From NCBI GenBank assembly GCA_024231905.1, contig JAAEQC010000157.1:27930-91929 (forward strand): a DNA stretch of 64,000 nt, read 5' to 3'. The position numbers and the translations under genes are program-made. The notes under the pieces were generated by a model. It was not told the DNA's origin. It saw nothing but the letters and a program-made list of their open reading frames with translations, and searched no databases. Source of the stretch: a bacterium (GTDB taxonomy: Bacteria; Krumholzibacteriota; Krumholzibacteriia; LZORAL124-64-63). Positions 1-64,000 of this stretch are shown piece after piece; within the stretch, counting starts at the first letter, position 1; each line of letters opens with the position of its first letter.

Positions 1-97
1 AGCATGAGGGGCCCGCACCACGACGGCAGCGAGACCGTCCCAACAGCAGTGTTCTTCTTTCAGTTTCAACACCCAGAGCATCATCGGTCGCCTCCGT

Positions 98-358
98 CTA
101 CTCTTCGTCCTCGTCCTCGTCCCAAACCAGGAGCATCTTCGCCGCCGCCGTCGCCGCGGCCGTGCTGGCTAAATCGAGGTCCATCTCCAGCCCGGTCTCC
201 GCGGCAGTAAACCCGCCCGGGTCTTGCACGCGGGCGAACCACTTGTAGATTTCTCCGACGCGGCGGATTGTGACATCCACCCAGTTCCCGACTACCTCTC
301 CGGACCCCCACCAAACAAGGGGTTCTATTCCGAGATCGTCTTGGTCGATGCAGCTCAT
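98..358 (-). CDS. hypothetical protein
   Basis: Internal ATG start of ORF 98..517 gives ATGA overlap with the upstream gene (355..358); protein MSCIDQDDLGIEP... Confidence 0.5.
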   Translation of the reverse strand: MSCIDQDDLGIEPLVWWGSGEVVGNWVDVTIRRVGEIYKWFARVQDPGGFTAAETGLEMDLDLASTAAATAAAKMLLVWDEDEDEE

Positions 359-822
359 CCGTCCTCGCTTTTTTTCAGGGTCGCCCCTGGGTTGTTGGTC
401 GGCATGCCGTCGCCAATAATGCGCAGGTGGACATGCCCGTCTTTCTCCGCGCGGGTCCGCGATGGCCCGTTTCGGATCGGGTCGATGATCTCCCGCATCA
501 GCTTGTAGGTCCGACACTCGCCCTCCGGGGGCTCCTTCTCCTCGGCCAAATAGACCGCGGTGAGCTCATCCCACCGGTCGACCAGGGCGGCCCACACGGC
601 GCTGCAGCTGCGCATCTTCCAGAGCTGCCGGCGAAGCTCGGGCTCGACCGCCAGCAGCCGGATACAGCGCCCCAGGTCCGGAGCGTCGTGCGGGTGCGAC
701 TGCGTCCAGCTCCCCAGCGCCGGGAAACCCATGATGTGCTCGACGATGGTGTTGCTCGAGATGCCGCGGTCCGTGCCGCGCAGCCAAGCGTCCAGGGATT
801 CTGAAATTTCGTAGGTTGGCAT
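355..822 (-). CDS. hypothetical protein
   Basis: ORF; start MPTYEISES overlaps the stop of the upstream gene (TGATG at 820-824). Confidence 0.55.
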   Translation of the reverse strand: MPTYEISESLDAWLRGTDRGISSNTIVEHIMGFPALGSWTQSHPHDAPDLGRCIRLLAVEPELRRQLWKMRSCSAVWAALVDRWDELTAVYLAEEKEPPEGECRTYKLMREIIDPIRNGPSRTRAEKDGHVHLRIIGDGMPTNNPGATLKKSEDG

Positions 823-977
823 CAGTTGCACCTCGGGGCCGGCCGGGTTCGGGTTTTTTCCGTCAGCCTTCTGCTATGCTCCGCGTAGAGCTTGCACGAG
901 CAAGCGCGCTCGTAGTGCCAGCGCCCAAGCGGGGTCTTGGTCTTCCGGTATTCCTTGTCGCAGCTGGGGCACTTCAT
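822..977 (-). CDS. small Zn-ribbon-like protein (CPSCDKEY)
   Basis: MKCPSCDKEYRKTKT...; CxxC motif; 4-bp overlap with next gene. Confidence 0.55.
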   Translation of the reverse strand: MKCPSCDKEYRKTKTPLGRWHYERACSCKLYAEHSRRLTEKTRTRPAPRCN

Positions 978-1387
978 CCGCTTTCCTCCTGGGGGCCCAG
1001 CTCCCGCGCGAACTCTTCGAGTGCAGCCATCGGGGTGGAGCCTGTGCTCCCTCCGCCGCAGGCCGGGCATATGGCCAGGAACTGCGCACCTTGGTCGCCT
1101 CCGGGTCCTTCGTTGAGCAGCTCCACCAGGTCGTCGCACTCTCCGCACGTCGGCCATTTGAAAGGCGGGGCCAGCTCGAGCGCGGGAGGCGCGAGCCGTA
1201 GGTTTCCGTGGTGCTCGGTCGGACGAGTCCAGACCTGGGCCGTGCGCAGGTGCTCATCCGCCTCGTCCTGGGTTTTCGGCACCTCCACCCGCAGCTCGAG
1301 TTTCATCGGGTTCCAGGTGGCCGCCTCGCCGTTGGGCCCGAGATGGCATGGCGAGGGAGCGAGGATTCTTTGTATACGGCACTTCAT
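974..1387 (-). CDS. hypothetical protein with CxxC motifs
   Basis: MKCRIQRILAP...CGECDDL...CPACGGG; ATGA overlap. Confidence 0.55.
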   Translation of the reverse strand: MKCRIQRILAPSPCHLGPNGEAATWNPMKLELRVEVPKTQDEADEHLRTAQVWTRPTEHHGNLRLAPPALELAPPFKWPTCGECDDLVELLNEGPGGDQGAQFLAICPACGGGSTGSTPMAALEEFARELGPQEESG

Positions 1388-1659
1388 TCTGTTGGCTCCT
1401 TTTTTTTCGGCTCCATGAACGAGAGGTCGTCGTACTCCCGCCACGTGCCTGGCTCGTCGTCCGTCTGGTCGATGAAGTCGGTGAGCTCTTCCGGGGGGCC
1501 ACCGCAGGCCCTGCAGGAAACCGTGAAGTCGGCGCCCGTGACCGGACGCCACCGCGACACAAACTCCCCGTCGTCGCAGGACCGCCCGTTCCGCATGACC
1601 CCCGAGGCCACCTCGGCGACATCCTTCCCGCATTGCTGGCAGCGGATGATGTTGCTCAC
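1384..1659 (-). CDS. Zn-ribbon-like hypothetical protein
   Basis: MSNIIRCQQCGKDVAEV...CRACGG; ATGA overlap. Confidence 0.6.
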   Translation of the reverse strand: MSNIIRCQQCGKDVAEVASGVMRNGRSCDDGEFVSRWRPVTGADFTVSCRACGGPPEELTDFIDQTDDEPGTWREYDDLSFMEPKKKEPTE

Positions 1660-1925
1660 TTCGTCGCTCCAATCTTGGCCAGGTTCTTCAGGTCGCCGTT
1701 GTACTCCACCACCGACGACGCCAATTTTATGGCATCCGTCTCCAGCACCGCCACCGCATCCCCGCGCGTCCCGAAGCAGATTTCCTTCGCCTCAGCCTCG
1801 GTGTACCGGCCCGCCGCCTCCAGCGCCGAGTAGTATCCACTCCGGCTCGCGCCCCACCAAAGGGCCGCAGCATCCCAGCCCGGGGAGTGCTTCACGCTCA
1901 GGATGAGGTACTTGCGCTCGCTCAT
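1656..1925 (-). CDS. hypothetical protein
   Basis: MSERKYLILSVKHSPGWDAAALWWG...; phage-type small ORF in coupled array. Confidence 0.6.
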   Translation of the reverse strand: MSERKYLILSVKHSPGWDAAALWWGASRSGYYSALEAAGRYTEAEAKEICFGTRGDAVAVLETDAIKLASSVVEYNGDLKNLAKIGATK

Positions 1926-2293
1926 CGGCCCAGCTTCCGGTCGGCCTCATCGAGCCGTTTTCGCGCTGCCTGCAGCAGCTCGAACTGGAAACCCGTCGGA
2001 TTGCGCTCGTATGCCAACACTTCCCGGCGAAGGGCCTCGTAGCTCGCCCGCAGTGAAACGCCGACACTGAGATCGCCGAGCAGCCGCAGGATCAGGTTGT
2101 TGAGCGTCCCGGGAGTGAGGTGGATGTTGCTGCGCCGGATCCGCGCCTCGAGCACACCGCGCTCCGCCCCCGTTGTTCTTGGCTTGGGCAGGTGGTCGAA
2201 GTCGAGATCGAACGCCGTGCAGTACTCCACCGGGAGCTGCGGCTGGCTGCAGGTCTCGCATTTCCGCTCCGCTGTTTTTTCGTCGTTGCTCAT
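1922..2293 (-). CDS. hypothetical protein
   Basis: MSNDEKTAERKCETCSQ...; ATGA overlaps on both sides. Confidence 0.55.
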   Translation of the reverse strand: MSNDEKTAERKCETCSQPQLPVEYCTAFDLDFDHLPKPRTTGAERGVLEARIRRSNIHLTPGTLNNLILRLLGDLSVGVSLRASYEALRREVLAYERNPTGFQFELLQAARKRLDEADRKLGR

Positions 2294-2589
2294 CCCTGCT
2301 CCTTTTTTCCGGCCTGCTCTTTCAGCCAGGTCATCCGTTGCGACAGCGCAATCCAGGCGGGCCGCGGGATCCAATGCAGGTGCAGCACGCACCCCTCCAC
2401 GCTGCACCGCATGTTGTCGGGCACCGCCCCGTCGAGGTCGTCGTCCGCCGCGCCGCCGCAGTGCGGGCACGGGACATCACCCTTCTTTCGCAGCTCTTTG
2501 CAGCGGTCGCGGTCCCGGCAGCGGTGGTTCCCGGGCCAAACCGGCTCGAGTTCGGCGTGGACTCCGTTCCCGCATTGGATGCACTTCAT
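2290..2589 (-). CDS. Zn-ribbon-like hypothetical protein
   Basis: MKCIQCGNGVHAELEP...CPHCGGAADD; ATGA overlap. Confidence 0.55.
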   Translation of the reverse strand: MKCIQCGNGVHAELEPVWPGNHRCRDRDRCKELRKKGDVPCPHCGGAADDDLDGAVPDNMRCSVEGCVLHLHWIPRPAWIALSQRMTWLKEQAGKKEQG

Positions 2590-2597
2590 GAAAAACC

Positions 2598-3017
2598 TCA
2601 ACCCTTCGCCTCGGCGAGAATCCCCAGCACTCTCGCGGTCGCCCGGATGTTCTCCATCTCCTCGCCGTAGCCCCAGCGCCCGCCCTCGGCATCCGGGTGA
2701 TTTCTCCAAGGCCCCAAAGCACCGTGCCAGAGCTGCTTCCCGCTGAGCACGTATTCCCGAAGCGCCAACACCAACTCCCTCAGCGTCCCACCGTGAGTAA
2801 AGCCCCGCCGCAAGATGGTCCCGGGCCCGTGCAAATACAGACGCTTGTCGTTCCACCGCTGATTCCACCAGAGCCGACCCCGAGCGTCCATGTCCATGAA
2901 ATCAGTCTCGCGGCCGAACGCGAAAAACCGACGGCCCAGGGCTGAGATCAAGACCACCAGGCAGTTGACATGCCGGAGTCGCTCGCCGCGGACCACCCGC
3001 CAATTCTTAGCCATCAT
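2598..3017 (-). CDS. hypothetical protein
   Basis: MAKNWRVVRGERLRHVNCL...; single clean ORF in series. Confidence 0.5.
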   Translation of the reverse strand: MMAKNWRVVRGERLRHVNCLVVLISALGRRFFAFGRETDFMDMDARGRLWWNQRWNDKRLYLHGPGTILRRGFTHGGTLRELVLALREYVLSGKQLWHGALGPWRNHPDAEGGRWGYGEEMENIRATARVLGILAEAKG

Positions 3018-3344
3018 CGGCCTCCTTTCCTGTCTTCGCTGCTTCAGCTATCCCGGCCAACAACTCCTCTTTGAGTTCACCGTGAACCGGCGCCACCGAA
3101 ATCCCCCACACCGTCCCGCAGCGCACGCAGTGCTGCGCCGCGTAGATATCCGTCTGGCCCTTCTCAAGGTAGACCCGGATAATTTCCAGCACATGATTGT
3201 CCCCATCGGGCAGCGGTGCCTCGTAGCCCTATCAAGCCGCACCCTCTCCCCGCGCGGTGGGCCACCGGGGACCGTAAGTACTATTTTTCGCCCTGCCTCG
3301 ATGGCCTCGGCGCACTTGGTGGCCAGTTCCTGCAGTTGCATCAC
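3007..3344 (-). pseudogene. hypothetical phage protein split by an apparent single-nt frameshift
   Basis: MMQLQELATKCAEAIEAGRKIVLTVPGGPPRGERVRLDR (ORF 3048..3344) continues naturally as GYEAPLPDGDNHVLEIIRVYLEKGQTDIYAAQHCVRCGTVWG (frame of ORF 3007..3192) if one G is added to the GGG run (plus CCC 3227-3229). Confidence 0.55.
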
Positions 3345-3923
3345 CTATCCCTCCCCTTCGAGTTGGGCGTAGTAGGCCGGGCTCAGCGCCCTGTCCAGGC
3401 GGCCGCACAGTTCCTCCGCTTCATGTTCTCCGGTGCCGGTGATTGCATCGGACCCGCAGAGCGGGCAGACCTCGGACTCGTTGCAGGTCTGCATTATTTC
3501 ACCGGCCATGGCGGCGACCGTCTGCAGTTGCTCAGTCCTCTGCCTCTCCGCCTCGAGCTGCTCCGCCAGGTGGCGCGCCGCGTCCTGGGCCTCACAGGCC
3601 ATCCGCTCCCAGACCTTGGACTCTCGACGGGACTGGGCCCACATGCAGGCTGCTTTCCAGCCCCAGACTTGCGCGGCCAGGCGGCGCTCCTTGATCTGCT
3701 TCGCGAACTGTTCCACGTTGTACTGGTTCACCTCTGCGGCGGTCTTGTAGTTGTCGCGTGCACGACTGACCGCGGCGAGCTCGCCGCGGAGACGAGTGCA
3801 TTCGGCCAAGGCGTGCTGCGCCTCCTCCACGGCCGCCTCGGCGTGTTCCTCGGGGCTGATGTGGTCATAGAGTTCTGTCTCTGCTACCGACCCATCCCAG
3901 AACGGGTCCATCTGCTTATCCAT
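3345..3923 (-). CDS. coiled-coil hypothetical protein
   Basis: MDKQMDPFWDGSVAETELYDH...; long charged/Ala-rich helices plus CPLCGS. Confidence 0.6.
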   Translation of the reverse strand: MDKQMDPFWDGSVAETELYDHISPEEHAEAAVEEAQHALAECTRLRGELAAVSRARDNYKTAAEVNQYNVEQFAKQIKERRLAAQVWGWKAACMWAQSRRESKVWERMACEAQDAARHLAEQLEAERQRTEQLQTVAAMAGEIMQTCNESEVCPLCGSDAITGTGEHEAEELCGRLDRALSPAYYAQLEGEG

Positions 3924-4146
3924 GTTTCTGCTCCTTATTGGCGGCGAGTTCGTCGCCGAAATGCAGGCGCGCAAGCAGGTGGAGCACCTGGCTCTCATGC
4001 ATCACCACTGGCTCATCCATTCCGCCAGGGGACTCAGCGGCCCGCTTCTCTAACCACTCCGTTGCAGGGCTATCGGCGCCGAACAGGGCCTGGGATCTCA
4101 CGTGGTGGTATCCAATGGTGTCGCGCGGATATGTGGGCTGATTCAT
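3916..4146 (-). CDS. hypothetical protein
   Basis: MNQPTYPRDTIGYHHVRSQ...ELAANKEQKHG. Confidence 0.55.
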   Translation of the reverse strand: MNQPTYPRDTIGYHHVRSQALFGADSPATEWLEKRAAESPGGMDEPVVMHESQVLHLLARLHFGDELAANKEQKHG

Positions 4147-4421
4147 GCTTTCTGCTCCTTATTGGCGGCGAGCTCTTCGAGTGCCGCGGCCTGGCGCTCC
4201 AGGGCTATCCCGTTGCGGCGTATTGCCCGGTACAGACCCTGATTCTGTTCGTCTCGACGGGAGACAGCCTGGAGGGTCTCCATCTGCAAGTGGAGGCGTT
4301 TGGTGGAGGCGTCAGTTAGCTGGTCGAACATTGTTGCCACTCGTGTCTCAGCCGCGATCAACCGCTCGCGCAAATCACGACGCTCGCGCCGCAGTTCCGT
4401 GCACTTCGCACACTCACTCAT
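4143..4421 (-). CDS. coiled-coil hypothetical protein
   Basis: MSECAKCTELRRERRDLRERL...ELAANKEQKA; ATGA overlap. Confidence 0.55.
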   Translation of the reverse strand: MSECAKCTELRRERRDLRERLIAAETRVATMFDQLTDASTKRLHLQMETLQAVSRRDEQNQGLYRAIRRNGIALERQAAALEELAANKEQKA

Positions 4422-4439
4422 CCTTCGTGCTCCTTTACC

Positions 4440-5225
4440 TCAGTCTGCATTGGTGGACCCGTCTGGTCGAAGGCCAGCAGCAGCCTCAGCCACCAGCGCC
4501 GCCTCCTCGTCGATCCACTTCTTCTCGTCGGAGGCCTCATACTCCTCCGCCGCCCGCACGATGCGGGAGATGGTCTTCGCGTTCCACGTCGTCGAGCGAC
4601 GGCGGTTCCGGTGGCCCGCCAACTTGAGCTTCTCGGCGATGGCCCTGAGAGTCCGGCCGTCGCGGCGAAGATCCAGCGCGTAGGCCATGATCGCCAATTC
4701 CTCTCGGTTGGGAGTCAGGGTGGTTCCGTCGCCGGCCAGGCGGAACCCCCATGGCACCGAACCAACGCGCTCGCCCTTGGATTTCTTGTGGGCCAGGGCC
4801 CGCTTGACGCGCTCCACGTCCTCCTCGCGCTGCCATTGGGCGACCGTGGCCAGGACCGAGGCAATCATCCGCCCCGTTGGGGTGCTGGTGTCGATCTGGT
4901 TGTCGATGCAGAGCAGCGAGAACTTGCACCCCGGGCCAAAATGGGTGTCGACGAGGTAGAGGAAATCACGGAGGCTGCGGGAAAGGCGGTCGAGGTGGGT
5001 GACCAAGAGGCCATCAGCGTCGCCGCGCTCAAGGGCCTCCAAGGCGGCCTGAGCACCAAGGCGCGAGAGGTCGCGGCCGGAGAAGCCACGGTCCTCGTAG
5101 ATGGTGATGAGCTCGTGGCCATGGAGCGCGCAGTAGGCGCGGAGCCGTGAAACCTGGTTTTCGAGCGAAACGCCCTCGCGGGCTTGGTCCTCGGTTGAAA
5201 CCCGGATGTAGCCGATGATCCTCAT
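4440..5225 (-). CDS. serine recombinase (resolvase/invertase family)
   Basis: MRIIGYIRVSTEDQAREGVSLENQ...; resolvase N-terminal motif YIRVST plus recombinase-like C-terminal region; start at ATG 5225. Confidence 0.93.
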   Translation of the reverse strand: MRIIGYIRVSTEDQAREGVSLENQVSRLRAYCALHGHELITIYEDRGFSGRDLSRLGAQAALEALERGDADGLLVTHLDRLSRSLRDFLYLVDTHFGPGCKFSLLCIDNQIDTSTPTGRMIASVLATVAQWQREEDVERVKRALAHKKSKGERVGSVPWGFRLAGDGTTLTPNREELAIMAYALDLRRDGRTLRAIAEKLKLAGHRNRRRSTTWNAKTISRIVRAAEEYEASDEKKWIDEEAALVAEAAAGLRPDGSTNAD

Positions 5226-5398
5226 GCCTTCTTCGCTGCCCTTCTGGCTTTGGTGCCATATATGGTGTGTGTACCGATACCGAGCCCTGCCAGGCATGCA
5301 TTTCTGACAAAGAAGGTCGGAAACACCTGACCCCCGCCCCCGGGCCCAGGCGGCTGGTGACCGCGGTGCAACCCTGCGTTATCGTGCTGTTTTCTCAT
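5222..5398 (-). CDS. possible small protein coupled to the recombinase
   Basis: MRKQHDNAGLHRG...RRAAKKA, TGA overlaps recombinase ATG (ATGA), the coupling used throughout this genome. Confidence 0.3.
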   Translation of the reverse strand: MRKQHDNAGLHRGHQPPGPGGGGQVFPTFFVRNACLAGLGIGTHTIYGTKARRAAKKA

Positions 5399-5496
5399 GT
5401 CGGTCGTCACGCCTCTCGATCTCTCTGTCGGTCTTACCACAGATTCGCGCCGGGCCCAAGAAAAAACGGTGCGCAGGGCTTCGCCGGGGAGACCTT

Positions 5497-5520
5497 GTTA
5501 CCCACCCACACCTGGGTAAC
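5497..5520. repeat. inverted repeat GTTACCCA-8nt-TGGGTAAC, operator-like
   Basis: perfect 8-bp arms read directly; intergenic between HTH gene and recombinase. Confidence 0.7.
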
Positions 5521-5567
5521 GGAAATTTGCTAAAGGCGGCGCGGTGCTGCGCTGGCGGCGGCGGGAA

Positions 5568-6377
5568 TCAAGTGGGCTCGAAGGAGCCAGGAGGGAAGCT
5601 CACGTCGGGCTCCTCGGAAGCCTCCGAGGTGGCCGGCGGTTCTGGGGTAGCCTCTGCGCCATTGCCAGGTTTGGGGGGGGGGACAGAGGCCGGGGAGTCC
5701 ATCCAGCTTGGATAGACCGGATCGTCACCTGCCTCGATGGAGTCAACATACGCAGCAATTTCGTGGGGTTCCCAGGATTCGATGTCCACCGGCGGGGGAG
5801 CAATCGCGGGGTGGACCCCTTCTTCGACTCGCGCTGTGGTCTCCACCTCGGTGCGCCGGATGATCTCCAGCCGGTCCCAGAATTGCCGCTTCATGGCGTC
5901 GAGCTGCTGGAGGGCAAAGGCGAGGTTCTTGATGTCGTAGACGTTGAAGGCCCTGGGCTTCTTTATTTTGTCCTGCATGTCGGCAGGCATCTTGTTGGCC
6001 GCCGCCTCCTCCAGCTTCACGAAGTAGGCTTGCTCCCGAGTCATCCGGGCCCGGGCCAAACGAAGGCCGTCATGAACAAGGCCCTCGAACTCGAAGAGCA
6101 TGTCCTGCATCGCCCCGATGTCCTTCTCCTCGACCTGGACGCGGACCTGTTTTGTGACCTCGGTGAGCCGAACAAGTTTGTCGCCCGTCCGAAGGATCCG
6201 CCTGGCCTCGCTGGCAAACGGGCCGACCCCCAGGAGAGGAGCTCCCTCTTGGATGTATTTTTTCGCGGTCTGCCAGGAGACGTTGCACTCTTTGGCGACG
6301 AAGGTCGGGTTCGGATCCTTCAAATAGGCGAAGAGCATGCGTTGGACGGTTTCCTTGTCAATTCGGGCAGCTGGCAC
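5568..6377 (-). CDS. helix-turn-helix protein (possible terminase small subunit-like)
   Basis: N-terminal TVQRMLFAYLKDPNPTFVAKECNVSWQTAKKYIQEGAP resembles an HTH; length and layout compatible with a terminase small subunit but not diagnostic. Confidence 0.6.
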   Translation of the reverse strand: MPAARIDKETVQRMLFAYLKDPNPTFVAKECNVSWQTAKKYIQEGAPLLGVGPFASEARRILRTGDKLVRLTEVTKQVRVQVEEKDIGAMQDMLFEFEGLVHDGLRLARARMTREQAYFVKLEEAAANKMPADMQDKIKKPRAFNVYDIKNLAFALQQLDAMKRQFWDRLEIIRRTEVETTARVEEGVHPAIAPPPVDIESWEPHEIAAYVDSIEAGDDPVYPSWMDSPASVPPPKPGNGAEATPEPPATSEASEEPDVSFPPGSFEPT

Positions 6378-6412
6378 AGCAGACCCCTCTCTCCCACATG
6401 TGGGTAATTCGA

Positions 6413-6456
6413 AGCTGTTTCGAAGCTGTTTCGAAGCTGTTTTGGCGCGGTTTGGA
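6413..6456. repeat. tandem 11-bp iterons (AGCTGTTTCGA x2, AGCTGTTTTGG, CGCGGTTTGGA)
   Basis: four consecutive 11-mers read directly; preceded by palindrome CCCACATGTGGG at 6393-6404. Confidence 0.85.
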
Positions 6457-6871
6457 GCCGATGTAGGTGCGGATTTCTGTTTGGGTTTCTCGCGGGTGTG
6501 TGCGCGCGCGCGAAGAGTACTGCGAGGAGCCTACGCCCAGAAGGGTGTTCCAACGAATCACGCTGCTAGTCGCGCGCTGGCAGGCTAGCCAAGATCTTCC
6601 TCCCGAAGATCGAGATCCGTCAGAGACTACGGCGCCGCAAGGCGACGTTCCCCCTCCTGATCCGGAGCAATCTCTCCTAAGAGATCTAATACTACGCGCG
6701 CGCGCGCAGGAAAGGCGCGTTCGTTTTGTGAGAGCTGTGATTATCGTGAGAGTGGGTGTGGTTTCCATCGGCCATCTGCCCCTCAGAGGCCCTCATTCGC
6801 GCTGTGCGGGTTCGGGCAGGCCGGCAGGGCCAGGGACGCCGCCGGGGTCGAGTTCTGGCGGTGGCGGCCCA

Positions 6872-7189
6872 TCAGCGGTCGCCCTCGCCGCCCTCAGTGG
6901 TCTTCGCCGCCTCTGCTTCAGCCAAGGCCAGCCCGAGCAACCCATAGCCAGCGATGTCCCTCCAGGGGCTTTCGCCCAGGGCGTCCCGGTCGGTGGCGAC
7001 CCGAAAGAGCTTGTCGACCACCCGGGTCACCGCGAGGAGGTCGCCGTACTTCTCAGGCGGCACGCCGTGTGGGTAGAGGATCTCCAGCACCTGGCCAGCC
7101 CGGCTGAAGCTGTCGCCGTAGGCCGCCTGCTTCGCGTCGACCATTTTACCGAGCCGGTGGCCCAGCTCCTCGAATTTGAAAGCAGTCAT
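6872..7189 (-). CDS. nucleotide modification-associated (DUF1599-like) protein
   Basis: MTAFKFEELGHRLGKMVDAKQAAYGDSFSRAGQVLEILYP...VTRVVDKLFRVATDRDALGESPWRDIAGYGLLGL; YGDSF...KLFR...ESPWRDIAGY pattern. Confidence 0.6.
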   Translation of the reverse strand: MTAFKFEELGHRLGKMVDAKQAAYGDSFSRAGQVLEILYPHGVPPEKYGDLLAVTRVVDKLFRVATDRDALGESPWRDIAGYGLLGLALAEAEAAKTTEGGEGDR

Positions 7190-7575
7190 GATTTCTCCTG
7201 GTGTCCTTCCTCGTTGGTACAGAGCAGCAGCAGCGCCACTCGGACGGTACCGTTGCCCGCGGTTGGCGGGGCGATACTCTTGGAGCCGAGCTTCAGCGGT
7301 TCCCGGCAGATGGGGCAACGAAGGTCGGCGGTGGTCGGTGATGGCAGAGGGGCAACCTTCACCGGCTCAGCGTTGGCCACCCTCGTCTCGCGCTGCAGGG
7401 CCCGCAGCTCTCGAGCGCAGACCGTGCAGTCTGGCAGATGGTCCGACTCCTGGATGTCGGCACCGAGCGGCACCTTGCGCCCACAAAGAGTGCCGCACCC
7501 CGACGGGGGGTTGGTAACAGTGGATTCGTCCACGATGTGGGACCGGCCGCGGTGGGAACTCCGATACGAGAGCAT
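7186..7575 (-). CDS. Zn-ribbon-containing hypothetical protein
   Basis: CGTLCGR...CTVCAREL...CPICREPL; ATGA overlap. Confidence 0.55.
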   Translation of the reverse strand: MLSYRSSHRGRSHIVDESTVTNPPSGCGTLCGRKVPLGADIQESDHLPDCTVCARELRALQRETRVANAEPVKVAPLPSPTTADLRCPICREPLKLGSKSIAPPTAGNGTVRVALLLLCTNEEGHQEKS

Positions 7576-7581
7576 CCTGCC

Positions 7582-7803
7582 TCACCCCCACTCTTTCCGG
7601 AGGTGGTCCCATCGCCGAAGCACGTCGGTGCCCAGGCCGGTGAGTCTGCCTGAAAGAGGGCAGCGCACCCGCTCGTCGTCTGGGAGGGCGACTGCGACCG
7701 TGCCGAGCACCAGCTGCTCGGACGAGTGCGGACCTCTTCGAGCGAGCAAGCCCATGAGCTCGGTGTCAATCGTGGCGTCGATGCACTCTTGTTGGTCGGT
7801 CAT
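7582..7803 (-). CDS. hypothetical protein
   Basis: MTDQQECIDATIDTELMGLLARRG... Confidence 0.5.
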   Translation of the reverse strand: MTDQQECIDATIDTELMGLLARRGPHSSEQLVLGTVAVALPDDERVRCPLSGRLTGLGTDVLRRWDHLRKEWG

Positions 7804-8084
7804 CGCTGTTGTCTCCTGTGGATGCGCAGGGCTCGTGGTGAGCTGAACCTGGTGCTGCGCTGTGCTTTTCTCTGTCGTCCCCTGTGGGGTTTGGTGCGGA
7901 GCCGGGGCGGCAGTGGGTCGCGTTGTTCTTTCGGCGGCGGCTCCATCTGCGCGCGGAGCTCATCCCGCAGGCGGCGCAGCTCTCTCATGTCTGGGCCAGT
8001 GGATTCGAGGCACGCGGTCTGCCTTCCGCAGTGTGGACACGGCGTGCATCTGGTGCCGACTAATACGAGGCGGGTTGCTCTCAT
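7800..8084 (-). CDS. hypothetical protein
   Basis: MRATRLVLVGTRCTPCPHCGRQTACLES...; ATGA overlaps on both sides. Confidence 0.5.
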   Translation of the reverse strand: MRATRLVLVGTRCTPCPHCGRQTACLESTGPDMRELRRLRDELRAQMEPPPKEQRDPLPPRLRTKPHRGRQRKAQRSTRFSSPRALRIHRRQQR

Positions 8085-8299
8085 TTGGCCTGGCGCTCTT
8101 CTTCCTGCTGGGCCGCCCACTTTTTGGGAGCGGCGTAGAGTTTGCAGCTCGAGCATAGCAGACCGGTGGCGTCTCCGCGGCGGCCCTTCCCACAATACCC
8201 ACATGGAGTGCCCGAGTGGTGCTGCTCCTTCGGGGGGCGGTGGGTGATTCGGTATCGCCCAGGGGCGAGCCTCTTCACGGTGCCGAACAAGGTCGTCAT
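8081..8299 (-). CDS. Zn-ribbon-like small protein
   Basis: MTTLFGTVKRLAPGRYRITHRPPKEQHHSGTPCGYCGKGRRGDATGLLCSSCKLY; ATGA overlap. Confidence 0.55.
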   Translation of the reverse strand: MTTLFGTVKRLAPGRYRITHRPPKEQHHSGTPCGYCGKGRRGDATGLLCSSCKLYAAPKKWAAQQEEERQAK

Positions 8300-8529
8300 G
8301 GTTCGCTCCTTGTGGGAACAACAAACGCTGATGAAACCCCGTGGCCACAACACGCGCTGGTGGTGCCCGGGATGGTCCCGAGGCAGGCGTCGTGGCCTTC
8401 GGGAGTCGGGGGCTGGCCGCAGCGAACGCACGGCGGGTCTTCGCACCCCATTGGGGAACCGTCGAGATAGACCCACCGGTGGCCGTCCCATTTTACGGGG
8501 TGACCTCTTGTGGAGCTGCGGGCGGTCAT
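8296..8529 (-). CDS. hypothetical protein
   Basis: MTARSSTRGHPVKWDGHRWVYLDGSPMGCEDPPCVRCGQPPTPEGHDAC...; ATGA overlap. Confidence 0.5.
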   Translation of the reverse strand: MTARSSTRGHPVKWDGHRWVYLDGSPMGCEDPPCVRCGQPPTPEGHDACLGTIPGTTSACCGHGVSSAFVVPTRSEP

Positions 8530-8618
8530 TGCTGCCACCAGTCCCAGAAGAGCCAGCCGACGGCGACGGCGTTGAGGGCTGCGACGGCAGCGACCACGAT
8601 CCACCAGGTGATAGTCAT
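8526..8618 (-). CDS. 30-aa single-TM peptide
   Basis: MTITWWIVVAAVAALNAVAVGWLFWDWWQQ; ATGA overlaps at both ends. Confidence 0.5.
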   Translation of the reverse strand: MTITWWIVVAAVAALNAVAVGWLFWDWWQQ

Positions 8619-8800
8619 TTGCATCCGTCCTCTGATTTCTCTCGGCAGCGTGGACAGAGGTCCTTGCCGAGGTCGGAATACCATCCGTCCTTGCGGAGTG
8701 CCTCGCGCATGGATTCGGCGCCGATTGCCGTGATGGTCCGGCGTTCGTCTCCGGTCCGTTTGCAGGAGTCGCAAACAATCCTGGTGAGGGATACTTTCAT
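8615..8800 (-). CDS. Zn-ribbon-like small protein
   Basis: MKVSLTRIVCDSCKRTGDERRTITAIGAESMREALRKDGWYSDLGKDLCPRCREK. Confidence 0.6.
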   Translation of the reverse strand: MKVSLTRIVCDSCKRTGDERRTITAIGAESMREALRKDGWYSDLGKDLCPRCREKSEDGCK

Positions 8801-9186
8801 CGCTTCGCGCCCACGGTCCAGCTCTCCGGGTCTCGACTGCGCTGGCACTCCTCACACTTCTCTGCCTCCGGGTAGACGCGGGTGATGGTGGTCCCCTCTG
8901 GGAGGTTGAGCTCGAGCAAGGGCGAGTACTTATTGTCGGCCGTGCCCCAGCGCATTTCCCAGTCAGGCATGAGGTCGTCGTCGTCCGCCACCTGGAGCCC
9001 GAGCATCCACATCCCAGAGTCGTGCTGGCCGTAGGACGCGACGAGGTTGATGCGTTGGCCGGCAGGGTCTTTGATCTGGAAAACGCCCGGCTCGCCCTCG
9101 TCGGAAACGGCGCCCTCTATCTCGAAGCAGTCGTCGCTGTGTCCGTAGAATTGGACCTTGTGGGTGATGAGAGTGGTTGTGTTCAT
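8797..9186 (-). CDS. hypothetical protein
   Basis: MNTTTLITHKVQFYGHSDDCFEIEG...; ATGA overlap. Confidence 0.6.
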   Translation of the reverse strand: MNTTTLITHKVQFYGHSDDCFEIEGAVSDEGEPGVFQIKDPAGQRINLVASYGQHDSGMWMLGLQVADDDDLMPDWEMRWGTADNKYSPLLELNLPEGTTITRVYPEAEKCEECQRSRDPESWTVGAKR

Positions 9187-9410
9187 GTTGTTCCTTTTGT
9201 CTTGGCGCGGAGCCTCTCGTAGAGGTCTGCCAGCTCGCTGTTGTTCATGCGGGTTAGCTCGTCGATGGACTTGAGGTGCTGCTCAAAGCTGAGTCCCTCC
9301 AAAACCAACCGCTGCATCTCGGTGGCGACCGCAGTCATTAGGCGGTGCCTTGTTTTTCCCTGGCGGCGTGGTGCGAACCGCAGCGCCATCGTGGTGAACC
9401 TCCCCATCAT
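9183..9410 (-). CDS. hypothetical protein
   Basis: MMGRFTTMALRFAPRRQGKTRHRL...; ATGA overlap. Confidence 0.5.
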   Translation of the reverse strand: MMGRFTTMALRFAPRRQGKTRHRLMTAVATEMQRLVLEGLSFEQHLKSIDELTRMNNSELADLYERLRAKTKGTT

Positions 9411-9793
9411 CCTTCCCCCGGTGGCAGGTCGGGGTCGACTCCAGCTCGCCGGAGAGCCTCCCGACATATTCGCTCGAGGTCTACGAGGTCAGCCGGGCTG
9501 AAGTCGAGCCACGCGAGCGCAAGGAGCGCGCCGACCTTCATGCCGAGCGGGTGGTGGAGCGGAGTGGCCAGGAAGAAGAACCCGTCGCCGGAGGCCTTGG
9601 CTTTGGTGGCGGCAAGTAAAGTCATCCCGAGCCGGCGCGCAGCAATGTGGAGTCGCTTGGTATTGAGCGGCCTCCTGCGGCCATGCTCGACGTCGGAGAG
9701 GTACCCGGACGACACTCCGATGAGCTGTGCGAGCTCGCGCTGGGACACTCCCGCAGCTAGACGGGCGCGGCGAAGTAGGTAACCGAAAGTCAT
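9407..9793 (-). CDS. XRE-family HTH transcriptional regulator
   Basis: MTFGYLLRRARLAAGVSQRELAQLIGVSSGYLSDVEHGRRRPLN: canonical HTH_3. Confidence 0.88.
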   Translation of the reverse strand: MTFGYLLRRARLAAGVSQRELAQLIGVSSGYLSDVEHGRRRPLNTKRLHIAARRLGMTLLAATKAKASGDGFFFLATPLHHPLGMKVGALLALAWLDFSPADLVDLERICREALRRAGVDPDLPPGEG

Positions 9794-9897
9794 CTGGACC
9801 TCCATTTCTCGTCGATGAATTCTGCGAGGACGAGCACAAGACACGCCGACCCAAACAAAAGATGGGCCGCCGACTCAACAGCGAGGTACGTGCTCAT
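9790..9897 (-). CDS. 35-aa putative membrane peptide
   Basis: MSTYLAVESAAHLLFGSACLVLVLAEFIDEKWRSR; ATGA overlaps. Confidence 0.4.
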   Translation of the reverse strand: MSTYLAVESAAHLLFGSACLVLVLAEFIDEKWRSR

Positions 9898-10079
9898 TTG
9901 GCCTCGCAGTTCTTGGCGGCGTCCGCCAGTGTTTTTTGGTCTCCACCCTCGACCCCGCAGGTACCGCAGTACCACCAGAAAACCATCCGGCCACCAGAGT
10001 TTTTCAGCCGGCGGTGGAGGATGCGAAGCGCACGGGAGCTGCACTCGGGGCAGCGGTGGGTCGGCTCGGAGGTGCTCAT
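9894..10079 (-). CDS. Zn-ribbon-like small protein
   Basis: MSTSEPTHRCPECSSRALRILHRRLKNSGGRMVFWWYCGTCG. Confidence 0.6.
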   Translation of the reverse strand: MSTSEPTHRCPECSSRALRILHRRLKNSGGRMVFWWYCGTCGVEGGDQKTLADAAKNCEAK

Positions 10080-10309
10080 GGGGTCTCCTTGTTTTTTCGC
10101 TGGATCTTGGTCAGCTCCGCGAGCGCGCACGAGAGGCTGTGAATGATCTTTGCATCCTCTGGACGCTCAAAAAGCCAAAGCTTTCTGGTGGCCCTCGCTA
10201 GCTCGGCGTCGATGCGCTCGATGTTCCTGGCGACCGGGTCCAACGCCGCGAGACGCTTCTCCTCTTCGGCGTCATGGATGGCCGCTGATATTTCACGGTC
10301 GCCTTTCAT
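10076..10309 (-). CDS. hypothetical protein
   Basis: MKGDREISAAIHDAEEEKRLAALDPVARN...; ATGA overlaps. Confidence 0.55.
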   Translation of the reverse strand: MKGDREISAAIHDAEEEKRLAALDPVARNIERIDAELARATRKLWLFERPEDAKIIHSLSCALAELTKIQRKNKETP

Positions 10310-11100
10310 GAGGACACCTCTTTGGCCTCCAGGTCAGCCACCCGTTTCTCGAGCCTGGTCATCGCCTTGACCAGGAACTCCGCGGCCACGTCGCCCTCGA
10401 TGTCCCGAACCGACTCGAGCACGGCGACCAGATAATCGCGGGCGCTGGCGCCCGAGTCGCAGTCGGCCATGAAACAATCGAGGATGTCTGGTGGGCGCTG
10501 CGCGTGCGCCCTCTCAACGCAGGCCTTCTCGTTGGCGCAAAACCAACCGCCCAGTCGAAGCACCGCGGTGCCCTTGGAGGCCGGGCGCCCACACCGAGGA
10601 CAGTTTTCACCGATCTCTAGTGGCCCACAGTCGCGTTGGTCCTCGCCGGAGCAAAGCTGCGATTCCTTCTCCATGGCCTCGACGGAGTGAGGCGGGGGCT
10701 GGCCCGTGGCCTCTCTTGTCGCCTCGATCACCCGCTGGTACTCGGCCTTGTCCAACGCGCCGCAGACGGCGGCCATGAAGACCCCATACCACCGGCAGGC
10801 GGGGCAGAACTCCTCGGCAGGCGAAACCCGGCACGGCTCCCCTTGCTTTGCGCCGCACTCACAAACAGCGTCGTCCGTGCTCATCTTCTCGCGGATGAAC
10901 CCCTCCGCAATCCACCCGGCGGTCGTCATGCCGTTGGCGTGCTGGAAAAGAACCTGCTCGCCATCCCTCCAGATGGAAACGCTGAGGCCGATGTAGTCGG
11001 CGATGAATTTCACCCTGTACCCCTGCCACTCTCCAACGACCTCGCGGTGTTGTTGGCGGCGCTCTTTGGGGAAGGCTGGCCAGGTCGGTCTCTCAATCAT
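10306..11100 (-). CDS. hypothetical protein with several CxxC motifs
   Basis: MIERPTWPAFPKERRQQHREVVGEWQGYRVKF...CECGAKQGEPCR...CPRCGRPAS. Confidence 0.55.
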   Translation of the reverse strand: MIERPTWPAFPKERRQQHREVVGEWQGYRVKFIADYIGLSVSIWRDGEQVLFQHANGMTTAGWIAEGFIREKMSTDDAVCECGAKQGEPCRVSPAEEFCPACRWYGVFMAAVCGALDKAEYQRVIEATREATGQPPPHSVEAMEKESQLCSGEDQRDCGPLEIGENCPRCGRPASKGTAVLRLGGWFCANEKACVERAHAQRPPDILDCFMADCDSGASARDYLVAVLESVRDIEGDVAAEFLVKAMTRLEKRVADLEAKEVSS

Positions 11101-11617
11101 CGTCGCTCTCCTTTCGGGCGTCGACCACCTCGGGCGGCATCGCCCCGCTGTCTCCGCATTGGTTCGAGGTGCAAACCCACCGACCCTCCTCGACGTCGCA
11201 CGGTGCCTCGCAGTTCGGGCATCGCCAGACCAGCACGATCTGCTTCCGGAGTTTATCCTGCAGCTCGGCGTTCTGCTTCTCGAGTGAAGCGATGCGCTCG
11301 CTGCGGGCCTCAAGAGCAACTGCCGCTCGGTTGGCGGCGTGGTGGACGCTCTCCATCCCGCCGACGGAGCCGAGCTCATCCATGATGGCCTGGATGGCCT
11401 GGCGGGCCCGCTCACGGAGAGCGGCGTGCTGCTTGTTGCGCGCCTCGTACTGGCCCTGCCAATACCCGACGTCGACCTGGAGCTTGTTTGTTTGCTTCTC
11501 AAGGTTGGCCACCCGTGTGTTGGCCGCGGCCAGTTGCGTGCGCGCCTCCGCACCTTCGTCCGCTAGGAGAAGGCAGGTGCCCGGGCAAGGGTTGCCGTCG
11601 AATGTCTCGTAACTCAT
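11093..11617 (-). CDS. coiled-coil hypothetical protein with C-terminal Zn ribbon
   Basis: MSYETFDGNPCPGTCLLLADEG...CPNCEAPCDVEEGRWVC. Confidence 0.55.
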   Translation of the reverse strand: MSYETFDGNPCPGTCLLLADEGAEARTQLAAANTRVANLEKQTNKLQVDVGYWQGQYEARNKQHAALRERARQAIQAIMDELGSVGGMESVHHAANRAAVALEARSERIASLEKQNAELQDKLRKQIVLVWRCPNCEAPCDVEEGRWVCTSNQCGDSGAMPPEVVDARKESDDD

Positions 11618-12735
11618 CTGTTTTTCCTTTGCCACTCGTCGTGGGCTTGGATCGCTGGGTAGTTTTCTGGGAAGTCGAGGTAGTCACCAAGCTCCGCGAT
11701 GTACTCGAGCTTGATTTGGAGCAGCAGCGCCTGCCCCTCGTTGAGCTTCTGCACCTCCGCCTTCAGCTCGCCGATGATTTCCATCGACTCGTCCCGGGTG
11801 GTAGAAAGCAGGTCGCGCTCCTCGCGGAGTTCATCCCGCTCATCCAGGGCCCGCTTCGCCGTGCGCTGAGCGATGCTCGACATCCCCTGCGCCTCTTCCA
11901 GCTCATGGATTGTCCGCGCGACGAAACTCTCACCCGTCCGCTCGCAGTCAAAGACACGGATCTGCCCCTCGATGTCAGACGAGATTCTGCGGAGCAGCTC
12001 TCGCACCGCCGGGGTGCAGCTCTTCATCCCAGCCCACTCGCGGTAGCGGCGGACAAGCTCGGCAAAGCCGAACTGCAGCTCGATGGCGGAGTCGACGAGG
12101 GCGGGCCAGCGGTTGCGGGCCCGGGCCATGAAGACGGCGTCGGACTCACGGAGCACGCAGTCGGTGTCGTCCTGCTCGGCGGCGATGATGAGCCCCTGGC
12201 CAGCGACGAAGGTGCCTGGGTCGCTCTGCTCGTACCCGGAGCCAACCTCCCAAGGCCCGGACGACGCAGCGCCGATCACCTCGTGGTCCACCTGCAGGTC
12301 GGTCTTGGAGCCGGCCTCGAAGAACCGAGCAACTTGGTCGGGAGTCAGCGCGGGCTCGAACACCACCCTTCCGGAGAGCAACCCCTTCTCGCCGCAGTGG
12401 CTGCAAAGCCCATCGGACAGCGGAGACCGGCAGGTCGGGCAGTCGATGCTCACCTCGAATGGTTGCTCCGGAGCCGGCCCGGGCTCACAAACGTACCCGC
12501 CGCCGGGGACGACCTCTTTGGTCAGTTGGACGCTGGTCACCTGCAAATCCCGCAGCTCGTGGGTGGCTTTGGGCGCAGGCAAATCCTCAACCCCCAGCGC
12601 CCGCACCTCGTCCATGGTCATCGGTGGCGGCTCGAGCACGCTGCGGTTCTTTTGCGGCAGAAGTTTCGGTGGCGGCGGCAGGGCCTTTTTCCCCTTTGCT
12701 TTCGTGCCCTTCGCCTTTTTCTTTTCAGTCGCCAT
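11614..12735 (-). CDS. hypothetical protein, coiled coil plus Zn ribbon
   Basis: MATEKKKAKGTKAKGKKALPPPPKLLPQ...CPTCRSPLSDGLCSHCGEKGLL; ATGA overlap. Confidence 0.6.
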   Translation of the reverse strand: MATEKKKAKGTKAKGKKALPPPPKLLPQKNRSVLEPPPMTMDEVRALGVEDLPAPKATHELRDLQVTSVQLTKEVVPGGGYVCEPGPAPEQPFEVSIDCPTCRSPLSDGLCSHCGEKGLLSGRVVFEPALTPDQVARFFEAGSKTDLQVDHEVIGAASSGPWEVGSGYEQSDPGTFVAGQGLIIAAEQDDTDCVLRESDAVFMARARNRWPALVDSAIELQFGFAELVRRYREWAGMKSCTPAVRELLRRISSDIEGQIRVFDCERTGESFVARTIHELEEAQGMSSIAQRTAKRALDERDELREERDLLSTTRDESMEIIGELKAEVQKLNEGQALLLQIKLEYIAELGDYLDFPENYPAIQAHDEWQRKNR

Positions 12736-13441
12736 CGGTCACTCCTCTTGGCAGTTGGTCCCAGTTGTTGTTTGCTCCCTCGTCGTCTTGTGCCCATGCG
12801 CCCGAGACCCCGCAGGCGCACACCATCCGGATGCGACCGCCGACGAGCTCGAGCGAGCGATGGATATCGAGGCAGGCGGGGTTCGGGCATGGCTGGTCGC
12901 TGTCGTGTTCTCCGGCGCGAACCTTGTCCGGCATGGGAGAGGCTTGGGCGACGGGGATCGCCCGGGGCTCCCACACCATGGGGTCGCTCTTCATCTCGTC
13001 GGCGGTCACCATGTCCTCGACGTAATCCGCGCGCGACCGCCAGACCCGGGTGGCGTTGTGGAACGGTCCCACCCAGACGTGGCGCGGTCCCATCGCTGCG
13101 AATGCGTCGCCGCAGGTGGTGAGGTGGCTAGCAGCTGCGTCGCGGCAGCCGGCCCAGGTTTTGATCGGCTGGCTCTCCCAGTCGCACCAGGGGCAGAAGG
13201 CTCGGTACGGATGCTCGCGGTCGAGGATGCTGTACCGCGGGCCGAACAACATGTTCAGCCTCTTGATTTGGGCCGGCAACAGCTCTTTAATGCTCAGATC
13301 CTCGTCGGGGGTCAGCATCGCCCTCAGCTGGTCGGGCTCCAGCTCGAGCGCCAGAACCCGGCCAGTCCACTCTGGGTCGAGCGCGCGGAGGTCCGCCTCC
13401 ATTTTCTTGAGGAGTTCCATGCGCTTCTTGGAGTTGGTCAT
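12725..13441 (-). CDS. hypothetical protein
   Basis: MTNSKKRMELLKKMEADLRALDPEWTGR...; ATGA overlap at 13438-13441. Confidence 0.55.
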   Translation of the reverse strand: MTNSKKRMELLKKMEADLRALDPEWTGRVLALELEPDQLRAMLTPDEDLSIKELLPAQIKRLNMLFGPRYSILDREHPYRAFCPWCDWESQPIKTWAGCRDAAASHLTTCGDAFAAMGPRHVWVGPFHNATRVWRSRADYVEDMVTADEMKSDPMVWEPRAIPVAQASPMPDKVRAGEHDSDQPCPNPACLDIHRSLELVGGRIRMVCACGVSGAWAQDDEGANNNWDQLPRGVTDGD

Positions 13442-13731
13442 GGCGTTCCTTTCCGGCGGCAGCCGAAGCAGTAGACCTCGGTCGCCTCCTCTCCGCACTC
13501 GGCGCAGATGGCTGTGCCCGCAGCCACACACCGCGGGCACGGGTTTTCATCCCCGCAGTCCTCTGGGCAGTCGGCGGGGATCACCAGAGCCTTGAGCTTG
13601 TTGGCCCAGCGGGTCACTCGGACGGGCTGGATGAGGATCTGGTCTGGCTCGGCCAGCTCCACCTCGCGCTCCATGTCGGCGACGACTCGCCGCGCAATAT
13701 CAAAGACGGATTCAAGGTCGGCGTTGCTCAT
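13438..13731 (-). CDS. hypothetical protein with Cys-rich C-terminus
   Basis: MSNADLESVFDIARRVVADMEREVELAEPDQ...CAECGEEATEVYCFGC. Confidence 0.55.
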   Translation of the reverse strand: MSNADLESVFDIARRVVADMEREVELAEPDQILIQPVRVTRWANKLKALVIPADCPEDCGDENPCPRCVAAGTAICAECGEEATEVYCFGCRRKGTP

Positions 13732-13919
13732 TTCATCTCCTGAATTTCAAATGAGATTCTGTATCCACCAGCTTGCATCCACCCGGCCAATTGGCGGACG
13801 GTCGCTGCTATGAACCACCGGGGCACCGGACGGCCGCGAGCAGCACACAGCCACAGGCGCCGGCGATGCCTGCGGGTGCCTGTGCTGCTCTTCTTCCGGT
13901 GGCGCTTCCGGCCCCTCAT
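13728..13919 (-). CDS. small basic hypothetical protein
   Basis: MRGRKRHRKKSSTGTRRHRRRLWLCAARGRPVPRWF...; ATGA overlaps both sides. Confidence 0.4.
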   Translation of the reverse strand: MRGRKRHRKKSSTGTRRHRRRLWLCAARGRPVPRWFIAATVRQLAGWMQAGGYRISFEIQEMK

Positions 13920-14185
13920 TCGTTTCCTCCTGGGATGACATCCATCGCCTCGCCCTCGTGGACGATGAGCCGGCGGTCTCCGGCCTGGCACTCGCCGAGC
14001 TCGTTGGCGCCGATGATCTCGAGCGCGACTTCCTGCGCGGGGTTGGGGCCCGCGGGCACGCTCACAATGAAACCGCAGCGGCAGCGGACGGTGGCGTAGC
14101 CCTTGGGCCACGAGGACAGCTCCAGCACCTCGGGCTCGAGGCAGGCCGGGCAGTTGCATTTGATGCGGCCGTCGGGAAGGCTCAT
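13916..14185 (-). CDS. Zn-ribbon-like hypothetical protein
   Basis: MSLPDGRIKCNCPACLEPEVLELSSWPKGYATVRCRCGFIVSV. Confidence 0.55.
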   Translation of the reverse strand: MSLPDGRIKCNCPACLEPEVLELSSWPKGYATVRCRCGFIVSVPAGPNPAQEVALEIIGANELGECQAGDRRLIVHEGEAMDVIPGGNE

Positions 14186-14583
14186 CAATCGACCCCTCTC
14201 ATGATTCGGAGCGCCGCCTCGGGCGGCGGGGCGGTGCGGCGAGTGCAGCCTTCTCGGGTGCAGGCGCCGCCATCGTTGTACGCCGGATACTCTGTGCACA
14301 TCCTTGGGCGTGGTTTGGAGTGGATGAGACACCGCCTGGCTGATCGGTCGAAGTGGCGGCAGCTATACTCGTGGCAACCGCTCTCTTTCCATCCGCCCTT
14401 GCTCGGCGGTCGCCAACCGAGATACACGAGCATCCCAGGGAGCATCTCATCGGCGGGGTAAAACATCTTGAGACACTCCAACCGGCGGAGGTGACCAGGG
14501 CCGAACGGCAATTCCACCGGGTCACAGCAATGTCCGGTGCAGCGGTTGGTCTCGACGCGGGCTGGCCAAAGTGGCAGGCTCAT
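14185..14583 (-). CDS. YkgJ-family zinc/iron-chelating cysteine cluster protein
   Basis: CTGHCCDPVELPFGP...YSCRHFDRSARRCLIHSKPRPRMCTEYPAY cysteine cluster. Confidence 0.75.
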   Translation of the reverse strand: MSLPLWPARVETNRCTGHCCDPVELPFGPGHLRRLECLKMFYPADEMLPGMLVYLGWRPPSKGGWKESGCHEYSCRHFDRSARRCLIHSKPRPRMCTEYPAYNDGGACTREGCTRRTAPPPEAALRIMRGVD

Positions 14584-14798
14584 AGATCAGGCCTCATCCA
14601 TTCGCCACGGACATGGATGGCGCCGCAGTCCCTGCACCAGATGACCCGCGGGATGACGCCGGGGTCGAGGGTGCTACGGTGGGCACAGTCTTCCAGCGCG
14701 GCGAGCCGGTCGGCGTCGGCCACCAGGCACGCCAGGATAGAACCACGTGGGCCGTCTCCGCGCACATGGTCGCGGTCGGCTTTCGTCGTTTCAGCCAT
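14580..14798 (-). CDS. hypothetical protein
   Basis: MAETTKADRDHVRGDGPRGSILACL...; ATGA overlap. Confidence 0.5.
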   Translation of the reverse strand: MAETTKADRDHVRGDGPRGSILACLVADADRLAALEDCAHRSTLDPGVIPRVIWCRDCGAIHVRGEWMRPDL

Positions 14799-15375
14799 CG
14801 GCCATCTCCAGCTCCAGCAGTCCGTCGTAGCACTTCGGCGACCGCGCCACGACCACCTCCGCCATCTTGGTCGGGTCGACGTGGATCCCATGCTCGCCCA
14901 GGAAGCAAGCGATATCCTGCGACGCGAAGAGCGGGCGCGAAAGCACGCGCTCGAACTTCACCGAGAAGACCGGCCCGCGGCGGGCGAGGATCTTTTGGAC
15001 CGTACCCATGTCCCCTCGGATGGATGCCTGCATGGCCTGGCGGTGCTTGCGCTTGACGATCTGCCCTCCGAGGATCCGGAGGAACTTCGCCATCGACCTG
15101 GACTGCTCCTTGGGGTCGCGGTGCAGCAGGATGAAGACGTACTCCCAGCCCTCGCGCGGCGGCACAAAGCGATTTGAATCCAACAGCTTGACGGCCTTAC
15201 CCTCGGCCTCCCTGAGCCAACCGGTCTTCTCTGGCAGGTCCGTCATCCGACGATCCTCGTAGCTCGAGTGATTGTCGGCGAGGACATCCATTCCTCCGTG
15301 GTGGAGCATGCGCATCATCATCGATGAACCGCAGCGGGTGAGTCCGGTGACCGCGAGGATTTTCTTGTTCGACAT
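14791..15375 (-). CDS. sulfotransferase-like P-loop protein
   Basis: MSNKKILAVTGLTRCGSSMMMRMLHHGGMDVLADN...YVFILLHRDPKEQSRSMAKF: PAPS 5'-phosphosulfate-loop-like RCGSSMM and 3'-phosphate-loop-like RDPKEQSRSM. Confidence 0.6.
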   Translation of the reverse strand: MSNKKILAVTGLTRCGSSMMMRMLHHGGMDVLADNHSSYEDRRMTDLPEKTGWLREAEGKAVKLLDSNRFVPPREGWEYVFILLHRDPKEQSRSMAKFLRILGGQIVKRKHRQAMQASIRGDMGTVQKILARRGPVFSVKFERVLSRPLFASQDIACFLGEHGIHVDPTKMAEVVVARSPKCYDGLLELEMADG

Positions 15376-15401
15376 CTGCCTTCCTTGTTCGTGGTGGAAA
15401 C

Positions 15402-15435
15402 AGCTCCCGGCCCATCCTTCTCCGGGCCGGGAGCT
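15402..15435 (-). terminator. strong hairpin, putative terminator/attenuator
   Basis: 12-bp perfect stem AGCTCCCGGCCC / GGGCCGGGAGCT, 10-nt loop, intergenic; only a short T tract on the minus side. Confidence 0.5.
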
Positions 15436-15653
15436 CGGAGTTCATATCGTCAGGCCGGTTGCCACCCGGCCCTCCCGCGCGCTCCGCGCTGCGATCTGGC
15501 ACAGAGCCAAGCGCCAGAGTTGGCAGTGATGAAGGAGCCCAGCCGGAGACACCGGTGTCACTTCTCCGGCCCGGGCGCGGGGCTTCGGCCACGGTATACA
15601 GCTGGCTGGGCTGCAGATTGGGCCGAGGAAAAAACTGAGGAATACCCAGATCA

Positions 15654-15836
15654 TCAGGTGGTGGGCTCCACCGAGAGATTCATCTCCACCCACTCGAGCG
15701 GGTGGTGGAACACCCGCACCCCGCGGTAGCGCCGACCGTGGATCGCTTTGACGGCCCGGGCCAGGCCCAGCTCCCAGCCGCGGCGACTGCGGCGGGTTCC
15801 CAGGAGGTTCTTTTTGCGTTGGCGCTTTCTCATCCG
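15654..15836 (-). CDS. small basic hypothetical protein
   Basis: MRKRQRKKNLLGTRRSRRGWELGLARAVKAIHGRRYRGVRVFHHPLEWVEMNLSVEPTT. Confidence 0.5.
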   Translation of the reverse strand, partial: RMRKRQRKKNLLGTRRSRRGWELGLARAVKAIHGRRYRGVRVFHHPLEWVEMNLSVEPTT

Positions 15837-16498
15837 GCATCCTCCCATTCGATCCCGAGTACCCGGATGGAAGCGGCGGCCCCTTCGTCCCCCTCGGCGG
15901 CCTCGACGATGTGCTCGATGATTACTCCGAGGTTCAGCACGGCCCGCTCATCGATGTCGATGTGCTGCAGGAGCTGGGCGCGCTCTTTGATGAGCCCGAA
16001 GGCCCTCGAGACCATCGTCAGCTGGCGCTCGAGCCGGGCGACCTCTTCCTCGGCGATGTCGGCGCGGGCGGTCTCGGCCTGCTCCGCCGCCGCGAGGCGG
16101 CCACACTCGGCGCACGTTGGCTCGGGTCTGTCCCACCCGGTGAGTGCCCCAGGGGCCACACCCTCGATCACGTCGGCGAAGCTGGAGGCCTCAACGGTGG
16201 TGATGGGCGCGGGGTGGAGCTGGGTACAGGCACGCCGCTGCTCGTCGGGCAGGTCCACCACGAGGTCGTCGACCCCGCGGTAGATATGAGGCAGCGCGAT
16301 CTCCGTCTCTTCGACGTTGAACTCCCTGGCCACCCGGGTCCGGACCGCCTGGGCCACCCGTTTGAGCTTGGCCACGAGCAGGTCGTCGACGCTGGGGCGC
16401 TCGATGGAGCTGCCCAGCTCCGCCTCGATGCCAGCGTTGAGTTCGCCGACGAAGATGGCGAGCATGGCCATGCGGTTCGTGTCGCCAGCCTGGGGCAT
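15830..16498 (-). CDS. hypothetical protein
   Basis: MPQAGDTNRMAMLAIFVGELNAGIEAELG... Confidence 0.6.
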   Translation of the reverse strand: MPQAGDTNRMAMLAIFVGELNAGIEAELGSSIERPSVDDLLVAKLKRVAQAVRTRVAREFNVEETEIALPHIYRGVDDLVVDLPDEQRRACTQLHPAPITTVEASSFADVIEGVAPGALTGWDRPEPTCAECGRLAAAEQAETARADIAEEEVARLERQLTMVSRAFGLIKERAQLLQHIDIDERAVLNLGVIIEHIVEAAEGDEGAAASIRVLGIEWEDAG

Positions 16499-17208
16499 CA
16501 GCCTCCCTCCATTTTCTTGAGCGCTTTCAAGATGTTGAAGGTGTCCCCTTCGGTTGCGTCCTGGCGCTTGGCCAGGGACTGGACCACCTCGAGGATAGCC
16601 TGGGCGAAGTTATACTCGACGATGCTGCTATTCTCGATGGCGGCGTACGCTTGCTGCGCCCGGGCGAGGGCCTCCTCGGTGGGTCCGACCGCGGCGGCGG
16701 GGACCACCAGGGTCTGGCTCGACCGCTCCCGAATGGACTGGATGAGCAGGGCGACATGCTCAGGCTCCTGCTCGTAGATAGTGATCAGCGCCGCGAGGTC
16801 GGCACGCACCCGCTCCAGCCTGGCACTCAGTCGAGCCGCCTCCATCGCCGAGCGGCGGGACTCCTCTACCCGGCTTTCGTAATGCCGCTTGTAGGTGTCC
16901 CTCTCTTGGATAGTGGCGGCGGCGGCCGACACGGTGGGCCGACGCTCCAGCTCCTGGATCCGCATCCGCATCCGTCGGCACCGGCCATCGGCTTTGTTGG
17001 CACGAAGGGACTCGGACACGTGGGCCTCGTCCTGCTCGCGCCCGTCGGTCTCGCGCTGGGTCTCGCGCGCGTCGGCCCGGGCGGCGTAATCCACGAGCGT
17101 CTTGTGGATCGCCGCCCACGGAACCCAACCGGCATCCATCCCTGCGGGGGTTACTGCAACCGTGGTTACTGCGGAAACCATCTCCTCAAACAGTCTGTCT
17201 TTGCTCAC
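16498..17208 (-). CDS. coiled-coil hypothetical protein
   Basis: MSKDRLFEEMVSAVTTVAVTPAGMDAGWVPWAAIHK... Confidence 0.6.
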   Translation of the reverse strand: MSKDRLFEEMVSAVTTVAVTPAGMDAGWVPWAAIHKTLVDYAARADARETQRETDGREQDEAHVSESLRANKADGRCRRMRMRIQELERRPTVSAAAATIQERDTYKRHYESRVEESRRSAMEAARLSARLERVRADLAALITIYEQEPEHVALLIQSIRERSSQTLVVPAAAVGPTEEALARAQQAYAAIENSSIVEYNFAQAILEVVQSLAKRQDATEGDTFNILKALKKMEGG

Positions 17209-17402
17209 TTTTTTCTCCCTTTAAGTCGCACCACCAGCCGGTGGCACCAGGTGCATTCTAGCCGGCGACCCTTGCGGACGATCCCGGCACCGACGTGGAA
17301 GCAGGCCGGGCACACGAGGAGTGGCTCGGCGGGCGTGCTGGGCTTGCCGAAGTTGAATGTCACTCGGCCTCGCTCTCCCGGCCTGCTTCCTTCTCTAGCC
17401 AT
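17205..17402 (-). CDS. Zn-ribbon small protein
   Basis: CPACFHVGAGIVRKGRRLECTWCHR; ATGA overlap. Confidence 0.55.
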   Translation of the reverse strand: MAREGSRPGERGRVTFNFGKPSTPAEPLLVCPACFHVGAGIVRKGRRLECTWCHRLVVRLKGRKK

Positions 17403-17551
17403 GCGAGCACATCCCCGATCTCAGACACGAGCCGGACCGCCGTCGCGAGTCTGCGACCGGACTCGATGTCGGTGACCATCCAGGTGCCGTGCTCGCCGGC
17501 GTTCTCGACCAGCTTGATCTGGCCGTTGACGATGAACTCCCGCTGGCTCAT
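17360..17551 (-). CDS. hypothetical protein
   Basis: MSQREFIVNGQIKLVENAGEHGTWMVTDIESGRRLATAVRL... Confidence 0.55.
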   Translation of the reverse strand: MSQREFIVNGQIKLVENAGEHGTWMVTDIESGRRLATAVRLVSEIGDVLAWLEKEAGRESEAE

Positions 17552-18576
17552 TTGCTCTCCGCCGGGAAGTCGAAGCTCTTGAAGGTGGCACCGGGCACGA
17601 AGGTCAGCGCCTCCGCGACAGCGTAGCTCCCGTCGGCGTTGCGCTGCTGGGTGGTGACCTGGACCAGGCATCCGCCCTCATCGAGACCGCTTCCAACCTC
17701 CATCACCTTGGTGGACTTCATCCACCCCTCTTCTTCCGAGCTGGCTTTGCAGAGCAGTTTGAACAGGTCGCCATTGCCGTAAACGACCAGGTCGGACACG
17801 TTCTTCTTGGCGCCGTTGACGTTGCTGTTGTGCAGGGATTTGTCTTTCATTTCAGCCTCCTGTTGGTCCGGCTCGAGGCCGGTGAGTGTCGTCAGCACCG
17901 CGGCAAGTGGGTCGCCGCGGCGGATCTCGTCGTGCTCTTGAAGCAGGACGCCCGCCGAGTGATGCCGGCGGAATTCATCTTGCTGGGCCCACTTGAGCAT
18001 GGCCGCCATGAACATCTCGACGCTCGAGATCCAGAGATCCCTGTCGCTGTTCTTCGTAAGCGCCCAGGCCTTCTCCGAGTCGACTCCGAGAATCGCGCAG
18101 TCGAGTTCCTCATGGGCTGTGGCCAGGGGGTCGTCGATGTCCGAGCTGTAGTCTTCGAGCGTCCGGACCGGCTCGCCGACCTCAATGCTGCCGGCGGACA
18201 CTGCCTCGTGCCGACCCCAGGCGAGCTCGCCGCCGGGCTCGCGCCAGGAGGCAAGACCGGTGGCCCGGGTGATGGCGGTGCCTGCATCCCCGATGCTCGC
18301 ACCGTCCGGGATGAGAACTTTGTGATCACACCCCGCAGGGCAGGTGAACAAAATCCAGTTCTGCTCGACGGTCTGCTCTGGGCCGACCGCAAGGTCGAAG
18401 CCCATCGACTTGAAATTATACGGGCTCACCGCTTCGATCTTCGCGCGGGTCTCCGCGTGGGCCTTGCGCTCCGCCACCAACAACCCTTCGGTCCGCCGGA
18501 CGCGGTCGATCTGGTCCTCAAGCGCGGGGCACCCGTCGCACTCCTTCTGGAAGCGGGCTCTCTCTTCTGGTGTCAT
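17548..18576 (-). CDS. hypothetical protein
   Basis: MTPEERARFQKECDGCPALEDQIDRVRRTEGLL...; ATGA overlap. Confidence 0.6.
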   Translation of the reverse strand: MTPEERARFQKECDGCPALEDQIDRVRRTEGLLVAERKAHAETRAKIEAVSPYNFKSMGFDLAVGPEQTVEQNWILFTCPAGCDHKVLIPDGASIGDAGTAITRATGLASWREPGGELAWGRHEAVSAGSIEVGEPVRTLEDYSSDIDDPLATAHEELDCAILGVDSEKAWALTKNSDRDLWISSVEMFMAAMLKWAQQDEFRRHHSAGVLLQEHDEIRRGDPLAAVLTTLTGLEPDQQEAEMKDKSLHNSNVNGAKKNVSDLVVYGNGDLFKLLCKASSEEEGWMKSTKVMEVGSGLDEGGCLVQVTTQQRNADGSYAVAEALTFVPGATFKSFDFPAESK

Positions 18577-18785
18577 TGGGCTGGATCCTCTCCGGCGGTG
18601 GTGATAATGATGGGCGTCGATGGCCTCATCCAGGAGTAGATCCGGTCGGATCCAGCTCCAATCAGGAGCCCTGCGATCACACCCAGGAGGACCACCAGCT
18701 GCCAGAAGTTCCGCTCGAGCCGGACGGCTTGTTCCACCGCGTGCTTCTCGTGGGCCAGGGCCCGGATCTCATCCGTAGTCCTCAT
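18573..18785 (-). CDS. small membrane protein
   Basis: ...WQLVVLLGVIAGLLIGAGSDRIY; one TM. Confidence 0.55.
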   Translation of the reverse strand: MRTTDEIRALAHEKHAVEQAVRLERNFWQLVVLLGVIAGLLIGAGSDRIYSWMRPSTPIIITTAGEDPAQ

Positions 18786-18913
18786 GACCCAGGCCTCCGG
18801 CGCGTGAGCTGCTGCGCGACCCCGGCCCGCCGCGCGATGCGATACCCGATTGCCAGGCCGCCCGCGAGGGCGATCCCAACACCGAGGACCGTTATAAACC
18901 AGTAGGATTCCAT
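18782..18913 (-). CDS. 43-aa putative membrane protein (below ORF-track cutoff)
   Basis: Translated by eye: MESYWFITVLGVGIALAGGLAIGYRIARRAGVAQQLTRRRPGS*; ATGA overlap with next gene. Confidence 0.5.
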   Translation of the reverse strand: MESYWFITVLGVGIALAGGLAIGYRIARRAGVAQQLTRRRPGS

Positions 18914-18922
18914 GCGCTTCTC

Positions 18923-19315
18923 CTAGAAGGGGATGTCGTTGTCGTCCGCACCTGGGGCCGCCTCGGAGTCACGGGTGCCCGCGCCCTGGGCCCCTGCGTC
19001 GGGCCGGCCGAGGAACAGAATCTGGAACGCGACGACCTCGACCTTCTTCCTTTTGTTCCCGTCGCGGTCCTCCCACTCTCTGGTTTGCCAGCGCCCTTCG
19101 GCGTAGACAGGCGAGCCGGCGTCGAGATACTCGGCGCAGCTCTCTGCATTTTTCTCCCAGACGACTACTGTAATCCACTCTGTTTTCTGCTCGTCGCGGC
19201 GGCCGGTGTTGACCGCGACAGAGAGGTTGGCCACGGCCTTGCCGTTTGCGGTGTACCGGAGCTCAGGCTTTTGCCCGAGGTTTCCTACCACGGTGACTTT
19301 TGCTACCCCTTGCAT
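18923..19315 (-). CDS. ssb: single-stranded DNA-binding protein
   Basis: MQGVAKVTVVGNLGQKPELRYTANGKAVANLSVAVNTGRRDEQKTEWITVVVWEKNAE... acidic tail DDNDIPF: classic SSB. Confidence 0.96.
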   Translation of the reverse strand: MQGVAKVTVVGNLGQKPELRYTANGKAVANLSVAVNTGRRDEQKTEWITVVVWEKNAESCAEYLDAGSPVYAEGRWQTREWEDRDGNKRKKVEVVAFQILFLGRPDAGAQGAGTRDSEAAPGADDNDIPF

Positions 19316-19737
19316 GATGCCTCCTTCAGGAGTTTGTAGACGTGCCTGTTGTGAGTCCGGGTCGCAGGACCGAGCGGCGGGAGCCCCAACTCCTCAGCGA
19401 TCCATTTCGCCACCGCTGGCGAGCGGTTGAGCCCGGCCTCGCAGTGGACAAGGAATCCGCCGCAGCCCTCATGGATCATCCGCCGCACGAACCGGACGAC
19501 GTCCGCCGCCTGTTCTGGACTCATCGGCTTGTAGCTCGCGAGGATGCTGGTGCGCAACCGCGCGTTGATTGGCTTGCACATGTCGATGTCGTTGCATCGG
19601 ACATGTAGGATATTGAACCACCCCGCCTGGAGCCGGACATCCGCCGACCCCGGATCTTGGATGGACACCACCGCGGTGTATTTGTCGGGGCGAGTATCCT
19701 CGGCGCCCTCGCGGGAGGTGAAGCGCAGGTGGATCAT
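19303..19737 (-). CDS. dual-specificity/tyrosine phosphatase-like protein
   Basis: Active-site signature FLVHCEAGLNRSPAVA (HCX5RS). Confidence 0.8.
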   Translation of the reverse strand: MIHLRFTSREGAEDTRPDKYTAVVSIQDPGSADVRLQAGWFNILHVRCNDIDMCKPINARLRTSILASYKPMSPEQAADVVRFVRRMIHEGCGGFLVHCEAGLNRSPAVAKWIAEELGLPPLGPATRTHNRHVYKLLKEASCKG

Positions 19738-19853
19738 CCGTACCTCACTATCAGCATGGCGGCCAAGGCCCAGACCGTCACCACCAGGGTGGTGACCAGC
19801 TTCGATGGCCGCGGGCCCGGGCGCTCAAGCTCGGGCTGGTTGTTGGTGTTCAT
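19734..19853 (-). CDS. 39-aa putative single-TM peptide (below ORF-track cutoff)
   Basis: Translated by eye: MNTNNQPELERPGPRPSKLVTTLVVTVWALAAMLIVRYG*; ATGA overlaps both sides. Confidence 0.5.
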   Translation of the reverse strand: MNTNNQPELERPGPRPSKLVTTLVVTVWALAAMLIVRYG

Positions 19854-20053
19854 CGCCCGGCCTCGGCCTGCAGCTGCCAGACCAGATCCCTCGCGCGCGC
19901 GCGTTCATCTTTGCCTAGCCCAACACATGCCTCGCGGACAGAGCACTCGCCAGCGAGCACCGCCACCGCCTCGTGGGCGCCTACCAGCAGCGCCAGTTGC
20001 TTCCGCCGACGCTTTACTCGAGCTGCCCGCCGGCGTTTGGATCCCTGTCTCAT
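19850..20053 (-). CDS. hypothetical protein
   Basis: MRQGSKRRRAARVKRRRKQLALLVGAHEAVAVLAGEC...; ATGA overlap. Confidence 0.5.
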   Translation of the reverse strand: MRQGSKRRRAARVKRRRKQLALLVGAHEAVAVLAGECSVREACVGLGKDERARARDLVWQLQAEAGR

Positions 20054-20301
20054 CTGCCCCTCCGGTGGTGTGTCTCTGGTTGATGGGTCTCCCAGATGGC
20101 TTCGCCAAGGTCGGTGATGATGTGCTCGCTGTTCTGTCGACCCGCGAACTCGGCGAGGCCCAGCTCGATCAGAGTCGGGCCGGCGCTCGCGTGGATCGCT
20201 GCGGCCAATGGGTGCCGGCGATGGAGCCTTCCGAGTTCCGTCCAGGCGATCTTGGTCATGCCAGCGTAGATCTGCTGCAGCTGCTCGTTGGTGATTCTCA
20301 T
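20050..20301 (-). CDS. hypothetical protein
   Basis: MRITNEQLQQIYAGMTKIAWTELGRLHRRHPLAAAIHAS...; ATGA overlap. Confidence 0.55.
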   Translation of the reverse strand: MRITNEQLQQIYAGMTKIAWTELGRLHRRHPLAAAIHASAGPTLIELGLAEFAGRQNSEHIITDLGEAIWETHQPETHHRRGR

Positions 20302-20819
20302 TCCCCGTCGTCCTCCAGGGCGGCCGTGACCTTGGCCCGGTCTTCGTCGGTGACGTTGAGCAGGGCCCGGGCGGTTTCATTGAGCCTCAAGTGCAGGGAA
20401 TAAAAGAGGTTCGCACCCGGGAACTTCCCGAGGAACGGAGACCCCGGCACTGGCTTGGTGATGACGTCTCGCTCGACCAGCGCGTCGACCATCTCCCACT
20501 CACCGTCGAGCTGTGTTTCGAGGAGCCCAAGCAGCCAGCGGCGCAATTCTTCCGGGGGCCGACCGGGGCGCTCGGGGAGGTTGGCTGCCGCCCTCGGTCT
20601 CGGCGGCGCCTCGACCACCATCAAACACTCACCGGCGGCTCCATACGTCGCTCGAAAAACGTCACCGCCACAACTCATTTCCTCGTCATATCGTTCCGGA
20701 CTGCAGAGGCAGGCGGCCAGGGCCCGGGCCTGGGCGATGGGTTCCGTGGGCTCGTGGAACACTCCTTCGACGACTGGATCGGTGTTCGGTTTGCGGTGCA
20801 TGAGAACGTAGTGCTTCAT
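20298..20819 (-). CDS. hypothetical protein
   Basis: MKHYVLMHRKPNTDPVVEGVFHEPTEP... Confidence 0.6.
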   Translation of the reverse strand: MKHYVLMHRKPNTDPVVEGVFHEPTEPIAQARALAACLCSPERYDEEMSCGGDVFRATYGAAGECLMVVEAPPRPRAAANLPERPGRPPEELRRWLLGLLETQLDGEWEMVDALVERDVITKPVPGSPFLGKFPGANLFYSLHLRLNETARALLNVTDEDRAKVTAALEDDGE

Positions 20820-20997
20820 CGCCGTGGCCATTCTGGCGAACGTGAGTCCGCCGTGCGTTGGTCGTTGCTTTCAGCGGTGCCCGAATCCGACGCGGGTGAA
20901 AAAGGTCTGTTACCGTGGGTGTGCGTTGGGTACTCCGCGCTGCGTCCGAGTTTGCTTTTCTGTTGGATCAATAACAGATCTGTGGCGGCAGCGCAAG

Positions 20998-21058
20998 AAA
21001 AAAGGTGAGAGACCGCGGGGGACTTGTTGGGTGACCCGGTGGAGTCAGTCCCCCGCGG
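20998..21058 (-). terminator. Rho-independent-type terminator for the leftward operon
   Basis: 11-bp perfect stem CCGCGGGGGAC (21013-21023)/GTCCCCCGCGG (21048-21058), then T6 on the minus strand (plus A6 at 20998-21003); overlaps end of gene 21045..21365. Confidence 0.6.
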
Positions 21059-21365
21059 GTCGATTGGATTGGAGCTGCAGGAAGGAGATCAGCACCTGTG
21101 CAACTGGCGCCAGGACGATCAGCGACTGGGTCGACTGAGCGGTCGCCAGGGCGGCGGCGCTGGAGTGGATGTAGATGTCGAGGGCCTCGCCCGGGCTCGG
21201 GACTGGAACCGATGCAAACCACTCATCGATGGCGGCCTTGACACTCGGCGCGGCCGGGGCGGTGACCGCCGAGCAGCCTTCCGTGCACCGGAGGAAGACG
21301 CCAGCGTCATCCTGGACCGGCTCGACTGGAGCCCCGCACGGACAGAAGATGTCATCGATCTTCAT
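21045..21365 (-). CDS. hypothetical protein, Zn-ribbon N-terminus
   Basis: MKIDDIFCPCGAPVEPVQDDAGVFLRCTEGCSAV... Confidence 0.55.
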   Translation of the reverse strand: MKIDDIFCPCGAPVEPVQDDAGVFLRCTEGCSAVTAPAAPSVKAAIDEWFASVPVPSPGEALDIYIHSSAAALATAQSTQSLIVLAPVAQVLISFLQLQSNRPAGD

Positions 21366-21687
21366 GGTCACTCTTTGGCGGGGGCCACACGAAGCGCCCC
21401 TCGACCCACCCGACAATCAGGGCCTCGAGCACCCCGCGCATCTGCCGGTGCTGGCCGGCGGCGCGGAGCGCATCGCGGAGCAACCTGTATGCGCGCGGCG
21501 GGACATAGATGGTCTCCGGGCTGGAGGCATCCGGGCTCGGCACCTGGTAGACGCCAAGCAGCCAACCATCGATGAGGCCGATCAGAACGTCGGCCATCGA
21601 GTGCCCCAGCTCTGAGCAGCGGGCCTTGAAGGATCTCTTCAGGTTCGACCGCACAGATAGGCTCGGGCTTTTGATCTCAGCTGGCAT
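21352..21687 (-). CDS. putative ribbon-helix-helix-like protein
   Basis: MPAEIKSPSLSVRSNLKRSFKARCSELGHSMADVLIGLIDGWLLG... Confidence 0.45.
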   Translation of the reverse strand: MPAEIKSPSLSVRSNLKRSFKARCSELGHSMADVLIGLIDGWLLGVYQVPSPDASSPETIYVPPRAYRLLRDALRAAGQHRQMRGVLEALIVGWVEGRFVWPPPKSDHEDR

Positions 21688-21761
21688 GCTGTTCTCTCTA
21701 CCACAGACCAGATTGTTTTGCAACGGAAGAACGCGGGGGTGCCGCGAGGCGGGGCTGTTGT

Positions 21762-21962
21762 TCAGCCAGTAGATTCCGGCGGGAGTGCATTGTACCCACG
21801 GCGGAAAGACCGGCAGCGGTATGCCAGCTGCCGCGCGAGCATGTGGCGCTCCTCGGCGGAGAGGTCGGGGCGGCACTCCGCGAGCTCCTCGGCGCGCTCG
21901 TCGATGCGGACGTCGGCGGCGACCGGGATGGGGGTGAGCATCGGTGGGCGGGGGCGATCCAT
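21762..21962 (-). CDS. hypothetical protein
   Basis: MDRPRPPMLTPIPVAADVRIDERAEELAECRPDLSAEERHMLARQLAYRC... Confidence 0.5.
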   Translation of the reverse strand: MDRPRPPMLTPIPVAADVRIDERAEELAECRPDLSAEERHMLARQLAYRCRSFRRGYNALPPESTG

Positions 21963-21964
21963 GG

Positions 21965-22579
21965 CTACTCGATGTCGGCGTCGACTGCACGGCGAACATT
22001 GGCTGCTCGGCGCCCAAGGGCCCGGGCATACCCCCACCTGATTTGTGGGCCGCCAGAGTTGTATCTGGCGTAGCACCTGGCCGTGGTTGGATAGTCGCAT
22101 CGGCCCTTGTGCCATGCCATGAGGAAGGCCGCCATGTAGGTGGCAAGGACTGGATCCCGCAGCGCCCTGGTCTGATCTTCTCTGCTCAGCCCATCCCAGT
22201 CTGCATCTGGAAAATCTGGAAGGCCATACATAGCTTGGACCAGGTCGTTCCAAGCGCCGGACATGAGTCCGACCATTCGCATGATCTGCCAGGGCCCGCG
22301 CTCCCCAGAGCTGCCCGGGGCTTCGAGCTGGAAGTAGGACTCGTTCCAGCAGATGGCGGCCAGCAGGTTGGGATCCACCTGGTAGCGATGGCTGGCGTCC
22401 AAAATGGCTCCGGCCAAACGGTCAGCGTAGTCTTCGGCCTTCGGGTTGATTTTGACGATGTAGGTAGCCAGGCGCCCGGCGCGTCCGCGCGGATGCTTGG
22501 CGACGAAGCCCTGCGCCGCCGGCGGCGCAGGGGCGGTGATGTTTCCGGCCATCATGATGACCACGAGCAGATAAGTCAT
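21965..22579 (-). CDS. SLT-type lytic transglycosylase with N-terminal hydrophobic segment
   Basis: MTYLLVVIMMAGNIT...; HRYQVDPNLLAAICWNESYFQ...GERGPWQIMRM: SLT signature. Confidence 0.85.
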   Translation of the reverse strand: MTYLLVVIMMAGNITAPAPPAAQGFVAKHPRGRAGRLATYIVKINPKAEDYADRLAGAILDASHRYQVDPNLLAAICWNESYFQLEAPGSSGERGPWQIMRMVGLMSGAWNDLVQAMYGLPDFPDADWDGLSREDQTRALRDPVLATYMAAFLMAWHKGRCDYPTTARCYARYNSGGPQIRWGYARALGRRAANVRRAVDADIE

Positions 22580-22629
22580 GGTTAACTCCTTGTATGTTAT
22601 CGGGAAAACCGCTGCCAGAAGGCGCGGGT

Positions 22630-23499
22630 CTATCGCTCGCGGAATCCCTTGGTGGGACTGGTCGGATCCCACGACTGTGGGATCTGGAATCCGGTGCCGT
22701 AGGTGTCACCCTGGCGGCCGGCATCTCCCGGCAGCGCGCCTGTGCGTTCCATCCACGGGACGGCGATCTTCTGCCACGCCTGCCACCCTGGATCACACTC
22801 GCGGTTCTCACTGCCCTGCCGGTGTGCCCAGACCCGATCAAAGGGCCGGCCGTTGACCTTGAACTCCTCGAGCAGCAGGTCGAGCAGCACGTCGCAGGCC
22901 TTGACCTGCGCGTCGGTGACATCGTCTGGGCCCCCGCCTGGCTTCCAGTGGTAGCCAGGGAACCCCTCAGGGTTGCCGTCGATCTCGATGCCAAGGCCCC
23001 ACAGCGACATCTTGTGGCCGTGCCAGATGTGCATGTCCCATGGGTGGCACAGGATGATCCGCCCGCCAAGGGTCACATGCATGTGGGCGTTGACCCGGAA
23101 GTATCGAGCCGGATTTTCTCCGAGGCGGCAGGCGGTCCGATGCAGGACCACACCCCGGAACTTTGGCCACCGGTTTCCCCACTCTGGCTTGCCGTTCTTC
23201 GGCGCCGCCAGCTGCCCGCGGTAGTCGTACACCTCGACCCCGTTGATGATGCGCATTACGCTGTTCGGGGTGGCGTCTCCGACAGCCTTGTGGAGTGCTG
23301 CCATGGTCGCCGGGCCAACAACGCCGTCAGCGTCGAGGCCAGCTCGGCGCTGAAACGAGAGAACACCATCGAGAGTCTCGCTCCCGAAGTCGCCGTCGGC
23401 CCCCCATGCCGGGAGGTGAATGCCGGCGGACAACAGGAGCTCCTGCACGCGCCGAACGCCTGACCCACGGTCGCCTTGCTGAATCCATTGGTTGCTCAT
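22630..23499 (-). CDS. endolysin: N-terminal peptidoglycan-binding domain plus N-acetylmuramoyl-L-alanine amidase
   Basis: VRRVQELLLSAGIHLPAWGADGDFGSETLDGVLSFQRRAGLDADGVVGPATMAAL; GVVLHRTACRLGENPARYF...H..GIEIDGNPEGF...AHRQGS..ECDPGW. Confidence 0.9.
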   Translation of the reverse strand: MSNQWIQQGDRGSGVRRVQELLLSAGIHLPAWGADGDFGSETLDGVLSFQRRAGLDADGVVGPATMAALHKAVGDATPNSVMRIINGVEVYDYRGQLAAPKNGKPEWGNRWPKFRGVVLHRTACRLGENPARYFRVNAHMHVTLGGRIILCHPWDMHIWHGHKMSLWGLGIEIDGNPEGFPGYHWKPGGGPDDVTDAQVKACDVLLDLLLEEFKVNGRPFDRVWAHRQGSENRECDPGWQAWQKIAVPWMERTGALPGDAGRQGDTYGTGFQIPQSWDPTSPTKGFRER

Positions 23500-23765
23500 G
23501 GTGTCTTCCACGGGAGCGACAGGCCGCCCTTGATGCTGGCCCCGGCGAGCCCGAGCATCCCGAGGATCCCGGTGAGCACCTGGTTCACGGTTGGCGATCC
23601 CTGCGTCAGGATGGGAATGAAAATCCCCGCCGTCGGACTGATGATGGCCACGGCCCAGACAAGCCACCTCAGGGTCGGCCGGACCCGTGGCGGGATCGGC
23701 GGCGCCTCGATGTTCGGTCCGGCGGTGCCGCCGGGCACAGTGGGGGTGTTGTTTTCGTCAGGCAT
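23496..23765 (-). CDS. putative holin
   Basis: MPDENNTPTV...RPTLRWLVWAVAIISPTAGIFIPILTQGSPTVNQVLTGILGMLGLAGASIKGG; about 2 hydrophobic segments, ATGA overlap with endolysin. Confidence 0.65.
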   Translation of the reverse strand: MPDENNTPTVPGGTAGPNIEAPPIPPRVRPTLRWLVWAVAIISPTAGIFIPILTQGSPTVNQVLTGILGMLGLAGASIKGGLSLPWKTP

Positions 23766-24507
23766 GTCGTCCTCCAGGTAGTTCGCGCGACGTGAAGCCG
23801 CGGGCTTCCAGTGAGTCCTTGTGAAACACTGGAATTTTATGACGCCGAGCATCGGCTGTCAATGCGGAGACCCACTCGTCCTTGGCCTTGCCGAGCGGTC
23901 GGCCGCTACGGGTGAGGTCTCCGATGATGACCCAGTCCGGTTTCCACCCCGGGCGACCAGAGCCGGGCGGGGTGGCCCGATGGAGATCGTAGAGCCGTCC
24001 GAGCATCGGCTCCACCGAAACGAACCTGACCGCCGCCTCCACCTCGGCCAGCGCATCCGCGGCGCGGGAGTACTCCTGTTGGGTTCGCGTTGTCGCTCCG
24101 ATCCAGACGTTGTGAGGGAACGGTCCGAACCCGATATACCGCTTGGGGTTCTTCGTCAGAAAGATGAAGGTGTGCCGCTCGCACTCGAGGGCGACCTTCA
24201 GCACGGCGCGGATCCATTTCGCCGGCACCCAGTCGCCCCAGAGGTCGGCCATCGAGCAGGTGAAAATCGCGGTGGGCTTGCGGCGCCTGGCTGGCTCCGT
24301 GAGGCGCCCTTCGTGGAACTCGGGCATGAACCCCCGGGCCAGGTCGGTCTTGCCCCACCGCGCCTGGATGCTTGCGGCGTAGCAGCCCTGGCATCGCTTC
24401 GGTGAGTCGACCGTTCCGCCGGGCCCGAGACATCCAGTGCTCGGATTCCATGTGAACCCAGGCGACCCATCCTTGGAAACGCACCATTCGATTGTTGTGC
24501 TCTGCAT
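23758..24507 (-). CDS. phage Gp37/Gp68 family (DUF5131) protein
   Basis: MQSTTIEWCVSKDGSPGFTWNPSTGCLGPGG...CQGCYAASIQARWG...FLTKNPKRY...WIGATTRTQQEYSRA...RFVSVEPMLG. Confidence 0.82.
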   Translation of the reverse strand: MQSTTIEWCVSKDGSPGFTWNPSTGCLGPGGTVDSPKRCQGCYAASIQARWGKTDLARGFMPEFHEGRLTEPARRRKPTAIFTCSMADLWGDWVPAKWIRAVLKVALECERHTFIFLTKNPKRYIGFGPFPHNVWIGATTRTQQEYSRAADALAEVEAAVRFVSVEPMLGRLYDLHRATPPGSGRPGWKPDWVIIGDLTRSGRPLGKAKDEWVSALTADARRHKIPVFHKDSLEARGFTSRELPGGRHA

Positions 24508-24524
24508 TCGTAGCTCCTTTTTGC

Positions 24525-26240
24525 TCAGCCAGCACCCTCGAGCAGCTGCAGCTGGTTGCTGCGCGGCTCGAGGGCGGTCGCTTTCTTTCGTTGCTCCAGC
24601 CACCCGCGGGCCAGCTTCTTGATGCTGTCGCCGGCCACGTCGTAGTTGGCGAGGACTGCTCCTTCGGGATCTTTGATTCCCTCGACCTGGGCTCGCTTGA
24701 TCCCGAGGACTTTGGACATGAATGGGTCGACCCCCACTTCCGCCATCAGGTAGTAGGCGGTCACCTCGTCGAGCTGCCCGTCGCGGTGGACGCGGCCGAT
24801 GCATTGCTCGTGCACGCCGGGAGACCAGTCGAGCTCGCCGAAGACCACGGTGTGGCAGTGGTGCTGCAGCCCGTCCACCCCGGCGCCAGAGCGCAGGGAG
24901 ATGAGGAGCACCCGCGACTCGCGGTCCATGAACCGCTGGATCGCCGCGTCCTTTTGCTTTGGGGATTCGCTGCCGGTGTACATCGCCGGGTGGTGTTCCT
25001 GTAGTCGGTCAAGCCAGATCCCGTAGACCTCGCGGTGCCACCCGTAGAGGACCACCTGCTCGCCGCGGTCGCAAAGCATCCGAACGAACTCCGCCACGTA
25101 GGGAGCTTTGGCAATGCCCGTGGCCTGCCGCAGCAGCGCGTTGAACTCTCGCTCGACCGCAAACTGGTCTGTCCGTTTGAGCTGGGTCTTGTCCACGATG
25201 GTCAGCGCGAGCTCGTCGGCGGAGCTTGCCACCTTGTCCATCGCGTCGAAGTCCGCGGTGATCCAATGCGGCACCTTCGTGAGCGGGAGCAGCTCGCGTT
25301 GGACGTCTTCCCTGGTGCGGCGCAGCATCAGCCCGGCGTCGCGGAGATACGTTCCGAAAGCCTTGGGCTCTTTGACCCTGCCGTAGTTGTTCATCCACTC
25401 GTTTCGGAACTCGTGCTCGGGCCCAAGTGCGCCCGGGCGGACGCACTCCATGACGTTGAACATCTCCGCACCGTGGTTGTAGATGGGGGTCGCGCTCAGC
25501 CCGATCCGGAAGGCGGCGCTCTTTGCGATGTGCCACGCGGCCTTTCCCTTCTCGCTCATCCTTCCACGCCGCAGCTCTTGAATCTCGTCGAACACCACGG
25601 ACCGCATCTGCTCCGCGAGGACGTCGCCCCAGCCGGCGAGCTTGTGGTAGTTCATGATCAGGACGTCCGGCCACCCGCCGGGTGGATCGTATGGCGTCCC
25701 TTTGGTCACAACGTGGGTCGACAGCGCGGGCGCGAACCTCTGCAGCTCCCGCTGCCACTGCGCCGGGAGATGGGTGAGCGTCACGACGAGCGCGGGGAGG
25801 GTGCGCTTGTCGGTGAAGGCGCCGATGGCCGTGGCTGTCTTGCCCAGGCCGACGTCGTCTGCCACGAGGACCCCGCCGGTTTTGAGGGCAAGGTCGGTGG
25901 CGATGCGTTGGTACTCGCGGAGGGGGATCTGAAGGTCGAAGTCGGCGGGGGGGATGTGGCCGCTGACCACCTGCCAAACCATCTTCTCTTCGCGCTTGTG
26001 CTGGGCGGCCTGCTTCCGCATGTACTTCTGCTGCGAGATCTCCATTGGATACCGCTGGCAGAACCAGAGCAGATCGCGGCAGGTCGACGGGCTGTCAGCC
26101 AGGCGGACGTCGCCGTAGACGCTCCGGTGGACTCCAGCGAACATCCGCTTCAACCGGATGCGGGTGTGAGACTCGCAGCGGACGACCCAGAACTTTCCGT
26201 CGCGCTCGATGGTTCCGTAGGACGCTTTCATATCAGGCAC
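24525..26240 (-). CDS. SNF2-family DNA helicase
   Basis: VADDVGLGKTATAIGA (Walker A), FDEIQELR (DEAH-like), GLSATPIYN, LLISLRSGAGVDGLQHHCHTVVFGELDWSPGVHEQCIGRVHRDGQ. Confidence 0.93.
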   Translation of the reverse strand: MPDMKASYGTIERDGKFWVVRCESHTRIRLKRMFAGVHRSVYGDVRLADSPSTCRDLLWFCQRYPMEISQQKYMRKQAAQHKREEKMVWQVVSGHIPPADFDLQIPLREYQRIATDLALKTGGVLVADDVGLGKTATAIGAFTDKRTLPALVVTLTHLPAQWQRELQRFAPALSTHVVTKGTPYDPPGGWPDVLIMNYHKLAGWGDVLAEQMRSVVFDEIQELRRGRMSEKGKAAWHIAKSAAFRIGLSATPIYNHGAEMFNVMECVRPGALGPEHEFRNEWMNNYGRVKEPKAFGTYLRDAGLMLRRTREDVQRELLPLTKVPHWITADFDAMDKVASSADELALTIVDKTQLKRTDQFAVEREFNALLRQATGIAKAPYVAEFVRMLCDRGEQVVLYGWHREVYGIWLDRLQEHHPAMYTGSESPKQKDAAIQRFMDRESRVLLISLRSGAGVDGLQHHCHTVVFGELDWSPGVHEQCIGRVHRDGQLDEVTAYYLMAEVGVDPFMSKVLGIKRAQVEGIKDPEGAVLANYDVAGDSIKKLARGWLEQRKKATALEPRSNQLQLLEGAG

Positions 26241-26590
26241 GCTGTCAGGACAAGAGAGTGAACCGGGACGCCAGCAATCTCATCCGGGATCCGGGCGAGC
26301 GGCGGCGAGGTGGTGATGAGAAGGAGGGCCTCAACCTCTTCCGACTTCGCATACCGATGGAGCTGCCGGAGCAGCGCCGAGCGGCTGCCCTTGGTCTTCA
26401 CCTCCGCCCCGAGCTTGCCGATCATGAAGTCGATGCGGTCGGTCGGGGTGAGCTGTACCTCGCGGCGGTGATGGACCCCCGCTGCTTGGAGGCGGCGGGA
26501 GATCCCGATTTGCAGCTCGGTCTCTGTGTCGAAGGTGTAGTAGTCGTGGATCAGCCTGCACAGCTCCGCGACCGTGAGTGCCATCGCCAT
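26228..26590 (-). CDS. small PD-(D/E)XK-type nuclease-like protein
   Basis: TPTDRIDFMIGKLGAEVKTKGSRSALLRQLHRYAKSEEVEALLLIT: D...EVK catalytic-type motif. Confidence 0.65.
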   Translation of the reverse strand: MAMALTVAELCRLIHDYYTFDTETELQIGISRRLQAAGVHHRREVQLTPTDRIDFMIGKLGAEVKTKGSRSALLRQLHRYAKSEEVEALLLITTSPPLARIPDEIAGVPVHSLVLTACLI

Positions 26591-26877
26591 CAATCCACCC
26601 CTCCTATCACCCGGCGACCAGCCTCGGAGTACTTCCCATCCTTCGGGCGAAGCCACTCCTTGGGCAGATCCCAGTCCGGCGCAACGCTCTCCGCTCGAGG
26701 CTTTCCGAAATCCAGCATGGCAATATGGGGGGCCACCCCCACGCCAAACACCCCGCACTCCACACAGAAGACGACGTGCATCTTGAACTCCATCCTGGTC
26801 GTAGTGTCCTCGGCATCGAGCTTCCGCTGCTCGATGCTGTCCTGGGCGCCGCAGTAACCGCAATGCATCTCAGCCAT
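26590..26877 (-). CDS. Zn-ribbon hypothetical protein
   Basis: MAEMHCGYCGAQDSIEQRK...VVFCVECGVFGVGV. Confidence 0.6.
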   Translation of the reverse strand: MAEMHCGYCGAQDSIEQRKLDAEDTTTRMEFKMHVVFCVECGVFGVGVAPHIAMLDFGKPRAESVAPDWDLPKEWLRPKDGKYSEAGRRVIGGVD

Positions 26878-27358
26878 CCTCTTTTCTTGGCCGGGCCATG
26901 CTGACCATCCGCGGGCCGTGGTCGAGGCTGAATATCAACAACGCGCAGTCGCCAGGGTAGCTGGATTCTGCTCCCTTGAAAGTGATGCGCCCACGAATGA
27001 ATCTCACCTCGGCGCGGATCGCATAGTCGTGCCACCAGCTCTGGTCGGACTTCACCGGCACCAGCATCACGACGACGGTGCCCAGCGCGCGGCTCTCCTC
27101 CCACGCCTTCGCGGTCCAGGCCTTCAAAGACTTGTGGTCCCAGGGCGGGTTGACGTAGACGTGCTGGCGGTACCAATCCTGGGCGAGCCCGTCGGTCTCC
27201 TTGGTCCAGTACTTCTCGAGCAGGTGGTTCGCGTCCGACGCGGCGGCGTCGACGGTGAACCCGAACTCCATCATCAGGTGGAGGAAGAAAACGGTCGGAG
27301 TCCCCCAGTCATCGCGCGCGGCCCTCGGCATATACGGGGCGGCGGTGGGCTCGCTCAT
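26870..27358 (-). CDS. dam: phage DNA N-6-adenine methyltransferase (Dam_2-type)
   Basis: DDWGTPTVFFLHLMMEFGFTVDAAASDANHLLEKYWTKETDGLAQDWYRQHVYVNPPWDHKS; NPPW motif. Confidence 0.88.
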   Translation of the reverse strand: MSEPTAAPYMPRAARDDWGTPTVFFLHLMMEFGFTVDAAASDANHLLEKYWTKETDGLAQDWYRQHVYVNPPWDHKSLKAWTAKAWEESRALGTVVVMLVPVKSDQSWWHDYAIRAEVRFIRGRITFKGAESSYPGDCALLIFSLDHGPRMVSMARPRKEDG

Positions 27359-27990
27359 TTCAGGCACCTCGAGATCCGCGGGTCGCCCCACGGGAAGTTG
27401 ACGCCGGTCACCAGTCGGGCGAGCTCGGCCTTGTAAAGAAGGAGGTCGGGGGCGGTTACCACCGCGGGCGGCTGCCCGGGCTGAACCACCGCCCGCATAT
27501 TGCAGACGCACGGGCAGTCCTTCGTGGGCAACCGCAGGCCGCAGCACTTCGCCGGGAGCGGCAGCCCCTTCTGGTCGATGCACAGCCGGCAGCTGGGCGT
27601 TGATGGAACCAGCTGCTGACCCGAGCAAGCCGAGATATACCAGTCGGGCGGCACCAGAACGACGAACCAGTCGCGGCGCACCTGCCACCCGGCGCCCGCT
27701 TGCGCGAGGCATTTCTCGAGGGCCGATGTCTTTGCGTCCAGCTGCGCCCTGAGTGCGGCGGTGTCGTCTTTCGCGGGGGCGATGAACCGGACACCCCCAG
27801 GGGTCTTCTTCGCCATGGACATCGCAACACGGTATGCCGTGACCGGTTGAAAGTTTTGGGCGTAGCCAGGCGTACAACCGCTCGCCATCACCACGGCCGT
27901 GGCGGCAAGAAGCAGCCCGATGAGCAGGAGGAACACGGCGAGGAAAAGGATCTGCGCCTGTTGGTCTTCTTCCGGTGGAATCATCGCCAC
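27355..27990 (-). CDS. membrane-anchored Cys-rich protein
   Basis: N-terminal TM ILFLAVFLLLIGLLLAATAVVMASG; C-terminal CSGQ..CRLCIDQKG..KCCGLRLPTKDCPCVC; ATGA overlap with dam. Confidence 0.6.
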   Translation of the reverse strand: MAMIPPEEDQQAQILFLAVFLLLIGLLLAATAVVMASGCTPGYAQNFQPVTAYRVAMSMAKKTPGGVRFIAPAKDDTAALRAQLDAKTSALEKCLAQAGAGWQVRRDWFVVLVPPDWYISACSGQQLVPSTPSCRLCIDQKGLPLPAKCCGLRLPTKDCPCVCNMRAVVQPGQPPAVVTAPDLLLYKAELARLVTGVNFPWGDPRISRCLK

Positions 27991-28388
27991 ACCGTGATAC
28001 AGACAGTGCTCACCTCGGTGAACTCGTCAAAGTCATCGTTGAAGCAGATCGTCGACTCGACGGTGCTGTTCGGGCAGACGACCACATCCTCGATGGAGTT
28101 GTCTCCAGCGTGCCAGTCGTCCAGGTGGAACTCGCAGTCGGTGCTGGCGCGGGCCGTGTTGTCGGTGGGGTTGTGCAGCATCACGTGAGCGCAAACCGAA
28201 TCGAGGTTGGCACCAAACTGAAAAGTCAGTGTCTCCTCATCCTCGTAGACCGCGAGCGCAGAGGCGTCGCCGGAGTAGTCGAGGCACTTGGACGCCTCGG
28301 TGTTTTCGCAGGCGTTGCATTGGCCTTCGGCGCCGAGGCCGAGGGTGGCCAGGAGCAGGATTGCGAGCAGCTGTGCGTTGCGTTTCAT
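27981..28388 (-). CDS. secreted Cys-rich small protein
   Basis: MKRNAQLLAILLLATLGLGAEGQCNACENT...; signal peptide and 8 cysteines in mature part. Confidence 0.6.
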   Translation of the reverse strand: MKRNAQLLAILLLATLGLGAEGQCNACENTEASKCLDYSGDASALAVYEDEETLTFQFGANLDSVCAHVMLHNPTDNTARASTDCEFHLDDWHAGDNSIEDVVVCPNSTVESTICFNDDFDEFTEVSTVCITVWR

Positions 28389-29107
28389 GGTCGGTCTCCT
28401 TCTTGTTTTTCCCACTCGTAGATCCAAAGCGGGGGGTTGTCTTTCCAGGCGAGGCCCGGGCGCTCGGCGTTGATGGACTCCCAGAGATTCCTGAAGTCCT
28501 CCAGCGATTCCTCCGAGGCGACGATCCCCTCGGCCACCGCATCCTCCCAGTCGATGTCGCCCAGGCGCTCCGCCCCGACCCGGACCACCGGGAGAACGAG
28601 GCGGGTCGCCCAGCGCGGCATGTGGAGCGGGGACTTCCATGCGTCGGAGTGTCGCGCCTTCTTGGCGCCCGGGAACCGCAGCGAAATCTTCTTTAGCTCG
28701 GCGGCCTTGTCGCGGTCGGCGTCTCGCGGCGGCCCCCCGGCGCGATACTCCACGTAGGTCCGATATGCTTCCATCGCCACCCGCCACGTCTCTTTAACCC
28801 AGAGCGCGTCGCCAACAGTGACGCGGGGGTAGATGCGGTGCCACACCTCGAGATCTTTCTCTGGTCCGAGGTGGCTACACGGAACCTTCCAGTATGGGCC
28901 AGGGTTGCCGGCGGGGCTCGGGCCTGGGTCGATGACTGCCCTGCTCCAATCCAGGTATTTCCAGTGGGATCGGATCCCTTGTCCGGTGCCGTCGATCAGG
29001 CTGTTGTTCTGCGTGACCGCGCGGCGGGTCATCCATTTTCTGGCCTCGCGGATTGCCTGGACCATCGCCGCCTTGAACAACTGCGGGTGCGCTTTGTTCT
29101 CAGACAT
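28385..29107 (-). CDS. ASCH-domain-like phage protein
   Basis: MVQAIREARKWMTRRAVTQNN...VTVGDALWVKETWRVAMEAY...MPRWATRLVLPVVRVGAERLGDI. Confidence 0.7.
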   Translation of the reverse strand: MSENKAHPQLFKAAMVQAIREARKWMTRRAVTQNNSLIDGTGQGIRSHWKYLDWSRAVIDPGPSPAGNPGPYWKVPCSHLGPEKDLEVWHRIYPRVTVGDALWVKETWRVAMEAYRTYVEYRAGGPPRDADRDKAAELKKISLRFPGAKKARHSDAWKSPLHMPRWATRLVLPVVRVGAERLGDIDWEDAVAEGIVASEESLEDFRNLWESINAERPGLAWKDNPPLWIYEWEKQEGDRP

Positions 29108-29648
29108 CGATTCCCTCCGCGCGCGCGAGCATGGAGAACCTCGCCGCAGCCTGCGACGGTCGCCAGCACCGGAGGAGCCAAGGCAAGGCGTCTGGAAGGC
29201 GGCCCCAGTCCCTTGGCGCGGCGTGCATGATCTGCTCCTTTTCGGTGGCGAGCATCTCGAGGTCGGCCTGTTTGATCCGGGGATCCTCGTAGTCCGCCGG
29301 CCAGCGCCTGGCCACAATCTGCTCGGCGTGCGTCATCTCGTCGGAGATATCAGCGAACTCCGGCAGCCGTTTGAGCGGGGCAGGGATGTCGCAGATGATG
29401 ATTTCGGCGGCGTCGTGAAGCAGGGCTCCAATGCGGACATCGCGGGGAGCTCCAAGCTCGGCCACCCGGCGGTGGACCAGCACCGAGTGCTCGGCGACAG
29501 AATAGAACCGGAGGCAGTGCCCGTTGAACCGACACTGCATCGATAAACTATGGGCGACTGAATCGATCCCCAGGCCGGTCAGGCTTGGCGAGTCGTAGTC
29601 GTAGGCGAACCCTCCATGGAGTTGGATCCATCGGCTGCTATTTTTCAT
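29100..29648 (-). CDS. HD-domain phosphohydrolase (YfbR-like)
   Basis: RFYSVAEHSVLVHRRVAE...GALLHDAAEIIICDIPAPLKR. Confidence 0.88.
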   Translation of the reverse strand: MKNSSRWIQLHGGFAYDYDSPSLTGLGIDSVAHSLSMQCRFNGHCLRFYSVAEHSVLVHRRVAELGAPRDVRIGALLHDAAEIIICDIPAPLKRLPEFADISDEMTHAEQIVARRWPADYEDPRIKQADLEMLATEKEQIMHAAPRDWGRLPDALPWLLRCWRPSQAAARFSMLARAEGIDV

Positions 29649-30012
29649 CGGTTGCTCCAATCTTCTGGTGCTTCCCCACCCACTTCGCAATCATATCGAG
29701 GGGCGATGAAACGGTTGATACCCACCGACCTTGATCGCATGCCTTGCCCGCGGGTCCGCCGGCCTGAAACTCGAGGTGCTTCCGGAAGGAGTCGAAGGTC
29801 GCACCGTGCTGTAGGCCGATGGAGATAGCCATCGCCATCGCATCATAGACCGCGGCGGCCGGGTCTCTGGTGCGAACAAACAGTTCGCCGATGCGACCAT
29901 CGTCGTAGTACCCAGCGGTGAGATCGTAGTCGTAGTCTTGGCTGCCATCGACGATGGTCAGTCGAGCATTGATCGCTCTGCGCTCCGCGGGGAGCCTTTC
30001 TCTTTCAGGCAT
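29638..30012 (-). CDS. stand-alone TSCPD-domain protein (ribonucleotide-reductase C-terminal-type domain)
   Basis: LTAGYYDDGRIGELFVRTRDPAAAVYDAMAMAISIGLQHGATFDSFRKHLEFQAGGPAG...SPLDMIAKWVGKH. Confidence 0.75.
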   Translation of the reverse strand: MPERERLPAERRAINARLTIVDGSQDYDYDLTAGYYDDGRIGELFVRTRDPAAAVYDAMAMAISIGLQHGATFDSFRKHLEFQAGGPAGKACDQGRWVSTVSSPLDMIAKWVGKHQKIGATDEK

Positions 30013-30367
30013 GTGGATCGGTCTCCTTGGCGCGGGCAGCTTGCCTCAGCGTCGGCTCGATTGAAATACATTGCAGTGGGCAGCGGCTGCAGGCGGAGGC
30101 GGTGCCCGGGGTGGATGTCCTTGAGGAGGGGCAGTGCTGTCGGCAGTAACGTCCGACCAGGCCGCGAAGCTCCGTGGTGTCGACCTGGGACTCGTCGGAC
30201 GCATACCCGCGGAAGTCCAGCGCCTTCATCAGGTGTTCCTTGAGGACTGTCATTCCGACGCGCTGAGCCTGCACGGTGGCGCTCGGTGAGCCGTCAAGCT
30301 CGGCAATCAGCGCATCGCTTGTGGTCTCAATAGCCTCGAGCAACCGCTCTGCTTCAGCGCGGGTCAT
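30005..30367 (-). CDS. hypothetical protein with Cys-rich C-terminus
   Basis: MTRAEAERLLEAIETTSDALIAELD...YCRQHCPSS...CSRCPLQC; ATGA overlap. Confidence 0.55.
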   Translation of the reverse strand: MTRAEAERLLEAIETTSDALIAELDGSPSATVQAQRVGMTVLKEHLMKALDFRGYASDESQVDTTELRGLVGRYCRQHCPSSRTSTPGTASACSRCPLQCISIEPTLRQAARAKETDPHA

Positions 30368-31035
30368 TGGATGGCCCGGGTCATTCTGCGGGTCTGCTGT
30401 TGCTCGACCCAGCCGTACTCGGCGATGAACCTCGCCTCGGCGCCGTGGTCCTGGGAACGCTTGATCCCAAGCCCCCAGATGCTGTTGGCAGCCAAAACCG
30501 CCTGAGCCTTGGCCTTCTCGCGTGGCGCGCTCCCCCACCCTTTTCCGAGCTGCGTCCGGCGCCAAGTGGACGGCATTACCTGGTGGGTGCTGAACCCGAA
30601 CGTTTCAGCGATAGCCATCCACCTCCCCTTCGACGTCGCCACCCCGAGGGCGTCCCGCTGCTTCGCCAGCCGCTCGGGCTTGGCTACTTTCTGGTCGTCG
30701 ATGACGAACTGGTCCTCCACATAGAAGTACATCTCTGGGAATGCCAGCCACTCGCCGCGCTCGGTGGTGCCCCGCAGCACCAACTTCGGTTCGCCAGAGG
30801 ACTCATCTCCGTTGGTCCAGTCAGCCGCATAGAAGGCGGCGACCATATCGAGGATGGAGCTGATCTCCGCCTGGATCATGGCGCCGTCGACCCCACTGCA
30901 TTGACCCCAATGCCAGTCATGAGGGACCGTGTATCCGCGCGCGAAGTCCCGGTGGAGATCCTCGCAGTGGATCCCCCAGCCGGATGTTTTCCCGGGGTCG
31001 ACCCCGGCCACAATCATTGGCCTCTTGATTTTCAT
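30364..31035 (-). CDS. RuvC-like Holliday junction resolvase
   Basis: MIVAGVDPGKTSGWGIHCED...VIDDQKVAKPERLAKQRDALGVATSKGRWMAIAETFG..QVMPSTWRRTQLG...DHGAEARFIAEYGW: RNase-H-fold RuvC pattern. Confidence 0.75.
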   Translation of the reverse strand: MKIKRPMIVAGVDPGKTSGWGIHCEDLHRDFARGYTVPHDWHWGQCSGVDGAMIQAEISSILDMVAAFYAADWTNGDESSGEPKLVLRGTTERGEWLAFPEMYFYVEDQFVIDDQKVAKPERLAKQRDALGVATSKGRWMAIAETFGFSTHQVMPSTWRRTQLGKGWGSAPREKAKAQAVLAANSIWGLGIKRSQDHGAEARFIAEYGWVEQQQTRRMTRAIQ

Positions 31036-31301
31036 GTTCGGCACCAACCCCCTCCAGGCCGCTGGGCCATGCGATTGCCGGCGGCGTCGTAGGAGTACTT
31101 CCCAGTGCCGATGCAGGTCGGGCAGCGACGGCGGCCGAGTCGGCCGCGGCCGTCGCACTCCCCGCAGACCTTCAGTCCTTCCCGCAGACCCTGGCTCCAA
31201 TTCGAATCGATTGGATCGAGGACTATATCCGGGCATCGTATCTCCTGCCCAGGGCGAAGGGTCTCGTGAAGTGGGCGGCGTTGTTTCTCACTCCGGTCCA
31301 T
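31032..31301 (-). CDS. Zn-finger (DnaJ CxxCxGxG-like) small protein
   Basis: VCGECDGRGRLGRRRCPTCIGTGKY. Confidence 0.6.
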   Translation of the reverse strand: MDRSEKQRRPLHETLRPGQEIRCPDIVLDPIDSNWSQGLREGLKVCGECDGRGRLGRRRCPTCIGTGKYSYDAAGNRMAQRPGGGWCRT

Positions 31302-32595
31302 CGTTGAAGCTCCTTTCGAGCACCCCGCGGACCTGCCCGCGGGTGTTGTCCCAGCTCATCCCGAACCAACCCTGGGGGCCGTCCTTTGCTTTGGCGACGT
31401 TGATCCACATCTCGCCTGGGTCGGCTTTCGCATAGCGCGCGACCTGCTCCCGGTAGTAGTGCGGGCGGAAGACGAACGAGATCACATCCGATGTCTGCTC
31501 GATGGACCCGGACTCCTTGAGGTCCGAGAGCCGAGGCTTGCGGTTGTCCCGCTTGTCGATCCCGCGGGTGAACTGCGAAAGCGCGACCAACGAGAGCTTC
31601 GGCTCCTCGCGGCACACCGACTTCATCGTGGAGATGAGCTGGTTCATTTCCTTGCGGGGCTCCTCGTTCTCAATACACTCCTGCAGGTGGTCGACGATAA
31701 CAATGGTGATCCCGTCCTGCTGCCTGCGCTTCCGGATCTCCTGGGCCATCGCTGCGGAGCGGTCGTTCTCGTCGTCGACCCATATAGCTTTCTCGTGGAT
31801 CTTGCTGGCACCGCGGGCCATCGCCTTCCAGGTCTCGGTCGAGTCATTTCCATAGCCAAACTCGCGGCTGTTTAGTCCGCCGGCCTTCGCCAGGAATCGC
31901 CTGGCGACCTTCCTGGTTTGGGTCTCAGTGGAGAACAGTAAAATCCGTTCGCCTTGCTCGGCCCAGTTCTCTGCGAGGTGCTGCATGAAGGCCGACTTCC
32001 CCATTGAGGTGGCGCCAGCGATAGTCAACATGCCTCCTCGTGGAAGCAGCTGGTGAGCATCGAGGGCTGGGATCCCGGTCAGCACCTGCGACGACCCCTC
32101 CCCCTTCTCCCTGCGCTCCGCCTCGTTGAGCAGCTCGCCGACCGCATCGGTGAGTCGAACCGCTCCGCCTTGGCTCTTCCCTGCCACCCCGTTGAACGCT
32201 GTCATGGCCTCGGCGAGAAGCTGCGGGCCGCGCTTCCCAGACTTCATGAGGCCTTCGGCTATCAGCCGGCACTTGCGGTCCATCGCCGCGTTCTGGACGA
32301 TTTCAACGGATCGCGGTACCTCCCAGGCGAACGAGGAGAAACGAGACAGCTCCTCGATCTCCATCATATCCAGGGCCCGGCCCTTGTTGGCCTCAGTCCA
32401 GTCGGCGATGGATAGAACGTCCGGGGTGATGCCCTCGTCCCAAAGATCAGTGATGGCCTCGAGCACCCGGCGAGGAACCGGGAGGGTGAGTTCATCCAGG
32501 CCAAGCTTCAGCGAGTGGAACTCTTGTGGCCTCAAAAGCAGGGCGCCGATGACAGCCTTCTGGGCTTGCTCGTGAGCGGGCTCGCGGTCGCTCAT
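31288..32595 (-). CDS. dnaB: DnaB-like replicative helicase
   Basis: EQAQKAVIGALLLRPQEF...LTIAGATSMGKSAFMQHLAENW...VIVDHLQ...ALSQFTRGIDKRDNRKPRLSDLKESGSIEQTSDVISFVFRPHYY. Confidence 0.95.
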   Translation of the reverse strand: MSDREPAHEQAQKAVIGALLLRPQEFHSLKLGLDELTLPVPRRVLEAITDLWDEGITPDVLSIADWTEANKGRALDMMEIEELSRFSSFAWEVPRSVEIVQNAAMDRKCRLIAEGLMKSGKRGPQLLAEAMTAFNGVAGKSQGGAVRLTDAVGELLNEAERREKGEGSSQVLTGIPALDAHQLLPRGGMLTIAGATSMGKSAFMQHLAENWAEQGERILLFSTETQTRKVARRFLAKAGGLNSREFGYGNDSTETWKAMARGASKIHEKAIWVDDENDRSAAMAQEIRKRRQQDGITIVIVDHLQECIENEEPRKEMNQLISTMKSVCREEPKLSLVALSQFTRGIDKRDNRKPRLSDLKESGSIEQTSDVISFVFRPHYYREQVARYAKADPGEMWINVAKAKDGPQGWFGMSWDNTRGQVRGVLERSFNDGPE

Positions 32596-33266
32596 GGGGC
32601 CCCCGACAAGAGATCATCGGCCGACGGTCGCCATGGCTCGTCCGGCTCCACCCGCTCGGTCCCGCGCGCGACCCCCAGGTGCTCTCCAAATTTCTCTCCG
32701 TAAAGCCTCGACGGGACCAGCATGGTCGCCCTCCAATCCTTCTCCCCTGGAGCGGCGCGGGGCCAATTCCGATCCGCCCACCGGTTGACGGTTTTGATGT
32801 CCTCGATGGTGTATCCGTCGACGAGCAGCTGGGCCACCAGCTTCCGGACCGCCTTCGAGAAGGTTGGAAAACCCGTGCCGCATTCCTCGTTGAGATGGGT
32901 GATCACCTCTCGGACAAACGGCTCTGAAACCGGCGGGGGCTCGGTGCCCATCAGCTCCGCCTGGCCTCTCGCGCGATTCTTACTCTCTCTCTTGTTCTTC
33001 CTCTTCTCTTCTCCGGAAGAAGAACTCTTACGCGCGCGTTCGTATGTGCGGCGTCGTTCAGTCGGAGCTGAATCAGCTCTGTTTTCAAGCTGTTCCAGCG
33101 CTGAAACAGCGCTGTTTTGGCGCCGTTTTAGCTTCGAAATACCTACACGTAGGCCTTCCCTGAATATCACCCTGAGCATGGCCGCCATCTTCCTGTCGGT
33201 GTCCTTCGCCAGGAGGCGGACCTGGTCGCGCTCTTCCTCGCTCATGTCGATTCCGTATCGGGGCAT
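32592..33266 (-). CDS. replication-initiation-like protein with conserved phage C-terminal (Phg_2220_C-type) domain
   Basis: VREVITHLNEECGTGFPTFSKAVRKLVAQLLVDGYTIEDIKTVNRWADRNW...DWRATMLVPSRLYGEKFGEHL; N-terminus MPRYGIDMSEEERDQVRLLAKDTDRK; adjacent to DnaB. Confidence 0.8.
   Translation of the reverse strand: MPRYGIDMSEEERDQVRLLAKDTDRKMAAMLRVIFREGLRVGISKLKRRQNSAVSALEQLENRADSAPTERRRTYERARKSSSSGEEKRKNKRESKNRARGQAELMGTEPPPVSEPFVREVITHLNEECGTGFPTFSKAVRKLVAQLLVDGYTIEDIKTVNRWADRNWPRAAPGEKDWRATMLVPSRLYGEKFGEHLGVARGTERVEPDEPWRPSADDLLSGAP
33066..33142. repeat. 11-bp iteron-like repeats inside the rep gene
   Basis: consecutive 11-mers AGCTGAATCAG CTCTGTTTTCA AGCTGTTCCAG CGCTGAAACAG CGCTGTTTTGG CGCCGTTTTAG CTTCGAAATAC; same family as 6413-6456. 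Confidence 0.7.
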
Positions 33267-33284
33267 CTGCGCTAACCCTGATCC

Positions 33285-33389
33285 GTCCGTGCCCGGGCCC
33301 GGCCCCAGAGGCGTGACACTCGGCGGGTCGCCGGGGCACCGGGGCACGGACAGATCAAGCTTTGAATTTGAGGGTTTCGAGTGTCACGC
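33285..33389 (-). promoter_or_regulatory. interleaved inverted repeats in rep leader (possible pseudoknot)
   Basis: GCGTGACACTCG/CGAGTGTCACGC (33311-33322 with 33378-33389) and GTCCGTGCCC/GGGCACGGAC (33285-33294 with 33342-33351), order A-B-A'-B'. Confidence 0.65.
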
Positions 33390-33394
33390 TTCGG

Positions 33395-33423
33395 ACCATA
33401 CCCACCCGTCGGACGGGTGTCAA
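33395..33423 (-). promoter_or_regulatory. sigma70-type promoter for rep/dnaB operon with palindromic operator in spacer
   Basis: minus strand TTGACA-17nt-TATGGT; spacer region carries ACCCGTC-C-GACGGGT. Confidence 0.8.
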
Positions 33424-33430
33424 CTTCTTC

Positions 33431-34927
33431 TCAGTCGCCCGGCTCCTCTTCCTGGGTCGGCTCGGCGGCATCCTGAACCGGGGGCGGTTCCTCGGCTGTC
33501 AGCGTCGCCTTCATCGCGGCGATGATCTGCAGGCATTGCTCGGCCTCCCATTTTGAGGACTGCCCGGCGGTGACTCCGAGCTCGACCGCCAGCTCCCGAA
33601 CCTCGTCCCAGCTCATGTCCATCCCCTTCCGCAGATCCTTGAGCTGCTTGAGGGCGTCGGCCTGGGTGACCGACGGAGCCTCTTCCTGCTCTTCGGGCGG
33701 CGGCTCCTCTGGTTGGTCGGCAGGCGGTTCTGGATCTTTGGTGGTTGCCGGAGGGGTGGCCGGCGCCCCGTCGCGGAGCTCGTCGAGGCCCTTGCCGATG
33801 ATCTTGCAGTCGGCCGTCGTCCACAGCGACGAGTCCTGAGCCTTCTCTTCCCCGATCCGATGGGCGACGAACCCGCGAAAAGAGTCCTTGTCCACGTCGG
33901 CGGGGGCCTTCGGGTCGCAGTCGGTTATCTTCGCCCAGCGATTCCACAGGCGGCCTGTCTGCGCCTTGGTGGCCTTGCGTGGCTTTGTGGTCGCGGCGGT
34001 CGAGGCCTGAGGCTTCTTGGGCTCCCTGGCCGCTGTGGGCGGCGAGGCAGGGGAACCAGCGGGCAGGGCGGGGGCGGAGGTGGTAGATGGGACATCGATC
34101 ACGCCGGCGGCCTGATCTCGAAACCCGTCCGACCGAGTAGCCGACACCTGCCGGAGCTCATCGAATGGCGGGGAGTCAGCGTCGTGCTGCAGCGCCTCGA
34201 CGAGGTCGGTGGACTTCGGCACCTCGGCCGCCGAGCAGAGTGCCCGGATGGCAGTCTTGCGCGCCATCTCTGGGAACCAGTCGTCCCACGGGGTTCTCGA
34301 GTTGTACCGCTTGGCCTGCTGGACGGCCTGGGAATTGTCGCGCCGCTTCTCGATCTGGTCGAGGCGCAGCATGCGCTGGACCCGGTCGCCGTTCTTCAGG
34401 ATGACCAGCGCGTATGCGGCGACCAGGTGCTTGTCAGCATAGTCCTCTTTGCTCGCCAGGATGTTGGGGCGGTGGACAATGTCCGGGGGCTCATCCGTGA
34501 TCGTGAAGAGGCCGTGCTCTACCTCGTGGCGATAGACCACCCCGGAGTTCATCCGCGCAATCTCCCCCGAGTTCCGGACGAGCTGCGCCAGCCCATTCTT
34601 CCCGAACATCACCTTGCACTCCATCACGCCCTGCTTGCGGTTGTTGAACGGGATCAACCAAGCAAAGCCCTGCGGGGTGTTGGGCGGCAGCCCGAGCTGG
34701 CTGCAGAGCATCATGCTCGTGAGCAGGCTCGATTCGGTGCACTTGAGCAGCTTCTCGTTTTGGCTGCCGAAGGTCTGGACGACTCGGATAATCGTTTCGG
34801 CCTTGATGTGCGTCGGCAGGACCGTGTCGAGTCGAGGCGCGACGGCCTCGAGGAAGTGGCCGAAGTTGGCGGGCGGGCGAGCGGACTGCTCGATCCGCGC
34901 GATGGCGGTTTCGTCGACGGTTGTCAT
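33431..34927 (-). CDS. recT: RecT-family ssDNA-annealing protein with long Pro/Ala-rich C-terminal extension
   Basis: MLCSQLGLPPNTPQGFAWLIPFNNRKQGVMECKVMFGKNGLAQLVRNSGEIARMNSGVVY...NSRTPWDDWFPEMARKTAIRAL. Confidence 0.93.
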   Translation of the reverse strand: MTTVDETAIARIEQSARPPANFGHFLEAVAPRLDTVLPTHIKAETIIRVVQTFGSQNEKLLKCTESSLLTSMMLCSQLGLPPNTPQGFAWLIPFNNRKQGVMECKVMFGKNGLAQLVRNSGEIARMNSGVVYRHEVEHGLFTITDEPPDIVHRPNILASKEDYADKHLVAAYALVILKNGDRVQRMLRLDQIEKRRDNSQAVQQAKRYNSRTPWDDWFPEMARKTAIRALCSAAEVPKSTDLVEALQHDADSPPFDELRQVSATRSDGFRDQAAGVIDVPSTTSAPALPAGSPASPPTAAREPKKPQASTAATTKPRKATKAQTGRLWNRWAKITDCDPKAPADVDKDSFRGFVAHRIGEEKAQDSSLWTTADCKIIGKGLDELRDGAPATPPATTKDPEPPADQPEEPPPEEQEEAPSVTQADALKQLKDLRKGMDMSWDEVRELAVELGVTAGQSSKWEAEQCLQIIAAMKATLTAEEPPPVQDAAEPTQEEEPGD

Positions 34928-35730
34928 CGGGAACTCCTGTTGAGTGAGATGGTTTGCCTGGTGCCGCTGTTCGCTGGCCAGGCGTTGTTGTCGTTGCAGA
35001 CCTTGAAGGTCTCGAGGTGTTCGGCGATCATGATCCACGCCTCCACCAAGTCGTTCTGCTTGAGATCATAGATTTGGACGCCGTGCGCGGGCTGGTCCCG
35101 GGCGGTGATCCAGCCCCACTGGTCGTGTACTTCGCCGGTGAGATACGTGAGGGCCTCGCAGTAAAGCCCGGCCTGCCAGTCCTGGTTCAAGCGGAAAACC
35201 TGGCGGCGCCATCCCCGCGGGGTGATGTCTCCTGTCACCTTCAAATCCCAAATACACGGAGGATCCCAGAGGTCGAGACGACCCTTCAGGAGCAGCTTGG
35301 TCTTCGGCTCTTCCCAGAGGAACGACACTTGGGATCGGCTGCGCGCGAGGATCTCCGCAACCTCCGGGGCGGACTGTACAGCGTCGGCGATGGCAAACAC
35401 CCGGTCCCACATCTTCACCGGCAGAGCGATCTTGTCGCCGTTCCGGAGTAGCTCGATGGTGAATTTCATCGTTCCGGGGCTGCGTTTCACCCCCACCGGG
35501 AGACGGAAGAACTGTGAATGGAACTCTGCAAGGCCATCGAAGATGAGAACGTCTACCGCCGACCCAACGATCATTGGATCCGTCGGAATGAAGTCGTCAC
35601 GAACTGAAAGCCAGTGACGGTACTGAGCAGGGGATTCTGCGAGGTGTCCGAGCCCCGACTTCGATAGGGCGTCCCACTTCAGGTAGTCGACAAATGGAAC
35701 GTTGAAGTAGATGCCGGGGGCTGGAGTCAC
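34924..35730 (-). CDS. RecE-like PD-(D/E)XK exonuclease (GTG start)
   Basis: VDYLKWDALSKSGLGHLAESPAQYRHWL...KGRLDLWDPPCIWDLKVTGDITPRGWRRQVFRLNQDWQAGLY; adjacent to recT; GTGA overlap with 35727..35954. Confidence 0.85.
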   Translation of the reverse strand: MTPAPGIYFNVPFVDYLKWDALSKSGLGHLAESPAQYRHWLSVRDDFIPTDPMIVGSAVDVLIFDGLAEFHSQFFRLPVGVKRSPGTMKFTIELLRNGDKIALPVKMWDRVFAIADAVQSAPEVAEILARSRSQVSFLWEEPKTKLLLKGRLDLWDPPCIWDLKVTGDITPRGWRRQVFRLNQDWQAGLYCEALTYLTGEVHDQWGWITARDQPAHGVQIYDLKQNDLVEAWIMIAEHLETFKVCNDNNAWPANSGTRQTISLNRSSR

Positions 35731-35954
35731 TGCGTGAGCTCCGCGGTGGTGCACCCGAGGGCCTTGGCGATCCGGATCAACTCACGGGTCTTTGCTCCAC
35801 CCTGATTCTTGAACATCAGGGAGTAGGAGCTTGGGGCCATTCCGAGTGCAGCGTAGAGGATCTTCGGTGTCCACCCGCGGTCCGCGAGCAGGCGGTCGAT
35901 ATTGCGGCGGAGAATTTTGCCGACTTCGGAGTCAGGGGTGCGCTCCGTCGTCAT
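35727..35954 (-). CDS. XRE-like HTH regulator
   Basis: LRRNIDRLLADRGWTPKILYAALGMAPSSYSLMFKNQGGAKTRELIRIAKALGCTTAELTQ. Confidence 0.82.
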   Translation of the reverse strand: MTTERTPDSEVGKILRRNIDRLLADRGWTPKILYAALGMAPSSYSLMFKNQGGAKTRELIRIAKALGCTTAELTQ

Positions 35955-37072
35955 CCTTCGTCCTCGCTCGCGGCGGTGATGGCGTCAACCAGGGCTTGCT
36001 TGGTTGTGGGCAACGGGGAGATCTCCAGCTCTCGGGCCCGAACCTTTAGCTCGGGCACCGACATCCTGCTGATGGAGTCGTCGGCCGGGGGTGATGGCCG
36101 GCTCGGGCGACGCGGGGGAGCCGGGTCCGTCTCCGGCTCTGGCGCCGCCTCGTCCTCTGGCGCGTCATGGTCCGCGACCGCCGCTGGCTTTTCCTTGCGG
36201 GCAGGTGGATCGAGCAGCTTGTTGACGCCTGCCGCGAGTCCCGCGAGCTCGTCGAGAAGGTCATCGGACTCGAGGCGCATCTCCTTGGTGATGTGGTCGA
36301 TCTCACCGCGGAGCTTGTCGTAGGCTTTGAGGCGGGCCTTGAGGGTCGTCGGGCGCGGGGCTCGCTCGCCAGCCACCCAGCGATCCACCTCGGTGCGCAG
36401 CTCCTTCAGCTCCTGGGCAAATCGCTCGTGGGCATGGTGAGCGATGCTGGATGTCGAGTCCATCAGGTCCGGGATCGGGATGAGCCAAAACCGCGTGCCA
36501 ACCTGCTGCAGCGCGCGCTGCATGCGCTGGGCGTTCTCCACCTGACTTCGCCCGAGGAAGTGCATCCGAGCATGGATCCGGATGGCTCCCCAGGCCCGCA
36601 GGGTCGCGCCGAGGGCGTTCCGAACATCGTCGTTTCCGAGATAGTTCAGCTGGTAGTCGAAGCGATCCGACACGGCACTCGCCACCTCGTCGTCGATCTC
36701 GAAAATGAAAGGTGGCTTCCCCTTCAACTCCACCCGCCGCCAGGCCACACGATTGACCATCTTGCCCACCTCGTCGCCAACCCTCTCGTCGCCCTCGAGC
36801 GAGGTATCGACGATGGCCCACACCAGGACTCCGTCGTCCTCTTTGATGAGCCGGCTGATGAGCGGTTTGCGGATCGTCCGGACGGAGGAGATGATTTTCC
36901 GGAACACTCCCTCGGGGCGTGGATCCTCAATCTCCAGGGGCACGCCGTGCTCATCTGCGGCTTCGCGGAGAGCGGCGCGAGTGAGCAGGGCCCCGCTGGT
37001 ATGGAGATCCCAGGTGACCAGCACCCCGAGCAATTTGGCGTCGGCCATCGACTTTTGGAGATCCTCAAACAT
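35951..37072 (-). CDS. phage protein of unknown function with C-terminal SAP/Rho-N-like segment
   Basis: MFEDLQKSMADAKLLGVLVTWDLHTSGALLTRAALREAADEHG...; C-terminal SRMSVPELKVRARELEISPLPTTKQALVDAITAA. Confidence 0.6.
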   Translation of the reverse strand: MFEDLQKSMADAKLLGVLVTWDLHTSGALLTRAALREAADEHGVPLEIEDPRPEGVFRKIISSVRTIRKPLISRLIKEDDGVLVWAIVDTSLEGDERVGDEVGKMVNRVAWRRVELKGKPPFIFEIDDEVASAVSDRFDYQLNYLGNDDVRNALGATLRAWGAIRIHARMHFLGRSQVENAQRMQRALQQVGTRFWLIPIPDLMDSTSSIAHHAHERFAQELKELRTEVDRWVAGERAPRPTTLKARLKAYDKLRGEIDHITKEMRLESDDLLDELAGLAAGVNKLLDPPARKEKPAAVADHDAPEDEAAPEPETDPAPPRRPSRPSPPADDSISRMSVPELKVRARELEISPLPTTKQALVDAITAASEDEG

Positions 37073-37361
37073 CGTCACCCTCCTGCTTTTTGCTGTGCTC
37101 GCGGTGAAGCCGCAGCACAGTCCTTCCGGCCACGACGACGCGGAGCAGCTCCTCGTCTGGCATGGCATCGGCCCCCTCGCTCTCAACCCCCAAAGCACGC
37201 AGGACACCACGGAGGAGATCGGCAGGGGAGGTGGAGGGGTCTTCACCCAGGATGCGGTCGACTGCAGATTTGTAGTTTTCGCGCGGAATCGTTTCCGGTT
37301 TCGCTGCCGCCGCCTGGGCCGTCGCAACGAAGTCGTCAAACGCAGAATTCGGTTCATTCAT
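37065..37361 (-). CDS. hypothetical protein, first gene of early operon
   Basis: MNEPNSAFDDFVATAQAAAAKPETIPRENY...; strong SD AAGGAGG before ATG. Confidence 0.65.
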   Translation of the reverse strand: MNEPNSAFDDFVATAQAAAAKPETIPRENYKSAVDRILGEDPSTSPADLLRGVLRALGVESEGADAMPDEELLRVVVAGRTVLRLHREHSKKQEGDDV

Positions 37362-37385
37362 ACTTGCCTCCTTACAGGTTTCAGG

Positions 37386-37414
37386 ATGCTAACCAGGAAC
37401 CTGGTATGAGTCAA
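37386..37414 (-). promoter_or_regulatory. sigma70-type early promoter with operator palindrome in the spacer
   Basis: minus strand TTGACT-17nt-TAGCAT; spacer contains ACCAGG-TT-CCTGGT. Confidence 0.82.
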
Positions 37415-37453
37415 GCATAAAACGGGGTTGGTGGTCGAATCTGATCTGGGATT

Positions 37454-37681
37454 CTAGTCTTGGTTGGGGTCGAGCATTTCGTCTTCGACGGCGCGCTGAA
37501 CCTTTACGGCCTCGCCCTCACCGCCCCCGAACGAGATGCTGAATTTGACGGGTTCGTCACGGAGCTTCTGGGCGTCGGCACCTCCGTCGAGCTCCTTTTT
37601 GATGAACTCGTAGACGGGCGGAAACGCCTTCATGAGAATGTCGATCACGATGCCTGCGACTGCAGCGGCTGCCATCGGCAT
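37454..37681 (-). CDS. hypothetical protein, hydrophobic N-terminus
   Basis: MPMAAAAVAGIVIDILMKAFPPVYEFIKKELDGGADAQKL... Confidence 0.5.
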   Translation of the reverse strand: MPMAAAAVAGIVIDILMKAFPPVYEFIKKELDGGADAQKLRDEPVKFSISFGGGEGEAVKVQRAVEDEMLDPNQD

Positions 37682-37684
37682 GGG

Positions 37685-38239
37685 TCACCTCCCGCAGGCG
37701 AACGCATCCACGGATGCGGCCACCAGTTTGTAGGTTGGGTCATCGGTGGTTTTGAAGGCGCCGATTTTGACGCCGAGATCCACCACGGTCCAGGCCGCGC
37801 AGATCCCTGGCTTGATCAACACCTTCCAGTCGCCGTGGCAGTCCTTCGGCGGCGCCTCCCCGGAACATGCTTTCTCGTGGGTCTTCACGTAATCGAAGGC
37901 CGCGTCGAGAGCGAGCTTGGTTGTCCTCTGTCCGGCCTGCAAAATACCGAGGCCGCCCTTGCCGGTTTTCTTTCCGGCCTTCTCGCCTGTCCATGCGCGT
38001 GAGAGTCGAACCGCTGGCAGGACGCACTTGTCGTACTCGGCTGTTTTGATGGCGTGGGCGGCCTTGCACTCGGCGCGCTTCACCTCGAGAAACTTCTTGA
38101 CAGAGGAGTCGAACTTCTCACCGAGGGTCTTGGTGAGGCTCACAAAATTGTACCCGGTGGCGAGCCTTTTCCACGGGGTTACACTGCAGGACATGCAGAG
38201 GGCGGCGGCCAAAACGACCGCCAATCGAAGTTTAAGCAT
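37685..38239 (-). CDS. putative lipoprotein
   Basis: MLKLRLAVVLAAALCMSCSVTPWKRL: signal peptide plus lipobox-like AALC/MSC. Confidence 0.6.
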   Translation of the reverse strand: MLKLRLAVVLAAALCMSCSVTPWKRLATGYNFVSLTKTLGEKFDSSVKKFLEVKRAECKAAHAIKTAEYDKCVLPAVRLSRAWTGEKAGKKTGKGGLGILQAGQRTTKLALDAAFDYVKTHEKACSGEAPPKDCHGDWKVLIKPGICAAWTVVDLGVKIGAFKTTDDPTYKLVAASVDAFACGR

Positions 38240-38369
38240 CGGTGTTTCTCCTTTGGTTGCTTTCTAAGAACCGAGGGCCCAAGCGTAGCACGGGCGCGGG
38301 GATTTGAACAGGGCGACTTGACTTCCCCCAACAGAGGAGCAATCGTGAATCATCACCAAGGAGATCAAC

Positions 38370-38798
38370 ATGCTGAAACGAATGATTCTCGCTGCTCTAC
38401 TTCTGGCCCTCGGCGGGTGCCCGGGTCAGGCGCCAGAGATGGAGGGCCGCATCCTGCTGCCCGCCGACTATGACGCCCTCGCCCAATACGACATCGACCG
38501 GACGGACATTCACACCGGGGCGGTGGTGCTGCCAGACCGCGTGGCCCATCTCGTCCCGGATGGAGACCGCTGGAGGGTGTCCTACGAGTGGCCACCCGCG
38601 GCGGGTGGGTGTGTCTTCGATGGCAACACATCCGCGACGGACCGAACCTGGGAGCGTATCCGCCTGGGCGGAGAGCTCGACTACGACAGGGAGGCGATGG
38701 CTTGGACGGACGGAGAGAAGTGGTACCGGTTGGATGGGGACATCTTCGGCAACGCCGGGTACTGCCGGCTCTACCTCGTCGAGATCTCGCCCTACTAA
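38370..38798 (+). CDS. putative lipoprotein (lone plus-strand gene)
   Basis: MLKRMILAALLLALGGCPGQAPEMEG: lipobox LALGGC; strong SD AAGGAG; stop overlaps convergent stop of 38795..40075. Confidence 0.75.
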   Translation: MLKRMILAALLLALGGCPGQAPEMEGRILLPADYDALAQYDIDRTDIHTGAVVLPDRVAHLVPDGDRWRVSYEWPPAAGGCVFDGNTSATDRTWERIRLGGELDYDREAMAWTDGEKWYRLDGDIFGNAGYCRLYLVEISPY

Positions 38799-40075
38799 GA
38801 CGCAGCCACACCAAGGTCCGACAGGGTGTATGTCATCGATGCGGCGACGACGTTCATGGGGCTCGCCGCGGTCGGCCCAATGATCTCCATGTAATACTCG
38901 TAGGTTTCAAGGTCAATCACCTCGGGCGACGTCGGGTTGATGGCCTGGTCGTCGTCCCACGCGTTCGCCGTGGTCTTGGTCGCAGCCGCCCCGATGGCGG
39001 TGGCAACCCCTTGGTAGTCCTTCTTCCAGAGGCGCGCGCTCGAGGTGTTGGTGGTGTCCTCGTACCAGGTGATGTAGCAGTTGGTGAGGGTTGCTCCATT
39101 TGGCAGGCCGACGAGCGGGAGATGGGCGACAACATTGCCACCTGCGCCATTGAAGATGTAACCCTTGACGAGCCTGGTGCCATAGGTCCCGGAGTTACCC
39201 CAGCTCCAGTCGGTCGCGTGCCTTACCAGACTGAACGGAATCTTTTTCTTGGTGACTGTCTTCGCCGCGCTCATAGCGTATGCGCCAGCGATCCCAGTTT
39301 TGTACGACACAAAAGTGGTGCCGCGCATGTCGGCGGCTGGTTTTGTGGCCGTGCCGACGTCGGTGCCGGCGGCGAAGGTGAGGTCCGCATCCAGGTCACC
39401 GGACCCGTCGCGCGAAAGCAGCTCGGTGTCCGCTGAGTCGAGCGCGGTTTGGACGTTGAGCACCGCGCTATCGAGCTTGGTCCAAGCCCCCGCCGAAACC
39501 GAGATCCCCGTTGCGGCAGCGAGGACAAAGTCATCCCTGCGGGCGGTGGATATGTTCGCGTTCAGAATGGACACCTGCCCCGTAATCAGCTCGATATCAC
39601 AGATGAGAATCGCATCCGCTGGTTTGGCTGGCTTTGTATGCGTCGGCGTCGCGGCGGCGGTGCCAGAGACCACCCGCCACTCGTAGGACTCCTTCCAAGT
39701 GAGATACTCGGTGTTCCCGTCGATCACCTTTGAGTCCTGAAGGGTGTAGGTGAAGCGGCCGTGAATAGAGATCCACCGGCCTTCACCTGGCACCGTCGGC
39801 ACGGTCGCGTTCGCCAGGTAGTCGACGCTGCAGTCGATGACATCCGCCGTCGAGCGGTAGATGCGCTCACCGTCCTGGTCGTAGCCGATGAAGGCCCCGG
39901 TCATGTCCACTGACATACTCGGGACGCCTTGCTCGGATACCACGCCCCCGGAGATGATTCCGAAGATCCCGATGTCGGACATCAGGTTACCGATGGCGTT
40001 GTAGGTGTTCGTGACCGCGGCGTTCAGGTCCGCGGGCTCAACCAGCTGCTTGTCGAAATACTTACGTCTGTCCAT
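38795..40075 (-). CDS. putative tail fibre/baseplate-associated structural protein
   Basis: MDRRKYFDKQLVEPADLNAAVTNTYNAIGNLMSDIGIFGIISGG...; position next to tail protein I-like gene. Confidence 0.6.
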   Translation of the reverse strand: MDRRKYFDKQLVEPADLNAAVTNTYNAIGNLMSDIGIFGIISGGVVSEQGVPSMSVDMTGAFIGYDQDGERIYRSTADVIDCSVDYLANATVPTVPGEGRWISIHGRFTYTLQDSKVIDGNTEYLTWKESYEWRVVSGTAAATPTHTKPAKPADAILICDIELITGQVSILNANISTARRDDFVLAAATGISVSAGAWTKLDSAVLNVQTALDSADTELLSRDGSGDLDADLTFAAGTDVGTATKPAADMRGTTFVSYKTGIAGAYAMSAAKTVTKKKIPFSLVRHATDWSWGNSGTYGTRLVKGYIFNGAGGNVVAHLPLVGLPNGATLTNCYITWYEDTTNTSSARLWKKDYQGVATAIGAAATKTTANAWDDDQAINPTSPEVIDLETYEYYMEIIGPTAASPMNVVAASMTYTLSDLGVAAS

Positions 40076-40084
40076 CGCCAGCTC

Positions 40085-41869
40085 CTAATGCAGAATTGTC
40101 TCCAGGCCAAGGCGACTGTAGCCAAGCTCCCAGTGGTCGAACGTGACCGCGTCAGTCGGATCCTGAATCAGGTAGTGCTCGTGCGCCACCTTGGCGGCCT
40201 CAGCGATCAGGCCAATCCACCTCCGCTGCTCAGCCGTGAGATCCGTCAGAGACTGTATCACAAACGTGTAGAGCGCGGGGTCGCCGTCGCCCGGGCCCAG
40301 ATAGGTCCCCTGGCCGAGAGTGTCCTCTCCGAGCACCCACCGATACTCGAAGGAGTTGTAGGCAAGAATGGTGACCGTGATCCCCAGGAAGAACCGAACG
40401 AGGTTAATTATCGCCGGCTCGGTTCCGTGCTGCCGATAGCTCGGCACGAGCACGTCGAGCAGCTTGCGCTTCTGGCTCTCGGTCAGGTCGAACGAGTGGG
40501 GGTTCCCGAGGTCCTGCAGGCGGGCTTCGACGAAGATTTCCGGCGCCCGGTCCACATCCCAGATCTGCTCGATCCTGTCGGCGTCCCAGAGCAGCAACCA
40601 CACCACATCCTGCCAGCAGTCGACCAGGCGCTCCAGGTCGCCCGTGACATCGTCGTCTCGGTTCTGCTGGGCCAGCATGTCCCAGATCCTGAAGCGGCGG
40701 CTGTCGGGCCACTCAGGCGGCGTCCAAGAGGCAAACCCGGCGGTGCGATAGTCTGCGTCGAGCGCGTTGGCGTTGCTCGAGTCATCCGCTATCGCGCCGC
40801 AGGTGAGCAGGTAGTTCCGCCAGAAGGTCAACTCGATGTCCGTAGTCAGGTCGAAGACAGTCGAGCTGATCTCCGTGACCGCTGTCACTGTCGCCGAGAC
40901 CGCGGCTTGTCGGTCGTTGGCCGCGACATACGAGAGGTTGTAGTTTGCTGGGTTGAGTGCATCGGCGGCGCCCATGGCAGAGGCCGCGAGCATCCCCTCG
41001 TCGAATGTGGCGCGGATCGTCGTCGCATACGTGGCCAAGGCCGAGAGGACTCTTGGGGCTACGATGTCCTCGATGGTGAATGAGTACGATTCATCGATGG
41101 TATACGCACCGCCGACCGTCTCTGAAACCACTCGGACTGTAACGACCTCTTCGCTGTCAAACGCAGTCGTCGGGTCGATGGTTATTCTGAAATCGTGAAG
41201 AACCTCTACCGTGATGTCATCGAACTCGCAGTATCCCGCTCCCGCGGTATTGGCGACGAGGTTTAAGCTCGTTCCAGTCGGAACATATGTGACATCGAAA
41301 GCCTGCCACGAGGTGGAGCTGCTGCCGGTCCAAACAGCAACCCCTTTGTTATGAACTTCTGGAGGGGCGCTTCCGTCGCTTCGGGCCCATCCTCGAACAC
41401 GAACAGCAAGACCAACAGTGAGGATGGATTGCGTGGCGCCTGGATCTGGGGTTGCGCCAAACGCCACACGAAGACATCGAGCGCCGCCATGCGGTGTAGT
41501 CGTTTGCTTCGAGAGGACCGCGCCGTTGTCTGGCGACCAGCTTCCCGTTCCCGCGGCTTCCATATCGCCATCAACGACAAGGTCACCTGGAGGCAAAACG
41601 AGCGCTGCAGCAGAAGAAGCCGGGCCATTAAAACCAGGAGTGAAAAGCCCCAGCCCGCCAACGTATGCGAGCAGGCCGTTGATCCAAACAGCTGTTTGGG
41701 TGTTGTCGACCGCCGCCGCCGCGGTCGACAACACGTCCAGCGTGATGGTCGGCGTTGAGGAGACGTCGACATCGCTGTCCTCTGGGTACTGGTTTGCAAG
41801 GAAGAGGCCGACAGATGTCTCTTCTGTGAAGTCGTCAAACCATAGCGCCGGCAGGTTGATTTGCGTCAT
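40085..41869 (-). CDS. tail protein I-like baseplate protein with inserted carbohydrate-binding-like and Ig-like modules
   Basis: C-terminal VDCWQDVVWLLLWDADRIEQIWDVDRAPEIFVEARLQDLGNPHSFDLTESQKRKLLDVLVPSYRQHGTEPAIINLVRFFLGI; inserted module DGDMEAAGTGSW...TSWQAFDVT...YCEFDDITVEV. Confidence 0.75.
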   Translation of the reverse strand: MTQINLPALWFDDFTEETSVGLFLANQYPEDSDVDVSSTPTITLDVLSTAAAAVDNTQTAVWINGLLAYVGGLGLFTPGFNGPASSAAALVLPPGDLVVDGDMEAAGTGSWSPDNGAVLSKQTTTPHGGARCLRVAFGATPDPGATQSILTVGLAVRVRGWARSDGSAPPEVHNKGVAVWTGSSSTSWQAFDVTYVPTGTSLNLVANTAGAGYCEFDDITVEVLHDFRITIDPTTAFDSEEVVTVRVVSETVGGAYTIDESYSFTIEDIVAPRVLSALATYATTIRATFDEGMLAASAMGAADALNPANYNLSYVAANDRQAAVSATVTAVTEISSTVFDLTTDIELTFWRNYLLTCGAIADDSSNANALDADYRTAGFASWTPPEWPDSRRFRIWDMLAQQNRDDDVTGDLERLVDCWQDVVWLLLWDADRIEQIWDVDRAPEIFVEARLQDLGNPHSFDLTESQKRKLLDVLVPSYRQHGTEPAIINLVRFFLGITVTILAYNSFEYRWVLGEDTLGQGTYLGPGDGDPALYTFVIQSLTDLTAEQRRWIGLIAEAAKVAHEHYLIQDPTDAVTFDHWELGYSRLGLETILH

Positions 41870-42261
41870 GGAGCCACCGCCTCGAGAGTAAGCGCCACCG
41901 TTTGTGATCCAGTCAGGTGAAACACATTCACAGAGCGCTTGGCGTAGTCTCGGATCGCACTGGCCGCAATTTGCTCTGACCAGTACTCGACCCCGCCAAC
42001 CGTCAGCGAGGCCTTGAAGTCGATGGTTGCCGCGTCAGATGTATTCCGCATCTTCATCGCCCACGACAGGATGTTTGTCGAGGTGAGATCGATTGACAGC
42101 TCGAGACCATCCTTGTCTCCGATCTCGATATCATCTTCTTTGGATTCGTCTTCGCTCCCAACAAGGAAAACCCAAAGCCCGTCTGGAGCGGTCCACCCGG
42201 TTGGCTGGACCCTCCCCGCTCGCTGCGAGAAGATCAGCGGGCCTCTGTCTCCTGCGGCCAC
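41866..42261 (-). CDS. hypothetical structural protein
   Basis: MAAGDRGPLIFSQRAGRVQPTGWTAPDGLWVFLVG...; beta-rich, in tail module. Confidence 0.5.
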   Translation of the reverse strand: MAAGDRGPLIFSQRAGRVQPTGWTAPDGLWVFLVGSEDESKEDDIEIGDKDGLELSIDLTSTNILSWAMKMRNTSDAATIDFKASLTVGGVEYWSEQIAASAIRDYAKRSVNVFHLTGSQTVALTLEAVAP

Positions 42262-42944
42262 TAGAGCTGCCTCGCCAGCTCGAAGTAGTCATGGAACGCA
42301 TATCGGCCGGTCGACTTGGTGTAGTACCCCAGGCCAGCATATCCACCGAGATACGGTTGCGAACCCGTGTTAATCCCAAGGTTGTCATCGGTGAATGACT
42401 CCATTCCCGGAACCAAGACAAACGTCGGAGATGCGACCGTGTAGCTACCGAGATCATTCTCCCAGACGCTAATCAGCACGTCGTCGGTTGGCTGGCGAAT
42501 AACATCTACCTGGATGTGAACCCAGCTGTTGACTGCGTAGGTGGCCGAGGACTGCATGATGGCGCTAGCCAGCGGAAGGCCACTCGATGGCGGGCCCTTC
42601 ACCACGACCAACCGAGCCGGCGACTCGTCGTGGGCCAATCCGATCAGGTACCCGGAGTCGCCGACGCTATTTCCCTCGAGAGAGAGAAAAAGAAACGGAG
42701 TGGCATCGACCCCTAGAACACGCTGCATCGCGCACGAGATCCGCCCCCCTTTCGCCATCGGGGCAAAGTCACCTGGATTGGTAAGGTAGTAAAGCCCACT
42801 CGCTCCAACGTCCGGTTGCAATGAGTGCCACCCATACAACCACGATCCGCCACCACTAGGGGGAGAGAATCCATTGCTGACGTTGCGATCAACCAGCGAA
42901 GTGGAAAGCGACCCTGTGAGCGCGCCAAAGTCTGATTCAGCCAT
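42261..42944 (-). CDS. putative LamG-like structural protein
   Basis: MAESDFGALTGSLSTSLVDRNVSNGF...NSWVHIQVDVIRQPTDDVLISVWEND...GYAGLGYYTKSTGRYAFHDYFELA. Confidence 0.55.
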   Translation of the reverse strand: MAESDFGALTGSLSTSLVDRNVSNGFSPPSGGGSWLYGWHSLQPDVGASGLYYLTNPGDFAPMAKGGRISCAMQRVLGVDATPFLFLSLEGNSVGDSGYLIGLAHDESPARLVVVKGPPSSGLPLASAIMQSSATYAVNSWVHIQVDVIRQPTDDVLISVWENDLGSYTVASPTFVLVPGMESFTDDNLGINTGSQPYLGGYAGLGYYTKSTGRYAFHDYFELARQL

Positions 42945-42952
42945 GTCGGCTC

Positions 42953-44224
42953 CTATAGCGTTTCTATCGGCCGCCACTTCAGCTTTGCAGCTGGAGTGCC
43001 GGACGTGTAAACAAGCGTCCGAATACGGACCGCAGAATAACCCTCGTCGACATCAATGTCCCCGGGCGCCGTAGCAGTATCCCAGTCCAACCACGTAGTG
43101 CTTCCCGGGCGCCTGACCTGAAGCACCAGAGTTGCAACGAACGTCCCGCTTATCGTAACTCGCACTCCGCTGCCTGGGTTGATATCGAGAGGAGTCCCGT
43201 ACCCGGGGCCCGCGAGAGCCTGGAGTGTTATCTCGGTCTCGAAGCTCTCGTATGTGTTTGCAGCGCCGCCTGTAAAAAAACCCGCGGCGGCGAGATCGGT
43301 TCCGATCCCAGCGAACGCAGTAGTGGACGTTTCATTGCTCTGCCAGTTTGTCTCAAAGCTTTCAGTCGACCCAGCTGGAGCAATCTGAGCTGGTGCGGGC
43401 GCCGCGTAGATGTTCGCGAACGTCACATCATAGGCCGTGAAAAAACCAGGCCCGGCGTTGTCCGCCCATGTAAAATGAAGGTTCATTCCAATCATGAGAT
43501 AGTTCGCGAACTCACCGCAGTCACTGTACGTTGACGGGGTTGTGAACGTTGGTGAACTGAGCGCACCAGCAAAATCAGGGCGGTGCCAAGCCAGTGCGCC
43601 ATCCGTAATATGTGCCCAGCAGTCGACATGCATTTCTCCTACCAGCAGTATCGACGAGGCGAGATCGGTGGCGTCTGGCGATGAAACGATATTTGTCGAG
43701 TCTGCAGCAGAATGAACAGCCGCGTCGGCCCGATGGGCGTTGAAGGTGGCTTTGATTTCGTTCAGCCTCGAGTGGACGTCGCCTGGGGTTGACCCAATGA
43801 ACGATTCCGTGATGAGTCTGCTTGTATCTGCCACCGGGTGTCTGGCCGGCCACTCCGTCTCAAACGAATCGAAGGCGGCGCTGGTCGATCCGAATGTCGC
43901 TGCCGAAATGTCGCCCAATGTAAACGCGGAGATTGCGTCCTCGTTGTCTGGCCACAGCTGCTCAAAGCTGTCGTAAACCGTCTGCTGCAGCCCGGACCCG
44001 AAGCTGGCAGCGGTCAGGTGGGTGGCCGGAACAAATGCCGTGATGGCATCCTCGTTGCCATCCCAGAGCGCCTCAAATGTTTCTGCCCACTCATATGGTG
44101 GACCAAACGTCGCAGTGTCCAGACCTACTGCTGCCGAGCTATCGGTCCAGTCCGCCGGGACAGACTCGATGTCAACGCCGCTCTGCTGCAGCGCCGTCTC
44201 GAAGCTGGGATTAGAAATCGCCAT
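42953..44224 (-). CDS. repeat-containing tail fibre/structural protein
   Basis: multiple [ED][ST]FE-x-x-W-x-x-NE-x-x-(S/T)AF repeats. Confidence 0.6.
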   Translation of the reverse strand: MAISNPSFETALQQSGVDIESVPADWTDSSAAVGLDTATFGPPYEWAETFEALWDGNEDAITAFVPATHLTAASFGSGLQQTVYDSFEQLWPDNEDAISAFTLGDISAATFGSTSAAFDSFETEWPARHPVADTSRLITESFIGSTPGDVHSRLNEIKATFNAHRADAAVHSAADSTNIVSSPDATDLASSILLVGEMHVDCWAHITDGALAWHRPDFAGALSSPTFTTPSTYSDCGEFANYLMIGMNLHFTWADNAGPGFFTAYDVTFANIYAAPAPAQIAPAGSTESFETNWQSNETSTTAFAGIGTDLAAAGFFTGGAANTYESFETEITLQALAGPGYGTPLDINPGSGVRVTISGTFVATLVLQVRRPGSTTWLDWDTATAPGDIDVDEGYSAVRIRTLVYTSGTPAAKLKWRPIETL

Positions 44225-44225
44225 T

Positions 44226-45776
44226 CTACACCAGCGCCAGCCCGGTCCGGTCGTTGAGCAGGGTGACGGTACCGAGCACCGGGATTGAGTTGTACGGAAT
44301 GGTCGTGTTCCCGATTGGCACGAAGGTCGTTTTATCGACTTCGTCGACACCCGTGGTGTTGTCGACGATATTGACCAGCTTCGACCACGCGATGATGTTG
44401 CGGACGCCGCCCAGCTCGTCTTTCATTTCCCAGCCGAACTTGAAGTCGGCGTTGGCGACGACGAGAGATGAGTCGTCCGGGTCGACGAGTTCAACAGCGA
44501 AGAAGTCTGCCAGGTTTGACCGTATCGCCGCATCGACGGTCGCCGGTGCTGCGCCCTGGGCCAGGCGAACTTTGGCGGTGATATTGATCGTGGTGAGCAC
44601 CGGGTCGACCACCGAGTACTCGAAGGTGATGGTTGGCTTGTATGTCCCCTCGATCAGCGCCCGGACCTCATCCTTCTGTGCCGTGGTTGCTGTGGTCGGG
44701 GCATACCCACCGGAAGCAAGGGCCGCGCCGCGCGCCACCAGATAGAGAAAGCCGTTGTTCTCTGGAATCCCTGCGAGCTGGTCGGAGGTGAGAATCAGCG
44801 CCTTGGAAACTCCGGAAACCCGCTGGGCGTTGATCCCGTAGTCTGGCTGGGCGACGGACCGCGAGTTGACTGTCATTTGTCCCGGCAACTCCCGCTGGGC
44901 GTTGGCCAGGGTCTCGCGGGCGGTTCCCGGGCTGGCTACAAGAGGGTTCGTTACAGCGAAGGTGACAGGGGCTCCGAGCGCATCCGTCAGAGAGAACTCC
45001 GGAACGATGAGGGTGCCAGGGTCGACGGAGATGGCTCCACCGCCGGACTTCGAGTTGACCGTCGTGACCCCGCTCGGGATCCGTCCGTTGGTGCCATCGC
45101 CGAAGACTACCAGGGCGCGGTCGTTGTCAGAGAGCAGGACCATATAGTGCGGATCGGTGTTGGTCGAGCTGAGGAAGTTGTCGACCTTGGCCCACGGGTC
45201 CGGCGCCCCGACCGGGGTGATGTCATCCCCGACAGAAACCACCTCGAGAAACGGGGTCTGGTCGAGCAGGAGGCGCTGGTCTGCAAGGTCGGTCGAGGTG
45301 AATGATTTTGTGTGGGACTGTGAGTTCTCCGTCGCCACGCTGAACGCAGAGTTCCCTGCCGGGATCGTGGCGTCCGCCAGGATCTGGAAGCGCGCAGGAT
45401 TCGTCGCGGAGGCCGACCGAATTATCATCCCAGCGGTGAGCGGGATGTCGTCGTATGTTCCGGTGAGCGAAAACTGGATGTCGACCGTCGATGCGGTCTG
45501 GCCCGAGAAGGTGTACCCGAGCGGGCGAGCATGCTTGACGCCGTTGATCCGGCGGGTGCAGACGCTGAAAAACGCCTCGGCAAACTGGGCCGACCGGTAT
45601 TTATCCACGACGTCGCCGACAAAGGCTCCGCTCTCCAAGAGGATGTTCCCGAAGTTGGCGACCGCGGTGTCGCTCCAATCCGGGTGGACGCTCGCAATCG
45701 TGCGCGTGAGCCTCTCCCGAAGCGAGTCGAAATCCCGCGACTGGACGTCAAGATCTGCTGGTAGAATCCTAGCCAA
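44226..45776 (-). CDS. baseplate J-like protein (TTG start likely)
   Basis: ARILPADLDVQSRDFDSLRERLTRTIASVHPDWSDTAVANFGNILLESGAFVGDVVDKYRSAQFAEAFF...; GGAGG upstream of TTG at 45776. Confidence 0.88.
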   Translation of the reverse strand: MARILPADLDVQSRDFDSLRERLTRTIASVHPDWSDTAVANFGNILLESGAFVGDVVDKYRSAQFAEAFFSVCTRRINGVKHARPLGYTFSGQTASTVDIQFSLTGTYDDIPLTAGMIIRSASATNPARFQILADATIPAGNSAFSVATENSQSHTKSFTSTDLADQRLLLDQTPFLEVVSVGDDITPVGAPDPWAKVDNFLSSTNTDPHYMVLLSDNDRALVVFGDGTNGRIPSGVTTVNSKSGGGAISVDPGTLIVPEFSLTDALGAPVTFAVTNPLVASPGTARETLANAQRELPGQMTVNSRSVAQPDYGINAQRVSGVSKALILTSDQLAGIPENNGFLYLVARGAALASGGYAPTTATTAQKDEVRALIEGTYKPTITFEYSVVDPVLTTINITAKVRLAQGAAPATVDAAIRSNLADFFAVELVDPDDSSLVVANADFKFGWEMKDELGGVRNIIAWSKLVNIVDNTTGVDEVDKTTFVPIGNTTIPYNSIPVLGTVTLLNDRTGLALV

Positions 45777-46191
45777 CGGTCGCCTCCACTGCCTCTGTGG
45801 ACACATTGCCAAGCTGACCTGTATCAACCTGGAATGTTACAGTCATCTTGGCTCGCCGTCCACCCGCGATATCATCGAGGACTATATCACCTGGAGCGGC
45901 CAGCGCGCGGGGCTCCCAACGGGAGATAGCGTCAACCACCCGGACCCGCATAAGATCTCTGCGGATATCCTCATCGATGTTGGTGTGTCGAGCTCGATCA
46001 ATCTGTGATCCGAAGTCCAACCGCCACGGGTACTCGCCTCGATAAACTCCGTCGCTCGACGACGCACGGACGCCGAGTACGCATCGGATGTTTGACTTGA
46101 TGAGGGTGGCCCCAGTTGCCGTGGCATAGTCGCCGTGCTCCCTGGTGAGCGGGTAGGAGATGCCTTTTCCGGTCGTGACTTCATCGGACAT
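45769..46191 (-). CDS. GPW/gp25-family baseplate wedge protein
   Basis: GATLIKSNIRCVLGVRASSSDGVYRGEYPWRLDFGSQIDRARHTNIDEDIRRDLMRVRVVDAISRWEPR. Confidence 0.85.
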   Translation of the reverse strand: MSDEVTTGKGISYPLTREHGDYATATGATLIKSNIRCVLGVRASSSDGVYRGEYPWRLDFGSQIDRARHTNIDEDIRRDLMRVRVVDAISRWEPRALAAPGDIVLDDIAGGRRAKMTVTFQVDTGQLGNVSTEAVEATVG

Positions 46192-46200
46192 CGCCTTCTC

Positions 46201-46896
46201 CTAAATCTGAATCGCCTCGAGCACCGCGATGATTGGCTCAAGCGCATCTATCATTTCCTGGGCGCCCATGTCCGCGGGGTCCGGCATGCTCGGGAGGTCC
46301 ACCGGGGCCGGCAGAAAGCTGATGAGCGACGAGATGGATCCAAGGATCCCTGTTACCGGCCCGAGGGCCGCCCCGGCGTGGGCCGTCATCGTGGCGGCGT
46401 TGTTGAGCGCGCACTGAGCCTCGGTCTGCAGGGCGGTATCTCCTGCCAAGACTGCCTGATCCATGAGGGCCTGGGCGGAGGCGGTGGCAGTGGCGACCTC
46501 TGTGAGCTGCTCGATCACTGCCGTGAGGTATTTCGCGCAGGCGCTGATCGTGGTGATGACCATCAGCGGCACCGAAAGCTGCGGGATGAGCGTGGCCACC
46601 TTCGCTATCTTCTGTCTCGCCTCGTTCAGGGCCTCTATGAAACCCGCGGGGTCGACCGGAATCTCAGGTGCTCGCTCGAGCACCGTAAATAGCGCGGTCA
46701 CGGCGTCGATCAGAATCAGAGCTGGCTGCAGGGCGGCCAGGGCCGGACCGAGCTGGGACATAATCGACTGAACGGCGCTGAAGTCCGTGCCGACCAACCC
46801 AACCGGGCTCGGGAGCGAGACCAACTGCATCCCCGCTGGGAGGGTCACAGAGACCTCTGCTGGGGGCGAAGGGAGTTGTCCGGTGGTGCAGCTCAT
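46201..46896 (-). CDS. hypothetical baseplate-module protein
   Basis: MSCTTGQLPSPPAEVSVTLPAGMQLV...; Ala-rich hydrophobic helices between spike and gp25 genes. Confidence 0.5.
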   Translation of the reverse strand: MSCTTGQLPSPPAEVSVTLPAGMQLVSLPSPVGLVGTDFSAVQSIMSQLGPALAALQPALILIDAVTALFTVLERAPEIPVDPAGFIEALNEARQKIAKVATLIPQLSVPLMVITTISACAKYLTAVIEQLTEVATATASAQALMDQAVLAGDTALQTEAQCALNNAATMTAHAGAALGPVTGILGSISSLISFLPAPVDLPSMPDPADMGAQEMIDALEPIIAVLEAIQI

Positions 46897-47450
46897 ATCG
46901 GCGGCCCCGTCGGCGCCACAGGGCGCCCGTTGAGCGTAAGGGTGGACCCACTCAGGGCCAGGAGGCCTGTGGTAGCGATACGCACGCCCAGCGCCGAGCT
47001 GACGCCCGCTGTGCGCCCAGCAACGTCGACCTCGAGCAGCACCCCGGCGCCATCCGCGGCCTGATCCTTGATTTTGACCCCCGTTGAGTTTGCCCGAGCG
47101 TCAACTTCTATCTGGATCCGGCCGTCCCGCCAGACGATCTTGTCGCCGTCCTCGGTGATCTCGGTGCCCGTTGGCAGCTCGTCGTCGCCAAAATGAGCGC
47201 CGGTCACCCTGCCGGCCTCCCGGTCGCCGCCGATGAACTGAATCACCACCGTCGCGCCGACCGGCGGCACGATGGCGGCGCCGTGGTCCTTCGCTCCGCT
47301 TGCTGGCAGCCCGATCACCGGATACCAGGGAGATTCGTCGAGCTCGCCGTCGATACGCACGCGCACCCATCCATCAGCACGCCGATCAATCACGGTCCCT
47401 TCGTAGGGCCACGGCGCCGGGAATGCATAGTCGAGAGTTCGCTCTGACAT
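46893..47450 (-). CDS. baseplate assembly protein V / spike-like
   Basis: PYEGTVIDRRADGWVRVRIDGELDESPWYPVIGL...PPVGATVVIQFIGGDREAGRVTGAHFGDDELP. Confidence 0.85.
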   Translation of the reverse strand: MSERTLDYAFPAPWPYEGTVIDRRADGWVRVRIDGELDESPWYPVIGLPASGAKDHGAAIVPPVGATVVIQFIGGDREAGRVTGAHFGDDELPTGTEITEDGDKIVWRDGRIQIEVDARANSTGVKIKDQAADGAGVLLEVDVAGRTAGVSSALGVRIATTGLLALSGSTLTLNGRPVAPTGPPI

Positions 47451-47457
47451 TGGTATC

Positions 47458-48708
47458 CTATTTGAGGAATTTCATGAGCCTGGACAAGGGCTTGATATTC
47501 GAAGTCGTGCCGAGGAAGTTTCTCAGTGCCGTATCGAGAGCAGCGTCAGATCCAGAGCCCTTCTTCCTGCCGGCCCGACGGATTTGCAGGACAGACTCCT
47601 TTGCTCCGACGCGGTGCGTGGCATTCCGGAGCGAGTAGATCCCGTCGAGCGATGGGTTCAGGCCCCAGACGAGGATATTGGTGAACGTCCGGATCGTCGG
47701 CTCTAGAAAAACGGTGAGGTTCAGCTTCAGCGCGTTGTATTTGTAATCCTTGTAGAGTGAGTCCGCCAGGAGCTGAGCCTCTTGCTCCGTCCGGGATCCG
47801 ATATTGCGCTCGATCTCGAACCCAGTGTCGCCATCATCAAACTGATCGCCCTCGGCAATCGTCTTAATGTCGTCGCTGTCAACGACTTCCACCAGCCCCC
47901 GGGTCGAAGCATCGCTCCCTTCCACCTTATACACCCTCTTGGTGCGAGGGTCACGGCCATACAGCACCACCCTCCCTGCCACCCCGGCGCCGAAGGAGTC
48001 GATGGCGTAGTCCTTGATGAGCCCGACCCCGACAACCCCTCGAACGTACCTGAAGAGGTGCGCGGGAGCCTTGGATCGCTTGGGCTCCTGCCAGTAGATT
48101 CCGCCCTCATCGGACCACAACTCGAAGCCCTCAAGGCGCGCGAGGTACTCAGCAAACTCCCAAGCGTGCTCCTTCGCCTGAGTGATCGACGCCAACCGCT
48201 CCGTTGTCTCTGTGATATGGAGCGCCGATGGGTCGAGGCCGTGACCAGAAAGAACCTCGCGAGCCACCTCCGACCTGGTCTTTTCGTACCAGGTTCTGGA
48301 TTTCGGCTGCCGCGATCTCTTGGCACGCTTGCGCTCGTATGCGGTGACGGTGATGCTCTTGGAATTTCCTTTGTGCTCCTTGGCCACGAACTCCGCTGGT
48401 TCACGCATGCGTCCCGGGTATCCGTACTGAACGAGATACCTCGCGCCCTTGCGCAGGATGGGTTCCTCACGAAGCGCCCAGTCGTCGAAGTTATTGATGG
48501 GCAACTCGACCCGAGAAGTAGCTCCCCCGCCGCCCTTGTCGGTGTGGATGACATCCGTGACCCGGTCCGTGATGTCGGTCCACTCCCCGTTGGCCTGCCG
48601 GACCCGGACGTAGTAGTGCGGCGACAGCAGGTCGACCGGTGGCGAACTCGCGTCGTCGTAGGCCGATGCATCGACCCCTGGCTGGGGCTCTCTGACAACG
48701 CCAATCAC
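47458..48708 (-). CDS. late control D-like tail hub protein
   Basis: Position between spike V and LysM genes; ITVTAYERKRAKRSRQPKSRTWYEKTRSEVAREVLSGHGLD. Confidence 0.7.
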   Translation of the reverse strand: MIGVVREPQPGVDASAYDDASSPPVDLLSPHYYVRVRQANGEWTDITDRVTDVIHTDKGGGGATSRVELPINNFDDWALREEPILRKGARYLVQYGYPGRMREPAEFVAKEHKGNSKSITVTAYERKRAKRSRQPKSRTWYEKTRSEVAREVLSGHGLDPSALHITETTERLASITQAKEHAWEFAEYLARLEGFELWSDEGGIYWQEPKRSKAPAHLFRYVRGVVGVGLIKDYAIDSFGAGVAGRVVLYGRDPRTKRVYKVEGSDASTRGLVEVVDSDDIKTIAEGDQFDDGDTGFEIERNIGSRTEQEAQLLADSLYKDYKYNALKLNLTVFLEPTIRTFTNILVWGLNPSLDGIYSLRNATHRVGAKESVLQIRRAGRKKGSGSDAALDTALRNFLGTTSNIKPLSRLMKFLK

Positions 48709-49046
48709 ACAAACACCTCGGCCTTGAGCCCGAGGATCTCACTCCGTACCGTCGCCGCGCTCGGAAGGAGAATGATCTTCCCTCCAGGGATCGCCAACGT
48801 CGGATCCACAACTGGGACCGGCTGGAAATCACAGGCGATCCACCAGAGCCCACATGCCCTGGTGGAGATCATCCAATAATACATTTGGGCGAGCGTAAAC
48901 CAGGTGTCACCTTCGGTGGCGGTGTGAACGATGTTGTCGTCGCGGTCCGCGTAGCGATACGGCTCATACTCGCCGAGCAAAACCAGCCCGTTCCAGGCGG
49001 TGTAGGTCTCGGATGAGTAATATCTGGATTCAGGGGTAATTTGCAT
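48705..49046 (-). CDS. LysM-like tail protein
   Basis: HTATEGDTWFTLAQMYYW...WWIACDFQPVPVVDPTLAIPGGKIILLPS; tail-X/LysM pattern. Confidence 0.75.
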   Translation of the reverse strand: MQITPESRYYSSETYTAWNGLVLLGEYEPYRYADRDDNIVHTATEGDTWFTLAQMYYWMISTRACGLWWIACDFQPVPVVDPTLAIPGGKIILLPSAATVRSEILGLKAEVFV

Positions 49047-49047
49047 T

Positions 49048-49611
49048 TCAGCCCTGCTCCGCTGTCATGAATCCCTTCCGGTACGCGTCCGCGGACGTGA
49101 GCCGGTAGATTCTCTTCTCTTGGAAAACGCAGGCCGCATCGAATGCGGTCGGCTTCGAGTTCGTGTCGAACTCTTTGTCGGTGAACTGGAGCGAGTTGAT
49201 CACCACCCGGATCGCCAAGTACCCAGGCCACATCAACATAGCCGTCGGCGGCGAGCGCCGTAGTACATCATTCCAGCGACCGCGAGGATAGCAGAGCGCG
49301 ATCAAGAACCGGCGATGGCGCTCGAACTCATCGCGGATTGCGTCTGCGGTGCCGGCGTCGATCATCTCGCCTGGCTTCCTGGTGCGAGAAATCCATGCCT
49401 TCAGGTTGTGGACCAGCGTCAGGTCGAACTGGGTGTTTGCCGTGTTCTTGTAGCTCAGCCTCTCGAAGCTCGCGCCCAGGCCGGCATCCTTGTCCCAGTT
49501 GACTTGGATGGCCGTGACGAGTTGCTGGGGGTTGAACATGAAGCCCTGGGCCACGCCGGTGTCCTCGTTGATCAGTGCTCCGCGCACCTTTGGTCCGCTG
49601 GCGAAGCTCAT
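49048..49611 (-). CDS. tail/CIS-tube-type protein
   Basis: GFMFNPQQLVTAIQVNWDKDAGLGASFERLSYKNTANTQFDLTLVHNL...; position between LysM and tape measure. Confidence 0.6.
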   Translation of the reverse strand: MSFASGPKVRGALINEDTGVAQGFMFNPQQLVTAIQVNWDKDAGLGASFERLSYKNTANTQFDLTLVHNLKAWISRTRKPGEMIDAGTADAIRDEFERHRRFLIALCYPRGRWNDVLRRSPPTAMLMWPGYLAIRVVINSLQFTDKEFDTNSKPTAFDAACVFQEKRIYRLTSADAYRKGFMTAEQG

Positions 49612-52367
49612 TTACCACCTGTGGTTCGGATGGTTGGCTTGAACCTTCCGCCGCCGCGAGCGGACTGCTTGGCCTTTGCTGTGGCCTCGTTGTCGCCCGG
49701 GTTGATGTTGATGTCCAGTTGGACTCGGGCCTCTTTGTAGGCCATCCGGATCTCGTCTCCGAGCTGCGCCTCCTGGTTGCCCGCAAGGCCGGCGGTCCAG
49801 AATTGGAGATACCCACGGATGTTCTCCGCGGGATCAGCGACCGGGGCTGCTGGCTTGGCCCTATAGGACGCGGCGGTGCCTTGCTTCAGGGATGTCTCGT
49901 ACCTTGATCTCTCTCCTGCAGCCACCTGCTTTGACCGACCAAACGCCAGGGCCGCGGCTTCACGGAGTTCTCCAAACGCGCGAGTTCTACCGGGGGTCAT
50001 CCGGCCAACCGCCACCCCTTTCCGTGCCGCGCCAAGTTGCCTGAGGCTGAGCTGAAGCTGCGACCCCATCACTCCGGTCGACCGCATGAGGGGCTTCATT
50101 CTGGCGAAGATCTTGTCGTAGTCCGCTGTCGATACAAACCCCTTCGGGAGCAAGCCAAGGCGCTGGCCCTGTTTTGCAATCCGCATCTGCCCGGATGAGA
50201 CCTGGGCCTGCTGCTTTGCCCACAGTGCGTTGGCCTTTTTGACAGCCTTTTCTCTCTCGATTGGATCATCGATGGCCCGGATCCCAGCAGCCAACGTGGC
50301 CCGCTTTTTTGCGAACCCCATCTCAAGTTCCTGCTGCTTGATGACCCCGGACAGCAGAATCGTCTGTGCCATGTGCTCGCGCTTCGAGCGATCTTTCACG
50401 TGGCGGATGTCGCGGTTGTACTGCCGGGCACGGATATGAACCCTGGCCTGCGCGAGGGTCGCCATCTTTCGCTCAATCTCAAACGCCTGCTTCCGATGGG
50501 CTGTCGCTGACGCGATGTCTTTTTTTCGGATTGCCTTGTACATCCCGACCAGCGCCCGCTGTCGAGCAATGGACAGGCGTCCGACGGTCGCGGTTACCTT
50601 CGACAGCACCTTCTCTGCGGACTTGGAGCTTCTCGAGGCGCTCTTGATGAGCAGCTGTGTCTGAGCGCGAAGTTTTTGATTGAAGGAACTCATGTGGTCG
50701 GACCCACGCTTGATGGTCCGGTTGAAGGCACGGAACGACAGGCGGAACCTGGTGATTTTATCCTGGGCCTTTTGGGCGGCGGATGCGCCGTTGTCCAGCC
50801 GCTTGATCATCCACTTGCTAAGGAACCACCCTGTGGCCACGGCCGCCGCTCCAACCGCAGCCACAGAGCTCGCAGCAGCGGCGGCCTTGCTTGCAAAGGC
50901 TCCTGCCGCCGCGCGAGCTCGGCCCATGCGGGTAGTTGAGACCGCTAGAGCGGTGTTCTGCGCCGTGACCGCGGTGGTGGTCGTTGCGGTGGAGGTAGCC
51001 ATCGCCGCCTGGCCAGCGATATATCGCCCCGCCAAACGGCCGATGGACATCATCATCATCAAGCCACGAAGAACCTTGAAGGCACCCACTACGGTCATGA
51101 TGACCGCCCCCCAGACAATGGTCTGGCCGACGATCTTCTTCGTCACCGGATCCATCGAGTCGATCATGTCGACCAGGTCATTGAGCAGGCTCGTGAGCCT
51201 CTTCAAGACAGGAAGCATTACCTTCGCAAACAGCTCGCCGAACTTGATGACCGTGTTCTTCCAAGATCCAGACAGAAGGCGGTATTGCCCGCCAGTCGTG
51301 TCGAGGGCCTTCTTCACCTTGACCGCGGCGGCGCCGTGCGACTTGCCCAGTCGGTCCATCAATATCTGGTGGCCCTTGGTGTACTCGCCGGAGGTGGCGA
51401 GGCCTTTCTTGAGGTTCTTCTCGTAGGAGTTGATGATAGCCGAGTAGGCTTTCATCCCGCGGACGCCAAAGATGGTCTTTAGCGCGAGATTGCGCTGCTG
51501 GACACCGAGCTTCTGGAGGGCCGGATGGAGTTCTGCGACGATATCCGCCAGGTCTTTCATCTGGCCCTTAGAATCAACCGAGGTCACGCCGAGTTTTTTC
51601 ATCTCCTTCAGCGCGAGCTTGTCACCCGCGAGACGCCGCATGGCTTCGCGGTAGGCGGTCGCCGCGGTCGACGCCTCGTTCCCGGCGTCCCGAAGGAGAC
51701 CAAGAACAGCGAGCATCGACTCGAAGGACTGGTCCGCAGCCTTTGCCTGGGACGCGGCCTGCGAGATGGCGATCTGGAAATCGCGCATCTGGAACGCGCT
51801 GCCGTCGCTGACGACGGTGAGCTTGTCGACCACGTCTGGGAGGTCGTTGACGGTCTTGCCAAACGCATTCAGCGAGGCCATCGCCACCCCGGCGGCCTCG
51901 GCCACACCAAGCTGCCCCATAGACCCCGCCGCAAGGTCGAGCACTGGCCTCAACGCCTTGATGGACTCAGTGGCGGTTAGCCCCTGCGCTCCAAGCTCGC
52001 TCAGCCCTTGGGCTGCCTCCTCTGGGCTGAACTGCGTCAGCTTCCCTGCTTCGAACGCAGCCTTCTTCAGCGCCTCGAGATTTTGCGCACCGTCGATCAT
52101 CTTGGCCGAGGCGGCCGTGATGATGAACTCGAACTCGCCGAAGGCCTTGGTCGCCTTGTTCACAACAGCAAGAACACCAACGCCAGCGGCCACGGCCGCG
52201 GCGCCGCGCTTGGCGGTCCGTTGGGCAGCAGCCTTCTGCTTGCGCTCGAGATCCTTGGCGGCGTCGCCGGTCTTCTGCGTCTCCTTCCGGACCTTCCTCA
52301 TCGTGGCAGTCGCGCCGCGATCCTTGGCCCAGAACTCGAAGCCGAGTCCCATGCTGTTGAGGGCCAT
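49608..52367 (-). CDS. tail tape measure protein
   Basis: 919 aa; ALKKAAFEAGKLTQFSPEEAAQGLSELGAQGLTATESIKALRPVLDLAAGSMGQLGVAEAAGVAMASLNAFG...: TP901-type tape measure. Confidence 0.93.
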   Translation of the reverse strand: MALNSMGLGFEFWAKDRGATATMRKVRKETQKTGDAAKDLERKQKAAAQRTAKRGAAAVAAGVGVLAVVNKATKAFGEFEFIITAASAKMIDGAQNLEALKKAAFEAGKLTQFSPEEAAQGLSELGAQGLTATESIKALRPVLDLAAGSMGQLGVAEAAGVAMASLNAFGKTVNDLPDVVDKLTVVSDGSAFQMRDFQIAISQAASQAKAADQSFESMLAVLGLLRDAGNEASTAATAYREAMRRLAGDKLALKEMKKLGVTSVDSKGQMKDLADIVAELHPALQKLGVQQRNLALKTIFGVRGMKAYSAIINSYEKNLKKGLATSGEYTKGHQILMDRLGKSHGAAAVKVKKALDTTGGQYRLLSGSWKNTVIKFGELFAKVMLPVLKRLTSLLNDLVDMIDSMDPVTKKIVGQTIVWGAVIMTVVGAFKVLRGLMMMMSIGRLAGRYIAGQAAMATSTATTTTAVTAQNTALAVSTTRMGRARAAAGAFASKAAAAASSVAAVGAAAVATGWFLSKWMIKRLDNGASAAQKAQDKITRFRLSFRAFNRTIKRGSDHMSSFNQKLRAQTQLLIKSASRSSKSAEKVLSKVTATVGRLSIARQRALVGMYKAIRKKDIASATAHRKQAFEIERKMATLAQARVHIRARQYNRDIRHVKDRSKREHMAQTILLSGVIKQQELEMGFAKKRATLAAGIRAIDDPIEREKAVKKANALWAKQQAQVSSGQMRIAKQGQRLGLLPKGFVSTADYDKIFARMKPLMRSTGVMGSQLQLSLRQLGAARKGVAVGRMTPGRTRAFGELREAAALAFGRSKQVAAGERSRYETSLKQGTAASYRAKPAAPVADPAENIRGYLQFWTAGLAGNQEAQLGDEIRMAYKEARVQLDININPGDNEATAKAKQSARGGGRFKPTIRTTGGK

Positions 52368-53362
52368 TTACTTGGCCCCTCCGGATGCCTCTTTGATCAT
52401 CCGGATCTTGTCAGCGAGCAGCTTGTTGAAGGTGCGCAGCGAAAGCTCGTTGATCTCCGTCCATGTCAGAGAATATGTACCGGGCACGCGCTGCATGAGC
52501 ACCTCCTTTGCTCTCAGGAATTGGTCGTCGCCGATTCCGTCGAGTCCGAAGAATTGCTGCCACCCCGGGAGTCCCTCTTTCGGGCGGCACGTTCCTTCCG
52601 ACGCTTCTGCTTCCGCCGCCTCGAGAAGCTTTCGATGAAAAAACCGGGGGAGATCCCCAGATCATCCGCGAAGATCGTGTCGCACTTGTGGCACTGGACA
52701 TCGAAGGCGGAGTCCAGGCCGCAGTCGGCATCCTCGATTGCGTCGTCGAGCTCGTCAAAGTCATCCGGATGGAGCTTGGCCACGAACCGAACAAAATCCG
52801 GGCGCTCATCACCTTCGATTTTGTGAAGACGGGCGGCGTAGATCACGTGAATATCGTCACCATACTCCTCGACGTACTTCCGCTGCCGCTTGTGAACCCG
52901 CCCATCCAGAAGCTGGAAATAGACGGTCTTGCCACACCTGGTCAAATCGACCCGGCAGGAGTTCTCGTCGCGGCGAAGCATCTCGCGCGACTCCTCACAC
53001 AGCTCCTGGACGTGGAGCTTGTCCAACGGGAGGCGCCACGGGACCATCTCACGGCAGCTGCGGGCAGGGCATTGAACGTCGAAGTCGTAGTTCTTGCCCT
53101 TGGTGAAGACCCGGCACTCGACCAGGAAGAAGAAGAGATCACCGTAGAGAGCCTCTTGGCCCCATGGCGGCTTGCTTGAGGTAAACAGGTAAGGGCCCCG
53201 GTCGAGAACCTTGATGCAGAGTTTGTCGGCCAGGGCTGCTTCCCCTGTGATCACGCTTTGCTTTGCGAGGCGCTTGTCAGTAAATACCTTGAGGTCTTCA
53301 ATTTCGACCTCACGGCCCTCCAGAATCATGCCCGACGGGCATGTAATCTCGGTCGTGTTCAT
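52368..53362 (-). CDS. tail assembly chaperone, zero-frame product 52514..53362 plus predicted -1 frameshift extension to 52368
   Basis: Zero frame has KNYDFDVQCPARSCREMVPWRLPLDKLHVQEL...CGKTVYFQLLDGR; slippery T TTT TTC at 52643-52637; -1 frame open: HRKLLEAAEAEASEGTCRPKEGLPGWQQFFGLDGIGDDQFLRAKEVLMQRVPGTYSLTWTEINELSLRTFNKLLADKIRMIKEASGGAK*. Confidence 0.7.
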
Positions 53363-53416
53363 GCGGTTTCTCCTGGCGCATCTGGCGCCTTAAAATTAAG
53401 TTCTGGGCCATCCAGC

Positions 53417-53884
53417 CTATCCGCCGAATACCAGATCCCAGTCGTCCATCTGCAGGGTGGCCACTTGGGCGCGACCCTCGTCGGCTTCGTTGTCCCACTC
53501 GCCGGTGCTGAAGTCGCTGGTCCACACACCGCGAAGCTCCCACTTCTTGACCACCGAATCATTGAGGCCGAGCTGCTCGAGGGTGCCGTTCACCTTGAAC
53601 TCGTCTGCCACCTCGCCGCCATTGTTGGCGACATTCGACGTCAGCTTGAACAGGTTGTACAGCTCCTCGTCCATGCCGGCGATGCGAGTGACCTCGACCG
53701 GCTCGACCGTGGTGCGCCCGGGGGTTTTGATCGGGGTGTTCGACCCGCCTTCCCAGGTTTCCACGACGGCAACCGACTTCTTCAGCTCGCCCATCTTCGA
53801 CCAGCTGGCTCGGGTGAAGTTGTCGAGGCGCAAGCGGAACTTGTGCTTGAGCTCGACGGTTCTGACTGCGCCTTGAACTGCCAT
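53417..53884 (-). CDS. tail tube protein (T4 gp19-like family)
   Basis: NFTRASWSKMGELKKSVAVVETWEGGSNTPIKTPGRTTVEPVEVTRIAGMDEELYNLFKLTSNV; next to sheath. Confidence 0.82.
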   Translation of the reverse strand: MAVQGAVRTVELKHKFRLRLDNFTRASWSKMGELKKSVAVVETWEGGSNTPIKTPGRTTVEPVEVTRIAGMDEELYNLFKLTSNVANNGGEVADEFKVNGTLEQLGLNDSVVKKWELRGVWTSDFSTGEWDNEADEGRAQVATLQMDDWDLVFGG

Positions 53885-53896
53885 AGAGTGCCCTCC

Positions 53897-56098
53897 TTAT
53901 GCGGCCAGCTCGAGATCCTCGCTGATCTCGATGACGATCCAGTAGGCGGGCTTGGCTTTGGCCACGCCGACCTTGCCCTTGAGCTTGTTGGCCTTGATGA
54001 CGTCCGCGGTGTTCAGCGCGTCGCCGAAGTCGACGAAGAACGCGGTGGCCGGGATCTTCGTTCTGAATGCCCCGACGTCCATCTCGGCCTTCAGGATCCC
54101 GCGCACCGTTCTGGTGAGCTGGTCACGAAGCTCCGGGGTGTTGTCGTCATGGACGTTGTTCCGAACCGTCAGCTTGATCAGCCGCTCGATGTGGCTCATC
54201 CCGCGCCGCTCGCCGACGCTCGCAAACAGCCCGGAAGTCTTGAGGCACTTCGGGCCGTCGATATGCGGCTGCGTCCCGGACCAGGTGGTCAAGGGGTTGA
54301 TGTTGGACGGGAAAACGATGTCCCGCGTTGTCTTGTCGAGTACCGTGTCGGTCTCGAACTTCGAGACCCCGACGAGCTTGCCGCGGACGGTGCCTGCGGG
54401 GGCCTTGTGGACCCCGCCCTCAACATCCCGGTCGGTGCGAACGTAGACCCCGGCGATGGCGCCGCTGGGCGCGATGGTGATGTTGCCATCGACGTCGCTC
54501 GTGAAGACGGTGGGCGACGGGTTCTGGACGTTCACCTGCGGCCAGTAGATGGCGGCGTTCTCGGTGAGGTCGTAGAGGCTCGCCGTGGTGCGAACGTAGG
54601 TCCGCATCTGGAGCGCCGTCTGGGCGGCGGGCGGATCCAGGATGGCAAAGACCTGCTTTGCCCGGGTGGTCTCCGCGTAGGTCACCATCGAGTTGTGCAC
54701 CGCCGAGGTGGCGCGGCCCGGGACCGCCAGGATGGTGAGGTCGTCGACCGTGTCCAGCGCGAAGATCCCGGTCTTGCCGGTGGAATCGCCCTGGTAGTCG
54801 GCGTCGATGATGCCAGCAAGGCCGTCGTTCCCACCAGTGAGCGCGTAGTCGCCGTTGGTGGGTCGGTTCGCTGGCGGCACACCCGTGAGCGAGTCGGCCA
54901 ACGTGATCCGGATCGAACCGGTTTGCAGGTGGTTGACCACGGTCAGCCAATAGTTGGAGTTGGCCACGACGGTGGACAGGGAGTAGAAGGTCTCCTTGAC
55001 CACGCCGCTCTCGAGGATCTGCAGGTTGAACTCGTCCGAGTCCCCGCTGGTGGCGGCGGCGATCCGCACCACCACATTGTTGCCCCACGCACCGTCGCTG
55101 TAGGCGGTGGCGGTGCCGGTTGTTCCGGGCCCCGCGGCGGTGCCGGCGTGCACGGCGTTGTCGAGGTCGAATTTGGCGGCGTCATCCGCCGTGGATGTCG
55201 CATCGACCTGGATGCTTCCGGAGGCCCCGACGGTCGGGGTCTTGATCGAAATCTCGCCGGTCCCCTCGACGGTGACCTGGGCCGTGGTGTCGGCCTCGAT
55301 GATGGTCTTCGCCTCGGCAGCGGTGACGGCATCGATGTCCGCGACGTCGCCGGTGCCCTGATTCACGCCCGTGGCGATGTCGAGGGTGGCCCGACCGGTG
55401 CCGCCGGTGACCTCCACGTAGGACGCGGTGCCGCGCTTGTCGGAGGTGATCCGAACTTCGCCACCATCATCGTCGGCGAACCCGCCAGCGAGCTGCGCGT
55501 TGATCTCAGAGAGCACCACCGCAATGGTGGTCGCGGCGGCGGTGAAGGTGATCGTCTGGATCACTCCGCCGTCGATCTTCACTAGCAGTGTCTCGCCGCC
55601 CGTGAAGCCGGTGGGGAAGGTTCCGGCCGTCCCGGAAACCGTTCCGGCGGCGGCGTCGAACGTCGCTGTCTGGGTCGCTCCTGCGTCGACTTTCACGATC
55701 ACCGTGTCGCCGGGCTCTAGATTGAAGGTCTCCGTGTTCCCGGAGGTCTCCACTCCCTGGGTGGCGGCGCCCGTGGTGGTGATCGCCTTGGAGGCGGACA
55801 CCGAGGTTTTGGTGCTGGCGTCGGCGGGATCGGTGTAGTGGCACGTCCGGGCGACCCACAGGAACCCTCGGCCGCAGTTTTTGAAGAAGAAGTACGCGGC
55901 GACCGTCAGGTCGGCGTTGGCGGTGAACCCGCCAAACTTCTCCAGGTACTCGTCCCAGCTGGTGACGAGGGTGGCTCCGTATGGGCCGCGCTCGGCGACG
56001 CCCACCATCCCCACAACCGCGGTTGCCAGCGACGGGGCAGTGATCGCTGCCGGTGGCTTCTCGTCGATGACTACGTCAGATGCCAGAAAGTCGGTCAT
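53897..56098 (-). CDS. contractile tail sheath protein with large insertion
   Basis: PSLATAVVGMVGVAERGPYGATLVTSWDEYLEKFGGF...; C-terminal RGMSHIERLIKLTVRNNVHDDNTPELRDQLTRTVRGIL. Confidence 0.93.
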   Translation of the reverse strand: MTDFLASDVVIDEKPPAAITAPSLATAVVGMVGVAERGPYGATLVTSWDEYLEKFGGFTANADLTVAAYFFFKNCGRGFLWVARTCHYTDPADASTKTSVSASKAITTTGAATQGVETSGNTETFNLEPGDTVIVKVDAGATQTATFDAAAGTVSGTAGTFPTGFTGGETLLVKIDGGVIQTITFTAAATTIAVVLSEINAQLAGGFADDDGGEVRITSDKRGTASYVEVTGGTGRATLDIATGVNQGTGDVADIDAVTAAEAKTIIEADTTAQVTVEGTGEISIKTPTVGASGSIQVDATSTADDAAKFDLDNAVHAGTAAGPGTTGTATAYSDGAWGNNVVVRIAAATSGDSDEFNLQILESGVVKETFYSLSTVVANSNYWLTVVNHLQTGSIRITLADSLTGVPPANRPTNGDYALTGGNDGLAGIIDADYQGDSTGKTGIFALDTVDDLTILAVPGRATSAVHNSMVTYAETTRAKQVFAILDPPAAQTALQMRTYVRTTASLYDLTENAAIYWPQVNVQNPSPTVFTSDVDGNITIAPSGAIAGVYVRTDRDVEGGVHKAPAGTVRGKLVGVSKFETDTVLDKTTRDIVFPSNINPLTTWSGTQPHIDGPKCLKTSGLFASVGERRGMSHIERLIKLTVRNNVHDDNTPELRDQLTRTVRGILKAEMDVGAFRTKIPATAFFVDFGDALNTADVIKANKLKGKVGVAKAKPAYWIVIEISEDLELAA

Positions 56099-56146
56099 GG
56101 TTGCCTCCTCTGAGAGATGTCCGCCGGGGAGGAGCCCCGGAGGGCC

Positions 56147-57094
56147 TCACATTTCCTCGGTGCTCAGTTCGTCGGTCTCGTAAGCGTCAGTATAGAACTG
56201 GTCCGGCGCCGGAAGCCCGTCGTCGGCCAGCCCCGAAGAGTCATCGATCCAGATGCCTTGCAGCCGGATCGTGTTTGAATATGAGTACGTTTGGTCTTGC
56301 TCATTGTCCGTCGGGGTCCAGGGCCCTTCGACCCAGAGCTGGCACTCAATTTCCGTTGGATCTGATGGGCCAGCCTGGAAAACAAAGATCGGCCGTCGGC
56401 GAAAGTAGCGGATGGCCGCTTCCTTTAGGTTTTGGGACTCGATCTTGTTCCGTCCAATGAACATGATATCGTAAAGGACATCCGCTGTATATGGTGCATT
56501 TTTCCGGGTCTTCCCAGAGGGGGAGTCGTCCTCCACTCTGGTCTCGTTGTCTCGCAGAACCTTGTTTTCTCTCACGGTTGGGCCCGAGACTGAGACCGCT
56601 GGCAGGCCGCTCACGAAGGTCACCTGGGTTGCGGGCGCGCTGGAAAAGTCTGGAGAGGCGCTGATGGAGACGTTGTCGACGATGTTCCGCCGGAGCATCC
56701 GAAGGACGCAGCGGGTGATCCACTCCATGTTCGATTGGGTGGTCAAGTCTGGGTGCTTGTAGGTAAACCCTTCCTCGAGCGTGGCCTCCTCAGTGGGGAT
56801 CGGGATCCCGGCAGAGTCCAGGTTCTTCACCACCACGTCGACGGCGGTGCTCATTGTTCCGGGCGGTCCGAGATACTCGGGGATGATGAACTGTATCTCT
56901 GTGGAGCTGAGGACCGCAACAGCATCCGCGGCACGGCCATTTACCAAGACGGCCACGGTCGGCGTCACGTCGTCGCCAACGAACCCATCGGGGGGGTCGG
57001 CAGGGAGGTTGAAGCTCCAGCCCGTGAGCGTCGCTACAGCGCGCCCGCTGGCCAGGCCCTCGGCCGGGGTGATGGTGTAGAGCGATGGAACCAT
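56147..57094 (-). CDS. structural protein with IPT/TIG-like N-terminus
   Basis: SLYTITPAEGLASGRAVATLTGWSFNLP...VAVLVNGRAADAVAVLSSTEIQFIIPEYLGPPGTMSTAVDVVVKN. Confidence 0.6.
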   Translation of the reverse strand: MVPSLYTITPAEGLASGRAVATLTGWSFNLPADPPDGFVGDDVTPTVAVLVNGRAADAVAVLSSTEIQFIIPEYLGPPGTMSTAVDVVVKNLDSAGIPIPTEEATLEEGFTYKHPDLTTQSNMEWITRCVLRMLRRNIVDNVSISASPDFSSAPATQVTFVSGLPAVSVSGPTVRENKVLRDNETRVEDDSPSGKTRKNAPYTADVLYDIMFIGRNKIESQNLKEAAIRYFRRRPIFVFQAGPSDPTEIECQLWVEGPWTPTDNEQDQTYSYSNTIRLQGIWIDDSSGLADDGLPAPDQFYTDAYETDELSTEEM

Positions 57095-57714
57095 CAGCGA
57101 ACCCTCCCTGCGCCCACTTTGCCCGTGAGCAGAACGGACTTGAATCGCTCGTTGGCGACCTTGGTGATGTCCTCCACCTCGGCGTCCCACACCGACTGGA
57201 GAAACGACCGTCGGCGAATCACGATGTGGGTCGTTGACGGCTTCAGTGGGGCGGGAATAACCCCCTTGATGAAGAGGTAGAGAAAGTAGTTCCGCATCTT
57301 ATCTGAAACGGGGATGCTGAAAACGTCCTCCTGGCGCTGTGGTTGCTCTTGGACTCTGGCTACATTGAATTTCCCGTGAGTCCGATGTACTCCTACAAAA
57401 TAATGAGCGCGCGCCTCGCGCTGGACGGTGATCGATTTGCGGAGATCGCCGGAGCGGATCAGAGCCTTGGTGCCGCCCGATGCACTTTTTCCGACCGCGG
57501 CGGCGTTCTTTCGAAGGGCCAAGGTGATGACGCCGAGTTCGTCCCATTTCTTGCCGCCGGCACCCTGGGCAACAAACGCCTTGACTACTCGGCGGCGATA
57601 GGACATCGCGGCACCATGGACTGCCATGTCCATCGCCCGAGGAACCCGGCGAGGGAGTTCTTTGGTGATGGCGTCGGCCTTGCCCCACTCACCTTTTAGG
57701 GCGAAGACGAGCAT
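57094..57714 (-). CDS. HK97-gp10/virion morphogenesis-like tail completion protein
   Basis: AITKELPRRVPRAMDMAVHGAAMSYRRRVVKAFVAQGAGGKKWDELGVITLALRKN...LIRSGDLRKSITVQ. Confidence 0.65.
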   Translation of the reverse strand: MLVFALKGEWGKADAITKELPRRVPRAMDMAVHGAAMSYRRRVVKAFVAQGAGGKKWDELGVITLALRKNAAAVGKSASGGTKALIRSGDLRKSITVQREARAHYFVGVHRTHGKFNVARVQEQPQRQEDVFSIPVSDKMRNYFLYLFIKGVIPAPLKPSTTHIVIRRRSFLQSVWDAEVEDITKVANERFKSVLLTGKVGAGRVR

Positions 57715-58199
57715 TATTTGACCCCCTTGGGTCGCTCGCCAAAAACCAAAATCGCCATGTTCGCTTGGCGGCCGATATAGGCGTCGAGATGCTTTGCATG
57801 GGTGCAGAACAGCTCGGGATCATCGTACGTCTTCACGACGGCCTTCTTCCGGTTCTTTTGCACCGTCAGTCGATCCCCCTTCTTCACGCCAAGCGGGCGC
57901 GAGGTGGTGATGAGGCCGAGGCGGTTCATGTCTCTGAGGTGCACGACCAGCCCTACAGCCGAGTTTGGCAGGTCGCCGGTCTTGGTCATTCGCTGCATCT
58001 CCTCCATGTCATTCTCCATCTGGGCCTTGAACTCAAACGGGGTACCTTCGACTCGCTTTGTTTCACCCTTTCCGTCGCCGTTGGTGTCGTCGAGGGTGAC
58101 CGTGCGGTAGTCGTCATCGTATCCGGCGGCCGTTTCGGTCGCCTCTGTATCCAGCGGCGCCACGGTGACGAACATAGGAAAAATGAGTCGGCCCCTCAT
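57714..58199 (-). CDS. hypothetical neck/completion protein
   Basis: MRGRLIFPMFVTVAPLDTEATETAAGYDDDYRTVTL... Confidence 0.55.
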   Translation of the reverse strand: MRGRLIFPMFVTVAPLDTEATETAAGYDDDYRTVTLDDTNGDGKGETKRVEGTPFEFKAQMENDMEEMQRMTKTGDLPNSAVGLVVHLRDMNRLGLITTSRPLGVKKGDRLTVQKNRKKAVVKTYDDPELFCTHAKHLDAYIGRQANMAILVFGERPKGVK

Positions 58200-59236
58200 C
58201 AGACCAATCTCCCGGTCGCTGGATGGGTGAACTGCGCCACGATAGAATCGATCAGCGGATCGCCGGTGAACTGCCCGAGGATCCCGCCAGCGGACTTCGG
58301 AGAGAGTAGCTGAATCTCCTGGTCGCGGGTCTTCCATCGCGACACCCGGTGGCGTTGAGTCCAGAAATCCTCCTCGTCAGGGTCACCGGCCTGCGGCAAG
58401 CGCCGGATAGTCAGGCGCATCGCGGCCTCTTTGATGTCCGGGGGTGTATCGCCTCTGGAGATTGGCATCTGGGATCCACTGGATGTCTCGCCTGGGTCCA
58501 CATCGAGCCCGAGCTCAGTGTACCCGAACCACCCCGTGAGCTGGATGTTCTGTTTCCCGGGCGGCCAATACGATCCGGTTTCGAGGATGAGCCTTGGATC
58601 CTCTCGATCATCATCCGACGTGAGGCCCATCGTCAGGTGGCGATTGTAGACCTGGACGGTATCCATGGCCACGGTGTTCGACGGGTCAGTCGGCCAATCC
58701 GAAGAAAGTGTTTCAACCGAATCGACCTGAATAAGCGGGACGTGAAGCGGCAGGATCCGGTGGCCGGTCCCACCAAACCTTAGGCTCATACTCCGTGGGT
58801 AGAAAAAACGCCGGGTGGTACGCTCGAGCCAAGCCTCGGCCTTGCGGATCATTTTTCGGACTCGGTCGTTGTCATGCTCTGTGGCAACGATACCCTCGTC
58901 GCGAATGTCTTGGACGGTAGCATAGCGCCCACCGCCGCTGCCGTACACCAGATCTGCTTTGTCGCCCTCTGTCGGCGCTGCCTCCCACAGAGCGACGGTG
59001 TAGAGCGTTGTCTCTACCCCGGCAACATGATCCGACATGTACTCCGCTGTGCCCGCCACGAGCGCGACAGGGGCCCCCAAGGCAACCCAGGCATCGCCAA
59101 TGACATCCTTGCTGTAGACCTGGACATGAGTCCATGTGGCCATTACGACCGCAAGATTATCGACCCTCCAACGAAGACGCACACCGCTGCCGGCGCCAAG
59201 CCACTCAGAGCGAAGGCCTTGTGCTACTGCTGTCAT
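58199..59236 (-). CDS. putative head-tail connector protein
   Basis: Central VQDIRDEGIVATEHDNDRVRKMIRKAEAWLERTTRRFFYPRSMSLRFGGTGHRILPL...IKEAAMRLTIRRL resembles gp6-like connectors. Confidence 0.65.
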   Translation of the reverse strand: MTAVAQGLRSEWLGAGSGVRLRWRVDNLAVVMATWTHVQVYSKDVIGDAWVALGAPVALVAGTAEYMSDHVAGVETTLYTVALWEAAPTEGDKADLVYGSGGGRYATVQDIRDEGIVATEHDNDRVRKMIRKAEAWLERTTRRFFYPRSMSLRFGGTGHRILPLHVPLIQVDSVETLSSDWPTDPSNTVAMDTVQVYNRHLTMGLTSDDDREDPRLILETGSYWPPGKQNIQLTGWFGYTELGLDVDPGETSSGSQMPISRGDTPPDIKEAAMRLTIRRLPQAGDPDEEDFWTQRHRVSRWKTRDQEIQLLSPKSAGGILGQFTGDPLIDSIVAQFTHPATGRLV

Positions 59237-61581
59237 GGTGCTACCGGTCCTCTGTACTGGGTGTCTAGGAAGTGGATGTCGCCAACGTCCAGATCATAGA
59301 CCTCGTAATTTGCCGTGGTAGTGGTGGTGTCGGTCACTGGGTTGCTGCCAGTATTCGCAGTCACCAGCGTCCAGTCCTCGAACCCTCCACCCTTGATGTA
59401 CAGCGTGAACGTGCCCGCGCTGGTGCGTGTGACTCGGAATCGGTAGCGCGTATTGATCGCTACGTAGCTTGTTACCGAGGCCAACTTTGTGGAACTCGCC
59501 CCATTGGACGACTCGGCCAGCAAAACCGCTTCCGAATTGTTTATCGCGATTGCATACCCATACTGCCCCACTGTCGTCCTGTCGCCGATAATGCTGGCCA
59601 TGAACAACACATTGGTGATGTTCGAGGCTCCACCCTTCAAAATCTCGATCTCATCCGTACCCGGAACCAACGGCTTCGGCCTCGAATAAACCCCGGCCGT
59701 CTTGCACACGATGCCCTTGCGGTCAGGCTGTACCTTGTAGACCTGGACGTCGTCATACTCACACCAACCAGCAACAGCACCGTAGTGGTACAACCGAAAC
59801 CACGTATCTACGCTGGCAACGGCCGTAACATCGAAAGCTTGCCACGAAGTAGAGGCAGTTCCGGTCCAAACAGTTACACCGCCCAAGCGTACCAATGGTG
59901 GGCTGGTGCCGTCCCCTCTTGCTAAGCCGATGGCACGATACGTTTTACCGAGTTCTAGAGAGGCTTGAAACGCAAACGTATAGTTGGTGGTGACTCTAGT
60001 GATGCGTAAAACCTGGGTTCCTGTACCTCCGGGGCTTCCAGGTTCTTTTGTTGGGTTGCCGTCACCTGAAATGGTCCAGGCCGTGGTGCCTATAGCCTCC
60101 ATGTCGCCGTCTGTAAGCTCCCCGTCTCTGTCGGCCACCAGCACCTTGCCCGGGGCCGCCACTTCCTCCACGGCGAAGCTGCCCGACTCCACCCGGTAGT
60201 CGGTGCCCGGGATGGTCTGCCCGGGGCCCACGTCCTGTAGGGTGGGAGGAACTTGCTCAGGGTCGAAGTAGTAGAGCACCTGCCGGGCGATGGGCTGGTA
60301 ACGACGGGCAACCTCTTCGGGCGTGATCGCGTAGCCCTCAATTATCGCCCGCTGCATTTCTCCTTCCAGCCAGTGGTTGTTGGTCGCCGAATTGGAGCCG
60401 AACACAAGGGGCTGGGCAAGGAACGAGAGGCCGCCGCTGAACACTGCGCTGTCGATGACCGCGGTCTCGTCAATATAGATCTTGAGAGCGCCGCTGGAAT
60501 AGGTGACGGTTACAAGCTGCCAGGCATCCTCAGCAAATACTCCGGTAGAAGACGCAACGGCGACCCACGCAGTAAGGGCTGTCTTCAGGAACACCTGAAT
60601 GGCCCCGGCACTGGTGACTGTGATCGCCAGATTATTTCCCTCGCTGCTGGAGAACAGCCGATGATTGTGCGCGTTGAACGCCGGGATCCTGACAAGCGTG
60701 CTGAACGTAAATTCACCGGACCCGTTGATCAAGGATTCCCAGCCCGCAGACACGGATACATAGGAGGCAGCGCCATCGAAGCGAAGCGCCCGCCCTACGT
60801 CGGTGTTGACCGGTGCAACCGGGCCCTCAAGCGTTCCGTCGTTCCCGGCTCCACTGCGGTCGGGCAGGGTGCGCTTGGTAACGTCTCTGGCATCCCAGGC
60901 CCCGATGACACCCTCCCCACCGTGAGGAACCATGGAGCCTAGGTCAAAGTATCGCCGGTCAGCGGGAATGACGGGGCTAGTGAGGGACTCGGACCACGCA
61001 TGAAGCCGGGCCCACTCGTCTGCGGTCTTCGTCTCGTTGTAGAACAAAAGAGCACGGGCGCTCTGGACAGAGGACGGAGGGCCTAGTAGCTCCATGGCCA
61101 GGGTTGTGGCCGGGACAGTTACCACGCCGCTTCCAAGTCCCAATGAAGTACCATCACCGAAAAATTCCGGCTTGGCCCCTCCCGCTACATTCGCACCAAT
61201 GGACCGCAGCGGCCTGATGTCGGTTGCGAGTACGGAGGATGTGGTTCCGTCGTACACCGCAACCTGCCCTGTGCCTGTGGTGTAGAAATGAATCCGCCCG
61301 CCAGCACCAGACTTCCTGACGAACACTCCGTTGGCTACGGGCTCAAATACTCCGGACACGAAGCAAGCATACCCGGCGAACCCGGACAGGTCAGCTACAT
61401 GCGGCGTCGAGACCTTGCCCGCCGAACCTGCTGCATGACCGTCCACGCCCCCCATACGGGCCCACTTGCCTGTAACCGTCAACACATGCCCTAGCCCGCT
61501 CTGGTCCAGCAAGGAACGCGTAGCGGGGATGTAGGCCAAGACCAAACCATCACGCACCGGGAGAGTTTCGAGGATACCCAT
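59233..61581 (-). CDS. LamG-like plus carbohydrate-binding-like virion protein
   Basis: two LamG-like segments (GAGNDGTLEGPVAPVNTDVGRALRFDGAASYVSV...) and one DGDMEAIG...TSWQAFDVT...WCEYDDVQV module. Confidence 0.7.
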   Translation of the reverse strand: MGILETLPVRDGLVLAYIPATRSLLDQSGLGHVLTVTGKWARMGGVDGHAAGSAGKVSTPHVADLSGFAGYACFVSGVFEPVANGVFVRKSGAGGRIHFYTTGTGQVAVYDGTTSSVLATDIRPLRSIGANVAGGAKPEFFGDGTSLGLGSGVVTVPATTLAMELLGPPSSVQSARALLFYNETKTADEWARLHAWSESLTSPVIPADRRYFDLGSMVPHGGEGVIGAWDARDVTKRTLPDRSGAGNDGTLEGPVAPVNTDVGRALRFDGAASYVSVSAGWESLINGSGEFTFSTLVRIPAFNAHNHRLFSSSEGNNLAITVTSAGAIQVFLKTALTAWVAVASSTGVFAEDAWQLVTVTYSSGALKIYIDETAVIDSAVFSGGLSFLAQPLVFGSNSATNNHWLEGEMQRAIIEGYAITPEEVARRYQPIARQVLYYFDPEQVPPTLQDVGPGQTIPGTDYRVESGSFAVEEVAAPGKVLVADRDGELTDGDMEAIGTTAWTISGDGNPTKEPGSPGGTGTQVLRITRVTTNYTFAFQASLELGKTYRAIGLARGDGTSPPLVRLGGVTVWTGTASTSWQAFDVTAVASVDTWFRLYHYGAVAGWCEYDDVQVYKVQPDRKGIVCKTAGVYSRPKPLVPGTDEIEILKGGASNITNVLFMASIIGDRTTVGQYGYAIAINNSEAVLLAESSNGASSTKLASVTSYVAINTRYRFRVTRTSAGTFTLYIKGGGFEDWTLVTANTGSNPVTDTTTTTANYEVYDLDVGDIHFLDTQYRGPVAP

Positions 61582-61582
61582 G

Positions 61583-63664
61583 TTACACGTTCACTCCAAG
61601 GGCGATTGTAAGATCATCGGCCTGCAAGGGGCTCAGTGCCTCCTGCCAAACATAAAATCCATCATACCGACCACCGAACATGGTTACCCCACCAAAACGG
61701 CTTCCAATGAAAACTTCCGTAGGAGACATGGGAGTCCAAGGCGAAGAATCGTTAGTCAAGATCTGGTGACTGTTCAACCAAGCGTTTGTATTCCCGGGCA
61801 CCCCGGATACCACTAGCACGTTCCTGCCATCCACACGCCAGTGCGGCTCATAGGTCGCTTGAGCAATGGAGGCAATTGTAGTGTTACCTGCGATGATCAA
61901 CAGGGTTCCTGTACTCTGCTTTAGGGCATAATAACGAGCCCCACTGGTAGAGTCGTATAGATAGTGATTAACGCCATCGCCGGGAAAAAAATCAGGCCGG
62001 AATGCAGCAGCAGTCGTGAATCCAACTGCGGACCCATAGACACCAGCGGCCTGAATAATTTGCATGTACTGGTTTGCGCCGTCAAACTCGAAACCCGGAT
62101 TCAGGAAGCTGGGCTTGTCCGCAGCCGTCACACCGTCACCCAGTAGGCAGACGTGCCCGTTGGCGCTCTTGTCTAGGGTGCGGGATAGGACGGGGCGCAC
62201 GTGGATCTGGTCGTACTCCCCATAACCAGCCACTGCAATTAGGCAGCGCAACCAAAGGCGTGTGGCGTGTGTGGCCACGAAAGTTACATCCACTGCCTGC
62301 CAGTCGACTGATGTCGTGCCCTCGAAGACCACCAGGCTATCGTTCTGGATCCTTGGCAAGGAAGTGCCATCGCTCCGAATCCAACCCGTGACACGATAGG
62401 TCGCACCGACTACCAGGGTGATGCTCCCAGTGGCGAAGGGGTTGTTTACGCCGTTGTAGGCTACGCGCAAGCACTGCGAGCCTTCATATGGATCAGCGGA
62501 TTCCTTTGTCAGTGTTGCGCTGGCTCCGGCAGTCCAATCCCCCACCCCGGTGGCCTCCATATCGGAATCGTCCAAAAGTTCGTCAGTCTCGACAACGGAA
62601 ACGTCGTCGAAGTTCGCTCCGGTGCCCACCGACCCCACGGTCAAGCGTAGATAGAAACTGATCGACAGCGCCACCCCGGTCACGTCGAAATAAACCCACC
62701 CGGAGGAGGTTGTATCGAACACACTTACCCCGCCGACATACACGTTGGCTGTTACACCGCTGTCGCATCTAATCCAGCCCCTTGCCCTGTACCGCTTCCC
62801 TGCAGTCAGTGTGGTTTGTGTTGCACGCGGGGAAGATGCAGACCCGTACACAATCCTTAGCGACTGCAATCCTCCATGAGGATTGACTGTGTCCTTGGAA
62901 AGTACAGCATCCCCCGATGGCGTCCACGCCGCTGTACCAACCGCTTCCATGTCGCCGTCGACCAGGGCCTCCACTGTCCCCCGCACCGTCCCGGCCTTTG
63001 CTGTCGCCTCTGCCATGTCCAGGGCAACGCTCGCCCTGTTCATGTAGCTCCACAGTCGGCCCTCCTCCATCGCGGTTACGTCGGCCTGGGTGAGCCTCCG
63101 GGCATGGGTTGAGAACGACTTGATCGTACCGGTGAGGTGTGATGTTCCGGAGCGGGTTGCGCCCAGATACAAGGCTTCAGACTGCACTGGATCCCACGCC
63201 GTCGCCCCGCCGGACAGCACAGAAGTGCCACTGAAAAACACGTCGGTGTCGCCGGATGTCGTGGAGATAACCAGGCGATTCACCTCGCCGATGACCCACA
63301 AGCCAGAGATCGTCGGCTCGGAAATCGAAGCAATGATCGTGTCCGAATAGCCTACGTAGAGAGCACCGGCAGCGAGATACACTCGGTATCTGTCCGAAGG
63401 CCCGGAGTCAATCAAGTACATCGTGGCAGAGTCGTGGGCCACGGTCGGGATGAACTCAAGAACAATGGAGTGTTCAGTGGTCCCGAACGCAAACGATTCC
63501 AGAAAAGAGACGTACTGCGTCGCCCCGTCCAGCACCACCCCGTCCTTCACCTCGGGCGAACCCACAAGGGTGCCCCCGTTCCGCACCACATCTGCGGGGT
63601 TTCTGAACTGCTCACGGAAGACCACGCGCTCCGCGGCCCGGCTAGGGTAGACGTTGGCGACCAT
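61583..63664 (-). CDS. LamG-like plus tandem carbohydrate-binding-like virion protein
   Basis: two tandem D(G/S)DMEA(V/T)G modules flanked by LamG-like segments (VVLDGATQYVSFLESFAFGTTEHSIVLEF; FEFDGANQYMQIIQAAG). Confidence 0.7.
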   Translation of the reverse strand: MVANVYPSRAAERVVFREQFRNPADVVRNGGTLVGSPEVKDGVVLDGATQYVSFLESFAFGTTEHSIVLEFIPTVAHDSATMYLIDSGPSDRYRVYLAAGALYVGYSDTIIASISEPTISGLWVIGEVNRLVISTTSGDTDVFFSGTSVLSGGATAWDPVQSEALYLGATRSGTSHLTGTIKSFSTHARRLTQADVTAMEEGRLWSYMNRASVALDMAEATAKAGTVRGTVEALVDGDMEAVGTAAWTPSGDAVLSKDTVNPHGGLQSLRIVYGSASSPRATQTTLTAGKRYRARGWIRCDSGVTANVYVGGVSVFDTTSSGWVYFDVTGVALSISFYLRLTVGSVGTGANFDDVSVVETDELLDDSDMEATGVGDWTAGASATLTKESADPYEGSQCLRVAYNGVNNPFATGSITLVVGATYRVTGWIRSDGTSLPRIQNDSLVVFEGTTSVDWQAVDVTFVATHATRLWLRCLIAVAGYGEYDQIHVRPVLSRTLDKSANGHVCLLGDGVTAADKPSFLNPGFEFDGANQYMQIIQAAGVYGSAVGFTTAAAFRPDFFPGDGVNHYLYDSTSGARYYALKQSTGTLLIIAGNTTIASIAQATYEPHWRVDGRNVLVVSGVPGNTNAWLNSHQILTNDSSPWTPMSPTEVFIGSRFGGVTMFGGRYDGFYVWQEALSPLQADDLTIALGVNV

Positions 63665-63673
63665 CGGGGACTC

Positions 63674-64000
63674 CTACTTGGGCTCGGTGACTTCGACCTT
63701 GGCCTCGCCCTTGGCCTCGCCCTTGGGCTCCACGACCGGTTTCTCGGGCTCGGGCTCCACTGGCTTCACGTACTCCTCGATCGCGTGCTTGGTCATCACG
63801 TCTGCCACGACCAGCTTGCAGTCGATGTTCTGCACCACATCCTTTGACGCCTTCGCCGAAAGCTCCCGCACGATCCGCTTCTCCTCGGCCACCGCCAGCT
63901 TGACCGTGGCCCTGGTGGAGTAGCCGCACTGGTGTAGCAGGTTGGTCGAGAGCTTGTTGGCCCTACAGTGCTCGAGGGCGTCCAGGGCTTCCTGTGCCAC
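63674..64000 (-). CDS. hypothetical protein, 5' end beyond window
   Basis: ...KASKDVVQNIDCKLVVADVMTKHAIEEYVKPVEPEPEKPVVEPKGEAKGEAKVEVTEPK; open at window edge. Confidence 0.55.
   Translation of the reverse strand: MAQEALDALEHCRANKLSTNLLHQCGYSTRATVKLAVAEEKRIVRELSAKASKDVVQNIDCKLVVADVMTKHAIEEYVKPVEPEPEKPVVEPKGEAKGEAKVEVTEPK

Follow-up and report, generated by a model that had tools for sequence, protein, structure and literature searches.

The stretch of DNA analysed, called the window here, covers 64,000 nucleotides and is part of a phage within a 4.6-Mb bacterial assembly. Phage genes found in it encode a tail sheath, a tape measure protein, a baseplate, an endolysin and a serine-recombinase-type integrase/invertase. 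Of interest is an operon with the order RecE-like exonuclease, RecT, a leader, the replication initiator gene rep and a DnaB-like helicase. The RecE-RecT-rep-DnaB synteny is also present in a related phage, IMG/VR 3300005253_000050 (termed L026), which was reached via its tail sheath (85% identical). The features of the locus, in the order read on the minus strand, are the following.

33431-35038, minus strand: RecT-like ssDNA annealing protein, encoded 5' of the leader; 62% identical in the related phage
33395-33423, minus strand: predicted sigma-70-like promoter, TTGACA-17-TATGGT, a 10/12 consensus match, 3' of the RecT stop codon
33378-33389, minus strand: 5' arm of helix A, at the predicted transcription start
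33360-33377, minus strand: loop L1, an A/C-rich linker of 18 nt from A to B
33342-33359, minus strand: 5' arm of helix B at its extended length; begins with a conserved CUUGA, which pairs with the Shine-Dalgarno (SD) sequence
33323-33341, minus strand: loop L2, 19 nt from B to A'; can pair with L3 as an inner B stem
33311-33322, minus strand: 3' arm of helix A (A'); in both phages the B stem can hold it in its apical loop
33295-33310, minus strand: loop L3, 16 nt from A' to B'
33277-33294, minus strand: 3' arm of helix B (B'); contains the AGG (33279-33277) of the likely SD, AGGG (33279-33276)
32592-33266, minus strand: rep, phage gene for a replication initiator whose C-terminal domain is of the Phg_2220_C/TIGR02220 type; identity to the related phage is 64% over the C-terminal part
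31288-32595, minus strand: DnaB-like replicative helicase, downstream of rep with a 4-nt overlap; 69% identical in the related phage

Rep carries the PHROG annotation 'replication initiation protein' and shows a weak Arc-like (ribbon-helix-helix) match at the N-terminal end; its AlphaFold model (pLDDT 53) is too poor for use. The interior of rep (33067-33132) contains six consecutive 11-bp units near GCTGTTTCAGC, namely GCTGAATCAGC, TCTGTTTTCAA, GCTGTTCCAGC, GCTGAAACAGC, GCTGTTTTGGC and GCCGTTTTAGC, of which Tandem Repeats Finder detects parts only. As steps of 11 bp do not fit whole codons, these units look like iterons of an intragenic origin, and can be likened to the lambda O gene, where the origin lies inside the initiator gene. 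The matching part of rep in L026 (4193-4270) has repeated GGGCACC motifs, different in sequence, and is a candidate origin. Two further features of the window stand out: a 124-aa open reading frame (29638-30012) that matches vitamin B12-dependent ribonucleotide reductases in their C-terminal region, and an unusually long tail sheath of 733 aa (53897-56098), which belongs to PHROG 15814, with its function listed as unknown.

The promoter upstream of the leader is of a quality that occurs 0.1 times per 1.2 kb in shuffled sequences. The earlier note had put the transcription start at about 33388, and the promoter agrees, placing the predicted start at about 33389-33387; helix A would thus constitute the very first nucleotides of the transcript. 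This start is a prediction from the consensus match. The aligned promoter of the related phage, TGGACA-17-TAGCTT, is weak and was missed by the promoter scanner. In both phages helix A begins exactly 5 nt past the -10 box or -10-like hexamer. The spacer of the window promoter also carries a perfect 8-bp dyad, CACCCGTC-G-GACGGGTG (33403-33419), a candidate operator that is unique in the window at up to 3 mismatches and absent from the related phage. A scan of the opposite strand of the leader for antisense promoters, limited to the sigma-70-like type, found none. An intrinsic terminator in the leader was considered and rejected, as the leader is without a U-run.

The earlier note had described two inverted repeats that fill the rep leader in the interleaved order A-B-A'-B', and all four arms are present in the sequence at the positions it gave, in that order on the rep-sense strand. 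The 5' arm of A (33389-33378, GCGTGACACTCG, minus strand) is complementary to A' (33322-33311) over 12 of 12 bp, and 33351-33342 is complementary to 33294-33285 over 10 of 10 bp. The full extent of helix B proved larger than the 10 bp first described. It consists of CUUGAUCUGUCCGUGCCC (33359-33342) paired with GGGCACGGACGGAUCAGG (33294-33277), a helix of 18 bp with 16 Watson-Crick and 2 G-U pairs on the rep-sense strand. With this extension, the element ends 10 nt before the rep ATG and not about 19 nt before it, and helix B takes in AGG of the AGGG found 9 nt upstream of the ATG.

How unusual is such an arrangement? A/B is the sole interleaved pair of exact inverted repeats in the 64-kb window where both repeats are at least 9 nt and lie within 120 nt. 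In second-order Markov sequences of 64 kb, 0.08 interleaved pairs are expected with both repeats at least 10 nt long, and the 10 + 12 combination was found in none of 60 runs. When G-U pairs are allowed, no dinucleotide-shuffled version of the leader, out of 1000, attains the observed A/B score; this score (32, sense strand) is the highest of the whole window, the next site on either strand reaching 24. The suggestion that the repeats are not explained by a coding constraint is also supported. An in-frame GTG extension of rep is present in the window phage (33347-33266), but in the related phage the rep reading frame lacks any ATG, GTG or TTG until 4029, immediately downstream of B', which makes a coding constraint unlikely.

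The related leader (L026:3915-4028) has approximately 54% identity to the window leader in a gapped alignment, above that of 300/300 shuffles, and its arm sequences are largely different. Helix A is represented by TTGCGATGCCA and A' by TGGCATCGCAA, with 11/11 pairs and an arm spacing of 53 nt, compared with 55 nt in the window phage. Helix B consists of CUUGACCCUCCCGG, a bulge and then CCUCGCG, which pair with CGCGAGGACCGGGGGGGCCGAG. Counted in nt from the start of A, the arms lie at 0-11/67-78 (A) and 30-47/95-112 (B) in the window phage and at 0-10/64-74 (A) and 34-47/92-105 (B) in the related phage. The interleaved pairing of the related leader scores above 1000/1000 of its own shuffles. 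The best-conserved stretch is the end of L1 together with the start of B, AAATYYAARGCTTGA; over the 3' part of L1 and the start of B, AAATTCAAAGCTTGA, 12/15 positions match the related phage. In the related phage, the initiator gene starts with TTG and its SD (GAG) is poor.

The earlier note had proposed a covariation search in related phage leaders, and the one leader found has kept both helices with compensated changes. MAFFT puts B' in the wrong place when it aligns the two leaders, and the comparison therefore followed the register of the helices. In this register 25 pairs have a counterpart: 11 differ on both sides and yet pair, 3 differ on one side via G·U, 10 are identical and one is broken (A·C), in what is one comparison of two sequences, the only two found in the collections searched. 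Non-Watson-Crick pairs on the sense strand number five in the two phages together, 4 G-U and 1 A-C. In a neutral simulation that started from the window leader and went to 55-70% identity, only 0-0.1% of runs kept an interleaved pair as good as that of the related phage. The order expected of an H-type pseudoknot, A-B-A'-B' on one strand, is accompanied by compensatory change in the two phages. The earlier note had left a choice between a pseudoknotted RNA and paired operator sites. The RNA reading now gains strong comparative support from the 11 compensated pairs, the register of A at the predicted start, the sense-strand G-U pairs and the location of the SD inside helix B, and the operators are disfavoured. 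That the leader forms a real RNA structure, with its pairing conserved in a second phage, is well supported by this sequence comparison.

Searches with Rep, RecT and DnaB in viral contigs, and with Rep and RecT in genome contigs, gave only this one related leader, and no further one was found among 80 genomes of the phylum, phages and plasmids. Scanning directly for the patterns of the A or B arms produced matches at chance level, with no excess over a rough estimate; the B-arm match that was inspected is located in unrelated sequence. The more distant rep genes (L028, L029) are without such a leader. No comparable element was seen in six other phages (L043-L048); in those with an annotated initiator, it usually abuts the upstream gene. 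In G040 a different gene comes after RecT, and a rep leader is absent. An unrelated viral contig (L035, 2291-2450) has a cluster of repeated, inverted TGCACCCGTG/CACGGGTGCA sites that resembles an operator or origin array.

What role might interleaved helices have at this position? The CUUGA with which B begins is paired to the SD in both phages, to AGG in the window phage and to GAG in the related one. The predicted probability of being unpaired is about 0.01 for each of A, G and G in the window phage and 0.03-0.09 in the related phage, i.e. the SD is 99% versus about 95% paired. When A and A' are held open, the B stem presents A' in an apical loop of 16 nt (window) or 15 nt (related). In predicted folding of the growing transcript, A:A' forms first (-28.2 kcal/mol in the window phage, -22.4 kcal/mol in the related phage), and the B stem forms after B' is made. 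In the window phage, the stacking sum of both helices is -64.7 kcal/mol before any pseudoknot penalty, versus -63.3 kcal/mol for the best nested fold, so that pseudoknot and nested fold are close. In the related phage, A (-22.2) and B (-40.5) give -62.7 kcal/mol versus -49.9 kcal/mol for the nested fold, which makes a pseudoknot likely there in the folding model. With L1, L2 and L3 of 18, 19 and 16 nt, the loop lengths permit both helices at once.

A scheme can be drawn from these predictions. The first 12 nt of the rep-dnaB transcript (A) would pair with A' once A' is transcribed, and B, then in the loop of the A:A' hairpin, would next pair with B'. As B' contains the SD, the SD would be locked in an 18-bp helix, and A:A' and B:B' together would constitute an H-type pseudoknot. 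Alternatively, the B stem might extend inward, with A' left in the apical loop and A freed. With either outcome, translation of the initiator would be low or only briefly open. Relief would come from opening or masking helix B by a ribosome on the leader, by a bound protein (e.g. Rep or RecT) or by RNase III; an opening factor has to be assumed, as the B stem alone is very stable. The leader is thus read as a 5'-terminal cis-acting RNA, either a pseudoknot or a switch between A:A' and B:B', that would hide the rep SD and hold back or time translation of the initiator, with a probability of about 0.68. Control of rep translation by the leader, the choice between pseudoknot and switch, and the trigger that might open helix B are inferences.

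Could the two helices be alternatives? In a mutually exclusive switch, A:A' with the SD open would alternate with an extended B stem with the SD closed, and the order of folding would give a short window for translation. The nested energies fit, with A:A' first and the B stem winning after B' is transcribed, and the inner B stem can reach A' in both phages. The loop lengths, however, permit coexistence, the summed stacking equals or exceeds that of the nested fold, and nothing forces A:A' and B:B' to exclude each other; a strict switch is therefore a tenable but somewhat doubtful reading. A role in mRNA stability or processing is less probable, though possible alongside SD sequestration. With A at the predicted start, the 5' end would be double-stranded and could block 5'-dependent decay, and B plus the inner stem is long enough to be an RNase III site, but this gives no reason for the end of B to fall on the SD in both phages. 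Coupling to a leader peptide is also possible but weak. A short open reading frame that starts in A would end at the start of B, so that the ribosome terminating there would cover B and leave the SD open, and R1-type plasmid rep genes are described as employing a leader peptide (PMC10724649). Frames of this kind are present in both leaders, GTG 33387 to TGA 33355 in the window (10 codons, VTLETLKFKA) and TTG L026:3915 to TGA 3953 in the related phage (12 codons, LRCHPEPQKSKA); both end in the conserved GCTTGA, and masking B frees the SD in the related phage (0.88-0.97 unpaired). Masking B in the window phage, however, leaves the SD mostly paired (0.02-0.42 unpaired), the frames are without an SD and start at or near the 5' end, the two peptides are unlike each other, and frames this short are likely to arise by chance.

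The repeats may also be viewed as DNA, with A/A' and B/B' as interleaved inverted sites for phage regulators, e.g. the N-terminal domain of Rep, in the control of rep transcription. The odd palindrome GTGACAC within A, the weak Arc-like match in Rep and the perfect dyad in the promoter spacer are in keeping with this, and operators of related phages often differ in sequence. Yet neither A nor B has another copy at up to 1 mismatch in 64 kb, the related A has no other copy in 30 kb of the related genome, and the spacer dyad is missing from the related phage. What the arms keep is their complementarity, at a fixed position relative to the predicted start, and not their sequence, and B needs sense-strand G-U pairs to reach 18 bp. 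Paired operators are thus considered unlikely. Least probable is that no function has been selected and that the complementarity is maintained by quasi-palindrome mutation. Template switching within inverted repeats can alter both arms together in the absence of selection, and the comparison consists of two sequences; but the process would have had to affect two interleaved repeats simultaneously in both lineages while leaving spacing, promoter register and SD overlap intact, and G-U intermediates persist.

Few replication genes are known to have their translation governed by a pseudoknot: the T4-type gene 32 among phages and the IncI-like plasmid rep genes. If the interpretation is correct, there would be a second phage lineage that keeps interlocked helices over an initiator SD even though many letters of the arms have been exchanged, and a clean, testable case of RNA control of the onset of phage replication. 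As it is mainly the pairing that is conserved, such elements can escape homology searches. It is tentatively proposed that the leaders represent a new class of phage RNA, where the 5' end of the transcript is complementary to the apical loop of an SD-hiding stem, only structure is conserved, and replication is timed by RNA folding or by the phage's own replication proteins.

How does the leader compare with known systems? Rfam release 15 has no match in the window at the gathering cut-off, and a permissive search gave only microRNA models for the window leader (23.9 bits versus a cut-off of 91) and none for the related leader. Self-cleaving ribozymes and riboswitches were rejected, there being no Rfam match and the loop sizes being unfit for an HDV-like core. 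The lambda cIII and N leaders hide or expose an SD by alternative or RNase III-sensitive folds, much as is proposed for the rep leader; they are not interleaved, and the genes differ. Among the nearest working analogues is the T4-type gene 32 leader (T4, T2, RB69; PMC535899, PMC3014915), where a 5' pseudoknot precedes a phage DNA-replication gene and the requirement is for structure over strict sequence (PMC535899). Given the predicted start of rep, both transcripts would open with a pseudoknot, and both belong to phage replication genes. The gene 32 pseudoknot, however, is about 28 nt with small stems and lies about 67 nt upstream of the start codon, whereas the rep element is about 112 nt with helices of 12 and 18 bp. 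The gene 32 SD lies outside, in an A+U-rich stretch, and gp32 binds the pseudoknot; in the rep leader the SD is inside helix B, the element is a prediction and the gene encodes an initiator. UUAAA repeats with an unstructured SD 3' of the pseudoknot are absent after the rep leader, and Rep is a Phg_2220_C initiator and not an SSB, unlike in the gene 32-type operator. Membership in the gene 32 type is thus rejected on the position of the SD, the missing repeats and the nature of the gene.

In the IncI-alpha, IncB and IncL/M plasmids, a pseudoknot in the repZ or repA mRNA leader is described as gating translation of the initiator (PMC10724649). The likeness lies in a pseudoknot in the leader of a replication initiator mRNA; the helices here are much longer, and hosts and genes are unrelated. 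IncI-type rep control depends on an antisense RNA as well as a leader ORF, and its pseudoknot has an activating role. Short frames are present in both phage leaders, with no SD and no peptide conservation. The Escherichia coli rpsO (S15) operator is a further case where a leader pseudoknot is reported to control translation of the downstream gene (PMC3014915). It binds a ribosomal protein through conserved recognition features, and the rep leader is unrelated to it in sequence or gene. Two alternative folds around the ribosome-binding site are part of the rpsO system. The rep leader is best classed as a predicted mRNA-leader pseudoknot over a translation start, a functional analogue and not a member of the T4 gene 32 and IncI repZ families.
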